Below, piece by piece: positions 1 to 64,000 of a DNA stretch of 64,000 nt. Position 1 is the first letter of the stretch. Every line of letters starts with the position of its first letter. Location: the NCBI RefSeq assembly GCF_900607225.1, contig NZ_LR027842.1, positions 2,322,980 through 2,386,979 on the forward strand, written 5' to 3'. Under the pieces are notes generated by a model. It had not been told where the DNA came from. It saw nothing but the letters and a program-made list of their open reading frames with translations, and searched no databases. The position numbers and the translations under genes are program-made. Source of the stretch: [Pseudopropionibacterium] massiliense (GTDB taxonomy: Bacteria; Actinomycetota; Actinomycetes; Propionibacteriales; Propionibacteriaceae).

Positions 1-2621
1 TCGCCGTTGGTGTCGATCGAGACGTAGTACTTGTTGCCGGCCGCGTTCGAGTGACGTGTGTGACTGTTGATCGCGAACATCAGGGTCTTCTCACCATTGA
101 GCGTGGCGCTGCGGACACCGACGTTGGCGATGTCGACACCGTCACTCGCATCCACGTCCGTGCCCTTCGGAAGGTCACCCTTCGGGTCGGTGAAGCCCCA
201 GTCGAACAGGTCACCCCTGGCGGTGTAGACACCACCCTGGTTCTGGAAACTGATCGCGGAGGCATCGGAACTTGTCTGCCCGGTCACCTTGGTGGTGGAG
301 CGAGGAACCATCAGGTAGGGAATGCTCAACGTCGTGGACCCGGAGGTGAACTGCACGTTGCCCGAGGCCTCGTAGAAATTCGGGGAGCCATCGGTCTTGA
401 GGCTGCTCGGGACGTCGGATGCCTTGAGCCCCAGGGCCACCGTGACATCGGCAGTGCCGCCAGCGGGAACGGTGACCTTGGTGCTGCTGAGACCGACCTG
501 CGCGGGCAGGCTCTGGCTGGAGGCCTTGACCTCCCCGGTGAAGGTGACCTCCGAATTGCCCTTGTTGACGAGGGTGATCGTCTTGGTTCCCTCGAAGGAG
601 CCATTGGATTCCTGATAGTTGAAACTGACCGTGGAATCACGGAGCGTCTTGCCATCCACATCGGTGGAGTCACCGTACGCGAAGACCTGTGTGGCGGTGG
701 AGTCGGCGGGATCCACCAGACCACCACCACGAGTGGGACCGTAGTTGCTCACCTTGGATGCGTCGGCCGTCGAGACGATCGCCGCTGCGATCTCCTGGGA
801 GTTCCACGACGGGTGGGCCTGCTTGGTGAGGGCCGCGACACCCGCCGCGTGCGGAGTGGCCATGGATGTGCCGGACAGGATGTTGGCCTCGGTCCCGGAT
901 CCGACCAGGGCCGAGGCGATGGATGCGCCGGGCGCCACCACGCTGGGCCGCAGGGCGGAGTCACCGCTGCGCGGACCGGCGGATGTGAAGTTGGCGTAGC
1001 CGGTGAAATTCGCGTTGGGGATCGTGTTCGCCGCGAAGGTCATCTGCTTGCCATCGGCAGCGGCCAGGGCGGCGCCGTCGGAATGCTTGACGCTGAGGAA
1101 GGGAATTGTCACATCCAGCTGCTCCCCGGTAGTCGGGTTCTTGGTGATTTTTCCCTCGAAACCGGAGTAGTCATCGCTGGAGTTGATCATGATCACGGCA
1201 GCCGCCTTGTGTTTCTGCCCGAGCAGGGCCCGGGCCACGCGGGCGCAATCGCCCCGTGCGGTGACCACGACGGATCCCTCCGGTACATCGGCGTAGTCGG
1301 AGTCGCGGCAGCCGAGGGAGACGTTGCCCTCCGCGTCCTTGAGCACATGCACGGGAGCGCTGGTGGGAAGCGTCGCGTCATTGGCGTTCATCGCCTGGAC
1401 GCTGTCGCCACCGTCGACGGTGAGCTGCGCGCCCGGATAGTTCTCCGTCGGATCGCTGGCGGCAACGGAGATGACCCCGGCGCCGGCCGCCGGGGAACCG
1501 GTCAGGTAGGGCTGCGAGCCGTAGTTGCCGGCTGCTGCCAGCACGACGACACCCGCGGCGACGGCGTTGGAGGCCGCGATCGATTCGGCGTCGGAGCTCT
1601 TGCCGTAGGGCGAACCGAGTGACATGTTGATCACGTCCATCTTGTTCTTCACGGCCCAGTCGATGGCCTCCGTGGTGACGTTCGTGGATCCCGTGCACCC
1701 GAAGACACGAACCGAGTAGAGCTCGGCCTTGGGTGCGACACCGGGCCCCACCCTGAATTCGTTCTCATAGGTCTTCTGGTCGTAGGCGCCGCTGTAGGTC
1801 GTTCCGTCGGCGAGAACACCGGCCCCGCCGAGCGTGCCTGCAACGTGGGTTCCGTGCCCGGCCTTGGCGCAGTCAATGGGGTTGTTGTCGGGCCGTGGGG
1901 TGTTCGAGCCGTCGTAGTCGTCGCCGACGAGGTCGATCCCGCCCTTGACGTGTGGCGCGTCGGGTCCGTACCAGGCCGGGTTGGGGGTGGCTGCGGCGGT
2001 CTGCTCGTTGAACGCCTCGACCGTTCCCGGTCCGCCGAAGGTGGCGTGGGTGTAGTCGATTCCGGTGTCCAGAACAGCGACCTTGACACCCTCACCCGTG
2101 TATCCGGCCCCGCCAGTGCCCTCCCACACCTTCGGGGTTCCGATTACAGGAACACCGTGGGTGTTGTCGCGGTCATGGACCGGAGCAGGATGAATGGCCT
2201 TGACCTCGGGCAGGGTCTCGAGCGTCTTCAATTCGCTGCTGTCGATGCTCACACGCATGCCGTTGAAGGCTGACTGCATCTTGCTCTCGACGGCGCCTCC
2301 CTTGGCCTTGATGGTCTCGGCGACCTGATCCTGGATGCCCGATAGCTTGTCCTCGATCTGCTTCTCCTGACCGGAGTCGATTGTGCCTCCGCTCTTGGCC
2401 TTGACCACGGCAACGGGATCGTCCTTGAGCTCCACCATGATGGTGACCTTGGCACTGCCGCCGAAGACCTCCTTGATCGCGGCGTCCCGGATCCTTCCGG
2501 CCGGGGCCGGAGCGATCAGACTGGCCAGGTCTTTCTCGCTCGGTTCGTCCGCGGTGGCCACGGACACCGGAAGAACGAGCGCCAGGGCACCCGCAACAGC
2601 TAGTAGTTTCCTACTTCGCAA
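1..2621 (-). CDS. Secreted subtilisin-like serine protease (S8), 3' end outside window
   Basis: Extracellular protease. The frame is open from a TTG start at 2621 to the window edge (over 870 residues), so the C-terminus is missing. Residues 1-27 form a signal peptide (RSRKLL, then a hydrophobic stretch ending near ATADEP). An I9-type propeptide follows. The subtilase triad is visible: Asp near 184 (VLDTGID), His near 256 (GHGTHVAG) and Ser near 585 (GTSMATPHAAG). The long His-Ser spacing fits an inserted PA domain. After the catalytic domain come Fn3-like beta repeats, as in large S8 proteases of Gram-positives. An AAGGAAAGG Shine-Dalgarno lies just upstream of the TTG. Substrate unknown. 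Confidence 0.9.
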   Translation of the reverse strand, partial: MRSRKLLAVAGALALVLPVSVATADEPSEKDLASLIAPAPAGRIRDAAIKEVFGGSAKVTIMVELKDDPVAVVKAKSGGTIDSGQEKQIEDKLSGIQDQVAETIKAKGGAVESKMQSAFNGMRVSIDSSELKTLETLPEVKAIHPAPVHDRDNTHGVPVIGTPKVWEGTGGAGYTGEGVKVAVLDTGIDYTHATFGGPGTVEAFNEQTAAATPNPAWYGPDAPHVKGGIDLVGDDYDGSNTPRPDNNPIDCAKAGHGTHVAGTLGGAGVLADGTTYSGAYDQKTYENEFRVGPGVAPKAELYSVRVFGCTGSTNVTTEAIDWAVKNKMDVINMSLGSPYGKSSDAESIAASNAVAAGVVVLAAAGNYGSQPYLTGSPAAGAGVISVAASDPTENYPGAQLTVDGGDSVQAMNANDATLPTSAPVHVLKDAEGNVSLGCRDSDYADVPEGSVVVTARGDCARVARALLGQKHKAAAVIMINSSDDYSGFEGKITKNPTTGEQLDVTIPFLSVKHSDGAALAAADGKQMTFAANTIPNANFTGYANFTSAGPRSGDSALRPSVVAPGASIASALVGSGTEANILSGTSMATPHAAGVAALTKQAHPSWNSQEIAAAIVSTADASKVSNYGPTRGGGLVDPADSTATQVFAYGDSTDVDGKTLRDSTVSFNYQESNGSFEGTKTITLVNKGNSEVTFTGEVKASSQSLPAQVGLSSTKVTVPAGGTADVTVALGLKASDVPSSLKTDGSPNFYEASGNVQFTSGSTTLSIPYLMVPRSTTKVTGQTSSDASAISFQNQGGVYTARGDLFDWGFTDPKGDLPKGTDVDASDGVDIANVGVRSATLNGEKTLMFAINSHTRHSNAAGNKYYVSIDTNG

Positions 2622-2807
2622 GGTTCTGCCTTTCCTTGTACGACGGACCCACCCGGGTCCACAAAGGCCCTCGTTTCCCTTCCCCTTCTCAGATCTCCGC
2701 TCCGAGTGAAAACGACGACCGAGTGCACATTAGTCCGCAGCAAGACCACCACCCAACCCCGCTGGTATTCCTGAGACACCCGAAAAAGTTGATCCATGAA
2801 AAGAAAT

Positions 2808-2835
2808 GAGACCTCCGGGGATTCCCGGAGGTCTC
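2808..2835 (-). terminator. Rho-independent terminator after PTS operon
   Basis: A perfect 12-bp inverted repeat (GAGACCTCCGGG / CCCGGAGGTCTC) with a 4-nt loop lies 15 nt past the stop of the PTS EIIBC gene. On the minus strand it is followed by a T-rich stretch (CATTTCTTTTC). Confidence 0.85.
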
Positions 2836-2849
2836 ACTGCAAAGGAAAA

Positions 2850-4688
2850 TCAGCTGACGGTGGAAGCAACCCGTCGGCGCATTCCCTCTGCGTACTGTGC
2901 GGCCTCCAGTCCGGCGACAAGGTGCCAGACCCCCTCACCGACCTTGACCGCGGCCGTCAGCCCGGCTCGTTTCAGGGCGTCGACATCGACCTTGGAGTCG
3001 TCGGCGACCTCGACCCGCACCCGGGTCTCGGCGATGGCCTCGACGGAACGCACGTTGTCCTCCCCGCCGAGCGCGGCGACCCACTGCTTGGCCTGGTTGG
3101 TCTCGACGTCACCCACGACGATCACCCGCGGCTCGGCGGCTGCTTCCGCAGGTTCGGCGGCGCGGCGCGCGGCGGCCTTCTCCTCGGGCGTGCGGTAGTC
3201 GGAGATCAGAACCGCGAACAGGGCGACGGTGAAGGAAACCACCACGGAGATGGCGTAGATCCACATCGGGTTGAACACCGGGATGGTCAGCAGCGAGGTG
3301 AACGCGAAGGCACCGGTGGTGACGCCCCTGACGTCTCCCGTCGTGAAGAAGGTGCTCAGCAGGCCGATCGTGATGCCTCCCACGAGACATCCGATCAGCA
3401 TGCGCGGGTAGATCCGCTTGAAGCGCAGATGGATGCCGTAGAGGCTGGGTTCGGAGATACCGCCGAACAGGCCCGCGATGAGAGCGCCGGATGCGGTCTG
3501 TTTCATCGTGGCGTCCTTGTCCCGGAAGGCCAGCACCAGCACGGCCGCGGTCGCCCCGAAGCAGGCGAAGTTCCACACACCCATGGGCCCCTGGATGAAG
3601 TCGTAGCCGAGATTGTCGATGTTCAGCAGCATCAGGGCGTTCAGCGGCCAGTGGAGCCCGAGCGGCACGAGGAACGGGTAGATCATCGGGATCAGGATGG
3701 CGAAGACGATGGGGGCGTGCCCGTTCAGCCAGGACAGGCCGTCACCGATGCCGGTGCCGGCCCAGATGCCGATGGGGCCGAGCAGGAACGCGGTGAGCGG
3801 GATCATGATGATCATCGAGAAGAACGGGACGAAGACCATCTGGACGTTCTCCGGGAAGACCCGCTTCCAGAAGCGGTACACCAAGGCCAGCACGGCGGCC
3901 ATGATCAACGGCACGAAAACCTGTCCACCGTAGTCGTTGAGTTGCAGGTTCAACCCGAAGATGTTCACGGTGCAGGACTCGGTTCCCAGGGTCGGATTCT
4001 TCACGCAGGTGGTCTCGGCGAACCTCAGGGCCTCCGTGAAAAGGCCGCTGCCCTCCGCGGTCTCGGTGTAGGTCTTGGCACCGAGGCTGATGAAGTTGGG
4101 GGTCAGCAGCGCACCCATGATGACCGCGCCCAGCCATGGATCCACGTCGAGCTTCTTGGAAGCGTTGTAGGCCACCGCGATGGGCAGGAAGTAGAACACA
4201 CCGCGCCACATCGCGTCGAGGAACACCCACGGGGCGGCCTTGGTCTCGGATTGGAAGTCGAAAACCCCGAAGGCGTCCAGCACTGCGGCGAAGGCGAGGA
4301 TCAGCGACGCCCCGAGCAGCACGCCGAGCAGGGGCCGGAAGCTGTCCGACAGGTACTCGAAGAAGTTGTCCAGCCAGGCCACCTTGCCGCGCGCCTTGGA
4401 CCGGGCCGCCGCCTTGACCTCCGCGTCGCTCATGGGCTTGCGGGAACTCATCTCGGGCAGGGAGTTGATCTCGTTGAACACGGTGGCAACGGCGCCGCCG
4501 ATGATGACCTGGTAGCGGTCCCCGGACTGGGGAACAGCCCCCATCACCCCGTTGATGGATTCCACCGCGGCGTTGTCCACGACGGAACCGTCGACGAGCT
4601 CGAAGCGCAGCCGCGTGGCGCAGTGGGTCAGTGACTGGATGTTCTCGGGTCCGCCGACGGCGGCCACGATCTCGGATGCAGTACTCAT
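2850..4688 (-). CDS. PTS glucose/glucoside-type EIIBC with extra C-terminal IIB-like domain
   Basis: Sugar-specific membrane permease of the phosphotransferase system, 612 aa. Residues 1-75 are a IIB domain with the phospho-cysteine at Cys23 (THCATRLRF). About 105-500 are the polytopic IIC domain with the signatures GPIGIWAGTGI, YPFLVPLGLHWPLNA and GGISEPSLYGIHLRF. Overall it resembles corynebacterial PtsG, but no EIIA is fused at the C-terminus. Instead, residues about 535-612 look like a second, GlcB-type IIB (ALGGEDN, ADDSKVDVDALK, KVGEGVWHLVAG) in which the phospho-cysteine is absent (EAIAETRVRV). The EIIA it needs is in the upstream gene, 9 nt away. Substrate could be glucose or a beta-glucoside. 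Confidence 0.88.
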   Translation of the reverse strand: MSTASEIVAAVGGPENIQSLTHCATRLRFELVDGSVVDNAAVESINGVMGAVPQSGDRYQVIIGGAVATVFNEINSLPEMSSRKPMSDAEVKAAARSKARGKVAWLDNFFEYLSDSFRPLLGVLLGASLILAFAAVLDAFGVFDFQSETKAAPWVFLDAMWRGVFYFLPIAVAYNASKKLDVDPWLGAVIMGALLTPNFISLGAKTYTETAEGSGLFTEALRFAETTCVKNPTLGTESCTVNIFGLNLQLNDYGGQVFVPLIMAAVLALVYRFWKRVFPENVQMVFVPFFSMIIMIPLTAFLLGPIGIWAGTGIGDGLSWLNGHAPIVFAILIPMIYPFLVPLGLHWPLNALMLLNIDNLGYDFIQGPMGVWNFACFGATAAVLVLAFRDKDATMKQTASGALIAGLFGGISEPSLYGIHLRFKRIYPRMLIGCLVGGITIGLLSTFFTTGDVRGVTTGAFAFTSLLTIPVFNPMWIYAISVVVSFTVALFAVLISDYRTPEEKAAARRAAEPAEAAAEPRVIVVGDVETNQAKQWVAALGGEDNVRSVEAIAETRVRVEVADDSKVDVDALKRAGLTAAVKVGEGVWHLVAGLEAAQYAEGMRRRVASTVS

Positions 4689-4697
4689 GTCGGCCTC

Positions 4698-7283
4698 TCA
4701 GAATTCGTCGACGGGAACCAGGGCCCGGACCTCGGCGGGGGTGGCGCAGTTGACGGCCTTCTCCGCCAGCGCTCGGCAGGTGGACAGGTCATGGGCGCGC
4801 ACGGCGGCCTTGACCGAGGGGATCGCGGGAATGGAGCAGCTCAGCTCGTCGACCCCGAGGCCGACGAGGATCGGCACCGCCTGCGGGTCGGAGGCGACAC
4901 CGCCGCACACCCCCAGCCATTTCCCGCGTTCGTGGAGGGCATCGGCGGCCTGCCCGATGAGGGTCAGCACCGCCGGGTTGCAGGGGTCGACCTGGCTGGC
5001 CAGTTTGGGGTGTCCCCGGTCCATGGCGAGGGTGTAGCTGGTCAGGTCGTTGGTGCCGACGCTGAAGAAGTCGCAGCCGTCCTCGGCCGCGAACTGCCTG
5101 GCCATGACCGCGACGGAGGGAACCTCCATCATGATCCCGACGCTCACCCGGTCCCACGCGGCCACCTTGGAGCGTTCCTCGTCGAAGATCTGCTTGGCCC
5201 GGCGCCAGTCATCGATGGTGGCGATCATGGGGAACATCACGTGCAGCCTGGCGCCGGCGTCCGAGGAGGCCAGGATGGCCCGGATCTGGGTGCGGAGCAC
5301 CTCGGGCTGTTCCAGACCGACCCTGATGCCGCGCACGCCGAGGAAGGGGTTCTCCTCGGCGGGGATGGGCAGGTAGGCCAGGGGTTTGTCGCCGCCGACG
5401 TCGAGGGTCCGGATCACCAGGGACTGATCCGGTTTCAGGGCCTTCGCGCAGTCGGTGTAGATCTGGGTCTGCTCCGCCTCGGTGGGTGCGGTGGCGCGCC
5501 CCATGAACACGAACTCGCTGCGCAGCAGGCCGACGCCCTCCGCACCCTTGTCCATGGACGCGACGGCGTCGTCGACGCCGCCGATGTTGGCCACCACGGT
5601 GATCCGGTGGCCGTCGGTGGTGACGGCGGGTTCATCCTTGGCCGCCTCCTCGACGGCCTTGCGTTCGGCCATCCGGGCCTGCTTCTCCCGCAGCCGGGCC
5701 ACCTCCTCGTCGGTGACCCCCGTGCGCAGGGTGCCCTTCGAACCGTCGAGCACCACGAGGGTGCCGTCGGCGATGTCGAGGGCCCTGGCCTCGATGCCCG
5801 CGACGGCAGGGATGTCGAGGGAGCGGGCGATGATCGCCACGTGGGAGGATGCGCCGCCCCCGGTGGTCGCGAAACCGACCACGCGGCTGCGGTCCAGCTG
5901 CGCGGTGTCGGAGGGGGTGAGCTCCTCGGCCACGAGGATGGTGTTCTCGGGCAGGTCGCCCTTCTCGGAACGCTGGCCGGTCAGTTCCTCGAGTACCCGC
6001 TGCCCGACGTCACGCACGTCGTTGGCGCGGCCCGCGAGGATCTCGTTCTTCAGCGCGGCGAGCTGGTCGGCGAAGGCGTTGAAGGCACCGCGCCACGCGA
6101 AGGCCGCCGATTTGCCCTTGTCGATGGCCGATGCCGCCAGGTCGAGCAGCTCGGGGTCGCCCAGGATCTCCTGATGGGCGGCGAAGATGGCCGCCTTCTC
6201 CTCGGAGGCCTCCTCGGACATCCGTTTCTGCAGGGCGGACAGGTCGAGCAGGGCCCGGTCGATGGCGGAGTTCAGCTTGCGTCGTTCCTTGTGCCGATCC
6301 TCGGCGAACTCCTCCACCACGATGTCCTCGTGGTGGAGCTGCACCACGCGACCGATGCCGAGTCCCGGGGACGCGGAGGCGCCGAGCAGCAGGTTCCAGT
6401 CGCCCGACCGCGGCCCGGCGGGTTCCGCAACCGGTTCCGTGATGGTGGGTATGGGGGTGGTGTCCTCCGTGCCGATGACGCCACCGCTCGGGAGGGTCGG
6501 GCAGTCCTCGCCGAGGCCCTCCCGGATTCCCTGGGAGATCGCGGCGACGGCTTCCTTCGCGTCGGTTCCGTGCGCGGTGACCACGACCTTCTCGCCACAG
6601 GCGACCGCGAGACTCATGATCGCGACGATGGACTTGGCGTTGGCGGTGTCGTCGCCGCGGCGCAACTGGATGTCGGAACGGTACTGCTTCGCGAGGGCCA
6701 CGAGCGTGGCGGTGGGGCGGGCGTGAAGCCCGGTCGGGTTCGGCACGATGATGGCATCCGATGCCGCATCGACGGCCGCGCCCGAATCCTCGGCGGAGTC
6801 TTCGCGTTGTTTGAGTTCCACGACGGCGGCCTCGTCGATTCCGGCACCGACCAGGCCCGTCACCGGGACGATGCCGGAGATGAGTTCGGTGTTGGTGACC
6901 ACCACCTGGGTGAGCAGCGACTTGGCCCTACGACCGACCTCGTCGAGGTCGAAGTCGATCAGCAGGTCTCCGACGCCGACCTGCTGCCCCTCGGAAACGT
7001 GGGCGCGGAAACCGTCGCCACCCAACCTGACGGTGTCCAGACCTATGTGCATGAGGATCTCGAGACCTTCGGCGCTGCGCACGGTCACGGCGTGGCGGGA
7101 GGGCTGGAGATCCACCACCTCGCCGGGGACCGGCGAGGTCAGCCGCCCCTCCAGGGGATCCACGGAGAACCCGTCCCCGACCATTCTTCTGGCGAACACC
7201 GGGTCCGGTACGTCCTCGATGGGAACCATGACACCGGTCAACGGCGCCCTGAGACTCACCCGCGCGGTCGACTCTGCACTCAC
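4698..7283 (-). CDS. ptsI: Multidomain PTS phosphotransferase: EIIA-HPr-Enzyme I fusion
   Basis: General and sugar-specific phosphotransfer protein, 861 aa. Three domains in order: EIIA-Glc type (about 10-140; LMHIGLDTV with the phospho-His), HPr (about 175-262; TGLHARPTA with His near 185, and AKSIVAIMSL around the Ser46 position) and Enzyme I (about 290-861; GGGASSHVAIIA with the active His near 477, and FFSVGTNDLTSYT). The fusion carries phosphate from PEP through to the IIB of the downstream permease, so the two-gene operon could be a complete PTS. GTG at 7283 was chosen because AAAGGAAG lies 7 nt upstream; an ATG at 7328 with GGGGAG is the alternative. No homology is seen in the longer open frame upstream. 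Confidence 0.9.
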   Translation of the reverse strand: MSAESTARVSLRAPLTGVMVPIEDVPDPVFARRMVGDGFSVDPLEGRLTSPVPGEVVDLQPSRHAVTVRSAEGLEILMHIGLDTVRLGGDGFRAHVSEGQQVGVGDLLIDFDLDEVGRRAKSLLTQVVVTNTELISGIVPVTGLVGAGIDEAAVVELKQREDSAEDSGAAVDAASDAIIVPNPTGLHARPTATLVALAKQYRSDIQLRRGDDTANAKSIVAIMSLAVACGEKVVVTAHGTDAKEAVAAISQGIREGLGEDCPTLPSGGVIGTEDTTPIPTITEPVAEPAGPRSGDWNLLLGASASPGLGIGRVVQLHHEDIVVEEFAEDRHKERRKLNSAIDRALLDLSALQKRMSEEASEEKAAIFAAHQEILGDPELLDLAASAIDKGKSAAFAWRGAFNAFADQLAALKNEILAGRANDVRDVGQRVLEELTGQRSEKGDLPENTILVAEELTPSDTAQLDRSRVVGFATTGGGASSHVAIIARSLDIPAVAGIEARALDIADGTLVVLDGSKGTLRTGVTDEEVARLREKQARMAERKAVEEAAKDEPAVTTDGHRITVVANIGGVDDAVASMDKGAEGVGLLRSEFVFMGRATAPTEAEQTQIYTDCAKALKPDQSLVIRTLDVGGDKPLAYLPIPAEENPFLGVRGIRVGLEQPEVLRTQIRAILASSDAGARLHVMFPMIATIDDWRRAKQIFDEERSKVAAWDRVSVGIMMEVPSVAVMARQFAAEDGCDFFSVGTNDLTSYTLAMDRGHPKLASQVDPCNPAVLTLIGQAADALHERGKWLGVCGGVASDPQAVPILVGLGVDELSCSIPAIPSVKAAVRAHDLSTCRALAEKAVNCATPAEVRALVPVDEF

Positions 7284-7782
7284 AACGGCACTTCCTTTCA
7301 GGAGGGGAGGTGTCGCATCGGATTTCATACCTGCTCCCCAATTTTCCCAGCAGCCTAGTTGGATTCCGGCCCGATCGGAACACCTTTTCCTCGATTCCAC
7401 AGGATTTGGCGGATTCGGCGGGACCCGGGCCAGGAGCGCGCGTCGCCGGCAAGAACGGCGCGGAGATGTCGACACGACCCGCCCCGGGAGACAACCGATC
7501 GGTTCGCCCGGTTTCGAGCACGCCCCGACCACGGCGAGTCGCATGCCCGTTGGCAGCGACACGTTCCGGTGGGCCGCCGGGAGGCAGAATCACGGCCATC
7601 CGCCGCGGACCCCCTGTCGAAACTTTCGAAGATTAATTTTTGGTTAACTCCGCACGCGCGTCCCCCGGAAGGAGTTGACTTTCCGAACAACGCGAAGACG
7701 CGGAGAACTCGTCGCCCCGGTCAAGGACCTGACACGGGCCGAACGCCCCGACGCCTTCCGGAACAACGAAAGGGACAATGAC
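7284..7782. other. Divergent intergenic region, PTS operon / Tad locus
   Basis: About 500 nt with no supported gene. It holds the promoters of two divergent operons. The most AT-rich part is 7630-7650 (GATTAATTTTTGGTTAACT), next to an inverted repeat at 7617-7629. Confidence 0.6.
7617..7629. promoter_or_regulatory. Candidate operator, TCGAAACTTTCGA
   Basis: A perfect inverted repeat around a central C, beside the AT-rich promoter-like stretch between the PTS and Tad operons. DeoR/LacI-type sugar regulators bind sites of this kind. No such regulator is in the window. Confidence 0.35.
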
Positions 7783-8385
7783 GTGACCGAACCCTCCGCC
7801 AGTCGCCCCGAGGGGGTCCAACTGCGCGCGCGACGCAACCCACGCCTGATCGCCCTGGGTGTGCTCCTCATCGTGCTGGGCGCGCTGGGGGCGGCCGCCC
7901 TGTACACGACCACGACCCGACACCGGCAAGCAGTTGCGATGGCGAACGACGTGACCCGCGGTCGGGAAATTCGCCCCTCCGACCTGACGGTGCGTGAACT
8001 GCCCAGCGACCAGGAGGAAGGCATCGACCCACAGAAGATGAACGACCTGATCGGGAAGCGGGCCCTGTTCGACCTGCCTGCGGGCAGCTTTCCCACCGAG
8101 CAACGCTTGGGTGATCAGTCCTTCCCTCCGGGGAACGTCACCCTGGGCTTGAAACTCGGGCCCGGAAAGATGCCCACCGCTCCCCCGGCTCCGGGTCAGA
8201 AGATCCAGCTGATCGGCCTCACGGAGACAAGGACGACAACCGCAGTGGTGGCGGGTCTTCCGGAGAAACTGGCCGACGGGGCCACATGGTTGCTGGATGT
8301 CAGCCTTCCCCTGGAGGAAGCCCCCGCAGTGGCAGCCCTCGCGGCTGCGGATCAACTGATCCTCGTCGTCCTCCAGGAGCCCTGA
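7783..8385 (+). CDS. CpaB/SAF-like membrane protein of the Tad locus
   Basis: Likely pilus-assembly accessory protein, 200 aa. One N-terminal membrane segment (about 20-42, IALGVLLIVLGALGAAALY) is followed by an SAF-like region (DVTRGREIRPSDLTVRELP, then a second motif IGKRALFDLPAG), as in CpaB/RcpC proteins that act at the cell envelope beside Tad ATPases. GTG at 7783 has GAAAGGGAC 6 nt upstream. First gene of a tightly packed operon; its TGA overlaps the next ATG (TGATG). Family assignment is by pattern and context. Confidence 0.65.
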   Translation: MTEPSASRPEGVQLRARRNPRLIALGVLLIVLGALGAAALYTTTTRHRQAVAMANDVTRGREIRPSDLTVRELPSDQEEGIDPQKMNDLIGKRALFDLPAGSFPTEQRLGDQSFPPGNVTLGLKLGPGKMPTAPPAPGQKIQLIGLTETRTTTAVVAGLPEKLADGATWLLDVSLPLEEAPAVAALAAADQLILVVLQEP

Positions 8386-9188
8386 TGTCGGTGATCGTCC
8401 TGACCGGCGGGCCGGGCGCCCCCGGTGTCACCACGACCTCCTTGGGCCTCACGCTCTGCTGGCCCGGCGACGTGATGCTCTCCGACTGCGACCGCGACCC
8501 GGCACAGGCCGTCCCCGCCGGGTATCTCCGCGGCCTCGACCTCGGGGGCAGGGGCCTGGCCGTTCTGGCACGTCTGTATCGCGAGACCCGGGACATCGGC
8601 CCGGAACTGCTCCAACAGACCATCCCCCTCACCCGTGACGAGGTCACCAACCGGCGGTTCCTTCCCGGCTTCGCCCAGCCGGGTGCGGTGCGGCTGTTCG
8701 ATCACATCTGGCCGGAGCTCGCGGAGGCCTTCGCAGGCCTGGGCGTCCAGGGAATCGATGTCATCGTCGATGCCGGAAGGCTGGGACACGATGGTCTTCC
8801 CACCGCGCTGCTGGAGGTGGCGGACGCCATCGGTTTCGTGCTGCAGAGCAACCTGAAATCCCTCGCCGCGTCGCGCCTGTACCTGCCCCTGCTGGTGGAA
8901 CAGGTCCACATGCTTCCCGCGGATCGGCCGCTCGGGCTGGTGATCGTGGGTCCGGGACGCCCCTACTCGACCCACGAGATCACGGCACAGTTCGGGGTCG
9001 ACTGCTGGGCCCGGATTCCCTGGGATCCACGCCCGGCCGGGGTGTTGATCCACGGTCTGACACCACCCCGGGGGTTCAACAATTCACCCCTGCTCGGCTC
9101 GTACCGGGTGGCGGCTCTGCACCTCACGCAGCGGCTCGAACACGCCGGGGCCCTCAGACGTGAACTACTCCAAGGCGGTGCCCCGTGA
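8385..9188 (+). CDS. TadZ/CpaE-like (ParA/MinD-fold) protein with degenerate P-loop
   Basis: 267 aa, SIMIBI/ParA-like fold in the position normally held by TadZ/CpaE, which positions Tad machinery at the pole. The N-terminus (GGPGAPGVTTTSLGL) resembles the deviant Walker A of MinD/ParA but lacks both lysines, so ATP hydrolysis is doubtful. Later strands keep the family pattern (VIVDAGRLG; ADAIGFVLQSNLKSL; LGLVIVGPG). The start overlaps the CpaB-like stop and the end overlaps the TadA start (GTGA). Confidence 0.65.
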   Translation: MSVIVLTGGPGAPGVTTTSLGLTLCWPGDVMLSDCDRDPAQAVPAGYLRGLDLGGRGLAVLARLYRETRDIGPELLQQTIPLTRDEVTNRRFLPGFAQPGAVRLFDHIWPELAEAFAGLGVQGIDVIVDAGRLGHDGLPTALLEVADAIGFVLQSNLKSLAASRLYLPLLVEQVHMLPADRPLGLVIVGPGRPYSTHEITAQFGVDCWARIPWDPRPAGVLIHGLTPPRGFNNSPLLGSYRVAALHLTQRLEHAGALRRELLQGGAP

Positions 9189-10612
9189 CCAGCGATGCCT
9201 CGAGACCACCCAGCCTGTCCGGGGCGTTCGCTGCCCTCGCAACCTCCGACTGGCATCCCCGACCCACACCTCGTCACCGGTTCCTCGAAGAGGAACACCA
9301 GCCGAGTTCCGACATCGACTGGCAGCTCGTGGTGTCACTGCGCAGACAAGCGGCGGAACAGATCGGGCAGGCCAGCGAACACTGGCTGGTCGAACACGGA
9401 ACGGTGATGCCCGAGGACGACCGGAGGGCCCGGGGCAGGGCAATCATTCGCGCCGTCGTGCACGCCCATGCCGAAAAGCTCAGCAGCGAGGGAGCGGCGT
9501 TGTGGCCCATGGAGCTGGAAACCGACTACGCCGAGGCCGTGGCACAGGCCATCTTCGGCTACGGACGGCTGAGCCCGGTCCTGAGCATCCCGGAGGCCGA
9601 GAACATCGAGATCACGGGGTGGGACTCGGTGATGATCCAGTACGGCGACGGGCATCGGGAATCCCATCCACCCGTGGCGGACTCCGACGAGGAACTGATC
9701 GAGGCCATCCGGTTCCTCGGTGAAACCGCGAACCCGCCGCGTCCCTTCGACGACGCCCACCCGACGATGACTCTCGCGCTCGGCAGCCGTTTCCGGCTGC
9801 ACGCCATCGGATTCGGGCTGAGCCACCGGCCGTCCGTCATCATCCGCCAGCACACGTTGACCACCGTGACGTTGAAGGAACTGGCCGACGGCGGCATGCT
9901 GCCCCTTCCCGTGGCCCGGCTCCTCGCGCAGGCCGTGCTGGCCCGCAAGTCGATAGTGATCTCCGGGGACCAGGGAGCGGGGAAGACCACCCTGCTGCGT
10001 GCCCTGATCGCTGAAATACCCCCGACCGAACGGTTCGGAACCCTGGAGACCGACTACGAACTGCTGACCCATCTGCAGCCCGGACGCCGCAACATGCTGG
10101 CGCTCCAGGCGAAGATGGGCCTCGGGGAGCAACAGGGTGACAGACACATCGGGGAATGGAGCGTGGCCGATCTCATTCCGGAGGCTCTGCGGCAGAACCT
10201 GTCCCGGCTCGTCGTCGGGGAGGTCCGGGGCGCCGAGGCCGGCGCGATGTTCGAGGCGATGCAGGCGGGAGCCGGCACCCTGTCGACCACCCACTCGCAC
10301 TCCGCCACATCCACCATCGACCGCCTCGCGGCTCGCGTAGCGCTGGGTGGGGTCCTCAGCATCGGGGAGGCGATGCGGCAGATCGCCCACAACATCAACT
10401 TCATCGTCCACGTGACCCTGCGCGACGACACCTGGCGCGGCGGTCTCAGGCGACGCTTCGTCAGTGAGGTACGCCAGCTGACCGGGGTCGTCGAGAACGA
10501 ACGCCCGACCACTCATCTCGTCTACCGCTCCGACCCGACCCCCCTGTTCCAGCCGGAGGCGACGATGTCGACCGAGCTCGCGGCTTTTCGGGAGGCGTCA
10601 TGGGAACGCTGA
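9185..10612 (+). CDS. tadA: TadA/CpaF-type secretion ATPase
   Basis: Cytoplasmic hexameric ATPase driving Flp/Tad pilus assembly or type II-like secretion, 475 aa. It has the VirB11/TadA pattern: an N-terminal helical region, EAENIEITGWDSVMI, a Walker A near residue 258 (GDQGAGKTTLL), an Asp box-like LETDYELL, a Walker B region (LSRLVVGEVRGAEA) and a His box (TLSTTHSHSA). GTG start at 9185 overlaps the preceding stop. The TadB-like gene starts 13 nt before this gene ends, so translation is coupled. Confidence 0.88.
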   Translation: MTSDASRPPSLSGAFAALATSDWHPRPTPRHRFLEEEHQPSSDIDWQLVVSLRRQAAEQIGQASEHWLVEHGTVMPEDDRRARGRAIIRAVVHAHAEKLSSEGAALWPMELETDYAEAVAQAIFGYGRLSPVLSIPEAENIEITGWDSVMIQYGDGHRESHPPVADSDEELIEAIRFLGETANPPRPFDDAHPTMTLALGSRFRLHAIGFGLSHRPSVIIRQHTLTTVTLKELADGGMLPLPVARLLAQAVLARKSIVISGDQGAGKTTLLRALIAEIPPTERFGTLETDYELLTHLQPGRRNMLALQAKMGLGEQQGDRHIGEWSVADLIPEALRQNLSRLVVGEVRGAEAGAMFEAMQAGAGTLSTTHSHSATSTIDRLAARVALGGVLSIGEAMRQIAHNINFIVHVTLRDDTWRGGLRRRFVSEVRQLTGVVENERPTTHLVYRSDPTPLFQPEATMSTELAAFREASWER

Positions 10613-11451
10613 TCGCCGCGGGGAGTGGCGCCCTGCTGGTCGCAGGGGTGGTTCTGGTGTTGACGGGGTTGAAACGTCGGACTCCCACCAGCCCGTTCCC
10701 CACATCATTGTCGGCACGGTTGACGGCTCGCTGGAAAACACTGAGGCCGCGACGCCGGCTGTGGATCGTTGCCTGTCTGGTCGCGGGTATCGTGATCGGG
10801 ACGTGGACCGGCTGGTTGGCAGCCGTGGTCCTGATCCCGGTGACTTTGCTGGGGTTCCCACACCTGCTGAGCGAACCGCCGAATCCCGAGGTGGAGATCC
10901 TCGCCGCCCTGGACCGTTGGTTGCGTTTCCTCGGACCCTCGATAGCCACTGGGAAATCGATCCGGGATGCGATCATCGCCACTCGCGCCCAGGTCCCTCC
11001 AGTGCTGATGACCCCCGTGGCACGGGTTGTCGCACGGCTCGACCTGGGGTGGACCACCCGGAAGGCGTTGCTCGCGATGGCCGACGAGCTCGAATCCGCC
11101 GACGCCGACAGGGTACTGGCGGCCCTGGCGATCGCATCCTCACGGGGTGGGGTCGGCGCCCGCCCCATGCTCACCGCGCTGGCCGAGAACACCCAGATGC
11201 GATTGCGCACCATGCGCGAGATCGCGGCGGAACGGGCCAAACCGCGGGCCGTGGTGCGCCAGGTCGTCGGCATCACGCTCGCGATCCTGGTCGTGGTCTG
11301 GTTGCTTTCCCCCGGTTATTTCGGCCCCTACGCAACACCCACCGGACAGCTGCTGGCGTTGACACTGACCGCCCTCTACGTGGGAGCGTTGCTGATACTG
11401 CGCAGCAGGACTCTCCCGAAACCGGCGGCCCGTTTCCTCAGGGGGGACTGA
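10600..11451 (+). CDS. tadB: TadB-like type II secretion F family membrane protein
   Basis: Inner-membrane platform protein of the Tad machine, 283 aa. N-terminal membrane segments (about 3-22 and 60-85), a cytoplasmic T2SF domain (ILAALDRWLRFLGPSIATGKSIRDAII ends the helix pair; ADELESADADRVLAALAIAS) and C-terminal segments (VVGITLAILVVVWLLSP; LLALTLTALYVGALLIL). Lies between tadA and a second F-type protein, the usual tadA-tadB-tadC order. Confidence 0.8.
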   Translation: MGTLIAAGSGALLVAGVVLVLTGLKRRTPTSPFPTSLSARLTARWKTLRPRRRLWIVACLVAGIVIGTWTGWLAAVVLIPVTLLGFPHLLSEPPNPEVEILAALDRWLRFLGPSIATGKSIRDAIIATRAQVPPVLMTPVARVVARLDLGWTTRKALLAMADELESADADRVLAALAIASSRGGVGARPMLTALAENTQMRLRTMREIAAERAKPRAVVRQVVGITLAILVVVWLLSPGYFGPYATPTGQLLALTLTALYVGALLILRSRTLPKPAARFLRGD

Positions 11452-11452
11452 G

Positions 11453-12337
11453 ATGAGCATCATGGGCCCGTTCATGGTGATGGGAATGGTGATCGGCGCC
11501 GGCACCCTGCTGACCGTCATGGGGACCCTGCGATCCCCCGTACGTCTCGCAGATGCCCTCGCAGCCCTGGACGGCTCCGCTCCCGAACCGCGGGAGACGC
11601 ATCCGGAGCACAGGGGCCTGGAAGCGCTCGGGGCGTGGTTGCACACCACTCTCCGGCTACCGATCACCCGCAACCAGCAACGTCTCCTCCTGTTGTCGGG
11701 ACGAAGCATCGCTGACTTCTTCGCGGAAAAACTGGTGCTGTCCACGACGGGGCTGCTGCTCCCCGCCGTCTGGCTCGTCATACAGGTGGTCCTCGGAAAT
11801 CCGACGACACCTGTTCCCCTGCTCCTGGGACCTGTTCTCGGGATCTGCGGATATTTCCTGGCTGACCTGAGACTGGCCAGAACGTCCCGGCAGGTGAGCA
11901 GGAGCACATCGGAGGCGGTTCACACGTTCTTCGACCTCGTCGCTCTGGAACGTCTGGCAAATGCCTCCGCTACCCAGGCCGTCACCCAGGCGGCCACCAT
12001 TTCCGACGCACCGCTGTTCCGCCGCATGACGGCCGGCCTGGAACGGTGTCGGTTGGAGCAGACCACCCCGTGGCGGGAACTACACCGGATCGCGGACGAG
12101 TGGGACGTGCCGGAGCTGGGTGATTTCGCCGACATCATGCGTCTCGAGGAGCAAGGGGCGGCGCTCGCCGAAACCTTGCAGGCCAGGGTCCGGGAACTCC
12201 GGGAGGGGCATCTGGCGCAGCAACGCGCCCGCGCCCAGGAGGACACCGAGGCCCTCACCATCTGGATGACCCTGCCCGCCCTGATCCTCGGTCTGGGCTT
12301 CATCATCCCGCCGCTGTTCATCCTCATCGGCATGTGA
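11453..12337 (+). CDS. tadC: TadC-like type II secretion F family membrane protein
   Basis: Second platform protein, 294 aa, starting 2 nt after tadB. Membrane segments at about 4-20, 95-140 (LLLPAVWLVIQVVLG ... LLGPVLGICGYFLADL) and 270-292 (LPALILGLGFIIPPLFILIGM). The T2SF core is seen as TSEAVHTFFDLVALERLAN and ELGDFADIMRLEEQGAALAETL. Probably forms a hetero-oligomeric base with TadB. Confidence 0.8.
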   Translation: MSIMGPFMVMGMVIGAGTLLTVMGTLRSPVRLADALAALDGSAPEPRETHPEHRGLEALGAWLHTTLRLPITRNQQRLLLLSGRSIADFFAEKLVLSTTGLLLPAVWLVIQVVLGNPTTPVPLLLGPVLGICGYFLADLRLARTSRQVSRSTSEAVHTFFDLVALERLANASATQAVTQAATISDAPLFRRMTAGLERCRLEQTTPWRELHRIADEWDVPELGDFADIMRLEEQGAALAETLQARVRELREGHLAQQRARAQEDTEALTIWMTLPALILGLGFIIPPLFILIGM

Positions 12338-12421
12338 GGACCAGCATGAAGAAAACCTGTGGAAAACGGAGACCGCGCCGATCGGCCACCCACAATGAAA
12401 CCAGATAGGGAAGAAGGAACC

Positions 12422-12601
12422 ATGTCGCCCTTGTTGATTCTCCTCCAGCAGCACCTGACCCTGCTCATCCCACCCCGACGCGACGAACGCGGGCTGTCGC
12501 AGTCCACAGAGAACGCCATCCTCCTGGCAGGGGCCGTGACCATCGCCCTGCTCGTGGTCAGTGTCATCACGAAATTCGTGGAGGCGAAGCTTCCCAAGTG
12601 A
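12422..12601 (+). CDS. Small Flp-pilin-like membrane protein
   Basis: 59 aa. A short hydrophobic N-terminus, then RRDERG followed by LSQSTENAILLAGAV and one membrane helix. This resembles a prepilin leader ending in Gly before a hydrophobic helix. The Glu falls at +6 instead of the usual +5 after the Gly, so processing by a TadV-like peptidase is uncertain, and no such peptidase gene is in the window. AGAAGGA lies before the ATG. Likely the major pilin of this locus. Confidence 0.6.
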   Translation: MSPLLILLQQHLTLLIPPRRDERGLSQSTENAILLAGAVTIALLVVSVITKFVEAKLPK

Positions 12602-12636
12602 AGCGACGAACGGAACCGTCCGGAAGGAATCCCAGC

Positions 12637-15233
12637 ATGAGACGAGTCGCACAGGCCACCGGCGCCACGGTCCTGCTCGCCATCCTGCTGCTGGGCGTGC
12701 CCTGGGCGTTGCTCCACTGGGGTCGGCTGGCGGACCTGGCGACGGTCGACTGGGGAGGCGCATTGTCACGTCCCGACGATGGTCGAGTCATCCTGGGGGT
12801 GCTGTCGCTGAGTGGCTGGCTGGCCTGGGGGATGCTCGCCCTGACCACCATCGGCGAACTGCTGCACGCCGTTTCACGGGGTCGGATCAGTTTCCACATG
12901 CCCGGCACGGGCTGGCTCCGTCCCGTCGTCGCGCTGCTGGTGGCTGCCGCCCTGTCGCCGCTGCTGGCCGCGAATGCGTCCCCGTCCCTGACGGATGCTC
13001 CTGTGGCGGTCGCGGCGCCGGCGGAGGCCCGCCCGACCGAACCCACCGACGCGGTGTCCCGCACCGCCCCGCGCGAGCCCGTCGCGTGGCGGGAGTACGA
13101 GGTGCAACCGGGTGACGAGCTGTGGGACATCGCGGCACGTGAACTCGGTGCAGGCGAAAGATGGCGCCAGCTGGTTGCCGCGAACCCGGGAATCGACGTG
13201 GATCACCCCCCTCCCCCGGGCACGATCCTGCGGCTACCCATGACGGTGACGGTGGAGTCGGGGGATTCCCTCTGGCACCTGGCGGAACGGCATCTCGGGG
13301 ATCCCGAACGCTGGCCCGAGCTTCACGAGGCCAACCGGGACCGCATCACCGATCCCGACGAGATCGATGCCGGTTGGGTGCTCACCCTGCCCGGGACCGA
13401 TGTCGCGGAATCGAGCACACGGCTGCACCCCACCCCTCCGGCCGTCACCAACGAAACGATCCCACCTCCTGTCTCGTCCCCGGAGGAGACGGCCCCACCC
13501 TCACCCACGCCGCACCCACGCCGTCCCCGGCCAATCCCCCCGGCCCGGTGGTCGAGGCCCCATCCGAGGAGAAGCACACCGATCTTTCCCACTACCTCGG
13601 GCCGATCGGAGGCCTACTGGCCGCCGGGGTCATCACCGGACTGTCACTGCGGCGGCGAAACGCCCTGCACACACGTCCCCTCGGGCAGCGTTCCCGCTCC
13701 GTCCCGGTTTCCCTGGAACGTTTCTGGACCGCTCTGGGGCGACGTGGCACGGAACACCGACTCGACGACCCGACCGATCCGTCCCCCACGGCCGTTCTCC
13801 TGGGCTGGCGTGGGCAGGAAGAGGTCTGGATCACTCTCGAGGAGAGCCGTTGTCTCTGGGTCTGCGGCAACCAGCCGGAAGTCCTGGGGATGGCTGCCAG
13901 CGCCTGGACCAGTCTGCTGTGCGCGGAGTGGTCGTCCGAGGTCGACGTGATGGCGGTTCATCCGCGCGAGGCCTGGGCGGAGGCCGTCGATGATCCACGC
14001 CTCACGGTTCTTCCGTCCACCGACGAGGCGTTGACGCGCCTGGAGCGGCTCTGCGCCGGTCGCCGCGTGGCGCTCGGGACGGGGTCACTCACTGCCGCAC
14101 GCTCGGATCCGGATCGGGCTGCGAACTTCGCCCCGGCGGTGTTCATCTTCTGCGACTCCCTGACCGCTCAGCAGACGACCCGCATCACCGAGGCACTGGA
14201 ACTCGGGCGGGTCGGGGTCAGCGTCGTCGCACCGGTTCGAGCGCATTCCCCCGCTCCTGGAAGACATCTGGAGCTGAAGGATGCGCGGACCGCGACGCTG
14301 GATTCCGGGGAGGATTTCGAGCCGCAACTCATACCGGGCCCTGCCCGACATGCCCTGGTCACCCTGTTCGCATCCTCGATTGCGCCGGAGTCGGAGCCCG
14401 CCCCCTGGTGGTGCGACGATCTCCTTCCCCCCGTTGAAAATCCGCTGCCCGGCAGCGGCTCCGTCAAGGAACCACCCATGGCCGCCGAACCCCACTCACC
14501 GACGCTGCTTCTCCTGGGAGAGGTGGACCTGGTTGCCTGCGACGGGCAACGTCCCACTCGAGCCGCCGGCCGTTGCCTCGAATGCTGCGCCTGGTTGCTG
14601 GTAAATCCCGGGGCGACCCCCACCCAGATGCGGGAATCACTGATGGTCGCCGAGAGCACCCGGCGTTCGAACATGTCCAGGTTGCGCAGCTGGTTGGGCA
14701 GGGGCCCGGAGGGGGAGCACCTCCCCGATGCCTATTCCGGGCACATCCAGTTGTCCGTCAGCGTCTCGAGTGACTGGGAGAGGTTCCAGTCGCTGCTCGC
14801 GGGCGGGGTCAACCGAGCCAGTGAAACATCGTTGGCCGAGGCGCTCGCGCTGGTCAGGGGAGCGCCCTTGGGAAGCTTCGAGTTCCAGTGGAGCTGGGCG
14901 GAACAGCTGCGCAGCGACATGGTGAGCATGATCGTCGACGCCTCGGCGGTGCTGGCGGATCGCTGCACGGCCCGCGGGGAACACACGCTGGCCGATTGGG
15001 CAATTTCCCAAGGTGTCCGTGCTGCCGGGGATGTGGAACCTCTGGTGGTGCGGCGGATCCGGTCTCTCGCCCAGCGCGGCGACCGGGCCGGAGTGGATCG
15101 GCAGGTGCTGCAGCTCACGCGATCGGCACGTGCGTCGGGACGCGACCTCGGGCCGGAGTCGGTGCGCATGATCCAGGAAGCCCTCCAGACCTGCCGTCAG
15201 GGACACCTCCCGGAACGATCCGGTGTCGCATGA
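12637..15233 (+). pseudogene. LysM-BTAD membrane regulator, split by a -1 frameshift
   Basis: Two open frames join into one protein of about 865 aa. The first frame (ATG 12637, AAGGAA 7 nt upstream) encodes three membrane segments (about 10-30, 50-75, 92-112) and two LysM domains (152-200, 201-253; EYEVQPGDELWDIA and VTVESGDSLWHLAE). The second frame, from about 13500, encodes a Pro-rich linker, a membrane helix (GPIGGLLAAGVITGLSL), a mixed region, a winged-helix-like part (14505-14700) and a C-terminal BTAD/TPR domain (14810-15200). The frames change within the Pro-rich linker at 13460-13530, which contains a six-C run at 13536-13541. LysM-BTAD proteins are known beside actinobacterial Tad genes. 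The shift could be a real mutation, phase variation or a sequencing error. Confidence 0.75.
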
Positions 15234-15248
15234 CCGCATACGCTGGGG

Positions 15249-17477
15249 TCAGATGACCACTCCGAGCAGATGGGGTAGAACCGCCAGCAAGGCGGCAATC
15301 ACCACCAGCCCGGTATCCTCGCGTTTCCATGCGGCCTCCCCGAGCCATGTCCTGGGGCCCGGGGCCGAGTAGCCGCGCGAGTCCATGGCGATCGTCAACC
15401 TCCCGGCCTGCCTGACCGACTCCACCAGCAGAGCGAGGCACAACGCCCCCCACTCGCCTGCCTTGCTGATCGGGGAGCGACCCGGACCGACCCCACGGAC
15501 CCGCCGCGCCCGCGAGATCTCCTGCCACAGCTCCGCGAACCCGTCGAGGCGGCGAAGGGCTGCGACCACCGCCAGGACAAGGCGCGACGGCAACCGCAGC
15601 AGACATCCGAGATGGTCCCCCAGGACCGAGGGTTCCAGGAACGAGGCGGCCACCACACCGGGCAGCACGATGAACGCCACCCGCAGGGCGGCCACCAGGG
15701 CGGGTTCGACGGCGCGGGGATCGGAGAGCAGCCAGTTGGACCAGGCGATGGACGCGATCGCGATTCCGGGGGCCATCAGCCTCCCGGGCGGGAACCGGAA
15801 CCGCAGCAACACCATTCCCGTGACCACCAGGGCGACCACCCCGATCGTCAGGGGCAGCAGTCCCCCGGCGACGACCCCCGATGCGGTGAGCAGGACCGCC
15901 CCGAGCAGCAGGGACAGCGGCCCTGTTCTCCCCAGCAGGCTCCCGGGTGCTGGTCCTTCAGTGGTTTCCGAGGAGCGTTCCTCTCCGCCCGTGGGCGGCG
16001 ATGGCAGGCGAATCCACCGGTTCGCGAGGCGCGTCAACGCGGCGTCGTGGGTTGCGACCAGCACCCCCGAGCCGGCTTCCCGGGCCGAGAGCAGAACCCC
16101 CGCCACAGCGGCCCAGGTCACCCGGTCCAGCCCCACGGTGGGTTCGTCCGCCAGGACGACCCCGGGTGCGTGGAGCACCGAGGAGATGACGGCCAGGCGT
16201 CGCTGTCCCCCCCCCGACAGGCTCAACGGGGGGCGGGCCCCCATGCCGCCGAGCCCCCCCGCCGCCAGGAACCGCCGGGCCCGGGCCTCCACGTCATCTC
16301 GCGACTGCCCCAGGGCCAGGGCGGTGGCGGTCAGGGAGGACAGCACGGTGTCCCCCACCACCAGGCCCTCCGCGAACTGCGGAACCCAGCCGGCTCTCGA
16401 TGCGAGCTGCCGCGAGGTGAGGCGCGCCGGGTCGTCGCCGCCGATCCTCACATCTCCCGAGACCACGGGCAGTGTTCCCAGGAACGCGGCCAGCAGGGTG
16501 GACTTGCCCGCTCCGCTGTCGCCACCGAGGGCCACCAGTTCCCCCCGGCGAAGCGTCGCGTCGACGTCGTGCAGCACCCGCCGCGGCTCGTCATCCCGGG
16601 CGTTTCCCAGGGTGAGCGGCGTTTTCCGACAGACGGTGATTCCCCGGGCCCGGGCAACGACCTCCCCCGTTTCCCCGCACGTGTTCCCTCCGAGCTCGGC
16701 GACTGCGGCGGGTTCCGGGTCGGGCGCCCCCGGGACCCACAGCCCCAGCCCGAGGAGGCGGGCGCCCATGGTTCCCAGGACATCCCCGAAGGGACCGTCG
16801 GCGAGAACACGTCCCGAATCGATCACCACCAGCCGCTCCACGATCCCGTCCCAGCCGGCGATGTCGTGATCTGCGACGACCAGGGTGGCGCCGGTGCGGG
16901 TGACCACGTCGTCGACCGCCTCCCGCAGCCGGGCGGCCGAGGGGGTGTCGAGCATCGCCCCCGGCTCGTCGAGGAGGAGCACGCCGGGTTTCATGGCCAG
17001 CGCCCCCGCCAGCGCCAGTCGCTGGGCCTGCCCACCCGACAACGCCGCCGTCGGGTGTCCGGGGCGAAAGGGAAAATCAACCAGTTCCAGCGCCCCGGCA
17101 ACCTGCTCACGGATCTCCGCGACCGGCAGGCCGAGGTTCTCCGGCCCGAAGGCGACGTCACGCCCCACGGTCTCGGCGACGATCGAGTCGAAGGGCTGCT
17201 GCCCCACCAGGCCGACGTCACCGCGACCCGTGGCCGCCGGGACTCCACCGACCGTCACCTCGCCCGAGAGTTCCCCAGGGGTGTGCTCCTCCAGCACCCC
17301 GGCGAAGGCCCGCAGCAGAGTGGATTTCCCCGCCCCGCTGACTCCCGCCAGCAGGACCGCCAGCAGGACCCTCTCCCCCGCCCCGATCTCGAGGGTCACG
17401 CCGTCCAGGAGCGGGTGATCGGCGCCCAGGGGCTGCCAGGTGAGCGCGACCGCCCGCAGCCGGCCCCGGTCAGCCAC
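15249..17477 (-). CDS. ECF transporter fusion: two ATPases plus EcfT (YkoD-YkoC type)
   Basis: Energy-coupling module of a vitamin-precursor importer, 742 aa. First ABC ATPase about 1-245 ([33 protein letters not shown]). Second ATPase about 270-490 ([39 protein letters not shown]). Residues 510-742 are the EcfT transmembrane protein, with the coupling motif SRARRVRGVG and a second helix near AMDSRGYSAPG. The 5' end overlaps the ykoE stop by 8 nt. A TPP riboswitch upstream of ykoE points to thiamine or hydroxymethylpyrimidine. Having all three subunits in one chain is compact; ykoD and ykoC are usually separate. Confidence 0.88.
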   Translation of the reverse strand: MADRGRLRAVALTWQPLGADHPLLDGVTLEIGAGERVLLAVLLAGVSGAGKSTLLRAFAGVLEEHTPGELSGEVTVGGVPAATGRGDVGLVGQQPFDSIVAETVGRDVAFGPENLGLPVAEIREQVAGALELVDFPFRPGHPTAALSGGQAQRLALAGALAMKPGVLLLDEPGAMLDTPSAARLREAVDDVVTRTGATLVVADHDIAGWDGIVERLVVIDSGRVLADGPFGDVLGTMGARLLGLGLWVPGAPDPEPAAVAELGGNTCGETGEVVARARGITVCRKTPLTLGNARDDEPRRVLHDVDATLRRGELVALGGDSGAGKSTLLAAFLGTLPVVSGDVRIGGDDPARLTSRQLASRAGWVPQFAEGLVVGDTVLSSLTATALALGQSRDDVEARARRFLAAGGLGGMGARPPLSLSGGGQRRLAVISSVLHAPGVVLADEPTVGLDRVTWAAVAGVLLSAREAGSGVLVATHDAALTRLANRWIRLPSPPTGGEERSSETTEGPAPGSLLGRTGPLSLLLGAVLLTASGVVAGGLLPLTIGVVALVVTGMVLLRFRFPPGRLMAPGIAIASIAWSNWLLSDPRAVEPALVAALRVAFIVLPGVVAASFLEPSVLGDHLGCLLRLPSRLVLAVVAALRRLDGFAELWQEISRARRVRGVGPGRSPISKAGEWGALCLALLVESVRQAGRLTIAMDSRGYSAPGPRTWLGEAAWKREDTGLVVIAALLAVLPHLLGVVI

Positions 17478-18105
17478 GCCGGACCAGGTGTTCCCGACCT
17501 GCGGGGAAGGCGTTCAGCGCCCCGGTCGCGGCCATCGCCCTGACCAGGGCCCACCCTCCGGCGCCGGAGATCGCGATGCAGGAGATGACGGCGCACCCGA
17601 GGGCCACCAGTTTCATGCCGAAGGTGTACTCGCCCTGGTAGACCCACCATTCCCAGCAGCACAGTTCGAGGGCGGCGGAGAGCGCACCGGCAAGCATCGC
17701 CACCCAGACGCGGAATCCCCGCCACAGGAAGACCGCGAGGACGATCTCGACCCCGAGCGCCTGCAGAGCACCCGAGACCATCACGTTCAGCCCCCACTGG
17801 TTCCCCAGCAACGCCTCGACGGTGGCGGCCACGATCTCGCAGAGCAGGGCCGCGCCGGGGCGACGCACCACGAATCCACCCACGACCGCGGGCAGCACCC
17901 ACACGCCGAGGGTCAGGCTCGCCAGGGGCGGGAAGGCCGTGTTGAGCGCCGCAGACATCGCGGGATACAGCAGCAGGTCCCATCCCCAGAAGGCGACACC
18001 CAGCGCGACGCCGAGAACGGCGATGGTCACGAGATCCACGGAACGCCACGCGGCGGGTCCTCCCGTCGCGAGCCGTGTCCTCGTCCTCCTGCTGGTTTCA
18101 GCCAT
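17470..18105 (-). CDS. ykoE: ECF transporter substrate-binding (S) component YkoE
   Basis: Membrane substrate-capture protein for thiamine or its HMP precursor, 211 aa with about six hydrophobic segments (LVTIAVLGVALGVAFWGWDLL; LTLGVWVLPAVVGGFVVRRPGAALLCEI; GNQWGLNVMVSGALQALGVEIVLAV). The FWGWD and YP(A)MS motifs near the start are typical of YkoE. ATG at 18105 with AGGAG 5 nt upstream. Cotranscribed with the ATPase/EcfT fusion and preceded by a TPP riboswitch. Confidence 0.88.
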   Translation of the reverse strand: MAETSRRTRTRLATGGPAAWRSVDLVTIAVLGVALGVAFWGWDLLLYPAMSAALNTAFPPLASLTLGVWVLPAVVGGFVVRRPGAALLCEIVAATVEALLGNQWGLNVMVSGALQALGVEIVLAVFLWRGFRVWVAMLAGALSAALELCCWEWWVYQGEYTFGMKLVALGCAVISCIAISGAGGWALVRAMAATGALNAFPAGREHLVRRG

Positions 18106-18182
18106 GTCAACTCCTGTGGTGCGCCGGTTTGTCCCGGTTTCCTCAGGGAGGCCGTGACGGGCACACCCGTCTCGGCCGGAGA

Positions 18183-18270
18183 TTCCCGACTCCCTACGCC
18201 GGTGCTAACCGGTTCAGGTTCGAGGGTCTGCGGTTTCCCGCACTCTCAGCGCAGCCGCGCTCCCCTGTCG
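18183..18270 (-). promoter_or_regulatory. TPP (thiamine pyrophosphate) riboswitch
   Basis: Read on the minus strand the sequence holds the THI-box core in order: ACAGGGGAGC, GCTGAGAGTG, ACCCTCGAACCTGA, then CCGGTTAGCACCGGCGTAGGGA split by the usual stem. It sits about 80 nt before the ykoE start, so thiamine pyrophosphate should repress the transporter operon. Confidence 0.93.
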
Positions 18271-18343
18271 TGTCGAAACGAACTCTAGTTGCTGCGCTTC
18301 ATCAGCGCATCCCGACCACGACCTCCCGCATGGACGGAACCTC

Positions 18344-18349
18344 CTATTA
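18344..18349 (+). promoter_or_regulatory. Candidate -10 box for a leaderless transcript
   Basis: TATTAC lies 10 nt before the GTG at 18360, which has no Shine-Dalgarno. The mRNA may start at or next to the start codon. No clear -35. Confidence 0.4.
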
Positions 18350-18359
18350 CGATGGCCCG

Positions 18360-20285
18360 GTGACGAGAAGGCTGGTGACCTGGATGCTGCTGTTGGCGGC
18401 CATCGCCGTCAGCATCATCGCAACCCCTTCCCGGGCCGATGAACCCGTCGACGTGAGCATCGAGTCCCTCACCCCCCAACTGTTGGACCGCTCACAACCG
18501 GATCAGCTCATCACCATCACCGGGACGGTGCGGAACAACACCTCACAGACCGTGGAGAACTCCAGCGTCCATTTCTGGCGCTCAACCAGACCGATCACGG
18601 AGCACGCCGAACTAGAACAGGTTCTCACCTCCGGAGCCGCACAGCCCCAGGGCAATCGGGTCACGAATTCCAAGGAGAACTACCAGGACCTCGGGGAACT
18701 GTCGCCGGGAGCCTCCATGAAGTTCACGGTGAGCGCGACCATCAGGGAACTGGCCCTGTCCTCGAGGACGGACGCCGTCTACCTGCTCGGGGCGCTGGTC
18801 CGCTCCAACTCCTCCACCCAGGGACCCAGGAACGTGGGCCGTGGCCGGGCGTTCGCCGTCGCCACGAAGAAGCCTTTGCAGGTCTCGACCGTCGTGAAGC
18901 TCACCACCCGACCGACCCTGCTCGACAACACCGATTTCCAGGACAACTCCCTCGAGTCCCGGCTCGTGGGAGAACTGTCGGAGCTGCTGACGGCAGCTGA
19001 GAAACCGGGAACCTACACGCTGCTGGACCCCTCCCTGCTCGTCGAGGCCCAGGTACTGGCCGGGGAACACACCGTCGCCGGCCAGGCCGCTCCACCGAGC
19101 GAGACCGCCGACGATTTCGTGAAACGCCTCACCAGTCTGATCGGCACGGGGCGAGTGATGCGGCTACCGTTCGGAAATCCCGACCTGGCACGTCTGCACG
19201 CCGCCGGGGACCTGTCCGGTCTCGAGGCTGCTCTTGGCTGGTCCGAGACCGCGTTGAAAGCCTCAGGGCTGGGGACGACCCTCGCCGACGTTCCCCTCGT
19301 GGCCGACCTCGGCGGGAACGATTCCCAGGACCTGGCGTTGACGCTGGCCCTCCATGATTTCCAGAAGGTCTTCGGCAACACCTTCCCATCCAGCGGCGAG
19401 ATAAGCACCACGAACCACGAGGTCAAGGCCCACGCGCTGCGCGTTTCCTCCATGGATCTGCCCGGGATCGGTCCCGGGAACACGTTCACGAGGGCCCAGA
19501 TCTCAGGACGCCGCCTGGCTGAGGAGCTGCTGGGGGAGAAGACGACGATCCACATGGTCCGTGAAGCCGCGGACATCAGCCGTGCGGAACTCCTTGCAGG
19601 CTCCGAAACCGCCGCTCCGCTCCCCGAGCCCAGCGGTCAGGCGCGCTACGGCGTACCGGCGGAGCAGATCACCTCATGGCCAAAGCTGCGTTCCCAGATA
19701 CAGGGTATCTTCGACTCCACCCAGCTCCTGGAGGAGTTGACGGGCTCCGACCGCACGGCCCTGAACGCGACCATCGCCGCGCGGGCCTTCAACAGCGCCT
19801 TCCAATCCGAGCAGGAGGCGATGGACTTCGTCAGCGCGACCCCGAGTGAGAAACTGACCCCGTCCGCGATCCGGCTGAGCGCCGCCAGCCAGTTCGTGAT
19901 GGGCTCCGAAACCAACAACTTCCCCGTGACGATCAGCAATCCGCTGCCCATCACCGTGAAGGTGCGGGTCCAGTTCGTCAGCGACTCCCCCAACCGGATC
20001 CGGGTCGCCCCCTCCGAGCTGGTCACCCTCGGACCCGGCGAGCACCGCACTGTCAGCATCTCGCCGTCCACCACCGCCAACGGTGTCGTGACGGTGAGGG
20101 CCCAGCTGACGACGGAACAGGGAACAGTATTCGGCTCCGTGGTGCCCGTTGAGATCACGGCCACCGGCCTTGGGCGAGTCGGCTGGATCATCATCGTCAT
20201 CTCGGGTGCAGTAGTGGTCGGGGGTACATTCCTGCGTATCAGGGCGGTGCAGAGGGAAAGAACCAGGGAGAGTCGTGAGCAGTAG
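18360..20285 (+). CDS. DUF6049 family exported protein upstream of murJ
   Basis: 641 aa, type I membrane topology. Signal peptide 1-26 (TRRLVTWMLLLAAIAVSIIATPSRA), a large extracytoplasmic region opening with a beta-sandwich (SIESLTPQLLDRSQPDQLITITGTVRN), an alpha/beta middle, and a C-terminal membrane helix (VGWIIIVISGAVVVGGTFL) with a basic tail. The GTG was chosen because it gives a clean signal peptide; ATG at 18330 is possible. It overlaps murJ by 11 nt. Proteins of this family regularly precede murJ in actinobacteria, suggesting a role in peptidoglycan precursor export or cell-wall growth. Function not established. Confidence 0.75.
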   Translation: MTRRLVTWMLLLAAIAVSIIATPSRADEPVDVSIESLTPQLLDRSQPDQLITITGTVRNNTSQTVENSSVHFWRSTRPITEHAELEQVLTSGAAQPQGNRVTNSKENYQDLGELSPGASMKFTVSATIRELALSSRTDAVYLLGALVRSNSSTQGPRNVGRGRAFAVATKKPLQVSTVVKLTTRPTLLDNTDFQDNSLESRLVGELSELLTAAEKPGTYTLLDPSLLVEAQVLAGEHTVAGQAAPPSETADDFVKRLTSLIGTGRVMRLPFGNPDLARLHAAGDLSGLEAALGWSETALKASGLGTTLADVPLVADLGGNDSQDLALTLALHDFQKVFGNTFPSSGEISTTNHEVKAHALRVSSMDLPGIGPGNTFTRAQISGRRLAEELLGEKTTIHMVREAADISRAELLAGSETAAPLPEPSGQARYGVPAEQITSWPKLRSQIQGIFDSTQLLEELTGSDRTALNATIAARAFNSAFQSEQEAMDFVSATPSEKLTPSAIRLSAASQFVMGSETNNFPVTISNPLPITVKVRVQFVSDSPNRIRVAPSELVTLGPGEHRTVSISPSTTANGVVTVRAQLTTEQGTVFGSVVPVEITATGLGRVGWIIIVISGAVVVGGTFLRIRAVQRERTRESREQ

Positions 20286-23200
20286 TACCAGTAGCGGTGT
20301 GAGCAGCAGCCGCAAATTGCTTTCCGCAAGCGCCCTGATGGCGGCGGGAACGCTGGTTTCCCGAGGCCTCGGGATCCTGCGGACAATGCTGGTGGCCTTC
20401 ATCCTGGGCAACGGAACCCGACAGGCCGACATCCTGTCGCTGGCGAGCACGATCTCCAACGGCATGTACATCCTGTTCGTGGGAGGCGCCGTCAACACGG
20501 TCCTGGTACCGCAGATCGTGCGCGCCATCCGTCACGACGAGGACGGCGGCGAGGCGTTCACGAACCGGATCATGACCGCATTCATGCTGGCCATCAGCGT
20601 GGTGACCGTGGTCCTGACACTCGCAGCCCCCCTGATCACCTTCCTCTACTCGTCGGATTCCTGGCGCACCCCCGATCTGGAGTCCCAGTACGCCTCGATG
20701 GTGGCGCTGACCTACTGCACCCTTCCCCAGATCTTCTTCTACGGCGCCTACACGATGCTGGGGCAGGTCCTCAACGCCCGGGACCAGTTCGGCCCCATGA
20801 TGTGGGCACCGATCGCCAACAACGTCATCTCGATCATCGTGCTGGGTTTCTACCTGGTGATATGGGGCACCGGCGGCGATCATTCGGGCGCGTTCACCAC
20901 GGAGCAGATACTGCTTCTGGGCATCGGTTCCACAGCCGGAATCGCAGCCCAGGCCTTGGTGCTGATCCCGTTCGTGAAGAAGGTCGGGTTTCGTTTCCGG
21001 CCACGTTTCGACCTCCGGGGAGCGGGGCTGGGCAAGACCTTCCAACTGGCGAAGTGGACCCTGGGTTTCGTCCTCATCAACCAGGCCGTGCTGATGCTGG
21101 TGAACCGCCTGGCTACCTCCGCGACGGCCGCCGGGTCGGGCGGAGGTTCCAACGTGTACGGCAACGCCAGCCTGATCTGGATGATGCCGCACTCCCTGAT
21201 CACGGTCTCTCTGGCAACCGCGATGCTTCCCAACGCATCCCGGCTGGCCGCCGAGGAAGACCTCGAGGGCGTCGCGGCCGAGGCCCGCAAGACCATGAGG
21301 CTGTCGTTGATGGCCCTGGTACCCGCCTCGATGGTTTTCCTGGCGCTCTCCGAACCCATGGCCACCCTGTTGTTCGGCCATGGTCAGGGCAGCCGCGACG
21401 CCAACCTGATCGCCTGGGCGCTGAGCGCTTTCGCCCTGGGCACGGTGCCGTTCACCGTGCAGTTCATCTGCCTGCGCACCTTCTACGCGCTGGAGGACAC
21501 CCGCACCCCGTTCCGGCTGCAGCTCGTGATAGGGGGCGTGAACGCGGGGGGCGCGTTGCTGCTGGTGTACCTGATCAACGATCCCTCCTGGACAGCGGCC
21601 GCGCTCGCAGGAGCCTATTCGCTGGCCTACCTGGTGGGGGTCCAGCTCAGCTGGCGTCAGCTCAAGCGGAAGATCCCCCATCTGAACGGCCGGGATCTTC
21701 TGATGCACGTCGCCCGCCTGGGCATCGGTGCGGGCAGCGGCGCCCTGGTGGCGTGGCTCCTGTCCACCCTGATTCTGGACGCACTCCCCGGCGGGATCGT
21801 CGGCCCGCTGTTGGCGCTGTGTCTGGGGGGCGGCATCATCGGGACCGGTTTCCTGGCGGTGGGCAAGGTGCTGAAGGTTCGGGAACTCGCAAGTCTCGGA
21901 GACATGATCCGTTCCCGGCTCGGGCGGGGAAGACCCTCCACTCCCGCAGGCGAGGAGAAACCGCAGAAGGAGTCGTCCCTTCCGCACATCCCCACCATTG
22001 GTGCGGAACCCGCCACCGCGGCCGCCCTGGTGGACGACCTCATGCCGACGGGCCTGCACACGATCATCGCCGACGGAACCTTCAACGGCTGGAACGCGGC
22101 ACGCATACCGGAGGAATCCATGGCCGCAGCCCTCGAGCTGCCAAGTCTGGTAGGAAAGCTCACCCCGGATCCCGCAGACCTCGATCCGAATTCCACCGAC
22201 GATCTCCTGGCCACACGGATCACCCCTGCCGTACAGAGGACCCCGTCTCCCGAGACCTCCACCTCACCGATCGATGCGAGCATGCAGGCACAGGTCATCG
22301 GCCCGGACGAGCCCTCCACGTTCGACGGAATCGACGAGATCACCTCGGGTCAACGCCTGATGAGCACCGGTGACCTGCTCTCCACGCGATTCCGCATCGA
22401 GGAGCTGATCGCGGTGCGGGACGGCATCGAGACGTGGCGTTCCCACGATCTGGTGCTCTCCCGTGACGTCATGGCACACGTCATCCCGGAGGACAGCCCC
22501 TACACCGCCAATCTGCTGCAGGCGGCCCGCAAGGGCGCGATCGCCACCGATTCCCGTTTCCTGCGGGTGCTGGACGCGGTCAGCCTGGACAACGATCCAC
22601 GCGGGATCGGTGGCTACATCGTCTGCGAGTACGCGCACGGCAGCTCGCTGGCCAACCTGCTGAGACACGGCCCGCTCAGCACACTGGAAGCGGCCTGGGT
22701 GGTCCGGGAACTGGCGGACGCCCTCACCTCGCTGCACGGCCAGGGACTGTTCCACGAACAGCTGACCCCCGACAACGTGGTGATCACAACCCTCGGCGCC
22801 GTGAAACTGGTCGGTTTCGGGGTGGAGGCCGGTTTCCACCCGAACGCATCGGTGAAGTGGAGCGACCGCGAGGCAGCCGACGTGCGGGGACTCGCCAGCC
22901 TGCTGTACGCGATGCTGGTGCTGCACTGGCCCGGCGGGGACGCCTGGGGCCTTCCCGCCGCCTCGCTCATCAACGGCGAAATAGCCCCGATGAGTTCGGT
23001 GACCCCCGGCATCTCCCCCGCCCTGGACCGCATCTGCGCGGCAGCTCTGGCAGGACAGGAAACCGCACCGGATCAACGGATCACGACCGCCTCACAGCTG
23101 GCCTCGGCGCTCGCCTCGGTACTGGGAACGGCGGATGCCTCCCCGGATCTGGAGGCCCGGGTCAGGCAACCACACAATCCGATCCCGACCCACCTGCGGC

Positions 23201-23979
23201 CCGCTGCGCTGGATTCCATGCCTGCCCCCGTGGTTCCCGATTCCGCCGCGACCCAGGTGCAACCGGCAGTGGCCCAGCAACGCCAACGGGTGGTGGAGAC
23301 CAGCGCGGTGGAGGACGTCAAGTCCACCAAGAACACCTACGAGGGCAGGCCTCTGCTGTGGGTGGTGCTGGTGGCTGCGGTGGCCACTCTCGTGATCTCC
23401 TTGATCGTGGTCGCGATCAACAGCATCGGTCGGAGACCCGAGGTCCCCGGCCCCGAGTCGCCCACCCCCACGACCAGCGAGTCGCAGGAGGCCCCGGAGG
23501 TCGGCACCGTCATTCCCGTGGCCGGCATCACCGATTTCGACCCGCGGGCCGACAACGGCAGCGGCGATGAACACCCGGACCAGGTGAACAACGCCATCGA
23601 CGGTGACCCCGGCACGGGCTGGTCCACCATGCAGTACCGGGACAACCCCAACCTGGGTGGCGAGAAACCGGGGGTCGGCCTGGTGCTCGACCTCGGGAAA
23701 CCGGTCAAGCTCGGGGAGGTCGAGGTGACCTTCGCCGCGGCCGGCGAGACCGTCGAGCTGCGGGTACCGGAGAAGGAGGCCACGGACAGGGCACCCATGG
23801 ATCGCCAGGCCCAGTGGAGGACGGTGGCCACCGCCGAGGACACCTCGGAGCAGGCCGTCCTGAAACCCACCGAGGAGGTCACCAGCCGCTACGTGCTGGT
23901 CTACCTCACCAAACTGCCGGAGGCATCGAGGGCCCGCTACGTGGGTACCGTGAACGAGATCGTCGTCAAACAAGGGTGA
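20275..23979 (+). CDS. murJ: MurJ (MviN) lipid II flippase with pseudokinase and C-terminal domains
   Basis: Flips lipid II across the membrane for peptidoglycan synthesis; 1234 aa, GTG start. Residues about 15-530 are the MurJ/MATE-like membrane domain with roughly 14 helices (GLGILRTMLVAFILG; FYGAYTMLGQVLNARDQFGP; AMLPNASRLAAEED; FYALEDTRTPF). Then an acidic linker (540-690) and a protein kinase-like domain (about 700-960) whose catalytic loop is degenerate (LFHEQLTPDNVVITTLGAVKLVGFG; no HRD and no DFG), so it is a pseudokinase like that of mycobacterial MviN. One membrane helix follows (about 1025-1045) and then a discoidin/F5-F8-like beta domain (ASDIDGDPGTGWS-type repeat near 1105). The pseudokinase probably recruits an FHA protein when phosphorylated. 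Confidence 0.92.
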   Translation: MSSSTSSGVSSSRKLLSASALMAAGTLVSRGLGILRTMLVAFILGNGTRQADILSLASTISNGMYILFVGGAVNTVLVPQIVRAIRHDEDGGEAFTNRIMTAFMLAISVVTVVLTLAAPLITFLYSSDSWRTPDLESQYASMVALTYCTLPQIFFYGAYTMLGQVLNARDQFGPMMWAPIANNVISIIVLGFYLVIWGTGGDHSGAFTTEQILLLGIGSTAGIAAQALVLIPFVKKVGFRFRPRFDLRGAGLGKTFQLAKWTLGFVLINQAVLMLVNRLATSATAAGSGGGSNVYGNASLIWMMPHSLITVSLATAMLPNASRLAAEEDLEGVAAEARKTMRLSLMALVPASMVFLALSEPMATLLFGHGQGSRDANLIAWALSAFALGTVPFTVQFICLRTFYALEDTRTPFRLQLVIGGVNAGGALLLVYLINDPSWTAAALAGAYSLAYLVGVQLSWRQLKRKIPHLNGRDLLMHVARLGIGAGSGALVAWLLSTLILDALPGGIVGPLLALCLGGGIIGTGFLAVGKVLKVRELASLGDMIRSRLGRGRPSTPAGEEKPQKESSLPHIPTIGAEPATAAALVDDLMPTGLHTIIADGTFNGWNAARIPEESMAAALELPSLVGKLTPDPADLDPNSTDDLLATRITPAVQRTPSPETSTSPIDASMQAQVIGPDEPSTFDGIDEITSGQRLMSTGDLLSTRFRIEELIAVRDGIETWRSHDLVLSRDVMAHVIPEDSPYTANLLQAARKGAIATDSRFLRVLDAVSLDNDPRGIGGYIVCEYAHGSSLANLLRHGPLSTLEAAWVVRELADALTSLHGQGLFHEQLTPDNVVITTLGAVKLVGFGVEAGFHPNASVKWSDREAADVRGLASLLYAMLVLHWPGGDAWGLPAASLINGEIAPMSSVTPGISPALDRICAAALAGQETAPDQRITTASQLASALASVLGTADASPDLEARVRQPHNPIPTHLRPAALDSMPAPVVPDSAATQVQPAVAQQRQRVVETSAVEDVKSTKNTYEGRPLLWVVLVAAVATLVISLIVVAINSIGRRPEVPGPESPTPTTSESQEAPEVGTVIPVAGITDFDPRADNGSGDEHPDQVNNAIDGDPGTGWSTMQYRDNPNLGGEKPGVGLVLDLGKPVKLGEVEVTFAAAGETVELRVPEKEATDRAPMDRQAQWRTVATAEDTSEQAVLKPTEEVTSRYVLVYLTKLPEASRARYVGTVNEIVVKQG

Positions 23980-24024
23980 GAGCGCCGTCGACGTGGAGAC
24001 GACCGGGTCCGCTACGGTGTCCCC

Positions 24025-24903
24025 ATGACCGACGGCAACCTGGAGATCCACGTGCTGGCCGACTCGACCGGGGAGACCGCGGTGCGATTGGCCCGGGCCG
24101 CCCGCGCCCAGTTCCCGGACGCGCACTTCGAGATCATCAGGCACCCCCGGCTGGGGAAACTGGATGCCATGATGAAGGCCCTGGGCACCCTGAGGGAGCG
24201 GGCGGACCGCCCGATCGCAGTGTTCTTCACGCTGGTGAACGCTGAACTGCGGAGCCTGGTGATCAACGCCTGCGAGGATCTCGCGATCCCCTACACCGAC
24301 CTGATGGGCGATGCGCTGGTCGCCCTGGAGAGGATCTCCGGGCACACCGCCGACGAGGTTCCCATGCGCCCCGTGGGGGTGGAGGCCGACTACTTCGTTC
24401 GGATCTCCGCGATGGAGTTCGCGATCCGCAACGACGACGGGGCCATGCCGGCGGCACTCCGGGAGTGTGACATCTGCCTGATCGGGGCGTCGCGTTCCGG
24501 CAAGACCCCGCTGTCGATCTACCTGGGATATCTGGGCTACAAGACGGTCAACGTTCCCCTGGTGCCCGGGATCCGGCCGCCCGAGGAGCTGTTCGGGATC
24601 GACCGCTGGCGCATCGTCGGGTTGACGATAGACGCGGAACGGTTGCTGCAGATCCGGTCGCGCCGCGTGCAGGGGTTGGGGGGATTCGGTACCCGCGACG
24701 GCTACGCGGATCTGGGGCAGATCCTCGACGAACTGGACGAGGTGGGTGCCATCCAGCGGCGGCTGGGAGCACCGGTCGTCGACACCACGGGTCTCGCCCT
24801 GGAAGAGGCCGCGGCGCGGATCATCGACATCGTCGACGAACGCGCCCGGAGGGCGGGTTCCCGGCTCCGCCGACCGGCGGGGCAGCTGCGCATCACCCCT
24901 TGA
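24025..24903 (+). CDS. PEP synthase / pyruvate phosphate dikinase regulatory protein (DUF299)
   Basis: Bifunctional ADP/Pi-dependent kinase and pyrophosphorylase that switches PpsA or PPDK on and off by threonine phosphorylation; 292 aa. It shows the family start (LEIHVLADSTGETAVRLARAA), a P-loop GASRSGKTPLSIYLG near residue 155, and NVPLVPGIRPPEELF. It follows murJ by 45 nt with its own ATG. Which target enzyme it controls cannot be told from this window. Confidence 0.9.
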   Translation: MTDGNLEIHVLADSTGETAVRLARAARAQFPDAHFEIIRHPRLGKLDAMMKALGTLRERADRPIAVFFTLVNAELRSLVINACEDLAIPYTDLMGDALVALERISGHTADEVPMRPVGVEADYFVRISAMEFAIRNDDGAMPAALRECDICLIGASRSGKTPLSIYLGYLGYKTVNVPLVPGIRPPEELFGIDRWRIVGLTIDAERLLQIRSRRVQGLGGFGTRDGYADLGQILDELDEVGAIQRRLGAPVVDTTGLALEEAAARIIDIVDERARRAGSRLRRPAGQLRITP

Positions 24904-25002
24904 GCGAAATGCAGGATCACCGCCCCTGACTCGCGGCCGCGGCGCGACACCGGGCCTCGCTCCTCCCCCGGTCCGCGCCATCGGCCGGTGTGGGTGGCTC
25001 GG

Positions 25003-25920
25003 TCAGATGCCCTCGTGGGCGTAGCTGCGGGGATCGTTGATGGGTTCGATGTGTCCGGTGACGTTCATCCGCGGGAACTCGGTGACGATCTCGTCGGAGA
25101 GATCCTCCAGGAAATCGTGGCCCTGTTTGACGCTCCAGTCGTCCGGGACGAGAAGGTGGAAGTCCATGAACTGCCGGGCCCCGGAGACCCGGGTGCGCAT
25201 CTGGTGGAAGGCGACCCCGGCCCCGGTCCTGCTGGTGAGTATCGCGCGCAGTTTTTCGTTGTCCTCCTCCGGCAGGGACGCGTCCATCAATCCCCCGGTC
25301 GATTCCTTCACCAGCCCGTAGCCCGTGAACAGGATGTTGACGCCCACCGCGATGGCGATCACCGGGTCGAGCCATCCCCAGCCGCTCACCCACACCAGCG
25401 CGATCCCCACCAGCACCCCGGCCGAGGTCCACACGTCGGTCATCAGGTGTTTGCCGTCGGCCCTGAGGGTGATGGAGTGGTGGCGTTTCCCGGCCCTGAT
25501 CATCACCAACGCCACGGCACCGTTGAGGAGGGAGGCCGCCACGGAGATCATCAACCCGATCCCCACCGATTCGAGGGGCTGCGGGGTGAGAAGCCGCTGG
25601 AGCGCGAGAACGACGATGGAGATCGCGGCGACGAAGATCATCACGCCCTCCACGGCCGCCGAGAAGTACTCGGCCTTGGTGTGGCCGAAGTTGTGGTTGG
25701 CGTCGGCAGGTCTCGCCGCCACCTTCAGCACGATCAACGCCACGACGGCGGCGACCAGGTTCACCAGGGACTCGGCGGCATCGGCCAACAGCCCGACGGA
25801 ACCGGTGACCAGCCAGGCCCCGGTCTTGAGCAGGATGGTGGCGAGGGCCGTTGCCACGGCCAGCCAGCCGTAACGACTCAGGTCCGGGACACCGGAGGAT
25901 TGTTGAGAATTTGGCGACAC
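25003..25920 (-). CDS. Cation diffusion facilitator (CDF) metal transporter
   Basis: Proton-coupled efflux of divalent metal (Zn, Fe, Co or Mn), 305 aa. Six membrane helices with the metal-site helices recognisable: GSVGLLADAAESLVNLVAA in TM2 (Glu where many members have His) and LMTDVWTSAGVLVGI / DPVIAIAVGVNIL in TM5-6. NHNFGHTKAEYFSA is the family HxxGxxKxE loop. A C-terminal cytoplasmic ferredoxin-like domain (about 215-300) contains FHQMRTRVSGARQFMDFHLLVP. GTG start at 25920. Confidence 0.88.
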   Translation of the reverse strand: MSPNSQQSSGVPDLSRYGWLAVATALATILLKTGAWLVTGSVGLLADAAESLVNLVAAVVALIVLKVAARPADANHNFGHTKAEYFSAAVEGVMIFVAAISIVVLALQRLLTPQPLESVGIGLMISVAASLLNGAVALVMIRAGKRHHSITLRADGKHLMTDVWTSAGVLVGIALVWVSGWGWLDPVIAIAVGVNILFTGYGLVKESTGGLMDASLPEEDNEKLRAILTSRTGAGVAFHQMRTRVSGARQFMDFHLLVPDDWSVKQGHDFLEDLSDEIVTEFPRMNVTGHIEPINDPRSYAHEGI

Positions 25921-25977
25921 GCTCTCATGTTCGATCTCCGCGGGGACGGAATCAACCCCTGGAAGGCTCCACTTGCC

Positions 25978-26601
25978 TTATGTCGTTCCCACCGGGGCGG
26001 GTGGGGGCTCGATCCAGGTACGGGTGCCTTCGGTGACCCAGCGGGTGACGTGCCCGAGATGTTCGGCCGGTAGGTATCCGGCCCTGAGGTCCGCAACCGA
26101 TACCGGCGATGCTCCGGTCAGGTCCGCGACCTCCGGGATCAGGTCGGTGATCACGGCCGCCAACGGCATCGCCAGGCTCTTCCGGTTGGCGACCAGCGTC
26201 GCCAGCACCTCCCCGTCGATTCCCCGCGCCACCACCACGAGCGGCCGATGCAGGGCGATGGGGATCATCAACTCTCGCATACTCACCCCCGTCCCCTCGA
26301 TGACGAGCACGTGCGCGTTCTCGAGGTCGACGCGACCGTTCACGTCGGCGAACCCCGGATCGGCGAGTCCGATCTCCAGCCGTTCGCCTCTCGGTTCGGC
26401 CCCGAGGACGGGGCGCCGGACGCCCGGAGCGGGTAGGCCGTCGATCTCCGACTGGGTCAGGTATCCGGGCTCCTCCTCAATCGCGTCCTGCACGGGTTTC
26501 CCCTCCAACCGACGTCGACGTCGCACATCCAGCCAGACGGCCAGCGCCAGCAACGGCAGCCCGATCGCCAGCACCCACAGCAAACCACCCAGTTCACCCA
26601 T
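25978..26601 (-). CDS. Membrane-anchored protein resembling a GroEL apical domain
   Basis: 207 aa. One N-terminal membrane helix (about 7-27, LLWVLAIGLPLLALAVWL), a basic stretch, then a soluble domain. Its second half follows the GroEL apical-domain pattern: HVLVIEGTGVSMRELMIPIALH, RPLVVVARGIDGEVLATLVAN, a beta region with AAVITDLIPEVADLTGASPVS, and LGHVTRWVTEGTRTWIE, lining up with GroEL [21 protein letters not shown], LTGG and LGxAxxVxxxxDxTTI. The equatorial ATPase domain is absent, so it is not a chaperonin. It might act as a tethered peptide-binding domain. ATG at 26601 was chosen because frames further upstream run through the tRNA. Confidence 0.6.
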   Translation of the reverse strand: MGELGGLLWVLAIGLPLLALAVWLDVRRRRRLEGKPVQDAIEEEPGYLTQSEIDGLPAPGVRRPVLGAEPRGERLEIGLADPGFADVNGRVDLENAHVLVIEGTGVSMRELMIPIALHRPLVVVARGIDGEVLATLVANRKSLAMPLAAVITDLIPEVADLTGASPVSVADLRAGYLPAEHLGHVTRWVTEGTRTWIEPPPAPVGTT

Positions 26602-26655
26602 GGGTCCAAGACTGCCATGTGGACCGGGCAGAGGCAGTGCGGCTAGACTGTGTCC

Positions 26656-26728
26656 GCCCCTATAGCTCAGCTGGCAGAGCAGTGGACTTTTAATCCATGG
26701 GTCGCGGGTTCGATCCCCGCTGGGGGCA
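26656..26728 (+). tRNA. tRNA-Lys (anticodon TTT)
   Basis: Cloverleaf from GCCCCTA to TGGGGGC plus discriminator A. D arm GCTCAGCTGGCAGAGC, anticodon loop CTTTTAA between GTGGA/TCCAT, and T arm GCGGG-TTCGATC-CCCGC. The CCA end is not encoded. Its 3' half is antisense to the end of the MarR gene. Confidence 0.96.
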
Positions 26729-27235
26729 CGAGGGGGTCCGGTGGACCTGTGTCGGCTCCACCATCTGCGATTCTTGTTTCCCGGCCATGTTCTCCGAGAA
26801 CGCCGCGACGATGTCACCGACGCCGATGAGGAAACGGGTGATCATCTCCACCTGCTCCGCGGACCACCCGGAGACGTGTTCGGCCAGCTTCTCATTGATG
26901 CGGGAGTACGCCTCGGTGAGCCGGTCAATCCCGGCGGCGTGGATGCGTACCGATCGGCGGTCGGCCGGATCCGGACGCCGCTCGATCCAACCATCCCGTT
27001 CGAGCCGGGCCAGGATACCGGTCATGGTCGCCACGTGCGTCCTCGTGCGGCGTGCCAGCTCGGTCGGGGTCCGCGGCCCCTCCTGGCTGAGCGCGTCGAG
27101 CACGGCGAAGTCGCCGTCCCTGAGCCCCAGCACCTCACCGACGACACGGTTGCTCGCCGCGAACGCGCCGTTCAGCCTTCGCAGCGCGAGAATCATCCGA
27201 TTGGCCGATTGATCAGCCGACGCGGTTCCATTCAC
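26690..27235 (-). CDS. MarR family transcriptional regulator
   Basis: DNA-binding repressor, 181 aa. Winged helix about 40-110 (LRDGDFAVLDALSQEGPRTPTELARRTRTHVATMTGILARLERDGWIERRPDPADRRS), the classical MarR wing DPADRR included, and flanking dimerisation helices. GTG start at 27235 with AGGAG 9 nt upstream. The last 13 codons (to PRPMD) are antisense to the 3' part of the tRNA-Lys gene, so the natural C-terminus was probably changed by rearrangement at the tRNA. The target gene is unknown; the nearest divergent DNA carries no intact gene. Confidence 0.85.
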   Translation of the reverse strand: MNGTASADQSANRMILALRRLNGAFAASNRVVGEVLGLRDGDFAVLDALSQEGPRTPTELARRTRTHVATMTGILARLERDGWIERRPDPADRRSVRIHAAGIDRLTEAYSRINEKLAEHVSGWSAEQVEMITRFLIGVGDIVAAFSENMAGKQESQMVEPTQVHRTPSCPQRGSNPRPMD

Positions 27236-27325
27236 GGTTGCTCACTCCTCACGACGCGGGACATGGAGCCATTCCCGCACACCACGGCCGGACACGGCCC
27301 CGTGAGTGCGACGTTCGCGCCCCAG

Positions 27326-27331
27326 ATTATA
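27326..27331 (-). promoter_or_regulatory. Candidate -10 of the MarR gene in an AT-rich operator-like patch
   Basis: On the minus strand TATAAT lies about 90 nt before the MarR start, inside an AT-rich imperfect palindrome (27326-27345, centred on GAATTAC). MarR proteins commonly bind such sites over their own promoter. No good -35. Confidence 0.4.
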
Positions 27332-27368
27332 CGAATTACATATAGCATGAGGCTTATTCACAGGATGC

Positions 27369-27415
27369 TGGTTGAGCCAGCTCGTGAGCGCCAGCGAACG
27401 GCTGTGTCGAAACCA
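27369..27415 (-). repeat. Dispersed hairpin repeat, copy A
   Basis: On the minus strand starts TGGTTTCGACAC and ends GGCTCAACCA, like the other copies at 27469, 45181 and 60000. It is inverted relative to copy B 54 nt away, so the two form a larger inverted repeat. The most diverged copy in its centre. Confidence 0.7.
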
Positions 27416-27468
27416 CCACGCGGCCGAGAAACACACTCGGACCCCGGATTCCTCAGACACCTATGGGG

Positions 27469-27513
27469 TGGTTTCGACTCGGACTGCTCCTTCGTCGCGG
27501 TCCGGCTCAACCA
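27469..27513 (+). repeat. Dispersed hairpin repeat, copy B
   Basis: 45 bp with terminal TGGTTTCGACT and GGCTCAACCA. The internal stem CGGACTGC/GCGGTCCG pairs fully, with one T-G wobble, around a 9-nt loop. Confidence 0.75.
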
Positions 27514-27689
27514 GCTTCGGAGAGGCCATGAACAAGCCTCCATGAACCTCATATCAGGTGAGTGCGGCTCCGCACGGTGCACGCGCCGCGACGGCCCGCG
27601 GAGGAGCCCGCGATTCATCGCAGTTCAATGCAGACGTTTCGGCACCCCGGATGTGTTGCAGACGGCGGACTCCCACACCGAGCCGAAAG

Positions 27690-27837
27690 CTGGTCGTCGC
27701 CCTCTCTGCGTGTACGCACGGGATCAGCGACGAGGACGCGGTCACTGCCGCGCGGTCAACGTGGCAGGCGGGCCACTGGGTGACGAGAACCCGCGGCGCG
27801 AGTCGAGAATCGGGGTGTACAGGACGGGCCGCCGCGG
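27690..27837 (+). pseudogene. Frameshifted remnant of a RelE/BrnT-like toxin gene
   Basis: One frame reads ACTHGISDEDAVTAARS and the next frame continues VAGGPLGDENPRRESRIG. Together they match the toxin pseudogene at 44394-44645 (ARKHGISDEDAIAAARS ... LAGGPLDDESPQREPRIG). A shift near 27757 breaks the gene, and neither start nor C-terminus is present. Confidence 0.6.
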
Positions 27838-27916
27838 GCCACTGCCCCCTCTCGTCCCGGAACAGGGCCGACGGACGAGACCGCCTCGTCGAAGTTTCCT
27901 GTCGCGCCCCGGCGGT

Positions 27917-28621
27917 TCAGCGCGGCGACTCCCCCGGGAATCCCGGGATCGGCTCGAATCTCCTGGTGCGCAGCCTGAGGGCACTGAACCCCCATGCCAC
28001 CACCGTGCACAGCACCACGGTGACGGCGAAGTGCCCGAGCCCGTCGGACAGGCTGTTGGCGGTGGGCGCGTCGAGGGCATGACCGGTCAGTTCACGGGTG
28101 GACCACAGGGGCATGAACCCGGCGTAGGAGCTGTCGGGATCGACGAGCAGCTGGACGGCCATCAGCGCCAGCAGCGCGAGGGCGCCCTCGAGCTCCCTGA
28201 CGATCACCAGACTCACCACCGCACCCAACGGCGCCCCGATCAGCACGGTCACGACCAGCAGCAGCAACACCGCCCACATCCGGGGCAGGTTATCCAGGGT
28301 GAGGGCGACGACCCCGAAGTAGATCACGGCCAGGCCCAGCCCGACGGCGATCACGGCCATCAGTCGCCCGGCGAAGAGCGCCGAGGGCGAGGCACCCGCC
28401 ACCACCAACCGCCTGTCCAGGTCGCGGGCGGCGATGAAGGTGAACAGCGACAGGGTCGCCACGGCCCAGCCGATGCCGATCGACAGGAACCGGATCGCCT
28501 GCCAGTGCACGTCGATGCGCACCAGGTAGAAGGCCAGCGGGAGCAGCAGGATGAACACCAGGGCCGTGAGGCGCCGGCTCATGTCCCGCAGGCTGGTGAC
28601 GAACACGGCCCGGATCATCAC
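27917..28621 (-). CDS. ABC transporter permease
   Basis: Membrane subunit of an ABC-2-like exporter, 234 aa, with about six hydrophobic segments ([80 protein letters not shown]; final [18 protein letters not shown]). Starts overlap the ATPase stop by 4 nt. With the PadR regulator and ATPase it forms a three-gene operon. Substrate unknown; PadR-controlled ABC pairs often export drugs or lipids. Confidence 0.8.
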
Positions 28622-29442
28622 AGCCCCTCCCTCGGGTGGAGCTCGATGACGTGGTCGACGTCGTCGAGATCGTGCAGCATGTGGGTGATCATGAGGATCC
28701 CGGCCCCGCGGTCGCGCCAGCGGAGCAGCTGGCTGCGGAAGATCAGGTAGGAGTCCTCGTCGAACCCCTGATAGGGCTCGTCGAGCAGGATGAGGTCGGG
28801 GCCGTCCAGTTCGGCGAGCACCACGTTGAGTTTCTGCCGGGTGCCACCCGAGAGCCGTGAGGCCACGACATCGCGACGCGGATGCCAGCCGAGCAGGGAG
28901 GCGAGCCGGCGTCCCGTCGCCCTGGCCCGCCGGGCCCCCATGCGGCTGGCCGCCCCGAACAGACGGAAGTGCTCGTCCGGGGTCAGCAGCGGGGCGACCC
29001 CTCCCAGTTGCGGGGCGTAACCGATGCGCGGAACCCGCTGGACCACACCGCGGGAGGGGCGGATCAGGCCGGCGCAGATCCCGAGCAGCGTGGACTTCCC
29101 GGAGCCGTTGGCGCCGACCACGGCGGCGATCTCACCGGCCCGCAGCTCTAGGTCGATGCCGCTGAGAATCTCGCGTCTCCCGTAGCTCTTCGAGACGGAT
29201 CGCAGCCGCAGCACGACCTCTCCCGCACGCCGGTTCGCGCCGAGCGCCCGGGTCTCGGCGACATGGAGGGTCCTGACCAGGGTGGAGGCGTAGGCGACGG
29301 CCGGTCCGTACAGCTCCTGGGGGTCGCGGCCCGCATCCAGCGCCTCCGCCGCCGCGTCGCGGGCCAGCCCGTCCGCCTCGGCGCGGCCCAGACCGGCCTC
29401 GACGAGCTGCCCGGCCAGCATCAGTTCCCATTCCCCGGTCAT
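28618..29442 (-). CDS. ABC transporter ATP-binding protein with helical N-terminal extension
   Basis: 274 aa. Residues 1-75 are a helical extension ([24 protein letters not shown]) reminiscent of the HAAS/DUF1700 helical pair found on PadR partner proteins. The ATPase domain covers 78-274: Walker [13 protein letters not shown], signature [10 protein letters not shown], Walker [15 protein letters not shown] and switch His in ITHMLHD. Overlaps both neighbours by 4 nt. Confidence 0.88.
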
Positions 29443-29801
29443 CGCGTTGGCCCCTCGTCGCCGGTATCCGCCGCCGCCCCTGAGACGAGTCGCTCGACGG
29501 CGTCACGGAAACTCCGCCACTCGCCCCGGCGCCGCGACGCCTCCTCCGCCCCGAGGGGCGTCAGTTCGTAGTACTTGCGCACCGGTCCCAGCGTGCTGGG
29601 CACCCGGATCGAGCGCACGAGTCCCTGTTTCTCCAGGCGCAGCAGGGCCGGATAGAGCGTCCCGCCGGGAATCTCCCCGAATCCCGCCTCGGCGAGCCCC
29701 GCGGCCAGCCCGCGCCCGTACTCGCGTCCCCGGGCGAGGATGCCGAGCAGGCAGAGGTCGAGGAAACCGTGGATCCACTGCTGCCGGAAGCCGTCGAACA
29801 T
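29439..29801 (-). CDS. PadR family transcriptional regulator
   Basis: 120 aa winged-helix repressor ([28 protein letters not shown], then the PadR signature [19 protein letters not shown] and YYELTPLG). First gene of the PadR-ATPase-permease operon, so it likely senses the transporter substrate and represses its own operon. A perfect 10-bp palindrome sits 19 nt upstream of its start. Confidence 0.9.
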
Positions 29802-29819
29802 GCTTGGTAGCCTAGCTAT

Positions 29820-29829
29820 CTACCGGTAG
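29820..29829. promoter_or_regulatory. Candidate PadR operator CTACCGGTAG
   Basis: Perfect 10-bp palindrome in an otherwise AT-rich stretch just upstream of the PadR start, the usual place for autorepression. Confidence 0.5.
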
Positions 29830-29912
29830 TAAGTCCAACTATCCACCTGTCGCGCGCAAACCACCACCGCCCTCGGGTGCGGGATCTCGGCCCACCCCGC
29901 CTTGCGGAACCG

Positions 29913-30782
29913 CTACCGGGCGGCCTCGCCCCGGTCGGCGAGCAGGGCCATTGACTCCTCCTCCACCGAACCGGGCCGGGCCATGTAGACGGTCAGGGCC
30001 AGGCCGTGGTCGGCCGCGATCGCGAGGACCTCGTAGGCGAGGGTGAGCTCCCCCACGACGGGATGGTTGAAGACCTTCACCCCGGTGCGGTGAATGCGGA
30101 CGTCGTGGGCCGCCCACAGCCTCGAGAACTCCCCGCTGCGGGCGGAGAGCTCCCCGACGAGCTGGTGGAGTTCGGTGTCGTAGGGATTGCGACCGGCGGC
30201 GGTGCGCAGGTTCCCGACCAGCATGCCCGCGGCCTCCTCCCAGTCCCTGAAGAGTTCGTGCGCCGCCGGATCGAGGAACATGAAACGGGCCAGGTTCACC
30301 GGTTCCTGCGGTTCGCCGGCGAACACGGGAGGAAACAACGCCCGTCCCAGGGAATTGATGGCGAGCAGGTCGTGTTTGTCGTTCATGACGAACCCGGCCA
30401 CTCCGCTCAGGGCGTCGACGATGCGGGCGATCCCGGGACGCAGCGCACCCTGCGGGATTCCCTCCTCCCGGATCCGCCTGGTCGAGGCCGTGTTGGCGAA
30501 CCTCGCGAGGTCGTCCAGGTGGGAGCGTTCGGCGTCGTCGAGCCTCAGGGCGGTCGCGAGCGCCTCCAGCACGCCGTCCGAGACCCCGGACAGGTTGCCG
30601 CGTTCGAGCCTGGTGTAGTAGTCGGCGCTGATGCCGGCGAGCATCGCGACCTCCTCCCGGCGCAGGCCGGGCACGCGGCGGCGGTTGCCGACCGCGGGAA
30701 GGCCGATGTCCGACGGCTGGAGCCGGGCCCGGCGTGTGGACAGGAACTCACTCACCTCCGCCCTGTGATCCATGTCGGTCAT
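29913..30782 (-). CDS. XRE-type regulator with MmyB-like ligand-binding domain
   Basis: 289 aa. N-terminal helix-turn-helix (about 10-75: RRVPGLRREEVAMLAGISADYYTRLERGN, the hallmark of this family) and a C-terminal PAS-like MmyB domain (about 110-280: FVMNDKHDLLAINSLGRALF; NLARFMFLDPAAHELFRDWEEAA; GVKVFNHPVVGELTLAYEVLAI) that binds a fatty acid-like ligand in the family. Monocistronic; target not evident. Confidence 0.85.
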   Translation of the reverse strand: MTDMDHRAEVSEFLSTRRARLQPSDIGLPAVGNRRRVPGLRREEVAMLAGISADYYTRLERGNLSGVSDGVLEALATALRLDDAERSHLDDLARFANTASTRRIREEGIPQGALRPGIARIVDALSGVAGFVMNDKHDLLAINSLGRALFPPVFAGEPQEPVNLARFMFLDPAAHELFRDWEEAAGMLVGNLRTAAGRNPYDTELHQLVGELSARSGEFSRLWAAHDVRIHRTGVKVFNHPVVGELTLAYEVLAIAADHGLALTVYMARPGSVEEESMALLADRGEAAR

Positions 30783-30964
30783 GATACGAAATCAGCGCGG
30801 CGGCGAGGGAGGAATCAGCGATCTTCGCACCACCCGGAAGGCCCGCGACATCGGATATCGAACCTTCGCACGGGCGCACGGTCGCATCCGGGACGCCCGG
30901 TCCATGCCTGCATCACGAGCCCCACACCGGAGCACCCCGGCGCCGTCAGCCGGGTCGTCGACCC

Positions 30965-32158
30965 TCACGTCTCGACGTTGACCTCTCTCACCTCGGGAAC
31001 GAACTGCTCCAACCAGTCCAGCATCGTCCGCAACGCGAGGCCGAGGTTCCCGAGCTGGCAGTGATTCCCGGCCGATTCGGCCTGCGTGAATACCCGAGCG
31101 GTCAGGGAACGCACCCCGGTGAGGGTGGCCATCTGGTCGTGGAGGTGTTCGATCGGGACGTAGTGGTCGGTGGCGCCGGCCATGAGCAGCACGTCCTGGG
31201 TCAGGCGGTGACTGTAGCGTGCGGTCCGGAACCGGAGGGTGGCGCGGATGAAGTCGAACGGGTCGTCCGCCCCCATGACCAGCTTCCCCTGCTGGACGCC
31301 CCAGCCGATCAGCGGATCCCTGGCGGCGATCCTATTCATCACCGCGTTGACCGCCCGCCTGCCGATGCCCAGCGGGACCATCCTCCGGAGCAACTCCCGC
31401 ACCGGGGCCGGCGCGATCCGCGCGAGGGAACCGAAGAGGTCGGGTAGTACGTCGAAGCAGATGACCCGCGCAATTCTGGGTTCGAAGGCGGCGGCCCGCA
31501 CGGCGAGCCCACCACCGAGGGAGCAGCCGATGACGGTCACGTCGTCGAGTGCGAAGTGATCCAGGACGGCCGCGGTCGGGCGTTCCCACTCGGGGATCAT
31601 CGGGCTCCGAGTGGTCTCCAGCACCTCCCCCTGCCCCGGCCCGTCGAAGGCGATGACCTCGAATCCCGCGTCGCGCAGCACCAGCATCGGGCGGGTGAAC
31701 TCCTCCAGGTAGCCGTCGAAACCGTTCATCAGCACGACGGTTCCCCGGCTTCTCCCCTCGGGGGCGAATCGAAGAACCGGGAGGTCGATGGTGCCGAACG
31801 GAACCGTGCCACGAGCCTCCGGCCCGATGCCGTACCAGGCGTTGGAGAGTTCGCGGAATCGCTTCCACCAGTCGTACCTGTGGGGATCCGAGGCGGAGGT
31901 CACGAACGCGGCGCCGCGGTAGCACATGGCGGCCCTCAGGAATTCGCCATCCGCCTCGGCCTGCTCGGCCAGCGGGACGAGTTCGGCAACCAGGGAGACA
32001 AAATCACGCACGTTCGGGGCCGCCTTCCTCAGTTGCCTCAGCAGCACCGGATCGCCGGAGAAGTGATAGAGGCGGTTGAGCTGGAAGTTGATGCTCGACT
32101 CGGGGTGGATCTGCTCGAAGCCGATCGGGAAGTCATTCACGGTCCAGGTGTGTCGCAC
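30965..32158 (-). CDS. Alpha/beta hydrolase
   Basis: 397 aa. A helical N-terminal region (1-125) precedes the alpha/beta hydrolase core: GTVVLMNGFDGYLEEF, nucleophile elbow GCSLGGGLA, acid in AGATDHYVP and His in ESAGNHCQLGN. The cap/core pattern resembles FrsA/DUF1100-type esterases. GTG at 32158 is chosen because GGGAG lies 6 nt upstream; a TTG at 32176 would fall inside the operator. Divergent from a TetR gene, whose product probably controls it. Substrate unknown, perhaps an ester or lactone recognised by the TetR. Confidence 0.82.
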   Translation of the reverse strand: MRHTWTVNDFPIGFEQIHPESSINFQLNRLYHFSGDPVLLRQLRKAAPNVRDFVSLVAELVPLAEQAEADGEFLRAAMCYRGAAFVTSASDPHRYDWWKRFRELSNAWYGIGPEARGTVPFGTIDLPVLRFAPEGRSRGTVVLMNGFDGYLEEFTRPMLVLRDAGFEVIAFDGPGQGEVLETTRSPMIPEWERPTAAVLDHFALDDVTVIGCSLGGGLAVRAAAFEPRIARVICFDVLPDLFGSLARIAPAPVRELLRRMVPLGIGRRAVNAVMNRIAARDPLIGWGVQQGKLVMGADDPFDFIRATLRFRTARYSHRLTQDVLLMAGATDHYVPIEHLHDQMATLTGVRSLTARVFTQAESAGNHCQLGNLGLALRTMLDWLEQFVPEVREVNVET

Positions 32159-32170
32159 GGGTTGCTCCCA

Positions 32171-32202
32171 TCTCAAACAAAAACGATCGTTTCTATTTGA
32201 GA
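32171..32202. promoter_or_regulatory. 32-bp near-palindromic TetR operator
   Basis: TCTCAAA ... TTTGAGA arms flank a perfect centre AAACGATCGTTT. Only two symmetric position pairs of the 32 bp mismatch. It lies between the divergent hydrolase and TetR genes. Confidence 0.75.
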
Positions 32203-32268
32203 ATATGCGGTCGATCCGTGTGACACAAACACGGCCCTCCCGGGCGGGCGTGTGACAAGGTGGATCCC

Positions 32269-32895
32269 ATGCCCCGAGTGACCCAGGCCTTCCGCGACAG
32301 GCAGCGGGCCCGCATCTGTGTCGCGGCCGCCCACCGGTTCGCTCGCGTCGGGTTCCACGCCACGTCGATGGACGACATCATCGGCGAGACCGGGATGTCC
32401 TCCGCAACGGTGTACCGCTACTTCCCGGGGGGCAAGCAGGAGATCATCCGTGCGGTGTGCGCCCTGAGGATCGGGCGCGTGGTGGAGCAGCTCGACCAGC
32501 TGACCACGGATGCGAGGCTCCCGGGTGTGGCCGAGACGTTCGCGTCGGTCCTCGGGCTCCTGCACGACAGCGACACCGGAACCGATTTCAACACCTCCGC
32601 ACGGATCGCGGTGAACGCCTGGTCGGAGATGCCACGTGACCCCGAACTGCGCGAGGCGATGCGGAACCACTTCCTCACCGTCAGGGACCACCTGGTGATC
32701 CTGGCGACGCGGTGGTCGGCGGAGGGAGTGGTCGGCTGTTCCCCGGATGTGACCGCCGAGATCCTTCTGCACACGGCGCTGGGCCTGATCGCCGAGGAGG
32801 CCATCCTCGGGGGAACCGACACCGCGGAAGCCGGGGAAAGAGTGCAGCACCTGCTGGAGAGACTTCCACCCGACGCGACCGCCCCACCGCGGTGA
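32269..32895 (+). CDS. TetR/AcrR family regulator
   Basis: 208 aa. N-terminal HTH (ICVAAAHRFARVGFHATSMDDIIGETGMSSATVYRYFPGGKQEII) and a helical ligand-binding C-terminal domain. ATG at 32269 with AAGGTGG 5 nt upstream; a GTG 9 nt earlier is less likely. Divergent from the alpha/beta hydrolase across a 32-bp operator. Confidence 0.9.
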   Translation: MPRVTQAFRDRQRARICVAAAHRFARVGFHATSMDDIIGETGMSSATVYRYFPGGKQEIIRAVCALRIGRVVEQLDQLTTDARLPGVAETFASVLGLLHDSDTGTDFNTSARIAVNAWSEMPRDPELREAMRNHFLTVRDHLVILATRWSAEGVVGCSPDVTAEILLHTALGLIAEEAILGGTDTAEAGERVQHLLERLPPDATAPPR

Positions 32896-32915
32896 GGCGG
32901 TCGCGTGAGACATCA

Positions 32916-33387
32916 TCGACCAGGCCCGTCCCCGGGCCGAGACCTTGATCACAACCCCCGCCTGCGCCCCCAACCGGAGGAACGCGCCGGCGGTTGCCCC
33001 ACCGGCGGCGGTGTCATGCGCTTCCTGAATCGGCACGTCCAGAAGGACCCGCCACTCATCCAGTCGTTCCAGCAGCATGGCGTCGGTCACCTCGTCGGTG
33101 CGCAGCACCGGGACCGCCCCATGACCGCTCCACGCATGCAGCGCAACGGACTCGAACCGGGTCTCCTCGTCGACCCAGCTCACTTTCAGAGCAGCGTGTT
33201 TCCCGTCCGCGTGCCGAACAGGCAGGATCAGGGTGTACATCCCGTACATCGGCGGCCCCTCCCGGCGAAGATGCCACCCGTCGAGCACATCTGCCGCAGC
33301 ACCCGGCAACGTCTCCAGCCAGTCCCGGGTGGCCCCTCCCTCTCTGCCCGGGATCACGGCAGAGAACTCACGTGAGATCTGGATCAC
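32916..33387 (-). pseudogene. 5' remnant of an aminoglycoside/hydroxyurea phosphotransferase-like kinase
   Basis: The N-terminal 150 or so residues look like the APH(6)/hydroxyurea kinase family (TRDWLETLPGAAADVLDGWHLRREGPPMYGMYTLILPVR split over two strands; AALKVSWVDEETRFESVALHAW; AMLLERLD). Similarity stops near 32916 before the catalytic loop. The frame stays open only across the antisense of the TetR gene, so the C-terminal half is lost. Confidence 0.6.
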
Positions 33388-33426
33388 TTCGACTCTCGCA
33401 TTCCGGAGTGCTCGAAGGCAGCACCA

Positions 33427-33749
33427 TCACCCACCCACATGACTCCAGTGTCGCCATTCCCACAGGACGCGCCCGCTCGCGTTCCCGATGGCGAGCGAGG
33501 GCGCATCGGCAAGGTCGATCGCGACGTCCAGGTGGTTGCTCCCGTCCCTCGCGCCGGCGCGGTAGGTGTAGCGGGTGTTCTCCAGGTGCAGGGGCGTCGT
33601 GGTGGCGGTGACGAGCCAGGGATTGCGGCGCCGCAGCCCGATGAGGTCCTGGTGGGCGCGATGGATGTCCCGACCCCAGTCCGCCAGCTCCGAGGGGGTG
33701 TCCGGGAAGGCCGGCCGGATGGCGTCGTCCCCGTCGACCCGTTCTTCAT
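33427..33749 (-). pseudogene. C-terminal remnant of a GH13 alpha-glucosidase/amylase
   Basis: A minus-strand frame reads AIRPAFPDTPSELADWGRDI, then HRAHQDLIGLRRRNPWLV and ENTRYTYRA, ending LWEWRHWSHVGG-stop at 33427. This is the end of a GH13 barrel plus the C-terminal beta domain (the RR(R)NPWL helix is typical). The rest of the gene is absent: opposite-strand TetR coding begins at its 5' edge. Confidence 0.6.
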
Positions 33750-33896
33750 GACTACGCCCTGTGGGGCTACTTCGGTTTCATCGACGCGGCCGCCCTGCGA
33801 TGGGTCGACAACGGCTGCCCGGAGGAGGACCGGTGGGCCCTCATCGACGCCGCGCTGGGCGCCCTGGAAGGAGCTCTCGGCGACTGGGCCGCGTGA
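33747..33896 (+). pseudogene. C-terminal remnant of a TetR regulator
   Basis: Fifty codons read HDYALWGYFGFIDAAALRW, then WALIDAALGALEGALGDWAA-stop. This is the last two helices of a TetR ligand-binding domain. No HTH or start is found upstream. Confidence 0.5.
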
Positions 33897-33922
33897 TCCC
33901 GGTCCCTTCCGGGCCGGCCCGG

Positions 33923-35560
33923 TCAGTCCTCCAGGAGGTCGTGGACCACGACGGAGAACTCCCCCCTGCCGATCGCATCCGTCAACGCGTCGACCTCCGG
34001 GGTCAGGACCCGGTCCTCACCCAGCGGCATGACCCGAGCCCGGAGCTGTTCGTGGATGCGCGCCGATCCCGTCCCCAGCGACAGTCCTCGCATTCGTTCC
34101 TCCAGCAGGTGGATGCCCTGTCCGCTGATGATGAACAGGACCGCCAGGAGCTGGTCGAAGCGGCGGCTGTTGGCCCGCAGGCCGTTGACCGCGGCCATCG
34201 CCATGGTGTGGAAGTCCTCCTGGCCACCCTTGAGGGGGAAGGACAGGGCCCCGACGGGGTTCGCGAGCAGCTGGATCTCGGGGATCAGGGCGGCCGCACT
34301 GGTGTGCAGCAGGAGCATGCCGGAGTTGAGGCCGGGTTCCCCTCCGCTCAGTCCGGCGGGAAGCCCGTGGCTCCAGCCGTCGTGCAGCAGCCGGGCCGCC
34401 AGGTCCTTGGTGAGCACCGCCAGCCGCGCCAGGCAGCTGTTCACCGACTGCGCCGCGTGCCCCAGCACCGTCGCGTCCCAGTTGCCGCCGGAGAGGAACT
34501 CGTAGCTCTCGCCCGTGTGGTCCGGGATGAGCATCGGGTTGCAGGTCGAGGAGTTGGCCTCGCGGGTGACGTCCTCCCGGGCCCGTTCCAGTTCCCGCAG
34601 GATGACGCCGATCTGGTGCGGCACCGACCGGACCGAGGTGGCGTCCTGGATGCGCGGGGCGCTCTCCCCTGCTCGGCGCCTGCCCTCGTCCGTCGCCCAC
34701 TGGCTGTCGCCGATGAGCCTCAGGATCAGGTCATTGGCCTGCATCTCCCAGGGCATGTGGCGTTCGGCGTGGATCCGCGGGTCGAAGGCGTTGCGTTCCA
34801 CCCTGGCGGCCTCGCAGAACAGCGCGAACGCGCCCAGGAAGGTCTCAACCTGCCGGTAGACCTCCTCGACGGCCAGCGCCAGGTGGGCCGTCAGCACGGC
34901 CGATCCCGAGATCAGCGCGATCGCCTCCCCCGGTGCCAGCTGGAACTCGACGTCTCGTCCCATGGCCGCCCACGCCCGGGGTGCGCAGCGTTCCGCACCG
35001 TCGTCGCCACACACCCTTCCCGCCACGTCCCCGGTCAGCGCCAGCCCGGCGGCCGCCATGGGTTGGAGGTCGCCGGTGCCCATGGAACCGGTGCCGGGCA
35101 TCACCGGGACGAGCCCCAGGTTGACGGCGTCGTTCATCCGCTCGACCAGTTCTGGACGGGCCCCGGAGGTGCCCCTGGCGAGGCAGTTAGCGCGGATGAT
35201 CAGGGCCAGCCGCGACACCCGGCGCGGCAGCGCCTCGCCCAGGCCGGTGCTGTGCGAACGCAGCACGTTGACCTGGAAGCGCAGCTGTTCCTCGGGCTCC
35301 AGCCGCCGGTCCTTGAACGGCCCGAGTGCCTGGTTCCAGCCGTAGGCCCTCATCCCGGGGTTCGATTCCAGGATTTCCAGCCCCGCCTCCCGGGCGCGCT
35401 GCATGTGGCTGCGTGACACGGGGTCAAGGGCGACCTCCACGTGTTCGGTTTTCAGGGCCGAGGCCAGGTCGCGCCAGGTCAGGGAGGCGCCGTTGAGGGT
35501 CAGTCGGAGCGGCCTGCTCCCTGCCCGGGAGCGTTTCTCGGGGGTCTCATGCCTGTGCAC
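33923..35560 (-). CDS. Histidine ammonia-lyase homologue lacking the MIO tripeptide; candidate ergothionase
   Basis: 545 aa of the aromatic amino-acid lyase fold. Family landmarks: AYGWNQALGPF (Tyr-loop), GTGSMGTGDLQPMA (MIO loop), DATSVRSVPHQIG, EANSSTCNPM and GGQEDFHTMAM. True HAL has A-S-G before DL to make the MIO electrophile; here the aligned residues are G-T-G, with no Ser. The gene is last in an operon with DUF917, a urocanase homologue, a URO-D protein and a Liv importer. Ergothionase, a HAL-related trimethylammonia-lyase acting on ergothioneine by acid/base catalysis, is the best-fitting role; that is an inference. The start overlaps the DUF917 stop by 14 nt. Confidence 0.72.
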   Translation of the reverse strand: MHRHETPEKRSRAGSRPLRLTLNGASLTWRDLASALKTEHVEVALDPVSRSHMQRAREAGLEILESNPGMRAYGWNQALGPFKDRRLEPEEQLRFQVNVLRSHSTGLGEALPRRVSRLALIIRANCLARGTSGARPELVERMNDAVNLGLVPVMPGTGSMGTGDLQPMAAAGLALTGDVAGRVCGDDGAERCAPRAWAAMGRDVEFQLAPGEAIALISGSAVLTAHLALAVEEVYRQVETFLGAFALFCEAARVERNAFDPRIHAERHMPWEMQANDLILRLIGDSQWATDEGRRRAGESAPRIQDATSVRSVPHQIGVILRELERAREDVTREANSSTCNPMLIPDHTGESYEFLSGGNWDATVLGHAAQSVNSCLARLAVLTKDLAARLLHDGWSHGLPAGLSGGEPGLNSGMLLLHTSAAALIPEIQLLANPVGALSFPLKGGQEDFHTMAMAAVNGLRANSRRFDQLLAVLFIISGQGIHLLEERMRGLSLGTGSARIHEQLRARVMPLGEDRVLTPEVDALTDAIGRGEFSVVVHDLLED

Positions 35561-36668
35561 GGGTTCCGCCGTCCGGGGTTTCCCGGCGTTCCGGGAGGTA
35601 TTTCAGGAACTCGATGCCCATGATCTCCTCGCACTCCCCGACGGCGACGCGGTCCACCGCCGAGGAGGACAGCGGCAGTTTCGTGGCGTCCACCTTCACC
35701 AGGGTCACCTCGCATCCCTCGGTGGCGTCCTTCACCGCCAGCGGCAGCCCGGTGTCCCTCCGGAGGATGACGATGGTGTCCGGGTAGGTGGCCACGCGCC
35801 CGCCGGGGCCGTCGATGGCCATGTACTCGTTGAGATAGGGGACGGTGTGCTCACCGATCCGGAAGGTTCCGTGGTCCCAGCCGCCTCTGGTGACGAGCTC
35901 CACCTCGTGGGCGAGCGGTCCCTCGTCGACGACCTCACCACCGAGGAAGTCCACAACCGTCCTGGTGACGCGTTTCCCGGCACGGGAACGGCCCGACCCG
36001 GTCTCCTCCATGGCCCTGCCGAGGTCGAGGGCCAGGGAGATCGCGCCCAGCGCGGCGTGTTCCTTCACCCAGCTGAGTTCGACGGGGTTACGGGCCGAGG
36101 CGATGAATCCTCCGGAGCGCACCGAGATGTCGCGCAGCACGTCGTCGCAGGTGTCGACGCGGCCGATGTTGATGCTCAGGAGGTGCCCGTGGAGGGCCCG
36201 GTTGCCGCCGGAGACCACCTGGATGGTTTCGTATCCCTCGCGGGTGGTCAGCCCGAGGGAGCCGAGTTTCCCGGTGGGGTGGGCGCGCACGTCGCCGGCC
36301 GCATCCAGGACCTTCACGCCGAGCACCGAGGACTGGATCCAGCCGTTGAGGGTGGTGGAGTAGCCGTTCTGCCCGGTGATGACGGCTGAGATGGGGTGTG
36401 GGGAGAGGTCGATCAGCTTTCTCAGCGCGTCGACGTAGTCGATGGGACGGATCTCCCAGTCGGGGGCGGCCGGGGCGCCGATCGCGGTGACGGTGGCCAC
36501 CCAGGAGTCCTCCGGCAGTTCGTCGACGCCGGCCAGCACGGGACGGTTGAGGGTGGTGGCCATCCGCCCCATCAGCTCCCCGTGGTCCTGCCAGCCCCCG
36601 CCGCCGCAGGCGAGGACGCCCCCGCCGAGAACGGCCCAGCGGGCGTCATCAATGGTCAGTTCGCGCAT
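35547..36668 (-). CDS. DUF917 family protein; (S-methyl-)thiohydantoin desulfurase candidate
   Basis: 373 aa, full-length DUF917. N-terminal glycine-rich segment VLGGGVLACGGGGWQDHGELM, conserved VTAIGAPAAPDWE and, in the C-terminal domain, DGPGGRVATYPDTIVILRRDTGLPLA. This family includes the metal-dependent enzymes that remove sulfur from the thiohydantoin made in bacterial ergothioneine or S-methyl-ergothioneine breakdown. Sitting between a urocanase and a HAL homologue, it probably acts on the product of the hydratase. Overlaps the lyase gene. Confidence 0.75.
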   Translation of the reverse strand: MRELTIDDARWAVLGGGVLACGGGGWQDHGELMGRMATTLNRPVLAGVDELPEDSWVATVTAIGAPAAPDWEIRPIDYVDALRKLIDLSPHPISAVITGQNGYSTTLNGWIQSSVLGVKVLDAAGDVRAHPTGKLGSLGLTTREGYETIQVVSGGNRALHGHLLSINIGRVDTCDDVLRDISVRSGGFIASARNPVELSWVKEHAALGAISLALDLGRAMEETGSGRSRAGKRVTRTVVDFLGGEVVDEGPLAHEVELVTRGGWDHGTFRIGEHTVPYLNEYMAIDGPGGRVATYPDTIVILRRDTGLPLAVKDATEGCEVTLVKVDATKLPLSSSAVDRVAVGECEEIMGIEFLKYLPERRETPDGGTRAQA

Positions 36669-36695
36669 GTCGGTTTTCCTTCGGGTCGGTGCGGG

Positions 36696-38372
36696 TCAGT
36701 TCCGGATCAGGGTGAGGGGTACGCCGTGCGCACCCGGTTCGTGGGATCGACGCACCGCGTCGAGGGCCTCCTCGTAGCCCGCGGTGGCGTGGCGGATGAC
36801 CCCGAGCCCGGAGTCGAGGTCGAGGGCCTGGCGCAGCCTGGTTGCCGCCGCCCCGGTGCCGTCGGCGACGACGGTGAGCCCCGCCGACTGCATCCATCCG
36901 GAGTAGCCGCCGCCCCCGGAGTGCACCGCCACCAAGTCGGCACCGCCGGTGGCCAGCAGCATGGCGTCGAGGATGGGCCAGTCCGTCACGCCGTCGGAGT
37001 CGTCGCGCATGCCCTCGGTACCGATTCTGGGGTGGGTCATGCCGGCCGAATCCAGGTGGTCGCGGCTGAAGGCGACCGGCGCACTGATCCGTCCGTCGGC
37101 GACGGCCTCGTTGACGGCGAGGGCCAGGGCCGAGCGTTCCCCGTACCCGAGCCAGCAGGACCGGGCGGGCAGACCCTGGGTGGGGATGTGGCGGCGAGCC
37201 AACCCGATCCACCGGGCGATCTCGGGGCGTTCGGGAAACATCGTCACCGCCAGGTCGTCGACCACCGCGAGGTCGTGGTCGTCGCCTGAGAGGATCATCC
37301 AGCGGAAGGGTCCGATCCCACGGCTGAACAGTGGTCGCAGGTAGCCCTCCATGAAACCGGGGATCTCCGCGAAGACCCGCTGTTTCTCGGTTTCGTCGAG
37401 GACCTGGGCGGCCTGCACCCTGAGGTTGTTGCCGTTCTCGAACACCACCGACCCGCGACGGCCGAGTTCCAACATGGCCTTCACCTGGGCTGCCATGGAG
37501 GCGCGGGCGTCGCGTTCCACCTGCTCCGGGTCGCTTTCGCGGGTCTCGGCCCAGGCGTCGAGGGTGTAGCCGGAGGGCAGGTAGCCGTAGCGGGCATCGT
37601 GGGCGGCGGTCTGGTCGGTCACGATGTCGGGGCGTGCGCCGCGGGCGACCACGGCGGGGAACACGTCGGCGGCGTTGCCCAGCAGCCCGACGGCGACGGG
37701 GCGGCGTTCGGTGGTCGCCGCGGTGATCGTGGCGAGGGCGCCGTCGAGGTCGTCGAGCACCAGGTCGATGCCGCCGGCAGCCCGGAGCCTGGCCAGTTTC
37801 GCGGGATCGGCCTCCACCACCAGGGTGGACAACTCCAGCATCCGTGCCGAGATCGGCTGGGAGGAGCCCATGCCGCCCAGCCCCGCGGTGAGCACCCAGC
37901 GGTGTGGGGCGGCCGGTTCCCGGAAGTGCTTTTCCAGGGCGGTGCGCAGCAGTTCGTAGGTGCCTCCCAGCACGCCCTGCCGGCCGATGTACTGCCAGGC
38001 CGCGGCGGTCAGCCCGCCCCAGATCGTCTTGTGTTCCGCCAACCGGGAGTAGAACTTCTCCTCCGTGGCCCAGTTCCCGACGGTGTTGTTCACCGCCGAG
38101 ACCACCATCGGGGCGGCGGCGTGGGTGTTCAGCACCGCCACGGGCCTGCCGGTCTGGAGCACCAAGGTCTGGTCCTCCTCGAGGCGTTGCAGGGCATCGG
38201 TGATCCGGTTGTAGGCGTCCCAATCCTTGACGGCCTTGCCGATGGATGCGTAGACGACCAGTTCCTCGGGTCTCTCCCCCACCTCGAGGACGTTCTCCAG
38301 CAGACGGAGCAGCGCCTCGGCCCGCCAGTTCCGACAGCGCAACTCGGTTCCCCTGCGGGCCGTGACGGTCAT
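36696..38372 (-). CDS. Urocanase family hydratase; candidate thiourocanate hydratase
   Basis: 558 aa, full-length urocanase fold. NAD-binding motif TAGLGGMGSSQP near 165, and the active loop TQGLPARSCWLGYGER near 410. The usual urocanase signature is FQGLPxRICW; here F is T and I is S beside the catalytic-region Cys, which suggests a changed substrate pocket. AAGGAAAGGAA lies before the ATG. The NAD-dependent water addition would convert (S-methyl-)thiourocanate to the thiohydantoin handled by the DUF917 protein. Ordinary urocanase (HutU) remains possible. Confidence 0.78.
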   Translation of the reverse strand: MTVTARRGTELRCRNWRAEALLRLLENVLEVGERPEELVVYASIGKAVKDWDAYNRITDALQRLEEDQTLVLQTGRPVAVLNTHAAAPMVVSAVNNTVGNWATEEKFYSRLAEHKTIWGGLTAAAWQYIGRQGVLGGTYELLRTALEKHFREPAAPHRWVLTAGLGGMGSSQPISARMLELSTLVVEADPAKLARLRAAGGIDLVLDDLDGALATITAATTERRPVAVGLLGNAADVFPAVVARGARPDIVTDQTAAHDARYGYLPSGYTLDAWAETRESDPEQVERDARASMAAQVKAMLELGRRGSVVFENGNNLRVQAAQVLDETEKQRVFAEIPGFMEGYLRPLFSRGIGPFRWMILSGDDHDLAVVDDLAVTMFPERPEIARWIGLARRHIPTQGLPARSCWLGYGERSALALAVNEAVADGRISAPVAFSRDHLDSAGMTHPRIGTEGMRDDSDGVTDWPILDAMLLATGGADLVAVHSGGGGYSGWMQSAGLTVVADGTGAAATRLRQALDLDSGLGVIRHATAGYEEALDAVRRSHEPGAHGVPLTLIRN

Positions 38373-38386
38373 ACGGTTCCTTTCCT

Positions 38387-39328
38387 TCAGTTCGTGAGGG
38401 CCACGTCCACGCCCCGCCTGAGGCCGACGAACGCCAGAGGGTTGGTGTCGGAGTGGAGCGTGCAGTTGGGTGCCACGATCAGGCGGTCCCCCGCGGCGCG
38501 GCGCGCCCTGACGACGTGCGCGGCCGCCTCGCTGGGGGTCCAGTAGAGGCTGGTGAGCTCGTCGATCCCGACCATCGGCACCCAGCCGTAGCGGCTCGTG
38601 GCCTCGGGAATGGTGGGTGCCGATGACGTGTCGGACCAGCTCAGCACCTCGACAGGATAGTCGGTGATCAGCTCCGGGTCGGCTTCCTCGCCGTGCAGGT
38701 GCGCGATCCGCACCAGCGACGGCGCGGCGGCAAGCACCTGGATGTCGTAGGGGGCCACCCAGTCGCGGAACTGTTCAGGGGTCAGACCGAAGCTGGTGGC
38801 GTCCCTGCTGGCCCCGTTGACGGCGACGAACAGACCATCGACACCGAGCCCGTCCAGCCCGGCCGCGTAGCGGGCCAGGACGTCGGCCACCCGGGAGATG
38901 GTGCGGTGCGCGAGCGCCGGATCCACCTTGAAATACTCGATGACGCTGCCGCCGAGTGCCCTGACGAGGGCCTGGGTGGGTGAGAACACCGTCTCGATGA
39001 CGGCGGCCTCGGGGGCGGCGGCGCGGATCAGTTCCAGCACCTCGTGTTGCTTGGCGTGACTGTCGAGCGGCGCCCCGGGATCGGCCAGGACGTCGTCGAG
39101 CTGCGCGGGGTCGGTGATCTCCTCGAGCCCCTCGGGCAGGTCGATGCGGTAGTCGTGCATGACCTTGATGAAGTCCCAGTCGTAGTCGCGGTAGAACCTC
39201 AGGTGGGCATCAGCCACCTGTTGCGGGCTCCATCTCGCCGACCCGTAGTGCACCCAGGCCCCGACCGGGGGCCGGTCGGTGGTGCCACCCTGGGCGGCGG
39301 TCAGGAATCGGTCACGTTTGGTCGTCAT
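38387..39328 (-). CDS. URO-D superfamily protein (methyltransferase-like), role unknown
   Basis: 313 aa TIM-barrel of the uroporphyrinogen decarboxylase superfamily (DRFLTAAQGGTTDRPPVGAWVH; DWDFIKVMHDYR; LIVAPNCTLHSDTNPLAFVGLR). It lacks the RQAGR start motif of true HemE. The C-terminal region APNCTL is where MtaA/CmuA-type cobamide methyltransferases place a zinc Cys. In this operon a role in methyl or methylthio transfer from a methylated substrate is conceivable, but this is speculation. The start overlaps the LivF stop by 17 nt. Confidence 0.7.
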   Translation of the reverse strand: MTTKRDRFLTAAQGGTTDRPPVGAWVHYGSARWSPQQVADAHLRFYRDYDWDFIKVMHDYRIDLPEGLEEITDPAQLDDVLADPGAPLDSHAKQHEVLELIRAAAPEAAVIETVFSPTQALVRALGGSVIEYFKVDPALAHRTISRVADVLARYAAGLDGLGVDGLFVAVNGASRDATSFGLTPEQFRDWVAPYDIQVLAAAPSLVRIAHLHGEEADPELITDYPVEVLSWSDTSSAPTIPEATSRYGWVPMVGIDELTSLYWTPSEAAAHVVRARRAAGDRLIVAPNCTLHSDTNPLAFVGLRRGVDVALTN

Positions 39329-40067
39329 CGTCGTCTCCGTTTCGTGTGGTGCGCCCCAGGTAGGCCTCCTGGACGCGCGGATTGTCCAACAGTTCTCCGG
39401 CCGGTCCCTCGAGCACGAGGTTCCCGGTGGCCAGCACGTAGCCGTGGTGGGCGATGCTGAGGGCCAGTTCCGCCTGCTGTTCGACCATGAGCACGGCCAG
39501 TCCCAGGTCGGTGTTCAACGCGGCGATGGTGTCGAGGACCTCGTCCACGAGGCGGGGTGACAGACCCATTGTCGGTTCGTCCATGCAGATCAGCCGGGGG
39601 CGGCTCATGAGTGCCCGGGCGAAGGCGAGCATCTGCTGTTCCCCGCCCGACATGGTCCCGGCCGCCTGGCGCCGTCGCTGCCCGAGGCGGGGGAAGCGGT
39701 CGTACTGGGCCGCCAGGTCGTCGCGGATGCCGGTTCTGTCGCGCCGCGTGTAGGCGCCCATCAGGAGGTTCTCCTCCACGGTCATGGGTGCGAAGATGCG
39801 GCGCGCCTCGGGCACCGAGGCGATGCCCGAGGCCACCCTGCGTGACGTCGGCCAGGTGGTGATGTCCTGCCCGTCCAGCAGCACCCTGCCCCGTTGGGGG
39901 CGAACCAGACCCAGGATGGTCTTCATCGTGGTGGACTTGCCGGATGCGTTCCCGCCGAGCAGCGAGACGATCCGCCCCTTGGGGACCGTCAGGTTCACCC
40001 CGTTGAGGGCCTTGGCCTGTCCGTAGCTGACCTCGATCCCCTGCAGTTCCAGCAGCGTCTCAGGCAT
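39312..40067 (-). CDS. livF: Branched-chain-type ABC importer ATPase, LivF-like
   Basis: 251 aa. Walker A LLGGNASGKSTTMK, signature MSGGEQQMLAFARAL, Walker B LICMDEPTMGLSP, and the LivF features EARRIFAPMTVEENLLMGA and VEQQAELALSIAHHGYVL. ATG at 40067 has AAGGAGGAG upstream. Overlaps livG by 8 nt. Confidence 0.9.
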   Translation of the reverse strand: MPETLLELQGIEVSYGQAKALNGVNLTVPKGRIVSLLGGNASGKSTTMKTILGLVRPQRGRVLLDGQDITTWPTSRRVASGIASVPEARRIFAPMTVEENLLMGAYTRRDRTGIRDDLAAQYDRFPRLGQRRRQAAGTMSGGEQQMLAFARALMSRPRLICMDEPTMGLSPRLVDEVLDTIAALNTDLGLAVLMVEQQAELALSIAHHGYVLATGNLVLEGPAGELLDNPRVQEAYLGRTTRNGDDDDDQT

Positions 40068-40977
40068 CGTCTCCTCCTTCCCGGTCATTGCGTGCCCGTT
40101 CCTCGCGGGCGCGGCGGCGTGCGTCCTCCGGCCTGCCGAGGTAGGCCTCGATGACGGCAGGGTCGTTCCTGACCTGTTCGGGCGGTCCCGAGGCGATCAC
40201 GTGGCCGTCGTCCATCACGAGCACGTGGTCGGACAGTGTCATGACCAGGTCGAGTTTGTGCTCCACGAGCAGGATCGACTGCCCCGCCGCCTTGAGGCGG
40301 AGAAGTTGTTCCAGCATCTCGGCGGTCTCGGACTGGTTCATTCCCGCGGTCGGTTCGTCGAGGACCAGCAGGGTTGGGTCTCCCGCGAGGGAGCGGGCAA
40401 TCTCGGTGCGACGCCGGTTCGCGTAGCTGAGGGTGTGGGCAAGGTCGTCGGCGCGGTCACCGAGGCGTTCGGGGAACCTGTCGATCCCGGCCGTCACTCG
40501 CTGCCTGATTCTTTCGCGTTCCTTCCTGACCCCGGGTAGAGGCAGCAGCGCCGCGAGCACCTCACCGAGCAGCGGCAACCAGCCGAGGGACCAGCGCAGG
40601 ACGGGGATCTCCGCCAGGTGTTTCAGGGGACGGTGGGCCTTCAGGTCGCGGTGCAGGCCGACGGAGATGTTCTCCGCGACGGTCAGATTCCCGAAGACGC
40701 GACCGTTCTGGAAGGTCCGCAGCACCCCGGCCGTCGCGACCTCCTCGGGATGACGGGCCGCCACCGCGTGGCCTCGGATCGCGATCTTCCCGGAGTTTGG
40801 CCGCAGCACCCCCGTCACCAGGTTGAGGGTGGTGGTCTTGCCCGACCCGTTGGGTCCGATGATCGCCACGGTCTGTCCCGGGGCGACCTCCAGGTCGACG
40901 CCGGCGACGGCATGGACCCCCTCGAAGTGGCGGTGCAGACCGGTTGCTTTCAGCACGGGCGTGGTGGGTGTGGTCAT
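40060..40977 (-). CDS. livG: Branched-chain-type ABC importer ATPase, LivG-like
   Basis: 305 aa. Walker A IGPNGSGKTTTLN, LivG-type FQNGRVFGNLTVAENISVGLH, signature LSYANRRRTEIARSLA in the variant form used by LivG, Walker B LLVLDEPTAGMNQSE, and switch VEHKLDLVMTLSD. It has the longer LivG helical insert (LKHLAEIPVLRWSLGWLPL). Two adjacent ATGs; the second (40977) is 6 nt from GAGGAG. Confidence 0.9.
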   Translation of the reverse strand: MTTPTTPVLKATGLHRHFEGVHAVAGVDLEVAPGQTVAIIGPNGSGKTTTLNLVTGVLRPNSGKIAIRGHAVAARHPEEVATAGVLRTFQNGRVFGNLTVAENISVGLHRDLKAHRPLKHLAEIPVLRWSLGWLPLLGEVLAALLPLPGVRKERERIRQRVTAGIDRFPERLGDRADDLAHTLSYANRRRTEIARSLAGDPTLLVLDEPTAGMNQSETAEMLEQLLRLKAAGQSILLVEHKLDLVMTLSDHVLVMDDGHVIASGPPEQVRNDPAVIEAYLGRPEDARRRAREERARNDREGGDDA

Positions 40978-42794
40978 CATGCTCTCCTCGTCCACAGTCC
41001 CTGGGGCAGGAAACGGATGATCGCGATCACGACGACCCCGTAGAGCAGGATGCGCACGTCGGGAGCCAGGCGCAGCGCCTCGGGCAACCCGACCAGGGCC
41101 AGGGAGCCGAGCACCGCCCCGAAGGGGGAGTTCATCCCGCCCAGCACGACGATCGTCAGCACCAGCACGGACATCTGGACGGTGAACACCGTCGGGTCGA
41201 GGTAGTTGTACTGGTGCGCCAGCAGTGCCCCCGCGATCCCCGCGAAGAAGGCGGCCAGCGCGTAGGCGAGTGCCTTGTAGCCGCGGGTGCGCAGCCCCAG
41301 GGAACGCGACGCGATCTCGTCGGAGCCGACGGCGGCCAGGACGTTGCCCAGGTGGGAGGAACGGATCCTGAACACGACGAACAGCGTGATCGCGAGTATC
41401 ACCAGGTCGAGCTGGTAGTGGTCCTCGGCCACCAGCAGCCGCAACCCGAGGATCTCCGGGGCGGGGATGCCGGAGAGCCCGTAGGCGCCCTTGGTGACCG
41501 CATCCCAGCCGCGGATCACCGACAGCACGATGTAGCCGAGGGCCAGGGTCGCCATGGACACGTAGTGGCCGTCGAGCCTCCAGATCGGCAGGGTCACCAG
41601 GGTGGCCAGCACTGCCGCGATCACCCCGGCCAGCAGCAGGGCCACCAGGAAGGGCAGGTTCAGGCGCATCACCAGCAGCGCGGATGCGTAGGCGCCGATG
41701 GCGACGGGCGCCGCCTGTCCGAGGGAGATCTGTCCGGTTGATCCGGCCAGCAGCGTCATGGGGACCGCGATGATGGCGTAGATCGCCACCTGGGTGCCGA
41801 CGGAGCTGGGCACCGGACCGCCCAGCAGCGGCACCGCCAGGCCCGCGACCAGGGCGAGCAGCACCCAGTGCCACCACACCAGCCTGGGTGGGCGGCCGGC
41901 CCCGAGGAAGGTGCCGGTCATGGGTTCGGATGCGACGGCGTGCCGGGAACCGAACAGCCCGTGGGGTCGCAGCAGCAGCACCAGCAGAAAAGCGCCGAAG
42001 ATGAACAGGTCCCGGGCACCGCCGCCGAACTGGTAGATGCCGAGCGCCTCCAGCAGGCCGATCACGAACCCGCCGGCCACGGCGCCGACGATGGATCCCA
42101 GGCCTCCGACCGCTGCGGCGATGAAGCCGACGGTTCCGGTGAAGGAGGCCGAGTAGGGCGAGATGACACCCGCGTACATGCCGAAGAAGATTCCCCCGAT
42201 CCCACCCAGGCAGGAGGCCAGCAGGAAGGACAGGTTCTGGACCCTTTTCACGGGAATCCCCATCTGGCGGGCGGCGTCCGGGTCGGAGGCGGTGGCGCGC
42301 ACGGCCAGACCGTCGCGCCCGAACCGCAGCCACGCCCACAGGGCCAGCATCGAGGCGATGGTGAAGCCGAAGGCGACCGCGTCGGAGGTGCCGAGTCTGA
42401 CCCCGCCGACGGGCAGGTTGTCGGTCGGCAGCGGGGCAGGGTACTCGCGAGTGTCGGCCGTGAACAGGATCTGGCTCAGGTTGTCGAGCACCATGGAGGC
42501 GGCGAAGGTGGCGAGCAGCGCCGCGATCGGGGGCGCCTTGATCAGGGGACGTACCGCGGTGAGGTTGACGACCCAGCCGATCAGGGCGCTGGAGGCGGCC
42601 ACCGCCAGCAGTGCCAACCACCACGGCCACCCGCACACGTCGATGAACCACCAGCCGAGCATCGCGCCGAAACCGACGATGGAGCCCTGGGCGAAGTTGA
42701 CCACGCCCGTGACGCCGAAGATCAGGGAGATGCCGACGGCGACCAGCGCGTAGACGTTGCCGTGGACGAGTCCCGAGACGATCGTGTCGATCAT
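40977..42794 (-). CDS. Fused LivH-LivM ABC permease
   Basis: 605 aa carrying both permease subunits in one chain. Residues 1-295 are LivH (VSGLVHGNVYALVAVGISLIFGVTGVVNFAQGS; ATASDPDAARQMGIPVKRV; GFIAAAVGGLGSIVGAVAGGF). About 310-605 are LivM (LLAGSTGQISLGQAAPVAIGAYASA; GHYVSMATLALGYIVLSVI; GLRTRGYKALAYALAAFFAGIAGAL; VLGGMNSPFGAVLGSLAL). Its ATG overlaps the binding-protein stop (ATGA). Normally these are two genes; the linker (EPMTGTFLGAGRPPR) has no stop. Confidence 0.9.
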   Translation of the reverse strand: MIDTIVSGLVHGNVYALVAVGISLIFGVTGVVNFAQGSIVGFGAMLGWWFIDVCGWPWWLALLAVAASSALIGWVVNLTAVRPLIKAPPIAALLATFAASMVLDNLSQILFTADTREYPAPLPTDNLPVGGVRLGTSDAVAFGFTIASMLALWAWLRFGRDGLAVRATASDPDAARQMGIPVKRVQNLSFLLASCLGGIGGIFFGMYAGVISPYSASFTGTVGFIAAAVGGLGSIVGAVAGGFVIGLLEALGIYQFGGGARDLFIFGAFLLVLLLRPHGLFGSRHAVASEPMTGTFLGAGRPPRLVWWHWVLLALVAGLAVPLLGGPVPSSVGTQVAIYAIIAVPMTLLAGSTGQISLGQAAPVAIGAYASALLVMRLNLPFLVALLLAGVIAAVLATLVTLPIWRLDGHYVSMATLALGYIVLSVIRGWDAVTKGAYGLSGIPAPEILGLRLLVAEDHYQLDLVILAITLFVVFRIRSSHLGNVLAAVGSDEIASRSLGLRTRGYKALAYALAAFFAGIAGALLAHQYNYLDPTVFTVQMSVLVLTIVVLGGMNSPFGAVLGSLALVGLPEALRLAPDVRILLYGVVVIAIIRFLPQGLWTRRA

Positions 42795-43960
42795 GAGGCC
42801 TCCGCCGGCACGTAGCTGCCGTTCTTGACTGTGACGGGCAGGAGTGTGACGTCGCCGGGGCGGCGATCGGCGGAGAACTCGAACTCCCCGAACTGCACGG
42901 TGCTCCACCTGCCGCCGTCGGAAAGGGCCTTGAAGACACCCTCCCGGGTGGCGCCGCCACGCCGGACCGCCTCGACCAGCACGTTGAGGGCGTCGTAGGC
43001 GTAGGCGGAGAAGGTACTGGGGTCGTGCCCGAACCTGTCCTTGAACCGCTTGTTGAAGTCGACGACCGCCGGGGAGTCGTTGCCGATCAGGAAGTTCTCG
43101 ATGATGATCGTTCCCTCCGCGGCGGATCCTGCGGCCTCCAGGAACTGCGGGGTGTTCTGGCCGCCGAAGAACTGGCCCGTGAAACCGATCTCCCGCAGCT
43201 GCCGCACGATGCGCGCGCCGTCGGGTCCGTAGCCGAGGTGGACGACGGCCTGCGGTCCGGCGTCGCGGGCCTTGATCAGGACGGGACGGTAGTCCTCGGA
43301 GTCGGGTTGGATGGGTGACTCGTATGCGATCTCCAGTCCGGCCTCCACGGCGGCCGCCTTGAAGATGTCGAAGGAGTTCTTGCCCCAGTCGCTCTCGAGG
43401 TAGACCAGCGATATTTTCTGATATTTGGCGGCGATCCACTGGGCGGCGCGGGTCTGGTAGAACTCCTGGGTCAGGGATGTGGACCACATGTGGTCGCCGC
43501 CCTTGGTGAAGTCGGGGTTGGAGTTGGTGAAACCGAACTGCACGAGCCCCGCCTGCTGGTAGGTGGCCGACGCGGCCATCGAGGCCCCGGAGGAGAAGTC
43601 CCCCAGCTCCGCTATGACGGCGGCGTCGGCGACGAACTTCTGCGCGATCGGCACCGATTGTTTCGGGTCGGACTGGGAGTCCTCCCATTTCAGTTCCACC
43701 TTGCGGCCGTCCACTCCCCCGGCTGCGTTGAGTTCCTCGAGGGCCAGGTCGAAGCCCTCCTGCCAGTACTGGCCGTACTCGGCGCTGGCCCCGGTTCTCG
43801 GTCCCGAGACCCCGAAGATGACCGCCCCGCCCTGATCGGCGGCGCCGCTCCCGGACGCGCCGGCCCGGGAGAGGGCGCTGCAGGCACTCAATGCCGCGAA
43901 TACGGGAATGGCTCCGACCAAGGCACGGCGGGATAGATTTCTGGGCATGGCAATACTCAT
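42791..43960 (-). CDS. livK: ABC importer substrate-binding lipoprotein, LivK-like
   Basis: 389 aa. Lipoprotein signal peptide with lipobox LSAC, then a periplasmic-binding-protein type I domain (VIFGVSGPRTGASAEYGQYWQEGFDLALEELN is the typical first strand-helix; QFGFTNSNPDFTKGGDHMWST; SAYAYDALNVLVEA). It delivers the substrate to the LivHM fusion. Start ATG 43960 or 43948; both give an intact lipobox. First gene of the catabolic operon. Liv-type receptors bind amino acids and betaine-like or other small acids, so a histidine betaine is plausible. Confidence 0.88.
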   Translation of the reverse strand: MSIAMPRNLSRRALVGAIPVFAALSACSALSRAGASGSGAADQGGAVIFGVSGPRTGASAEYGQYWQEGFDLALEELNAAGGVDGRKVELKWEDSQSDPKQSVPIAQKFVADAAVIAELGDFSSGASMAASATYQQAGLVQFGFTNSNPDFTKGGDHMWSTSLTQEFYQTRAAQWIAAKYQKISLVYLESDWGKNSFDIFKAAAVEAGLEIAYESPIQPDSEDYRPVLIKARDAGPQAVVHLGYGPDGARIVRQLREIGFTGQFFGGQNTPQFLEAAGSAAEGTIIIENFLIGNDSPAVVDFNKRFKDRFGHDPSTFSAYAYDALNVLVEAVRRGGATREGVFKALSDGGRWSTVQFGEFEFSADRRPGDVTLLPVTVKNGSYVPAEAS

Positions 43961-44234
43961 TTCTGGGCAGGGTTGAACATCGCCGGAAATGGACGGCGAA
44001 TTGGAAAGCGAAAACCAAACGGAGAACCGCTTCAGGAGGACGAAATCAGCCACCTCGGAAATCGGGGATGGGCGACGAGCCGGCCGCGCTCAGGCGACCC
44101 TCGGGCTCAAGAAGCCTGGCCGAAAAGGATCAACAGGGACGACAACAACACATGCAGGCAGGGCAGAACACGACCGGGCCGGTCAGGATCGCTGCATGCT
44201 GCATGATTGCTCCCATGGTTGATGGACTGTTTCC

Positions 44235-44263
44235 AACCTATGTCCTTGTTGACCTGCTGTCAA
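44235..44263 (-). promoter_or_regulatory. Promoter and inverted repeat upstream of the Liv/lyase operon
   Basis: Minus strand: TTGACA (44258-44263), 17-nt spacer, TAGGTT (44235-44240). The -35 is embedded in TTGAC-AGCAG-GTCAA (44249-44263), a perfect inverted repeat that looks like an operator. Transcription would give an untranslated leader of about 270 nt (43961-44230), in which no gene or known RNA element is recognised. Confidence 0.55.
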
Positions 44264-44393
44264 TTCATTCCAGAATACGAGAAACCACGCCCGCGAAGAC
44301 CGATTCGGCCCGGATTCCTCCATGTCATCGCCGACCGGAGAACCCCCGATGATGACCCTGGTGGCCGTGGTGACAGTGACGATGCTGATCAGC

Positions 44394-44645
44394 TCAACCG
44401 ACGAGTCGTCGATACGCGGCTCGGGCTTTCATGGCGTGGATGATCTCGACTTCGCCGTCGTCCTAGAGCAGGACGACGATCTCCAGGAGGCGACCTGCTG
44501 TGTCCAGCCCGATCCGTGGCTCCCGTTGCGGACTCTCATCATCGAGCGGTCCACCAGCCAGCGCTGAGCGTGCGGCAGCGATGGCGTCCTCGTCACTGAT
44601 GCCGTGCTTGCGTGCTGACGGCGAGACGATCACGCACGGGCCCAT
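44394..44645 (-). pseudogene. RelE/BrnT-like toxin gene with in-frame TAG
   Basis: Reads PSARKHGISDEDAIAAARSAL, later DTAGRLLEIVVLL, then TAG at 44463-44465 and continues in frame DDGEVEIIHAMKARAAYRR to a TGA at 44394. Related toxins have an aromatic residue at this place, so a single TAC to TAG change would explain it. It overlaps the upstream antitoxin gene by 16 nt. The truncated product lacks the last strand and the IHAMKAR motif, so it is probably inactive. Confidence 0.7.
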
Positions 44646-44878
44646 TCACGCACAGCGGTACGGATCGCCGTTGAGCGGTCGAGTCCTTCACGCTCCGCAC
44701 GTGCCATCAACTCGCTCAACTCTTCATCAGAGAACCGGGTCGGCACCACCCGAGATGCTTTGCCCGCACGAGGGGGACGCCCCCACCGTCGCTGTAGCTC
44801 GTCGACTTCGTAGCCCGTTTCTGCCTCATCCGCCCAAGCCTGCACTTGCTCATCCGAGATTTCACGGCCTTGAATCAT
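44630..44878 (-). CDS. Ribbon-helix-helix (CopG-like) antitoxin
   Basis: 82 aa. The C-terminal half has an RHH pattern (SRVVPTRFSDEELSELMARA, then EREGLDRSTAIRTAVREWA). Antitoxins of this kind precede or follow RelE/BrnT-like toxins. Its partner toxin downstream carries a nonsense codon, so the antitoxin may be orphaned. A perfect 18-bp palindrome 20 nt upstream should be its autoregulatory operator. Confidence 0.82.
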   Translation of the reverse strand: MIQGREISDEQVQAWADEAETGYEVDELQRRWGRPPRAGKASRVVPTRFSDEELSELMARAEREGLDRSTAIRTAVREWARA

Positions 44879-44898
44879 GTGCTTCCCCACAACAACCA

Positions 44899-44916
44899 GC
44901 GTATTACGTAATACGC
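44899..44916. promoter_or_regulatory. Antitoxin operator, GCGTATTACGTAATACGC
   Basis: Perfect 18-bp palindrome 20 nt before the antitoxin start. RHH dimers bind tandem short sites in such elements. Confidence 0.75.
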
Positions 44917-45245
44917 AAAGAGGCAAGCTGTCCCTGTGGAAGGAGGACGTGTTTGGAGCCAGCAGACTGCTCAGCTCCGTCAGGAGGCATGGGAAAGTCA
45001 ACCTCGGGGACGACTGCCTGATGTGGGCCGCCCACTACCATCGCTACGGCGGCCCCTCGGCCCTGGGAATCGTCCGGGAGTCCCGTCCGCGGAGGCCGGT
45101 TCGCCAACCTCGCTACGCCGCGACGGATCTGGCACGGGCCCACGGCGAACCCGGCCACAGACCCCCGGAAACCCGCGGCATGGTTTAGACACGGGCCGCT
45201 CGTTCCTCGCGGCCCGGCTCAACCAGCTTCACGGGAGGGTGTTGA
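44917..45245. other. Intergenic, no supported gene
   Basis: About 330 nt between the antitoxin operator and the amylosucrase stop. Apart from hairpin repeat copy C at 45181-45225, nothing coding is recognised; it may be degraded DNA. Confidence 0.5.
45181..45225 (+). repeat. Dispersed hairpin repeat, copy C
   Basis: TGGTTTAGACAC ... GGCTCAACCA with a perfect internal 8-bp stem CGGGCCGC/GCGGCCCG around a 9-nt loop. Lies 21 nt past the amylosucrase stop, so it may also stop transcription. Confidence 0.75.
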
Positions 45246-47144
45246 TCAGTCCTCCGGGTCCTCGGCCGCCACGAACCAGTGCACCTGGTAGGGATCGAGG
45301 CTGAGGGTTGCGGGGTCCAGATCCCAGGTCACGTCGTCGAGAAGCTCCTTGGCCCTGCTGCCGTAGGGGGTGCGCAACAGCCCCATGGGGATGCTGACCC
45401 TGTGTTCGGAGAGGTTGTAGAGCTGATACATGGGGCCGATCGGGTGGTCGCGGCGGATCGCCAACACCCTGTGGTCACCGACGTCGAGGATGCGCGACTC
45501 GTAGCCGGCGTGCAGCTGCGGGGTGGCGCGGCGCACGTCGAGCACGTGCCTCAGCCACGCGTTGACGCGCGCCTGGGCGGAGTCGGGGTTCTCGGCCAGC
45601 GCGGCCACGGCGTCCCAGTCCATGACGGGGCGGTGCACCCAGCGGTTGTCCTCGGCGTGCGCGGGGTCGTCGCCGTAGTGGTAGTCGTTGAGCATCGCCA
45701 GTTCGTCGCCCATGTAGATCAGCGGCACACCGCCGAACCCGCAGATCACGGCGTGCAGCATGTTGATGCGCGCCACGGCCAGGTCGATGGCCTCCTTGTC
45801 CTTCGACTCGAGGGCCACCTCCAGTCCGGCGAGGGAGGCCAGGGTGCCGGAGATGCGCCGGTCGCCGGTGACGGGGTTGGCCTGGAACACCAGGCCGCGG
45901 GCGAACGATTTCGGGAACTCCCCGGAGTAGAAGTCGGACAGGAACCGGCGGTGCTCGGCCCCGTTGATGCCGACCGCGGCGGCGTCGCGATCGTCCACGG
46001 CCCAGCCGATGTCATCGTGGCAGCGCACGTAGGTTCCCCAAGTGGCCGTCGGGGGTTTCGCGGGGAACCGTTCGAGGGCGTAGCGCAGCAGCGTCACATC
46101 GCGACTGGCCAGCGCCGACCACAGCTGGGCCATCAGCGAGTTGTGATAGGCCAGATCGGAGAGTTTCCCGTAGTGGCGGCCCTGACCGAAGTAGGCGATC
46201 AGGTCGCGCGGGCCGACGATGGCCTCGGCCTTGAACACGACCGCCGGGGCCGCGATCCGCACCGCGGCCCGCAGCGCCTCCGCGAGTTCGTGGACGGGAG
46301 GTTCGTTCTGGCAGTCGGTGCCCATCTGTTTCCAGATGAAGGCTATGGCGTCCAACCGCAGCACCTCGACACCGTGGTTCGCGAGGTTGCAGATGATCTC
46401 CAGGTACTCGCAGAAGACGTCGGGGTTCGCCCAGTTCACGTCCCACTGGTAGTCGTTGAAGGTGGTCCACACCCAGCCTGCGAGCTCCTCGTCCCAGGTG
46501 AAGTTCCCGGGGGCGAAGTCCGGGAACACCTCGGGCAGGGTCTGTTCGTACTGGTCCGGGATGGTGCGGTCGGGGTAGATCATGAAGTAGTCGCGGTACT
46601 TCTGCTCGCCCGCCCGGGCGCGGCGGGCCCATTCGTGTTCCTTGGCGACGTGGTTGAGCACCAGGTCGACCACCAGCGAGATGCCGCGTTCCCGCAGCCC
46701 CTTCGCCACCTCCGCGAGATCGTCCATGGTTCCGAGGTCGCTGCGGATGGAGCGGTAGTCGGCCACCGCGTAGCCGCCGTCGTTGGCGCCCTCACGGGGT
46801 TGCAGCAGCGGCATCAGGTGCAGGTAGGTGACCCCGAGGTCGTGCAGGTAGTCGAGGTGTCCGAGGATCCCGTTCAGGGTGCCGGCGAACCGGTCCGTGT
46901 AGCAGACGTAGCCCGTCATGCCGGGTTGCTGCAGCCAGTCGGGGCGCAGCAGGCGTGCCTCGTCCAGCCTGCGCAGGTCGGCGGGACGCTCCTCGAGCGT
47001 CTTCTTCACGATTCCGCGCACCCGTTCCACCAGAGCGTCGGTCTTGTCTCCGTAGACGTTGCGCAGCGCCGTTGTCAGCTCATCTCCGTAGCGGTTCCAC
47101 CGCAGTTCCAGGACGTCGTCAATGTCACCCATGGCGGCCAGCAT
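45246..47144 (-). CDS. Amylosucrase (GH13_4)
   Basis: 632 aa, the usual length for amylosucrase, which makes alpha-1,4-glucan from sucrose or cleaves sucrose. Helical N-terminal domain, then the (beta/alpha)8 barrel: [51 protein letters not shown], nucleophile Asp in [16 protein letters not shown], acid/base Glu in VFKAEAIVG, and third acid in [14 protein letters not shown]-terminal beta domain from about 540. Single gene with no sugar regulator beside it. ATG at 47144; 47132 is an alternative. Confidence 0.93.
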
Positions 47145-47355
47145 AGCCGCAAACGGGGGTGATGTTACGGCACAAAGATAAATCTCGCGACCGCGGCCCG
47201 GGGGATTCTCGGATCAGAAACCGGTGTTGATGACTCCTCGGAGTGGCATCCGACCTCGCCGTGGCAGCTCGTGTTGTGATCAATCCCGGCGGTGGAATCT
47301 CTCACGACCATCCATCAGAACTTTCACGACCAACCTTCAGAAAGAGTGAAACGTC

Positions 47356-48219
47356 ATGACGACTTCGAAATCCCCGGTCCCCGACCGCGCCGAGCACAAC
47401 GCGTTCTTCCCCTCCGACTACTCCCTGGGACAGTACGTACCGAAGAGGACCGATTTCGACGGCGCCGTGGGAGTACCGCAGGTGACCTCGGGGCCGCGCA
47501 AGATCCTGACCATCGCCGTCGACGAGCGCTACCTGCCCACCACGGGAGGCCTGTTCTCGACCGGTAATCATCCGGTGGAGACGCTGCTCCCGCTCATGCA
47601 CATGCAGGCCGCGGGCTACGAGGTCGAGGTGGCCACCTTGTCCGGGAACCTGGCGAAGTTCGAGATGTGGGCCATGCCGGAACAGGACGAGGCGGTCAAG
47701 GCCGCTTACGACAGGCTTCTTCCCTCTCTTCTGCGTCCCAGGCGTCTCGCCGATGTGGTTGCCACCGAGCTCGGCGCATGTTCCGACTACGCCGCGGTGT
47801 TCATCCCCGGGGGTCACGGGGCCATGGGCGGGGGTATTCCGGACAGCACCGCGGTCAGGGACGCCTTGGTGTGGGCGCTGAAGGAGGAGCGTCCGGTCAT
47901 CACGTTGTGTCACGGTCCGGCCGCCCTGTGCGCCGCCACCGACGAGGAGGGATCCTCCTATTTCGCCGGCTACTCGCTGTGCGTCTTCCCCGATTCCCTG
48001 GACACCGGCGCCAATGTCGAGATCGGTTACCTGCCCGGACAACTGACGTGGATGCTGGGAGAGCGTCTCACCCGGCAGGGGCTCACCATCGTCAACGAGG
48101 GCATGAGCGGGCAGGTTCACCGGGATCGCCTCCTGCTCACCGGCGACAGCCCGCTTGCCGCCAACGCCCTGGGCCGCCTCGCCGTCGAGACCCTGACCGG
48201 TCGTTCCTACGACGCGTGA
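47356..48219 (+). CDS. hchA: Hsp31/HchA protein deglycase (glyoxalase III)
   Basis: 287 aa, DJ-1/PfpI superfamily, longer Hsp31 class. It detoxifies methylglyoxal and can act as a holdase. Seen: KILTIAVDERYLPTTGGLFSTGNHPVET, AVFIPGGHGAMGGG, nucleophile elbow ITLCHGPAALCAA with the catalytic Cys, and GANVEIGYLPGQLTWMLGE. Monocistronic, divergent from the amylosucrase gene and convergent with the patatin gene. Confidence 0.93.
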   Translation: MTTSKSPVPDRAEHNAFFPSDYSLGQYVPKRTDFDGAVGVPQVTSGPRKILTIAVDERYLPTTGGLFSTGNHPVETLLPLMHMQAAGYEVEVATLSGNLAKFEMWAMPEQDEAVKAAYDRLLPSLLRPRRLADVVATELGACSDYAAVFIPGGHGAMGGGIPDSTAVRDALVWALKEERPVITLCHGPAALCAATDEEGSSYFAGYSLCVFPDSLDTGANVEIGYLPGQLTWMLGERLTRQGLTIVNEGMSGQVHRDRLLLTGDSPLAANALGRLAVETLTGRSYDA

Positions 48220-48262
48220 CACCTGATTCCCCGGCTGTCGGCGCGGGTTTCGACGATGCCCC

Positions 48263-49714
48263 TCATCTGTCGAGCCACCGCGGTTCGACGTCGGGGGTCC
48301 TCGGGTGCTCCTCGAAGCGGGCCCAGCACTGATCCGCGCCTTCGGGCAGCAGGGTCTTCCGACAGCGGGCTATGGCGTCGCGCAGCTCCAGTTTCGCGCT
48401 CTGCAACTCCAGCAGGGCGCGACGGTTGGCGGGGTCCTCCAGCCAGGTCTCCTCTCTTCGCAGGCAGCGAATCCGCAGCGCGGTGACCCGGCTCAACCGT
48501 TGCTGCTCCACCGTATCGACCCCCTGCACGACCGCAGCCGCACGGCACCAGCCGTGGTCGCGGTGGATGCGGATCAGCCCGGGATGGACGGTCATGGCCT
48601 CGTGCACCTCGACGTCCGGAGCGATGACGACCGCCCCGGCCGACAACGCGTAGGCCGTCTCGTCGCGTCCGGATTCGTCCATGAGGATCTCGGTGGCGCG
48701 CATCACCACCTGGAAGACGTCGGCCTGGGCCATCGATTGTCGTCGCGGCACCCCGTCGGTCTGCGACGAGACCACGTACGTTCGGCCGGCCCGCAGGTGC
48801 CCGATCGCCATCTCTGCGGGCAGGTTCTCCCGGGCTCCTCCGTCGACATAGGTCTCCGCACCGACCGGAACCGGCCGGAACACCCCGGGAATGGCGCAGG
48901 ACGCGAGCACCCCGCGGGTCAGGTTGTGAGGGCCCGCGTCGATCTCCCGGTCCTCGCGGTTTACCAGGGCGCCGTCCTCGCGCATGAAGTGCAGTTCCCC
49001 CGTCTCCAGGGCCACCATCGCCATCCGCAGCTGCATGCCAGAGGCGGACACCCGGTCGGGGTCGAAGACATCGGCGTGCAGCAGCTTCGCCAGCACGGGT
49101 CCCGGCCGGTACAGCGACCGCGACTGCTCCAGACCCGCCTTGACCGCCATCAGGTCGCTCCCCAACTTCGGAAGGCGCCCGAGGGCCCCCGCCAGCTGCG
49201 CCAGCAATCCCAGGGAGAAATCCGATTGCAGTTCCTCGTCAGGGGTGAGCGCCTCCTCCACGGGATCCTCCGGGGTCTCGATCCCCGACGGTTCGGGACG
49301 ACGGCATCGCAGCGGCAGCCAAGAAGAGCGTGACGGGGTATCCGCTGGTTTGGCACCCTGGCCCACGAGTTCGAGCCACGTCGGGGCCTCGGCCAGCAGC
49401 CGGGACAGCCAGGGCCGGGGGATGAACATGTCATCGGGCCCCGTCATGGAACACCAGAGTTCGTCGATGCGCTCCAGGAAGCCGATCTGCTCCTGGCGGG
49501 TGGGGTACTGGGCCAGGCCCGCGGCCAGGATGGCCCCGGCCGATGCGCCGACGAAGATCGTGGGGGTGAACCCGGGGTCGTTCGCGTACAGGTAGTCGAG
49601 AGCGCCGATCTGAAAACTGGCCCGCGATCCACCGCCCGAGAGCACGCAGGCAGTGGGGCTCGGCTCGGAATGGGATTCGAAGAACGGGAGTCCCAACCAT
49701 CCTCTACGGGCCAT
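48263..49714 (-). CDS. Patatin-like phospholipase
   Basis: 483 aa. Patatin domain: oxyanion loop VLSGGGSRASFQIGAL, nucleophile GASAGAI (GxSxG) and catalytic Asp in VDGGARENLP. A Gly/acid-rich insert (120-215) sits between the two halves, and a C-terminal helical region (about 400-483, rich in Arg and Glu) is not assigned. No signal peptide, so probably cytosolic lipid acyl hydrolase. Monocistronic. Confidence 0.88.
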   Translation of the reverse strand: MARRGWLGLPFFESHSEPSPTACVLSGGGSRASFQIGALDYLYANDPGFTPTIFVGASAGAILAAGLAQYPTRQEQIGFLERIDELWCSMTGPDDMFIPRPWLSRLLAEAPTWLELVGQGAKPADTPSRSSWLPLRCRRPEPSGIETPEDPVEEALTPDEELQSDFSLGLLAQLAGALGRLPKLGSDLMAVKAGLEQSRSLYRPGPVLAKLLHADVFDPDRVSASGMQLRMAMVALETGELHFMREDGALVNREDREIDAGPHNLTRGVLASCAIPGVFRPVPVGAETYVDGGARENLPAEMAIGHLRAGRTYVVSSQTDGVPRRQSMAQADVFQVVMRATEILMDESGRDETAYALSAGAVVIAPDVEVHEAMTVHPGLIRIHRDHGWCRAAAVVQGVDTVEQQRLSRVTALRIRCLRREETWLEDPANRRALLELQSAKLELRDAIARCRKTLLPEGADQCWARFEEHPRTPDVEPRWLDR

Positions 49715-50201
49715 GGGTGAAGTGTAGAGGCCGCGTCAACAGGGGCTCGGTCATGAGGCCGACTGTCATCCGGTGAAACCTCGGGAAAGCCGTGCCGTGG
49801 GCTCTCCTCGTGGGGCGTGGACGCGTCCTGATGCCCTCAACCACGTCGACGTCTTCAACCTCAACCTCAACCACCTGAACCTGAACTGGCAGTTGAGGTG
49901 AATTGCCGGACTCGGTTTCAGACCTCTCCCAGAAATCGCACGCATCATCTGTTATTCAATCAACCAAAGTTATAATGCCTAGTCAAAGCCGCTTTGCTCC
50001 TCCTTCTTCTGTGCGAAAACACGCCGATGTGATTTTCGGAAACCCGGCGCGAGAACGGCTCGCGCCCCTGCTGCGTGTCACGGTTCGGGCTTGTGGGAAG
50101 TCTTTCCCCCTCCTTACTGTCCGATCGGCCGACACGGCTGGGGCCGAGTTCCCGGGGAAGAGTCGTGTCGGCCCGAGACCTTGAGAAATTTCGGAGGAAA
50201 C
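49715..50201. other. Divergent intergenic region before the SH3b protein
   Basis: About 490 nt without a supported gene. A consensus TATAAT at 49971-49976 in an AT-rich patch (49945-49980) could serve the plus-strand gene, giving a leader of about 220 nt that ends in a strong hairpin. Confidence 0.5.
50128..50172 (+). promoter_or_regulatory. Long-stem hairpin in the leader of the SH3b gene
   Basis: GCCGACACGGCT (50128-50139) pairs along all 12 positions (one G-T) with AGTCGTGTCGGC (50161-50172). It ends about 20 nt before GGAGG. It could be a riboswitch-like or attenuation element; cell-wall hydrolase genes of actinobacteria often have c-di-AMP leaders, but that consensus is not recognised here. 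Confidence 0.5.
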
Positions 50202-51569
50202 GTGAACCGAAAGATGCGAACCGTGCGGGGAGGGCTGGCCGCTCTGGTGGTGGCCGGGCTCGTTCAATCGGTCGGCTCACTGGCCCTGGTGACCAGCGCT
50301 GATGCGGCGGGCACCTCGATGCGGGCCACCACTGCTGTCAACGTGCGCTCGGGGCCGGGGACCGGTTATTCCCGGATCGGCCTGCTCTACTCGGGGGACC
50401 ACGTGCAGGCCCTGGGCACCAGCAATGGTTGGACGAAGGTGTCCTACAAGGGCCGCACCGGCTACGTCGCATCCGCATACCTGGCGTCGTCATCGAGCGG
50501 CGGAGGCGGCGGGTCGTCCTCGGGTGCATCCGGGGACGCCTACACGACCACAGCACTGAACCTGCGCACCGGACCCGGTTTGGGCTACCGGGTGAGGACG
50601 GTCGCGTCGAAGGGCGCGAAAGTGACGCTCACCGGCACCGTGAAGGGCGAGTTCTCGCAGGTGACCTGGAACGGCCAGACGCTCTGGGCGGCGACGCGCT
50701 ACCTGTCGCGGTCCGCGGGCTCCCCCGGGCAGGATCTGCCCACCACCACGAAGAAACTGCGGGCCACCACCGAGCTGATGATCCGCACCGCCCCGGGAAG
50801 CGGCTACCGTTCCCTGGGTGACGTCCCGCGCGGCACGATCCTCGACTGCACGGACGTGGTGACCAGCGGAATGGCCCAGTGCATCTGGCAGGGCAACGTC
50901 CGCTGGTTCAACAACAAGTACTTGAGGACGGTGGACGGTTCCGCCGCTCCGGGCGGGGGCAGCCTTCCCGCCACCACCACCCAGTACGCGACGGCCAACC
51001 TGAACATCTGGCACTCGGCCACCGGATCTGCCCACACCGGAGAGATCCCCAAGGGCAGCGAGGTGGCCGTGACCGGCACCGTCCAGTCCGGTCGTGCGCA
51101 GATCGTCCACAACGGCGCCATCCGCTGGGTGACGGCCCGCTACCTGAGTTCCTCGGCCCCTGGTGGCGACGGCGGCGGCAGCGACGGCGGCGGCAGCCTC
51201 AACCGGGGCTGGTCGAAGGGCCTCGATCAGGCCAACGAGAACGTCAAACGGATCGTCCGCTACATCTGGAACAACGTTCCGGAGATCAAGACCATGTACG
51301 GCGTGCGCCCGGACTCCCTGCCGGACCACCCGTCGGGCCGGGCCGTGGACATCATGATCCCCAACTACAGGTCGAACAAGGAACTGGGCAACCGGCTGGC
51401 CGCCTACTTCAAGGCCAATCACTCCCAGTTCCGCGTCCACTACATCATCTGGGACCAGAAGATCTGGAACATCACCCGCGACAGCGAGGGCTGGCGGCCG
51501 ATGGCGGGACGCGGCAGCGACACCGCCAACCACAAGGACCACATCCACATCACCGTCTACGACAACTGA
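50202..51569 (+). CDS. Secreted SH3b-repeat cell-wall protein with M15-like C-terminal domain
   Basis: 455 aa. GTG start 4 nt after GGAGG; signal peptide 1-35 (GGLAALVVAGLVQSV ... TSADAAG). Four bacterial SH3 repeats (about 38-95, 110-170, 180-245, 255-320; each with a VRSGPGTGYSRIG-like motif) joined by Gly/Ser linkers, which bind peptidoglycan. The last 125 residues have HPSGRAVDIMIPNY and KDHIHITVY, an HxxGxAxD ... HxH pattern like M15-type DD-peptidases and the ARB_07466-like domain. Likely a peptidoglycan hydrolase or binding protein. Confidence 0.85.
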   Translation: MNRKMRTVRGGLAALVVAGLVQSVGSLALVTSADAAGTSMRATTAVNVRSGPGTGYSRIGLLYSGDHVQALGTSNGWTKVSYKGRTGYVASAYLASSSSGGGGGSSSGASGDAYTTTALNLRTGPGLGYRVRTVASKGAKVTLTGTVKGEFSQVTWNGQTLWAATRYLSRSAGSPGQDLPTTTKKLRATTELMIRTAPGSGYRSLGDVPRGTILDCTDVVTSGMAQCIWQGNVRWFNNKYLRTVDGSAAPGGGSLPATTTQYATANLNIWHSATGSAHTGEIPKGSEVAVTGTVQSGRAQIVHNGAIRWVTARYLSSSAPGGDGGGSDGGGSLNRGWSKGLDQANENVKRIVRYIWNNVPEIKTMYGVRPDSLPDHPSGRAVDIMIPNYRSNKELGNRLAAYFKANHSQFRVHYIIWDQKIWNITRDSEGWRPMAGRGSDTANHKDHIHITVYDN

Positions 51570-51600
51570 TCCCCGGGAAGCCTCCCCTCGCGCAAGGGCG

Positions 51601-54303
51601 TCACTCGGTCACCTCGACGGTGCCGAGGGCGCCCTTCTCGGCGTCCAGGAAGGCGTGATCGACGACGGTGTAGTGACCGGCCTCCGGGAAGGTGAGCTCC
51701 ACGAAACCCGCTTGGGCGGCCTCGATCCCGAGGGCCTGGGAACCGCCGCCGCTGTTGCCGAATGCGTCCTCCCCGCCCTTGAGCAGGTAGCCGCCCTCGA
51801 AGTAGACGGTGTCGAACTGGCCGCCAATGATGTGGAAACTCGTGGACAGGTTCGGCCCTGCGGAAAGCACCCAGAACCGCACCCTCTCCCCCACCTTCGC
51901 GGTGAACGGGCGCTGCGCGTACTGGAAGGCGATGCCGTTGAAGGTCGAGTAGTCGGGGGTGTCGGTCTGCGCCTTGGCGGCGTCGACCTCGGCGGCGGTC
52001 TCCGGGCTGGTTCCCGTGCCACCGGTCAGGTAGATCTCGGAGGCCACCAGGGCGTACTCGCGATCCACCGCGGGCAGTCCTTCGGGGTCGATGATCACCG
52101 CACCGTGCATGCCGGCGGCGATGTGCGCGGACACCGGGGCGGTGCCGCAGTGGTACAGCCACATCCCGGCGCGGTGCGCGGTGAACCGGTAGACGAGACT
52201 TTCGCCCGGGGCGATGGTGCGCATGGGCCCGTCGGGCGCGAGGTTGCTGGCGTGGAAGTCGATGGAATGGCCGATGGTGCCGTCGTTGATGAGGGTCACC
52301 TCGAACACGTCCCCGACCTTGCCGCGCAGGGTCGGTCCGACCGGTCCGCCGTTGAAGGTCCAGCGTTTCTGCCACACCCCGGGGGCCACTTCGAGGGGGA
52401 GCTCCGTGACGCGCATCTCCACGCGGTGGATGGTTTCCTCCGTGGCCGCCGGGGCGACGGGATCCACCACGGTGTTCAGCGGAGCCGAGTTGGCCTGCGC
52501 GGGGGCGTGGTCGTGTCCGCCACCTGTAGTTCCGTCCTGCGAAGTGGAGGCGTCCTGCCCCGAGACCTTGAGGGTGAAAACCATCCCGGCCTGGCGATGC
52601 CCGACGACGGTGCACCAGCCCTCGATGGACTCCCCGACCACGCCAAGATCCAGCTCCGCGGTCTCTCCTGCGCTCAGCCTGGGGGTGGTGGCGTCGCCGA
52701 GCTTCAGGTCGTGGATCATGGTGGCATCGGCGTTGCTCAGCTCGATGATCACCCGGTCACCGCGGCTGACCTCCGCCGAGGCGGGTTCGAAACGCAACCC
52801 CTCCTTGGCGGTGACCTGGATTCTCTGGGTCCTGCCCGTCGCATTCACCCCCGTCGACGACGAACCGCCGCCCAGGCCGACCGCCGATGGGTCGATGCCG
52901 ACCCCCACCGTGACGGCGAGGGTCAGGGCGAGCACACCCGCCAGCATCCCGTTGGCGGTCAGCGCGGATTCCCGTTCGGGCAGTTTCTGGGGCGGCCCGG
53001 TGCGGGGACCCGCCTTGGCGATCGCCTTGCGTTCCGCGACACTCGCTTTTATCCCGAGGATCATCAGGGGCAGGAAGGCCGCCACCGATCCCACCCCGAG
53101 CACACCGGAGGTGAGTTTCACCCAGGGTGGTGTGGGGGTGAGGAACAGTATCAGGGCGCCGTTGAGGGCGACGATCCGGAAGGTGGTGAAACGGTCGAAC
53201 CAGGCCGCGCCAGCCCGCACGACGCGGGGCCCGCCGCCGAGGACGGAGGGCAGCAGGTAGCTGAGTGCGCCGGTGAGCAGCTGCGCGGCGAAACCGCCGG
53301 CCCACACCACGGCGAGGGTTCCGGTCACCTCCGACCAGCCCGAGGTCGGGGTGGTCAGCACGATCCCGCCGGTGACCACCAGGGCAACCATCCACCAGAT
53401 CATCGCGGCGAGCACGGAAGCGGGGGCGAATTCGCGCGGGGGTCGGCGTCGCAGCGGGGCGACGAGCACCCTGCCCCACCAGCCGAGCGCCAACAGGTAA
53501 CCGGCCAGACCGGCCACCGCGACGTACTGGAGACCCGCCAGCGCGCCCGCCACCACGACCATCCCCGAGCCGATCAGCCAGGGAAGGGCCTGCTTGGCGA
53601 ATCCCTCGGCGCGGTCGTCCATGCGGGTGCGCAGGATGGTGGGCCAGAAGGTGACCAGCGTCCCCACCACCGTCAGGCCGATCCAACCCAGCAGGTTCGT
53701 CATGGTGTGGGCGACGAGGAACCGCCAGTGCCAGGTGGCATCCAGTCCGAAGGCCAGCGTCGCCCCGAACGCAGCCCCGACCGGTAGGTGGCAGGAGGCG
53801 GCCACGTAATACCAGACGGCCACCCGGAAACGTCCGGGCAGGGCCTTGCGGAGCTGCCGCCACAGCGAGATCCCGTGCCAGGAGACGGCCGCGGTCACGA
53901 ACACCGCTCCCGCGACCACCAGCCACCACCAGGTGGCCGGCACCCCGACGAACACCGCCAGGGATCCCAGGGAGAGCAGGCCGAGACGCCTGCGCTGCGC
54001 GCGGTCCCGGGCCTCGTCGGGCCGGGTCTTGAGCAGGGCCGCTGTGAAGTACTGGCTCCACACGAGCACGGAGTGCGTCAGGGCCCCGAGCAGCACCAGG
54101 TGCACCATCAGCCAGGTGGATTCGGGCACCAGGCGATGGGCCGCGGCGACGATCACGGCGCTCAGCAACCAGATGATGACGGTGTAGTCGCGGGCACGAT
54201 TGCGGCGCGAACCGCCGGGCCGTCCCCCACCGCCCGGCCGCCCCGCCTGAGGGGGCCGGCCGGTTTCCGAAGGTCCCGCTCCTGGACGGGTGGGGGTGCT
54301 CAT
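51601..54303 (-). CDS. nirK: Membrane-cupredoxin-copper nitrite reductase (NirK) fusion
   Basis: 900 aa. Residues about 60-480 are a polytopic His-containing membrane domain (HLVLLGALTHSVLVWSQYF; ASCHLPVGAAFGATLAFG; VAHTMTNLLGWIGLTVVG). About 495-590 form a cupredoxin with type 1 Cu ligands in MIHDLKLG and WCTVVGHRQAGM (H-C-H-M). About 615-900 form the two-domain CuNIR: GHSIDFHAS, LYHCGTAPVSAHIAAGMHG (type 1 and 2 ligands) and FHIIGGQFDTVYFEGG with a later VDHAF. It should reduce nitrite to NO on the outer face, the attached cupredoxin passing electrons. ATG overlaps the NnrS-like stop (ATGA). Confidence 0.88.
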   Translation of the reverse strand: MSTPTRPGAGPSETGRPPQAGRPGGGGRPGGSRRNRARDYTVIIWLLSAVIVAAAHRLVPESTWLMVHLVLLGALTHSVLVWSQYFTAALLKTRPDEARDRAQRRRLGLLSLGSLAVFVGVPATWWWLVVAGAVFVTAAVSWHGISLWRQLRKALPGRFRVAVWYYVAASCHLPVGAAFGATLAFGLDATWHWRFLVAHTMTNLLGWIGLTVVGTLVTFWPTILRTRMDDRAEGFAKQALPWLIGSGMVVVAGALAGLQYVAVAGLAGYLLALGWWGRVLVAPLRRRPPREFAPASVLAAMIWWMVALVVTGGIVLTTPTSGWSEVTGTLAVVWAGGFAAQLLTGALSYLLPSVLGGGPRVVRAGAAWFDRFTTFRIVALNGALILFLTPTPPWVKLTSGVLGVGSVAAFLPLMILGIKASVAERKAIAKAGPRTGPPQKLPERESALTANGMLAGVLALTLAVTVGVGIDPSAVGLGGGSSSTGVNATGRTQRIQVTAKEGLRFEPASAEVSRGDRVIIELSNADATMIHDLKLGDATTPRLSAGETAELDLGVVGESIEGWCTVVGHRQAGMVFTLKVSGQDASTSQDGTTGGGHDHAPAQANSAPLNTVVDPVAPAATEETIHRVEMRVTELPLEVAPGVWQKRWTFNGGPVGPTLRGKVGDVFEVTLINDGTIGHSIDFHASNLAPDGPMRTIAPGESLVYRFTAHRAGMWLYHCGTAPVSAHIAAGMHGAVIIDPEGLPAVDREYALVASEIYLTGGTGTSPETAAEVDAAKAQTDTPDYSTFNGIAFQYAQRPFTAKVGERVRFWVLSAGPNLSTSFHIIGGQFDTVYFEGGYLLKGGEDAFGNSGGGSQALGIEAAQAGFVELTFPEAGHYTVVDHAFLDAEKGALGTVEVTE

Positions 54304-55403
54304 GCCCGCACCGCCGAGTGGATGGCCGTTGCGGCGAACAACAGGATCGAGACCACGGTCATGGCTCCTCCGATCTGGTACAGGAAGGTTCCGGTCAGGG
54401 CACCGAGGACGCGCACCACCATGCCCAGGTGCAGCACCGCCAGTGGCACCCACATGGCGGGGCGGTAGGGCAGGGGACGGGAAAGGACGGTCGGGAAGAT
54501 GATCGGGGCGTGGGCCATGATCATGGACATGGCGAACCCCAGGAAGGTGCCGTGCACCACCACGTCGTAGGTTCCGGTGGCCTCTGGGCGGCCGACGATG
54601 ACCCAGGTTAGGCCCGCGACGGCCAGCCAGAAGTTTCCCAGCAGCAGCGCGGCGGCGTTGTAGCGCCGCAGGCCCTCGCTTCGGATCAGCCGACGCCCGA
54701 CGTCGTCGCGGATCAGCCAGAGCGCCACGAACAGCACCCCGGCCCCGAAGATGCGGTCGCCGGAACCGGGCCACAGCAACGCGGAAACGGCCGCCAGGGA
54801 AAGCCACGCGCTCGCCGTCACCAGGGTGGGGATGGCGCGGCGGCCCATGGTCAGCTGCGCCAGCTCGGCGCGTTCGGCGGCGATCGTGACGACGATGAAC
54901 CCGGCGAGCAGGGGCAGCAGCGCGGGAACCTCCACGCTGACCAGCAGCGCGGCCGCGAGACACGCCAGGACCGCCCCCACCACCTGGGCGGCCACCAGCG
55001 GCAACGGGGCGCGGCGGTACAGGGCGACCATGACGGCGACGAAGGCGAGGGTGCCGTCGAACAGCAGCAGCCTCCCGAGCACCGGGAATGCCCCGGAGAT
55101 CATCACGATCGCCCCGGCGCCGAGCAGGGCAGGTGCTGCGTAGGCAAGCCGGTTGCGCAGCGCCTGGGCGCGTTCCAGAGAGATCAGGGACCCCATGAAC
55201 CCCAGGACCATGAGCGGCCCGTGCAGGTCGGCGAGCCGGCCGCTGGCCACCGGCGCCCAGACACCGAGCCGCACCAGTCCCGCGTTGAGGCCTGTCAGAA
55301 GGCTGATTCCCGCCAGCATCACCAGGAGGACACGGCGCGAGACGGGAGCTGGTGCGGCCTTTTTCAAAGGGTTCAGCTGCGCCGTTCGAGCTTCAGCTTC
55401 CAA
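54300..55403 (-). CDS. NnrS-like polytopic membrane protein
   Basis: 367 aa, about 12 hydrophobic segments. It shares with NnrS and the NirK-fused membrane domain the helices LHGPLMVLGFMGSLISLERAQAL and VVHGTFLGFAMSMIMAHAPIIFPTVL, with conserved His that bind haem or copper in relatives. It may relieve NO stress or assist electron transfer to NirK, whose gene it overlaps by 4 nt. ATG at 55403 overlaps the end of the DUF2249 gene. Confidence 0.75.
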   Translation of the reverse strand: MEAEARTAQLNPLKKAAPAPVSRRVLLVMLAGISLLTGLNAGLVRLGVWAPVASGRLADLHGPLMVLGFMGSLISLERAQALRNRLAYAAPALLGAGAIVMISGAFPVLGRLLLFDGTLAFVAVMVALYRRAPLPLVAAQVVGAVLACLAAALLVSVEVPALLPLLAGFIVVTIAAERAELAQLTMGRRAIPTLVTASAWLSLAAVSALLWPGSGDRIFGAGVLFVALWLIRDDVGRRLIRSEGLRRYNAAALLLGNFWLAVAGLTWVIVGRPEATGTYDVVVHGTFLGFAMSMIMAHAPIIFPTVLSRPLPYRPAMWVPLAVLHLGMVVRVLGALTGTFLYQIGGAMTVVSILLFAATAIHSAVRA

Positions 55404-55666
55404 GCGTCGGGACCTTCTTGGACGTAGCTGACCTGGATGGCGTCGCCGTGGAGGTCGGCGATCTGCGCCAGCAGCGGCAGCGGGTTATGGGGGGCGACGA
55501 GAATGAAGGCGCCGCCCACGTTCAAGGAACCGACGACACCGAGGATCGCGGCGTGACGGATCGCGTGCGGGATGACGCGGGCATCGAGTTCGGGCAGGGA
55601 GTCGTGACCGCATCCGCAGCCACAGCTACCCCCGGAGGACTTCTCGGTGATGGGCAGTTCAGTCAT
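55373..55666 (-). CDS. DUF2249 domain protein
   Basis: 97 aa. A Cys-rich N-terminus (GGSCGCGCGHDSLPELDARVIP) and the DUF2249 core (AILGVVGSLNVGGAFILVAPHNPLPLL; VSYVQEGPDAWKLKLER). DUF2249 proteins accompany denitrification and haem-copper oxidase genes; function not known. First gene of the nitrite reductase operon. The CxCxCxH cluster could bind metal. ATG 55666 chosen; no gene signal is seen in the longer open frame upstream. Confidence 0.75.
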   Translation of the reverse strand: MTELPITEKSSGGSCGCGCGHDSLPELDARVIPHAIRHAAILGVVGSLNVGGAFILVAPHNPLPLLAQIADLHGDAIQVSYVQEGPDAWKLKLERRS

Positions 55667-55781
55667 GCGGCGGAGTTTAACGACATCCGCGGCACCACGG
55701 TGGACGACACCACCATTCGGGAGGATCGCCCAGTAGGCTTGCGGCCTGTCAGGGATAGTCATGCGCGAGGAGGGGGTGTCC

Positions 55782-56225
55782 ATGCCGGTGATCCACGCCG
55801 CCATCACCACCGACCCCATCGACCAGTCACGTCTGGAGGCTCTCGTCTCCAGCGCGCACGCGGGCGCGCGAGTGAGCTTTACGGGCCTGATCCGCGACCA
55901 CGACGAGGAGGCCGAGGGAGTCGTCGTAGGGCTCGACTACACCTGTCATCCCGACGCTGACCGGTTCCTGGCCGGCGTCGCCGCATCCGTCGCATCGGAC
56001 CTGGACCCGGAGGGCAGGGCCGTCCTCGCCGTCGAGCACCGGATCGGCTCCCTCGGGGTCGGGGATGTGGCGATCGTCGCCGTCGCCGCATCGGCGCACC
56101 GCGGCCAGGCCTTCGAGCTGTGCCGGACGCTGGTGGATCGCGTCAAGGCGGAGGTGCCGATCTGGAAGCACCAGCACGAGGAGTCCGGGCGCGCGTCCTG
56201 GTCCAACCTGGGGTTGCCCCAGTGA
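55782..56225 (+). CDS. moaE: Molybdopterin synthase catalytic subunit MoaE
   Basis: 147 aa. Converts precursor Z to molybdopterin with MoaD. Seen: VSFTGLIRDHDEEAEGVVVGLDY, VEHRIGSLGVGDVAIVAVAASAHRGQAF and the catalytic-lysine motif VKAEVPIWKHQ. ATG 55782 with GGAGGGGG upstream; ATG 55761 is the alternative. Overlaps moaA by 4 nt. Its partner MoaD ends at the right edge of the window. Confidence 0.92.
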   Translation: MPVIHAAITTDPIDQSRLEALVSSAHAGARVSFTGLIRDHDEEAEGVVVGLDYTCHPDADRFLAGVAASVASDLDPEGRAVLAVEHRIGSLGVGDVAIVAVAASAHRGQAFELCRTLVDRVKAEVPIWKHQHEESGRASWSNLGLPQ

Positions 56226-57205
56226 CCCTGACCGACCGTTTCGGCCGTGTTCACCGCGATCTGCGGATCTCGCTGACCGACCACTGCAACCTGCGCTGCA
56301 CCTACTGCATGCCCCCCGAGGGGGTGCCGTGGCTGCCCCGCACCACCCTGCTGACCCCCGAGGAACTGATGCGGATAGTGCGGATCGCCGTCGGGGAGGG
56401 CATTGAGGAGGTGCGCCTGACGGGCGGGGAACCGCTGCTGCGCCCCGACTGCGTGGACGTGGTGGCGGCCATCGCATCGGTCGAGCCGCGCCCCGAGATC
56501 TCCATCACCACCAATGGCATCGGCCTGGCCCGGCTGGCCGAGCCCCTGAAACGGGCCGGCCTGGCGAGGGTGAACGTTTCCCTGGACACCCTGAAACCGG
56601 ATCGTTTCCACCAGCTCACCCGCCGCAACCGGCTCGCCGACGTCCTGGCCGGGATTGCGGCGGCGGATGCCGCGGGGCTGCACCCGGTGAAACTCAACGC
56701 GCTGCAGCTGCGCGGGATCAACGACGACGAGGCACCCGACCTCCTGGCCTTCGCGATGGACCACGGCTATGAGCTGCGTTTCATCGAGCAGATGCCCCTC
56801 GACGCGGGGCACACCTGGCGGCGCGACTCGATGGTGACCGCCGCCGAGACCATGGCCCGGCTCGGTGAACACTTCACCCTGAGCCCGCTGCCGGGTCGTG
56901 GCGCGGCACCCGCGGAACGTTTCCTGGTGGATGGCGGCCCCGCGACCGTCGGCATCATCGCGTCGGTGACCGCGCCGTTCTGCGGCGCCTGTGACCGGTT
57001 GCGACTGACCGCCGACGGGCAGCTGCGAAACTGTCTGTTCGCCACGGAGGAGTCCGACCTGCGCACCCCGATGCGCGAAGGCGCCGGGGACGAGGAACTG
57101 GCCGGGATCTTCCACCGCTGCCTGCTGCGCAAACTGCCCGGCCACGGAATCAACAATCCCGGTTTCCTTCAGCCTCAACGTCCCATGAATGCGATCGGCG
57201 GATAG
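56222..57205 (+). CDS. moaA: GTP 3',8-cyclase MoaA
   Basis: 327 aa radical-SAM enzyme for the first step of molybdenum cofactor synthesis. N-terminal cluster CNLRCTYC, EVRLTGGEPLLR and NVSLDTLKPDRF; C-terminal second cluster in FCGACDRLRLTADGQLRNCLF; double-Gly tail AIGG needed for activity. GTG start overlaps the moaE stop. Confidence 0.95.
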   Translation: MTLTDRFGRVHRDLRISLTDHCNLRCTYCMPPEGVPWLPRTTLLTPEELMRIVRIAVGEGIEEVRLTGGEPLLRPDCVDVVAAIASVEPRPEISITTNGIGLARLAEPLKRAGLARVNVSLDTLKPDRFHQLTRRNRLADVLAGIAAADAAGLHPVKLNALQLRGINDDEAPDLLAFAMDHGYELRFIEQMPLDAGHTWRRDSMVTAAETMARLGEHFTLSPLPGRGAAPAERFLVDGGPATVGIIASVTAPFCGACDRLRLTADGQLRNCLFATEESDLRTPMREGAGDEELAGIFHRCLLRKLPGHGINNPGFLQPQRPMNAIGG

Positions 57206-57274
57206 CTTTTCACTCGCATGTGCGGATACCATGACGGGGTTTGACACTCAGATTCCGACGAACAGGATTTGCCG

Positions 57275-57682
57275 GTGAGCCCCATGACCACCTTCAGCAT
57301 CCGGGAAGCCGCCCAGTTGATCGGCGTCAGCGACGACACCCTCAGGCGAAACATCGACCGGGGCGTGTTGCGCGCATCCCGTGACGGCGGGCACCTCAGC
57401 GTCGACGGACGCGACCTGGTGGCCTTCCAGCAGGCCCGGCAGGCCGCGGCCGAGACGGAGGGCACCCCCACCTCGGCGCGCAACCGCCTCACCGGGTTGG
57501 TGATGGCCGTCAAGAAGGACAAGGTGATGGCGGAGGTGCAGTTGCGGTGCGGACCCTTCGTCGTCACATCCCTGATGAGCACGGAATCCGCGGATCGGCT
57601 CGGATTGGTCCCGGGAACACTCGCCACGGCCGTGGTGAAGGCCACCACGGTGATCGTTGAAACCCCGGAAGGACTTTCGTGA
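57275..57682 (+). CDS. HTH plus Mop (molybdate-binding) domain protein
   Basis: 135 aa. N-terminal MerR/excisionase-type HTH (FSIREAAQLIGVSDDTLRRNIDRGVLRASRDGGHLSVDGRDLVAF) and one Mop domain (RNRLTGLVMAVKKDKVMAEVQLRCGP ... LVPGTLATAVVKATTVIVE) that binds molybdate. Likely a molybdate-sensing regulator or storage protein for the modABC genes it overlaps. GTG 57275 (AGGA, 7 nt) or ATG 57284. Confidence 0.87.
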   Translation: MSPMTTFSIREAAQLIGVSDDTLRRNIDRGVLRASRDGGHLSVDGRDLVAFQQARQAAAETEGTPTSARNRLTGLVMAVKKDKVMAEVQLRCGPFVVTSLMSTESADRLGLVPGTLATAVVKATTVIVETPEGLS

Positions 57683-58488
57683 AGAAACTCACCCTGGCCC
57701 TGGCGGGCCTGCTGGCCCTGACCGCCTGCGGTTCCCAGGCCACGTCCAACACCAGCCAGAACGCAACACAACCGGCGGCGTCCTCCGCCGCATCGGGCGG
57801 CACCGACCAGACCAGCGCGACCCTGACTATCTTCGCCGCGGCCTCCCTGAAGAACGTCTTCCCGAAGATCTACGAGGAGTTCAAGAAAACCCACCCGAAC
57901 TACACCATCGAGTTCTCCTTCGCCGGTTCCTCGGAGCTGGCCACCCAGATCAACAACGGCGCCGAGGCCGATGTCTTCGCCTCCGCCAACGAGAAGCAGA
58001 TGAAGGTGGCCTCTGACGCCGGCAACGTCGATGCCGCGAACACGAAGATCTTCGCCACCAACACCCTGACCCTGGTCACCCCTCCCAGCAACCCGGCGGG
58101 AATCACAAAACTGGAGGATGCCACCAAGGAGGGTGTGAAGCTTGTGGTGTGCGCCGAGCAGGTTCCCTGCGGCGCGGCCACCAAACAGCTCTCGGAGGCC
58201 ACCGGTTTCACCTTCACCCCGGTCTCGGAGGAGCAGAAGGTCACCGACGTACTGGCCAAGGTCACCTCGGGTGAGGCCGATGCGGGCCTGGTCTACGTAA
58301 CCGACGCCGCGGGCGCGGGGGACAAGGTCAAGGTCGTCGAAACCCCCGAGGCGGACAAGATCGTCAACAAGTACCCGATCGCGGTGACGAAGTCCGCGCG
58401 CCAGGGAGCCCAGGCCTTCGTTGACTTCGTGCTCGGTGAACAGGGCCAGTCCATGCTGCAGGCAGCTGGTTTCGGCGCACCCAGGTGA
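57679..58488 (+). CDS. modA: Molybdate ABC transporter binding lipoprotein ModA
   Basis: 269 aa. Lipoprotein signal with lipobox LTAC, a Ser/Thr/Ala-rich spacer (25-48), then [48 protein letters not shown], and [16 protein letters not shown], the typical ModA oxyanion-binding pattern. GTG start overlaps the Mop gene stop. Confidence 0.93.
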
Positions 58489-59249
58489 CGACCCCCAGAT
58501 GGGTGGTGTTGCCGGCGGCACTCGGCATGCTGCTGGTGGCGCTGCCCCTGGCCGGGTTGCTCAGCAGGGTGCCGTGGCCCGGCCTGTGGGAACTGCTGAC
58601 GTCGCAGTCGTCGCTGGCGGCGTTGCAGCTCAGCATCCTCACTGCGAGCGTCAGCACCGTCTTCTGCATCGTGCTCGGCACGCCAATGGCGCTGATCCTG
58701 GCGCGCCACGGGCTGCGCTGGCTGCGGCCCCTGGTGCTGTTGCCGCTGGTGCTGCCCCCGGTGGTCGGCGGGCTGGCGCTGCTGTTCACGTTCGGGCGGA
58801 TGGGTCTGATCGGGCAGCACCTGGAGGCCGCGGGCATCAAGATCGCCTTCAGCACCGTGGCCGTCATCCTGGCGCAGACCTTCGTGTCGCTGCCCTTCCT
58901 GGTGATGGGTCTCGAGGGGGCGCTGCGCACCGCCGGGGACCGCTACGAGAGGGTGGCCGCCACCCTGGGGGCCTCCCCCACCCGGACCCTGTTCACGGTG
59001 ACCCTGCCGCTGGTGTTCCCGGGGCTGTTGTCGGGGGCCGTGCTCAGTTTCGCCCGGGCGCTGGGCGAGTTCGGCGCCACCCTGACCTTCGCGGGTTCCC
59101 TGCAGGGCAGGACCCGGACCCTGCCGCTGGAGATCTACCTCCAGCGGGAGGCCGACCCGGATGCCACCATCGCCTTGTCGCTGCTGCTGGTGATCTTCGC
59201 GGGAATCGTCATGGTGATCGCGTACGGAAAGGGAAGGACCAGGTCGTGA
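58485..59249 (+). CDS. modB: Molybdate ABC transporter permease ModB
   Basis: 254 aa, five to six membrane helices. ModB features [35 protein letters not shown] and the EAA loop [35 protein letters not shown] start overlapping the modA stop; ends overlapping modC. Confidence 0.92.
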
Positions 59250-59956
59250 AGGGACTGCACTGGGAGGGAACCCTCAATGCCCGCAACCACGAAACCGGCC
59301 TGGACGTGCCGGCGGGGCGGGTACTGGCCGTGGTCGGCCCGAACGGGGCCGGGAAATCGACGCTGCTGGACCTGCTGTGCGGGCTGCTGAAACCCGACCG
59401 CGGCCGCCTCGACATCGACGGCCAGGTACTGGTCGACTCCCGCCGTTTCGTTCCCGCCCACCGGCGGCGCATCGGCTTGCTCGGGCAGCAGCCGCTGCTG
59501 TTCCCGCACCTCGACGTGCTGGGCAACGTCGCCTACGGGCCCCGCGCCCAGAAGCTCCGGCGCGACGAGGCCAGGGCGTTGGCGCTGGAGATGCTGGAGC
59601 GCTTGGATGCCGCCGACCTCGCCTCCCGCAGACCCGACGAGCTGTCAGGTGGTCAGGCGGCTCGGGTCGCGCTGGCCCGGGCACTGGCCACCAGGCCCCG
59701 CGCGATGCTGATCGACGAACCCTTCGCCGCCGTGGATGTCGAGTACACGCCCCGGTTGCGGGTGGCGGTCAAGGCGGCCCTCGCCGAGGTCGGCTGCCCC
59801 TGCATTATCGTCACCCACGACCCGGCCGACGTCGCGGCACTGGCCGACGACGTCGCGGTGCTGGACAACGGCCGGATCGTGGAACACGGCCCGGCCGCCG
59901 AGGTCATGGCCCGTCCGGGCAGTTCCTTCGGGAAACTGCTGTTCGTCCGGGACTGA
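59246..59956 (+). CDS. modC: Molybdate ABC transporter ATPase ModC
   Basis: 236 aa. Walker [33 protein letters not shown], signature [16 protein letters not shown], Walker [13 protein letters not shown], switch [12 protein letters not shown]. It lacks the C-terminal TOBE/Mop domain common in ModC; the Mop domain here is on the upstream regulator. GTG at 59246 overlaps the modB stop. Confidence 0.9.
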
Positions 59957-59999
59957 CCCGGGCGACCTCCTTGACACCGCCTGTTTCTCGACCACCCTG

Positions 60000-60044
60000 T
60001 GGTTTCGACTCGGACTGTTCCTTCGTCACGGCCCGGCTCAACCA
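60000..60044 (+). repeat. Dispersed hairpin repeat, copy D
   Basis: TGGTTTCGACT ... GGCTCAACCA between the convergent modC and iron ATPase genes. Internal stem CGGACTGT/ACGGCCCG, one mismatch and one wobble. May serve as a bidirectional terminator. Confidence 0.75.
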
Positions 60045-60083
60045 GCTTCCCGAGGGAGCTTCCGGAGAAGCCGGGTCGATCCC

Positions 60084-60884
60084 CTATCGGGCCACGACCG
60101 TGAGCACCCCGTCCTCGTCCGTGTTCACCGCCACCTCCGTGTCGTAGACCCGGCTCAGGTTCTCCGAGGTGCAGACCTCGTGTGGGGTTCCCTGGGCCAC
60201 CACCTCACCGGCGGTCATCAGCATCACCTCGTCGCAGAACCGGGTGGCCAGGTTGATGTCGTGCAGGACCACCAGGGCCAGCCGGGAGGACGACTCCCCC
60301 GCATCCGCGTCCTTTCCGTTCAGTTTCTCGGCGACCGTAGCCTCGGAGCCGTGGACGTGTTTGCGGACGCTGCGCAGCACCCGGACCTGGTGTTTCAGGT
60401 CCAGGGCACTGGTCGGTTCGTCGAGCAGCACCAGTTCGGGTCCATGAACGAGGGTCTGCGCCAGGGAGATGAGCTGCCGTTGGCCTCCCGAGCACTCCCC
60501 CAGATAGGTGTTGGCGAGCTTGCCGATGCCCAGCGCGTCGAGGGCGGCGTAGGCGCGTTCCACGTCCTTTTTCGGGACCCGCCACGCCGAGCCGCCGCGT
60601 TGGGCCGAGACCAGCACCGATTCCATGGCGGTCAGAGCGATGTGCCCCGGGATCTCCTGGGGCATGTACCCGGTGACGTCCTGCAGGGCGCGGCCGCTGC
60701 GTTTCCCGTAGCTGACCGACCCGTGGCAGTGCTGGGCGCCCGCGATGGAACGGACCAGCGTCGACTTCCCGCAGCCGTTGGGGCCGAGCAGCCCCGCGAC
60801 GACGCCCTCCTTGATGGTCAGGTCGAGACCGGAGAGCACCGCGTGTTTTCCATAGCTCACGCTGATGGATTCAAGGTTGAGCAT
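60084..60884 (-). CDS. Iron/siderophore-type ABC transporter ATPase
   Basis: 266 aa FecE/FepC-like. Walker A LGPNGCGKSTLV, GYMPQEIPGHIALTAMESVL, signature CSGGQRQLISLAQTL, Walker B LVLLDEPTSALDLKHQ, switch LHDINLATRFCDE. An extra stretch of about 20 residues (HGSEATVAEKLNGKDADAG) sits between Walker B and the switch. Last gene of a binding protein-permease-ATPase operon. Confidence 0.88.
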   Translation of the reverse strand: MLNLESISVSYGKHAVLSGLDLTIKEGVVAGLLGPNGCGKSTLVRSIAGAQHCHGSVSYGKRSGRALQDVTGYMPQEIPGHIALTAMESVLVSAQRGGSAWRVPKKDVERAYAALDALGIGKLANTYLGECSGGQRQLISLAQTLVHGPELVLLDEPTSALDLKHQVRVLRSVRKHVHGSEATVAEKLNGKDADAGESSSRLALVVLHDINLATRFCDEVMLMTAGEVVAQGTPHEVCTSENLSRVYDTEVAVNTDEDGVLTVVAR

Positions 60885-60914
60885 GAGTTCCGAACCTCTT
60901 CTCGTGAGCGTGGT

Positions 60915-62087
60915 CTAGTTGGAGATGGCGGAGGTGGTGCGCCGCCTACCCAGGATGATCAGCACGAACACCGGGACACCGACGAGGGCCGTGAGGATGC
61001 CGACCGGGAGTACCACACCCGGCACCACGATCTGGGCCACCGCATGGGCGCTGGTGAGCACTAGAGCGCCGCAGGCCATTGCCGTCGGCACGAAGAGCCG
61101 CTGGTCCTCCCCCACCAGGATGCGGGCCACGTGGGGGCCGACCAGGCCCACGAAACCGATGATCCCGACGGAGCTGACGGTGAGCGCCGCGATCAGGGAG
61201 GCCCCCAGCAGGGTCCACATGCGGACGTTGTCGACCTTCACACCCATGGCCCGGGCCCGGGCCTCACCAAGCGAGAGCGCAGTGAGTTTCCACTGGTTCA
61301 TCGAGAACAGCGGAGTGACCACGATGAGGGAGACCAGCACCATGGCGATGGAGAACCAGGTGGCGCGTTCCAGCGACCCCATGGTCCAGAACACCATCCG
61401 CTGAAGGGATTCCTGGGAGGCCCGGTACTGAAGCAGCATCAGCAACGCCTGGAACCCGAAGACCAGGGCGATACCCAGCAGGATGATGGTTTCGCGACCC
61501 GACCGCCGCAGCCGCGACACCAGCGCAATCACCCCGCTGGCGACCAGAGCCAGCGCCGCGGCGCCGATCGGCACGGAGGCCTCGGAGAAGAAGGGGAAAC
61601 TGATCCCGGTGGCGATCACGATTGCCGCGCCGCAACCCGCAGCGGCGGAGACGCCGAGAGTGTAGGGCTCCGCCAGGGGGTTGTCGAGAATGGTCTGCAT
61701 CTGCGCGCCGGCAAGGGCCAGTGCGGCTCCGGCCACCACCGCCATGAGAGCGGGCGGGGTACGCAACTCCATCACGACGGTTCGGGTCCGCCCGGACACC
61801 TCCGCCGCCCATCCGGCATCGATCCCCAGTTGCTGCAGTCCTTCCGCGATCCCCCTGAGATAGGTGCTGGCGATGTCCGCGGCGCTGATGTTGAGCGGCC
61901 CCACCAGCATGGCGATCACGAACATGGCCACCACGGCCACGAGAATGCCGACGAGGGTCAGCATGCGTTTGGTCTTGATCCGCCAGAACTCGGCGAGTGC
62001 TTCCTTCTGGGAGCCGTCCTCCAGTACCGCGGCTCCCACTGCGGCGCTACTCTCCGAGACGGTCTCGGCTGCCTTGGTGTCGGTCAT
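60915..62087 (-). CDS. Iron/siderophore-type ABC transporter permease (FecCD)
   Basis: 390 aa, about ten membrane helices after a 35-residue cytoplasmic N-terminus. FecCD signatures: LRTPPALMAVVAGAALALAGAQMQTILDNPLAEPYTLGVSAAAGCGAA, GEARARAMGVKVDNVR, and GIIGFVGLVGPHVARILVGEDQR. The start overlaps the binding-protein stop by 4 nt. Confidence 0.9.
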   Translation of the reverse strand: MTDTKAAETVSESSAAVGAAVLEDGSQKEALAEFWRIKTKRMLTLVGILVAVVAMFVIAMLVGPLNISAADIASTYLRGIAEGLQQLGIDAGWAAEVSGRTRTVVMELRTPPALMAVVAGAALALAGAQMQTILDNPLAEPYTLGVSAAAGCGAAIVIATGISFPFFSEASVPIGAAALALVASGVIALVSRLRRSGRETIILLGIALVFGFQALLMLLQYRASQESLQRMVFWTMGSLERATWFSIAMVLVSLIVVTPLFSMNQWKLTALSLGEARARAMGVKVDNVRMWTLLGASLIAALTVSSVGIIGFVGLVGPHVARILVGEDQRLFVPTAMACGALVLTSAHAVAQIVVPGVVLPVGILTALVGVPVFVLIILGRRRTTSAISN

Positions 62088-63262
62088 GACAGCTTGGCGG
62101 CGAAGACGCCCTCGGCCTTGAAGGGCATGAACTTGTCGTGGAACTCGCTCCAGGCGGCGTCCACCTCGGGCAGCCCGTCAACCTTGAGTCCCTGCCATTC
62201 GGCGAAGGCGACGTAGGCGAGGAAGTTGTACGGCGCGTCGTAGAGCTGGTGGTAGATGCCGTAGACCTGCTTGTCGCTGAACGCTTTCAGCTCGCTGTAA
62301 CCGGTCTCGCTGGACAGCTGCCCCAAGGTCTGGTTCGTCTCCTCAGGGGTGGCGTTGTAGCCGAGTTTGACGTACTTGATGACCGTCTTCTCGCTCACCT
62401 TCTGCTTCTCCCAGTCGCCTCCCGTGGCGATGATGATGTCCGGCTGGGATGCGATCAGCTGCTCGGCCGTGACGGTGCCCGCGTCCCCATCGATAAGTTT
62501 GGTGCCGAGGTTGTTGCCGCCGCTGGCGGTGACAATCTGGCCGAAGTTGGACTCCCCGAAGGTGCGGCCGGGTTCGGAGATGCCGGGGGAACGCCACACG
62601 AAAACACTCGGGCGATCCGCCTCGGCCTTGGCCTTGGCTGCCTCCAGGACCGGGTTGACCAAGGAGTCATAGTAGGTGAGGAACTCATCCGCCTTGCCGA
62701 AGACGCCGAAGGCCTGACCCAGCAGCCGGACGCTGGTGTGGGTGTTCTCCACCGGTTTCTTGCGGAAATCGGTCACCAGGTAGGGGATCTTGGCGGAATC
62801 CAGTTTCGCGTCGAACCCGGCCTGTTTGGCGGCCTCGTACTGTTCCAGGGTCATGAGGAACAGGTCGGGGTTGTACTCGAGGAGGTTCTCCACGCTCAGG
62901 TCTCCCTTGGCGACGCTGCCGACGGTGGGCAGCTCTGCCGCCTTGGGCTGCACCTTCACCAGGCGATCGTAGATGTCGGGGGCAGCGCTCTGGATGTCGG
63001 TTCCCCAGGCCACTACCTTGTCCATCAGGTTGTCGCGCTGCAGGAAGAGCAGCGAGTAGGCCTGGCGGGATTCCCCCAGGATGATCTTGGTGGGAGCGGA
63101 TTCCAGGGTGACGGTACGGCCCGCGACATCGGTGATGGTCAATGCGCCACCTGCGGAACCCGAACCGGATGTTTCGGCCGTCTGGTTCCGGTTGCCGCAC
63201 GCCGAGACGGCGGCCACCCCCAGCGCCCCCGCGGCTCCTGCCAGAAAAGTCCTGCGTTTCAT
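62084..63262 (-). CDS. Iron/siderophore-type ABC transporter binding lipoprotein
   Basis: 392 aa. Twin-arginine-like start (KRRTFLAGAAGALG) with lipobox VSAC, then a type III binding-protein fold (ITDVAGRTVTLESAPTKIILGE; VENLLEYNPDLFLMTLEQYE; YVAFAEWQGLKVDG). ATG at 63262 is 7 nt from AGGAGG; ATG at 63268 is too close. A DtxR-like box about 95 nt upstream implies iron repression. Ligand could be haem, a ferric siderophore or another metal chelate. Confidence 0.87.
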   Translation of the reverse strand: MKRRTFLAGAAGALGVAAVSACGNRNQTAETSGSGSAGGALTITDVAGRTVTLESAPTKIILGESRQAYSLLFLQRDNLMDKVVAWGTDIQSAAPDIYDRLVKVQPKAAELPTVGSVAKGDLSVENLLEYNPDLFLMTLEQYEAAKQAGFDAKLDSAKIPYLVTDFRKKPVENTHTSVRLLGQAFGVFGKADEFLTYYDSLVNPVLEAAKAKAEADRPSVFVWRSPGISEPGRTFGESNFGQIVTASGGNNLGTKLIDGDAGTVTAEQLIASQPDIIIATGGDWEKQKVSEKTVIKYVKLGYNATPEETNQTLGQLSSETGYSELKAFSDKQVYGIYHQLYDAPYNFLAYVAFAEWQGLKVDGLPEVDAAWSEFHDKFMPFKAEGVFAAKLS

Positions 63263-63355
63263 ATCCATGCCTCCTGCCGCCACGACGGCGCGATTGTGTT
63301 TGGTGGTATCGGTCAGATCGAACTGCCCGGGACGCTGACGGCGTCCTTTCAGAGA

Positions 63356-63374
63356 GAAAGCTAGGCAACCCTAA
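63356..63374 (-). promoter_or_regulatory. DtxR/IdeR-like iron box
   Basis: Minus strand TTAGGGTTGCCTAGCTTTC matches about 14 of 19 positions of the DtxR/IdeR consensus. It overlaps a -10 (TAGGGT) that has TTGCGC 18 nt upstream, the usual geometry for iron-dependent repression of the operon. Confidence 0.75.
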
Positions 63375-63525
63375 GAGCAGATCGCAGGATTGCGCAACTC
63401 AGGCGTTGCACTATCTGAGACGCCGCCCGGGACGAAGCTCCGTATGGCAGCGAGCTTCACACACGTTTGGTTTCGCCTGCACCGCCCTGTTCCGCCACGG
63501 TGAACGGACCCCGCCCACAGCCCCC

Positions 63526-63531
63526 TAAACT
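63526..63531 (+). promoter_or_regulatory. Candidate -10 for a leaderless transcript
   Basis: TAAACT lies 7 nt before the ATG at 63539, which has no Shine-Dalgarno; similar to the arrangement before 18360. Confidence 0.45.
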
Positions 63532-63538
63532 CTGGGAC

Positions 63539-63913
63539 ATGAGGCAGACCGAGAAGATCGTGCCCGAGGACTGGATAACGCATCTCGGCGGGGCGAACCG
63601 CGAGCCCATCGGCTGGATCGCACCCCGCGGCGAGGGTTTCGTCGCCATCGACCTGCTCGGCCGGGAACGCAGCGGAACGGTTGACTGGCTTGAAGCGGAG
63701 GAGACCCTCGACGAGCTTGGCATCCGCTACCTGGCCGCCCCCTACGAACTCGTGACCGACTCGGGCACATCGAAGGTCTACGTCGCCGAGGCCACCCCGG
63801 ATTTCGTGCGCGTCAAGGAGGATGACTTCAACGACATCAATTCCGACCAGACCTTCCACATCCTCCCGTTCCCCGTTCCGGAGGAGTTGCTGCGAGAACT
63901 TCCGGGTCGCTGA
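63539..63913 (+). CDS. Hypothetical protein
   Basis: 124 aa acidic soluble protein (KIVPEDWITHLGGANREPIGWI; LLGRERSGTVDWLEAEETLDELGIRYLAAPYEL; VRVKEDDFNDINSDQTFHILPFP). No signal peptide, membrane segment or catalytic motif is recognised. The ATG was chosen because a -10-like TAAACT lies 7 nt before it. Convergent with moaD and divergent from the iron importer. Likely a lineage-restricted protein. Confidence 0.7.
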   Translation: MRQTEKIVPEDWITHLGGANREPIGWIAPRGEGFVAIDLLGRERSGTVDWLEAEETLDELGIRYLAAPYELVTDSGTSKVYVAEATPDFVRVKEDDFNDINSDQTFHILPFPVPEELLRELPGR

Positions 63914-63914
63914 A

Positions 63915-64000
63915 TCAGCCCCCGGCGAAGGGCGGTAGGACGTCGACCCCCCGCGCCCCGGTCAGGTCGTGGTCGTCCGGCAGGCCCGCCCTGCCATCGA
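63915..64000 (-). CDS. moaD: MoaD/ThiS-family protein, C-terminal end only
   Basis: The frame entering from the right edge reads DGRAGLPDDHDLTGARGVDV and ends VLPPFAGG-stop. The PPFAGG tail is the MoaD/ThiS signature; the terminal Gly carries the thiocarboxylate. Most likely the small subunit of molybdopterin synthase, partner of MoaE at 55782. Confidence 0.8.
   Translation of the reverse strand, partial: DGRAGLPDDHDLTGARGVDVLPPFAGG

Follow-up and report, generated by a model that had tools for sequence, protein, structure and literature searches.

The minus-strand operon at positions 44263-33923 of the window (the whole stretch of 64,000 nucleotides that was analysed) combines a Liv-type importer with four further proteins: one of the URO-D fold, one resembling thiourocanate hydratase, a DUF917 protein resembling thiohydantoin desulfurase, and a lyase of the HAL fold. 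This operon probably (probability of about 0.6) serves to import ergothioneine, or a 2-thioimidazole betaine close to it, and to strip off the sulfur in a scavenging process. A sequence-only reading had proposed import and breakdown of ergothioneine or S-methyl-ergothioneine. The pathway itself is well supported, independently, by the MIO-less lyase, by the model fit of the hydratase and DUF917 proteins, by full clusters in relatives and by betaine-type importers, while the grouping of the lyase, the better fit of non-methylated models and the presence of the Liv and URO-D module without the other genes tell against parts of that proposal.

Organization and Occurrence of the Operon

Every gene named in the sequence-only reading was found, and all lie on the minus strand. 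A promoter-like site (44235..44263; TTGACA, a 17-base spacer and TAGGTT) precedes a cysteine-rich leader ORF (44130..44204; MQHAAILTGPVVFCPACMCCCRPC*). The importer consists of a Liv-type substrate-binding protein (42791..43960; Peripla_BP_6, PF13458, 200 bits) with a lipoprotein-like N-terminus, whose ORF opens at 44053 with an ATG at 43960 and whose best PDB match is 3hut (167 bits), a fused LivH-LivM permease of 605 aa matched twice by PF02653 (40977..42794), and the ATPases LivG (40060..40980, part of ORF 40060-42960) and LivF (39312..40088). These are followed by the URO-D-fold protein (38387..39328; PF01208), a putative zinc methyltransferase, by the thiourocanate-hydratase-like protein of the urocanase fold (36696..38372; best model NF058530), by the thiohydantoin-desulfurase-like DUF917 (S-Me-THD) protein (35547..36668; NF058529 scoring above NF058532) and by the MIO-less HAL-fold lyase (33923..35560; Lyase_aromatic), a putative trimethylamine lyase. 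The 966-aa ORF 40060-42960 was rejected as a single Liv fusion: LivG is its 3′ part only, the upstream frame is non-coding and the permease is read in another frame. A border of amylase-gene repeats around the operon was likewise discarded, as tblastn gave no match.

The gene order is identical in three more stretches of the same genus (L110, L111, L131) and is kept from LivF onward in L022, and the single operon arrangement is present in five genomes. The trio of hydratase, DUF917 protein and lyase also co-occurs in stretches of other families. Because the order recurs within the genus and the trio beyond it, the operon is more than a chance assembly. In 8 of the 11 named loci of relatives, hydantoinase and carbamoylase accompany the trio, giving full clusters. 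In the source genome PF00221 finds a single lyase, and the thiourocanate-hydratase/urocanase model likewise matches once.

A HAL-Fold Lyase without the MIO Triad

Where HAL has GSVGASGDL, the operon lyase reads GSMG-TGDLQP, and the MIO triad is thereby lost via a one-residue deletion. The positions of two further HAL residues, which we take to be Asn195 and Tyr280, are substituted too, and the hutH model gives 267 bits, below its cut-off of 539. Lacking the Ala-Ser-Gly triad from which MIO forms, the operon lyase does not qualify as a histidine ammonia-lyase. The triad is also absent in 104 of 120 homologues among the matches listed, and in all 22 lyases located in one stretch with hydratase and DUF917, across several divergent lyase groups. 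As 42 of the 53 MIO-less loci (a survey in which L030, L053, L055, L083 and L095 were left out of the triad classing for ORF length or a partial match) showed neither hydratase nor DUF917 in the surveyed stretch, the family may also act on other substrates.

The predicted model of the lyase (pLDDT 89.8) matches the folds of HAL and ergothionase. The catalytic residues of known ergothionase are presumably a Lys near 383 and Glu 411. The Lys of the T. denticola enzyme (about 383 in the printed chain) is not conserved in the operon lyase, with H, T or Q found there; a different Lys, K444, is invariant, and the Glu is conserved as E448. The ergothionase-type Lys is also missing in L165-L168 and L103. 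Like known ergothionase, which is reported to be without MIO in excerpts of PMC13405746, the operon lyase is a HAL fold lacking the triad. However, T. denticola ergothionase (PDB 6s7j) gives only 65 bits to the operon lyase, compared with 270 to a Burkholderia arboris protein, and in the best tree (50 rows, L099 left out) the operon lyase forms a group separate from the T. denticola/Burkholderia type, lying amid MIO-bearing lyases and apart from ergothionase (100/100). In sequence, the two are thus not closely related. The earlier proposal of a HAL-related ergothionase agrees with the MIO-less HAL fold, while sequence and best tree speak against membership in the known ergothionase group.

This tree position hints at a second origin of MIO loss, although a single MIO-less group with one origin was not rejected in the AU test (p 0.328). 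We tentatively put forward, at somewhat less than even odds, that the operon lyase represents a second, independently evolved MIO-less trimethylamine lyase family, i.e. a convergent ergothionase, in Actinomycetota, which would have undergone the same one-residue MIO-triad deletion and which, in Propionibacteriaceae and Rothia, would open a shortened route under cysteine attenuation that scavenges the sulfur alone.

Putative Hydratase and DUF917 Desulfurase

The hydratase scores 718 bits with NF058530, 646 with NF058531 and 596 with hutU. It remains below the curated cut-off of NF058530 (930) and passes that of hutU, as does a Burkholderia hydratase of proven type. For true urocanases, in comparison, hutU gives 922-964 bits and NF058530 gives 676-691, and the thiourocanate hydratase 7ned reaches 1014 bits with NF058530. 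In the urocanase-family tree (45 rows, seven partial or fused ORFs dropped; root unplaced), a 100/97 branch separates the operon hydratase, 7ned and the Burkholderia type from the HutU rows, although the operon protein forms its own long-branched subgroup. At 40 discriminating positions, defined with 19 HutU rows that come mostly from the source organism's own order, it carries 25 thiourocanate-type and 6 HutU-type residues and 9 of neither type. The phylogenetic comparison suggested with the sequence-only reading thus places the hydratase with thiourocanate-type members and away from HutU.

The DUF917 protein scores 355 bits with the thiohydantoin desulfurase model NF058529 and 235 with NF058532, both under their cut-offs (440 and 450), while a Burkholderia protein reaches 608 with the former; a PDB sequence search with the operon protein gave no match. 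Taken together, hydratase and desulfurase match the non-methylated enzymes more closely than those of the S-methyl or histidine type, though below curated cut-offs. Ergothioneine-pathway models are the closest, and among these the non-methylated ones fit better than the S-methyl ones. A literature search joining thiohydantoin desulfurase and ergothioneine found no paper.

Proposed Sulfur Route and Its Possible Control

In the proposed route, the Liv importer would bring an ergothioneine-type compound into the cell, which is the weakest step. Considering its altered active site and its neighbours, the lyase would then eliminate trimethylamine to yield thiourocanate; MIO would not be needed because trimethylamine is a better leaving group than ammonia. 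From their family placement, the hydratase may convert thiourocanate to thiohydantoin propionate, and the DUF917 enzyme may release sulfide and leave hydantoin propionate. The sulfide would feed cysteine synthesis. The remaining two steps that lead to glutamate seem to be absent, so that the carbon skeleton probably goes unused. At a guess, the URO-D-fold protein is probably a zinc methyltransferase that acts on the imported compound when methylated.

The leader ORF carries 6 Cys in its last 12 codons, a number reached by none of 500 shuffles. Similar ORFs occur in L110, L111, L131, L132 and L136; at least 4 Cys in the last 12 codons are found in 6 of 8 stretches, with none in L138 and two in L139. 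The aligned leader ORFs differ in length by 3 or 6 bases, and both promoter hexamers are conserved in the alignment rows of G003, G004 and G356 and not in that of G367. Short ORFs with contiguous Cys codons likewise precede sulfur-linked operons in mycobacteria, where such polycysteine leaders are cysteine-responsive (Canestrari 2020, as described in excerpts of PMC9094748 and PMC9031893). In contrast to those, the operon ORF is probably not leaderless, since it is preceded by a Shine-Dalgarno-like GGGAG with the promoter some 30 bases upstream. The ORF is thus a candidate cysteine-responsive attenuator, with which the operon is possibly tuned to cysteine supply; given the mycobacterial precedent, expression would probably rise when cysteine is short. 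The fold of the leader RNA was no better than that of shuffles (z -0.62) and indicates no special structure; a consensus fold of five leader sequences spanned coding sequence and was left out. Leader and promoter-like site together fill the interval up to 44263. A pattern search for a second leader (TGYTGYTGYNNNTGYTRA), which the operon's own leader ORF does not fit, gave two matches in the source genome. The one followed was rejected because it lies antisense in a conserved 686-aa ORF, which we take to be probably phosphate acetyltransferase.

The sulfite-reductase family was found in none of the 5 operon-bearing genomes, which are related to one another, versus 18 of 34 others of the genus, and the PAPS-reductase family in none of 4 genomes, with 14 of 14 controls detected; the source genome yielded neither family. 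The leader ORF and the missing sulfate-reduction families therefore point to sulfur supply as the purpose of the operon.

Importer, URO-D Protein and Alternative Readings

The importer had been regarded as dedicated to the pathway. Its linkage to the trio in one operon agrees with this, but in L132, L136, L138 and L139 the Liv and URO-D module stands on its own with no trio, and the importer may therefore carry something else. Moreover, the trio is followed by an OpuAC-type (betaine-type) importer in Rothia (L071) and another Propionibacteriaceae genome (L166). The ergothioneine importer EgtU of S. pneumoniae, described in excerpts of PMC9732360, belongs to this superfamily, unlike the Liv-type operon importer; the Rothia protein gives 72 bits to EgtUC and 88 to ProX. 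These observations lend some weight to the foremost alternative, which we give about one chance in four: Liv and URO-D would import a different sulfur compound, the trio would merely share their cysteine-responsive control, and ergothioneine would enter via a separate transporter of the betaine type. Against it, the genes form one operon in five genomes, and a Liv-type importer also adjoins DUF917 and hydratase in the S-methyl-type cluster on pAt of Agrobacterium tumefaciens Ach5 (L107), which makes Liv importers for such compounds plausible. The Ach5 cluster differs from the operon in that both enzymes exceed the S-methyl cut-offs, hydantoinase, carbamoylase and a molybdopterin S/N-oxide reductase are present, and no lyase lies within the stretch.

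The URO-D-fold protein (model pLDDT 94.1) has an MtaA-type methyltransferase, 4ay7, as its best fold match (E 1.5e-13, TM 0.78 by query), and H210, G213 and C289 are invariant in an alignment of 35 rows. Its sequence gave only chance matches in the PDB, and a URO-D search in the class returned the source genome alone among 296. According to excerpts of PMC10418091, members of the URO-D superfamily methylate or demethylate sulfur, the S-methyltransferases using His-Cys-Cys zinc sites. With the cysteine-rich leader accompanying Liv and URO-D even without the trio (L132, L136), this would accommodate import of S-methyl-ergothioneine or another S-methylated betaine, which URO-D demethylates so that the thiol form enters the lyase route. 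We consider this unlikely: the putative zinc site H210-x-H212...C289 has His as middle ligand where S-methyltransferases have Cys, uroporphyrinogen decarboxylases are the next fold matches and nearly as good, no corrinoid-protein gene was seen within the operon, and neither hydratase nor DUF917 belongs to the S-methyl type.

In a further alternative to sulfur scavenging, the preferred reading, ergothioneine would mainly supply nitrogen or carbon, as it does for other bacteria, and the later steps would fall to enzymes that are encoded elsewhere in the genome and escaped recognition. The complete clusters of most named relatives fit this, as does the induction of Burkholderia ergothionase with ergothioneine as sole nitrogen source reported in excerpts of PMC13405746. 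A scan for hydantoinase gave only 84-93 bits in four genomes, including a weak hydantoinase-like protein at G000:C1:1278818-1279993 (84.7 bits, 27% identity), and a carbamoylase search, run without a positive control, gave no match in 4 genomes, the source genome among them. With the cysteine-rich leader and the missing sulfate-reduction families also against it, such use seems improbable. Ordinary histidine degradation by HutH and HutU, to which the Pfam names and the passed hutU cut-off might point, was rejected as highly improbable in view of the MIO-less lyase with its low hutH score, the hydratase on the thiourocanate side and the presence of DUF917.

Significance for Ergothioneine Turnover

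Ergothioneine is a dietary antioxidant. If the scavenging reading is true, it would be a sulfur source for organisms unable to reduce sulfate, bacterial ergothioneine turnover and trimethylamine release would be undercounted, and MIO loss would have arisen more than once as a route from ammonia-lyase to amine lyase. A literature search joining Arachnia propionica and ergothioneine found no paper. In excerpts of a 2026 study (PMC13405746), ergothionase is confined to few genera, and divergent homologues are noted as unaccounted for. The operon lyase family is such a divergent ergothionase candidate, and two of its protein clusters, among those listed, represent 634 and 60 member sequences.

Assignment of the operon

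The operon (44263-33923, minus strand) contains all the genes claimed for it in the sequence-only reading, as judged from the open reading frames (ORFs) of the window and Pfam. A route of the thiourocanate class is likely, with ergothioneine itself as the simplest substrate, and we infer import by the branched-chain-type (Liv) ABC importer as well as a step performed by the URO-D protein. Ergothionase, thiourocanate hydratase and thiohydantoin desulfurase are the known enzymes whose action the operon's enzymes would share, though they differ from these families in at least one defining feature. Within open-access coverage and the chosen terms, a literature search found no description of the window lyase family or of the operon.

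The genes are ordered as leader ORF, binding protein, fused LivH-LivM, LivG, LivF, URO-D, urocanase-fold protein, DUF917 and lyase, and from the binding protein onward their ends overlap or lie at most ~30 bases apart. The fused LivH-LivM permease (40977-42794, minus strand) is a single protein of 605 aa with two PF02653 stretches; the long ORF at 40060-42960 is a real gene in part only. A promoter-like site, TTGACA-17 bases-TAGGTT, is situated at 44235-44263 (minus strand), and alignment showed both hexamers to be conserved in three same-genus relatives. The alpha-amylase-family gene upstream of the operon (45246-47144, minus strand) also precedes it in the same-genus stretches L111 (97% identity) and L131 (91%). 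Also upstream, at 44470-44880 (minus strand), a ribbon-helix-helix antitoxin-like ORF (MIQGREISDEQVQAWADEAETGYE...) and then a toxin-like frame broken by a stop were noted by eye, apparently the remnant of a toxin-antitoxin pair. The protein encoded at 32173-33387 (minus strand) matches PF04655 (aminoglycoside/hydroxyurea kinase) over part of its length, at 50 bits.

Hydratase and DUF917 proteins

The window hydratase scored 718, 646 and 596 bits with the NCBIfam models for thiourocanate hydratase (NF058530), the S-methyl enzyme and HutU (cut-offs 930, 880 and 375), and the Burkholderia arboris control 1050, 768 and 706 bits. Three control HutU proteins from hut-like settings reached 922, 944 and 964 bits with hutU and 678, 676 and 691 bits with NF058530, while the Agrobacterium Ach5 hydratase gave 975 bits with the S-methyl model. 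Two PDB entries labelled urocanate hydratase exceed the NCBIfam cut-offs as thiourocanate hydratase (7ned, 1014 bits) and as S-methyl thiourocanate hydratase (8q9u, 961 bits). Hydratase phylogeny had been proposed as a check, and the resulting 45-row tree placed the window protein on the 7ned side, together with L103, L104, L105 and L108, opposite HutU, L107 and 8q9u across a 100/97 branch. At 40 discriminating positions, defined by 19 HutU rows versus four thiourocanate rows, 25 of its residues are of the thiourocanate type and 6 of the HutU type, and the other 9 fit neither.

The window DUF917 protein scored 355 bits as thiohydantoin desulfurase and 235 bits as the S-methyl enzyme (cut-offs 440 and 450). 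Since these scores lie under the NCBIfam cut-offs, such proteins are best named relatives, not proven members. A DUF917 gene of 39% identity with one in-frame TAG occurs in stretch L169 (G367:C1:468573-469625), in a genome with Liv and URO-D and no trio of hydratase, DUF917 and lyase there.

Lyase

The window lyase matches Lyase_aromatic (336 bits, Pfam) and is the only PF00221 match in its genome. It reads GSMG-TG-DL at the GSVG-ASG-DL site of histidine ammonia-lyase (HAL), and the MIO cofactor cannot form because the Ala-Ser-Gly triad that makes it is missing. Ser and Thr occupy the sites of HAL residues Asn195 and Tyr280, respectively. The T. denticola ergothionase chain has undergone the same one-residue loss (SIGEGDIT), and ergothionase is described without MIO in passages of PMC13405746. 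Among the 120 homologues listed from 424 scored, the triad is absent in 104 and present in 16.

At least 53 of the 80 lyase loci returned have a MIO-less lyase, and 11 of these also encode hydratase and DUF917: Propionibacteriaceae L022; Rothia L023 and L071; Nocardia L024; Pseudonocardia L025, L032 and L067; Amycolatopsis L031; Sciscionella L037 and L072; and Allokutzneria L041. Hydantoinase and carbamoylase are also present in 8 of the 11 (exceptions L022, L023 and L071). Together with the window, same-genus L110, L111 and L131, and L103, L104, L105 and L165-L168, this gives 22 lyases sharing a stretch with hydratase and DUF917 matches. All 22 lack the triad and are split among several groups, and lyases from hut-like contexts (e.g. 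L090, L096) retain it. In L165-L168, from other Propionibacteriaceae, the hydratase-DUF917 pair carries a very different MIO-less lyase group, and the lyase partner therefore seems exchangeable.

The importer following the trio in Rothia L071 and in L166 has an OpuAC binding protein, and the ATPase and two permeases recur in L023. The L071 binding protein scored 88 bits as ProX and 72 bits as the ergothioneine binding domain EgtUC. A quaternary-ammonium importer adjoining the trio fits a betaine substrate.

Liv importer and URO-D protein

The URO-D protein was found at ≥48% identity in 13 of 198 family genomes, its own included, and in a search of the class only in its own among 296. URO-D lies immediately 3′ of LivF in the window, L110, L111, L131, L022, L132, L135, L136, L138 and L139, and without adjoining LivF in L133, L134 and L137. 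As L132, L136, L138 and L139 have no hydratase, DUF917 or lyase within 18 kb, Liv and URO-D form a module of their own, onto which the trio is joined in the window's group.

The URO-D model (pLDDT 94.1) best matches the fold of the MtaA-type methyltransferase 4ay7, with uroporphyrinogen decarboxylases close behind. In a 35-row alignment H210, G213 and C289 are invariant and H212 nearly so. S-methyltransferases of this superfamily have His-Cys-Cys zinc sites, according to passages of PMC10418091, whereas the window protein has His at the middle position. It likely performs methyl transfer.

Cysteine-rich leader and proposed role in sulfur supply

The leader ORF MQHAAILTGPVVFCPACMCCCRPC* (minus strand) precedes the binding-protein gene. 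Similar ORFs occupy the same place in L110, L111 and L131, and in L132 and L136 ahead of Liv and URO-D without the trio. The last 12 codons hold 6, 4, 4, 5, 4 and 7 Cys in the window, L110, L111, L131, L132 and L136, counts reached by 0, 2, 0, 0, 1 and 0 of 500 shuffles, respectively. In L139 there are two Cys (reached by 43/500) and in L138 none; 13 other window upstream regions have at most 2. Aligned leaders differ in length by 3 or 6 bases, and those of genomes G003 and G004 by three silent and three non-silent codons. Mycobacterial polycysteine short ORFs have been reported to act as cysteine-responsive attenuators (Canestrari 2020, as cited in passages of PMC9094748 and PMC9031893). No similar leader was seen ahead of the hydratase in Rothia, Pseudonocardia and others, although the same loose criterion did return a few short ORFs with ≥3 Cys there.

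PF01077 (sulfite/nitrite-reductase family) was not found in any of the five operon-bearing genus genomes (G000, the window's own, G003, G004, G356 and G017), and is present in 18 of 34 others of the genus and 11 of 14 controls. Drawing five from the 21 negatives among 39 has odds of 0.035 (by hand), although the five are relatives. PAPS reductase (PF01507) gave no match in the four genomes searched (controls 14/14), nor did carbamoylase in four genomes, a search with no positive control; hydantoinase matches were of 84-93 bits and 27-29% identity, distant from the operon. The route would end after sulfide release. Given this end point, the cysteine-rich leader and the apparent inability of the cells to reduce sulfate, it is best read as sulfur scavenging.

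Related lyases in other settings

The other 42 MIO-less loci have neither hydratase nor DUF917 in the stretch examined, some on short contigs, and several of their lyases bear signal-peptide-like N-termini. Same-family lyases with such N-termini and no nearby hydratase or DUF917 (L026-L030, L038-L076 and others; Saccharothrix, Nonomuraea, Streptomyces) are perhaps secreted amine lyases. On a Paracoccus saliphilus plasmid, a MIO-less lyase (L199, 5911-7599) lies immediately 3′ of a full hut set (hutI, hutH, hutG, hutU), as if feeding hercynine-derived urocanate into histidine breakdown. MIO-less lyases annotated as ammonia-lyases in L198 (5974-7593) and L200 (2953-4458) adjoin ornithine cyclodeaminase and PhnD/SsuA-type binding-protein genes, with no DUF917, possibly another betaine-lyase pathway. 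On Agrobacterium Ach5 pAt (L107, 2638-16951), one run of genes combines a Liv importer with DUF917 and hydratase of the S-methyl type, and further with carbamoylase, hydantoinase, a molybdopterin S/N-oxide reductase and a gene resembling glutathione transferase.
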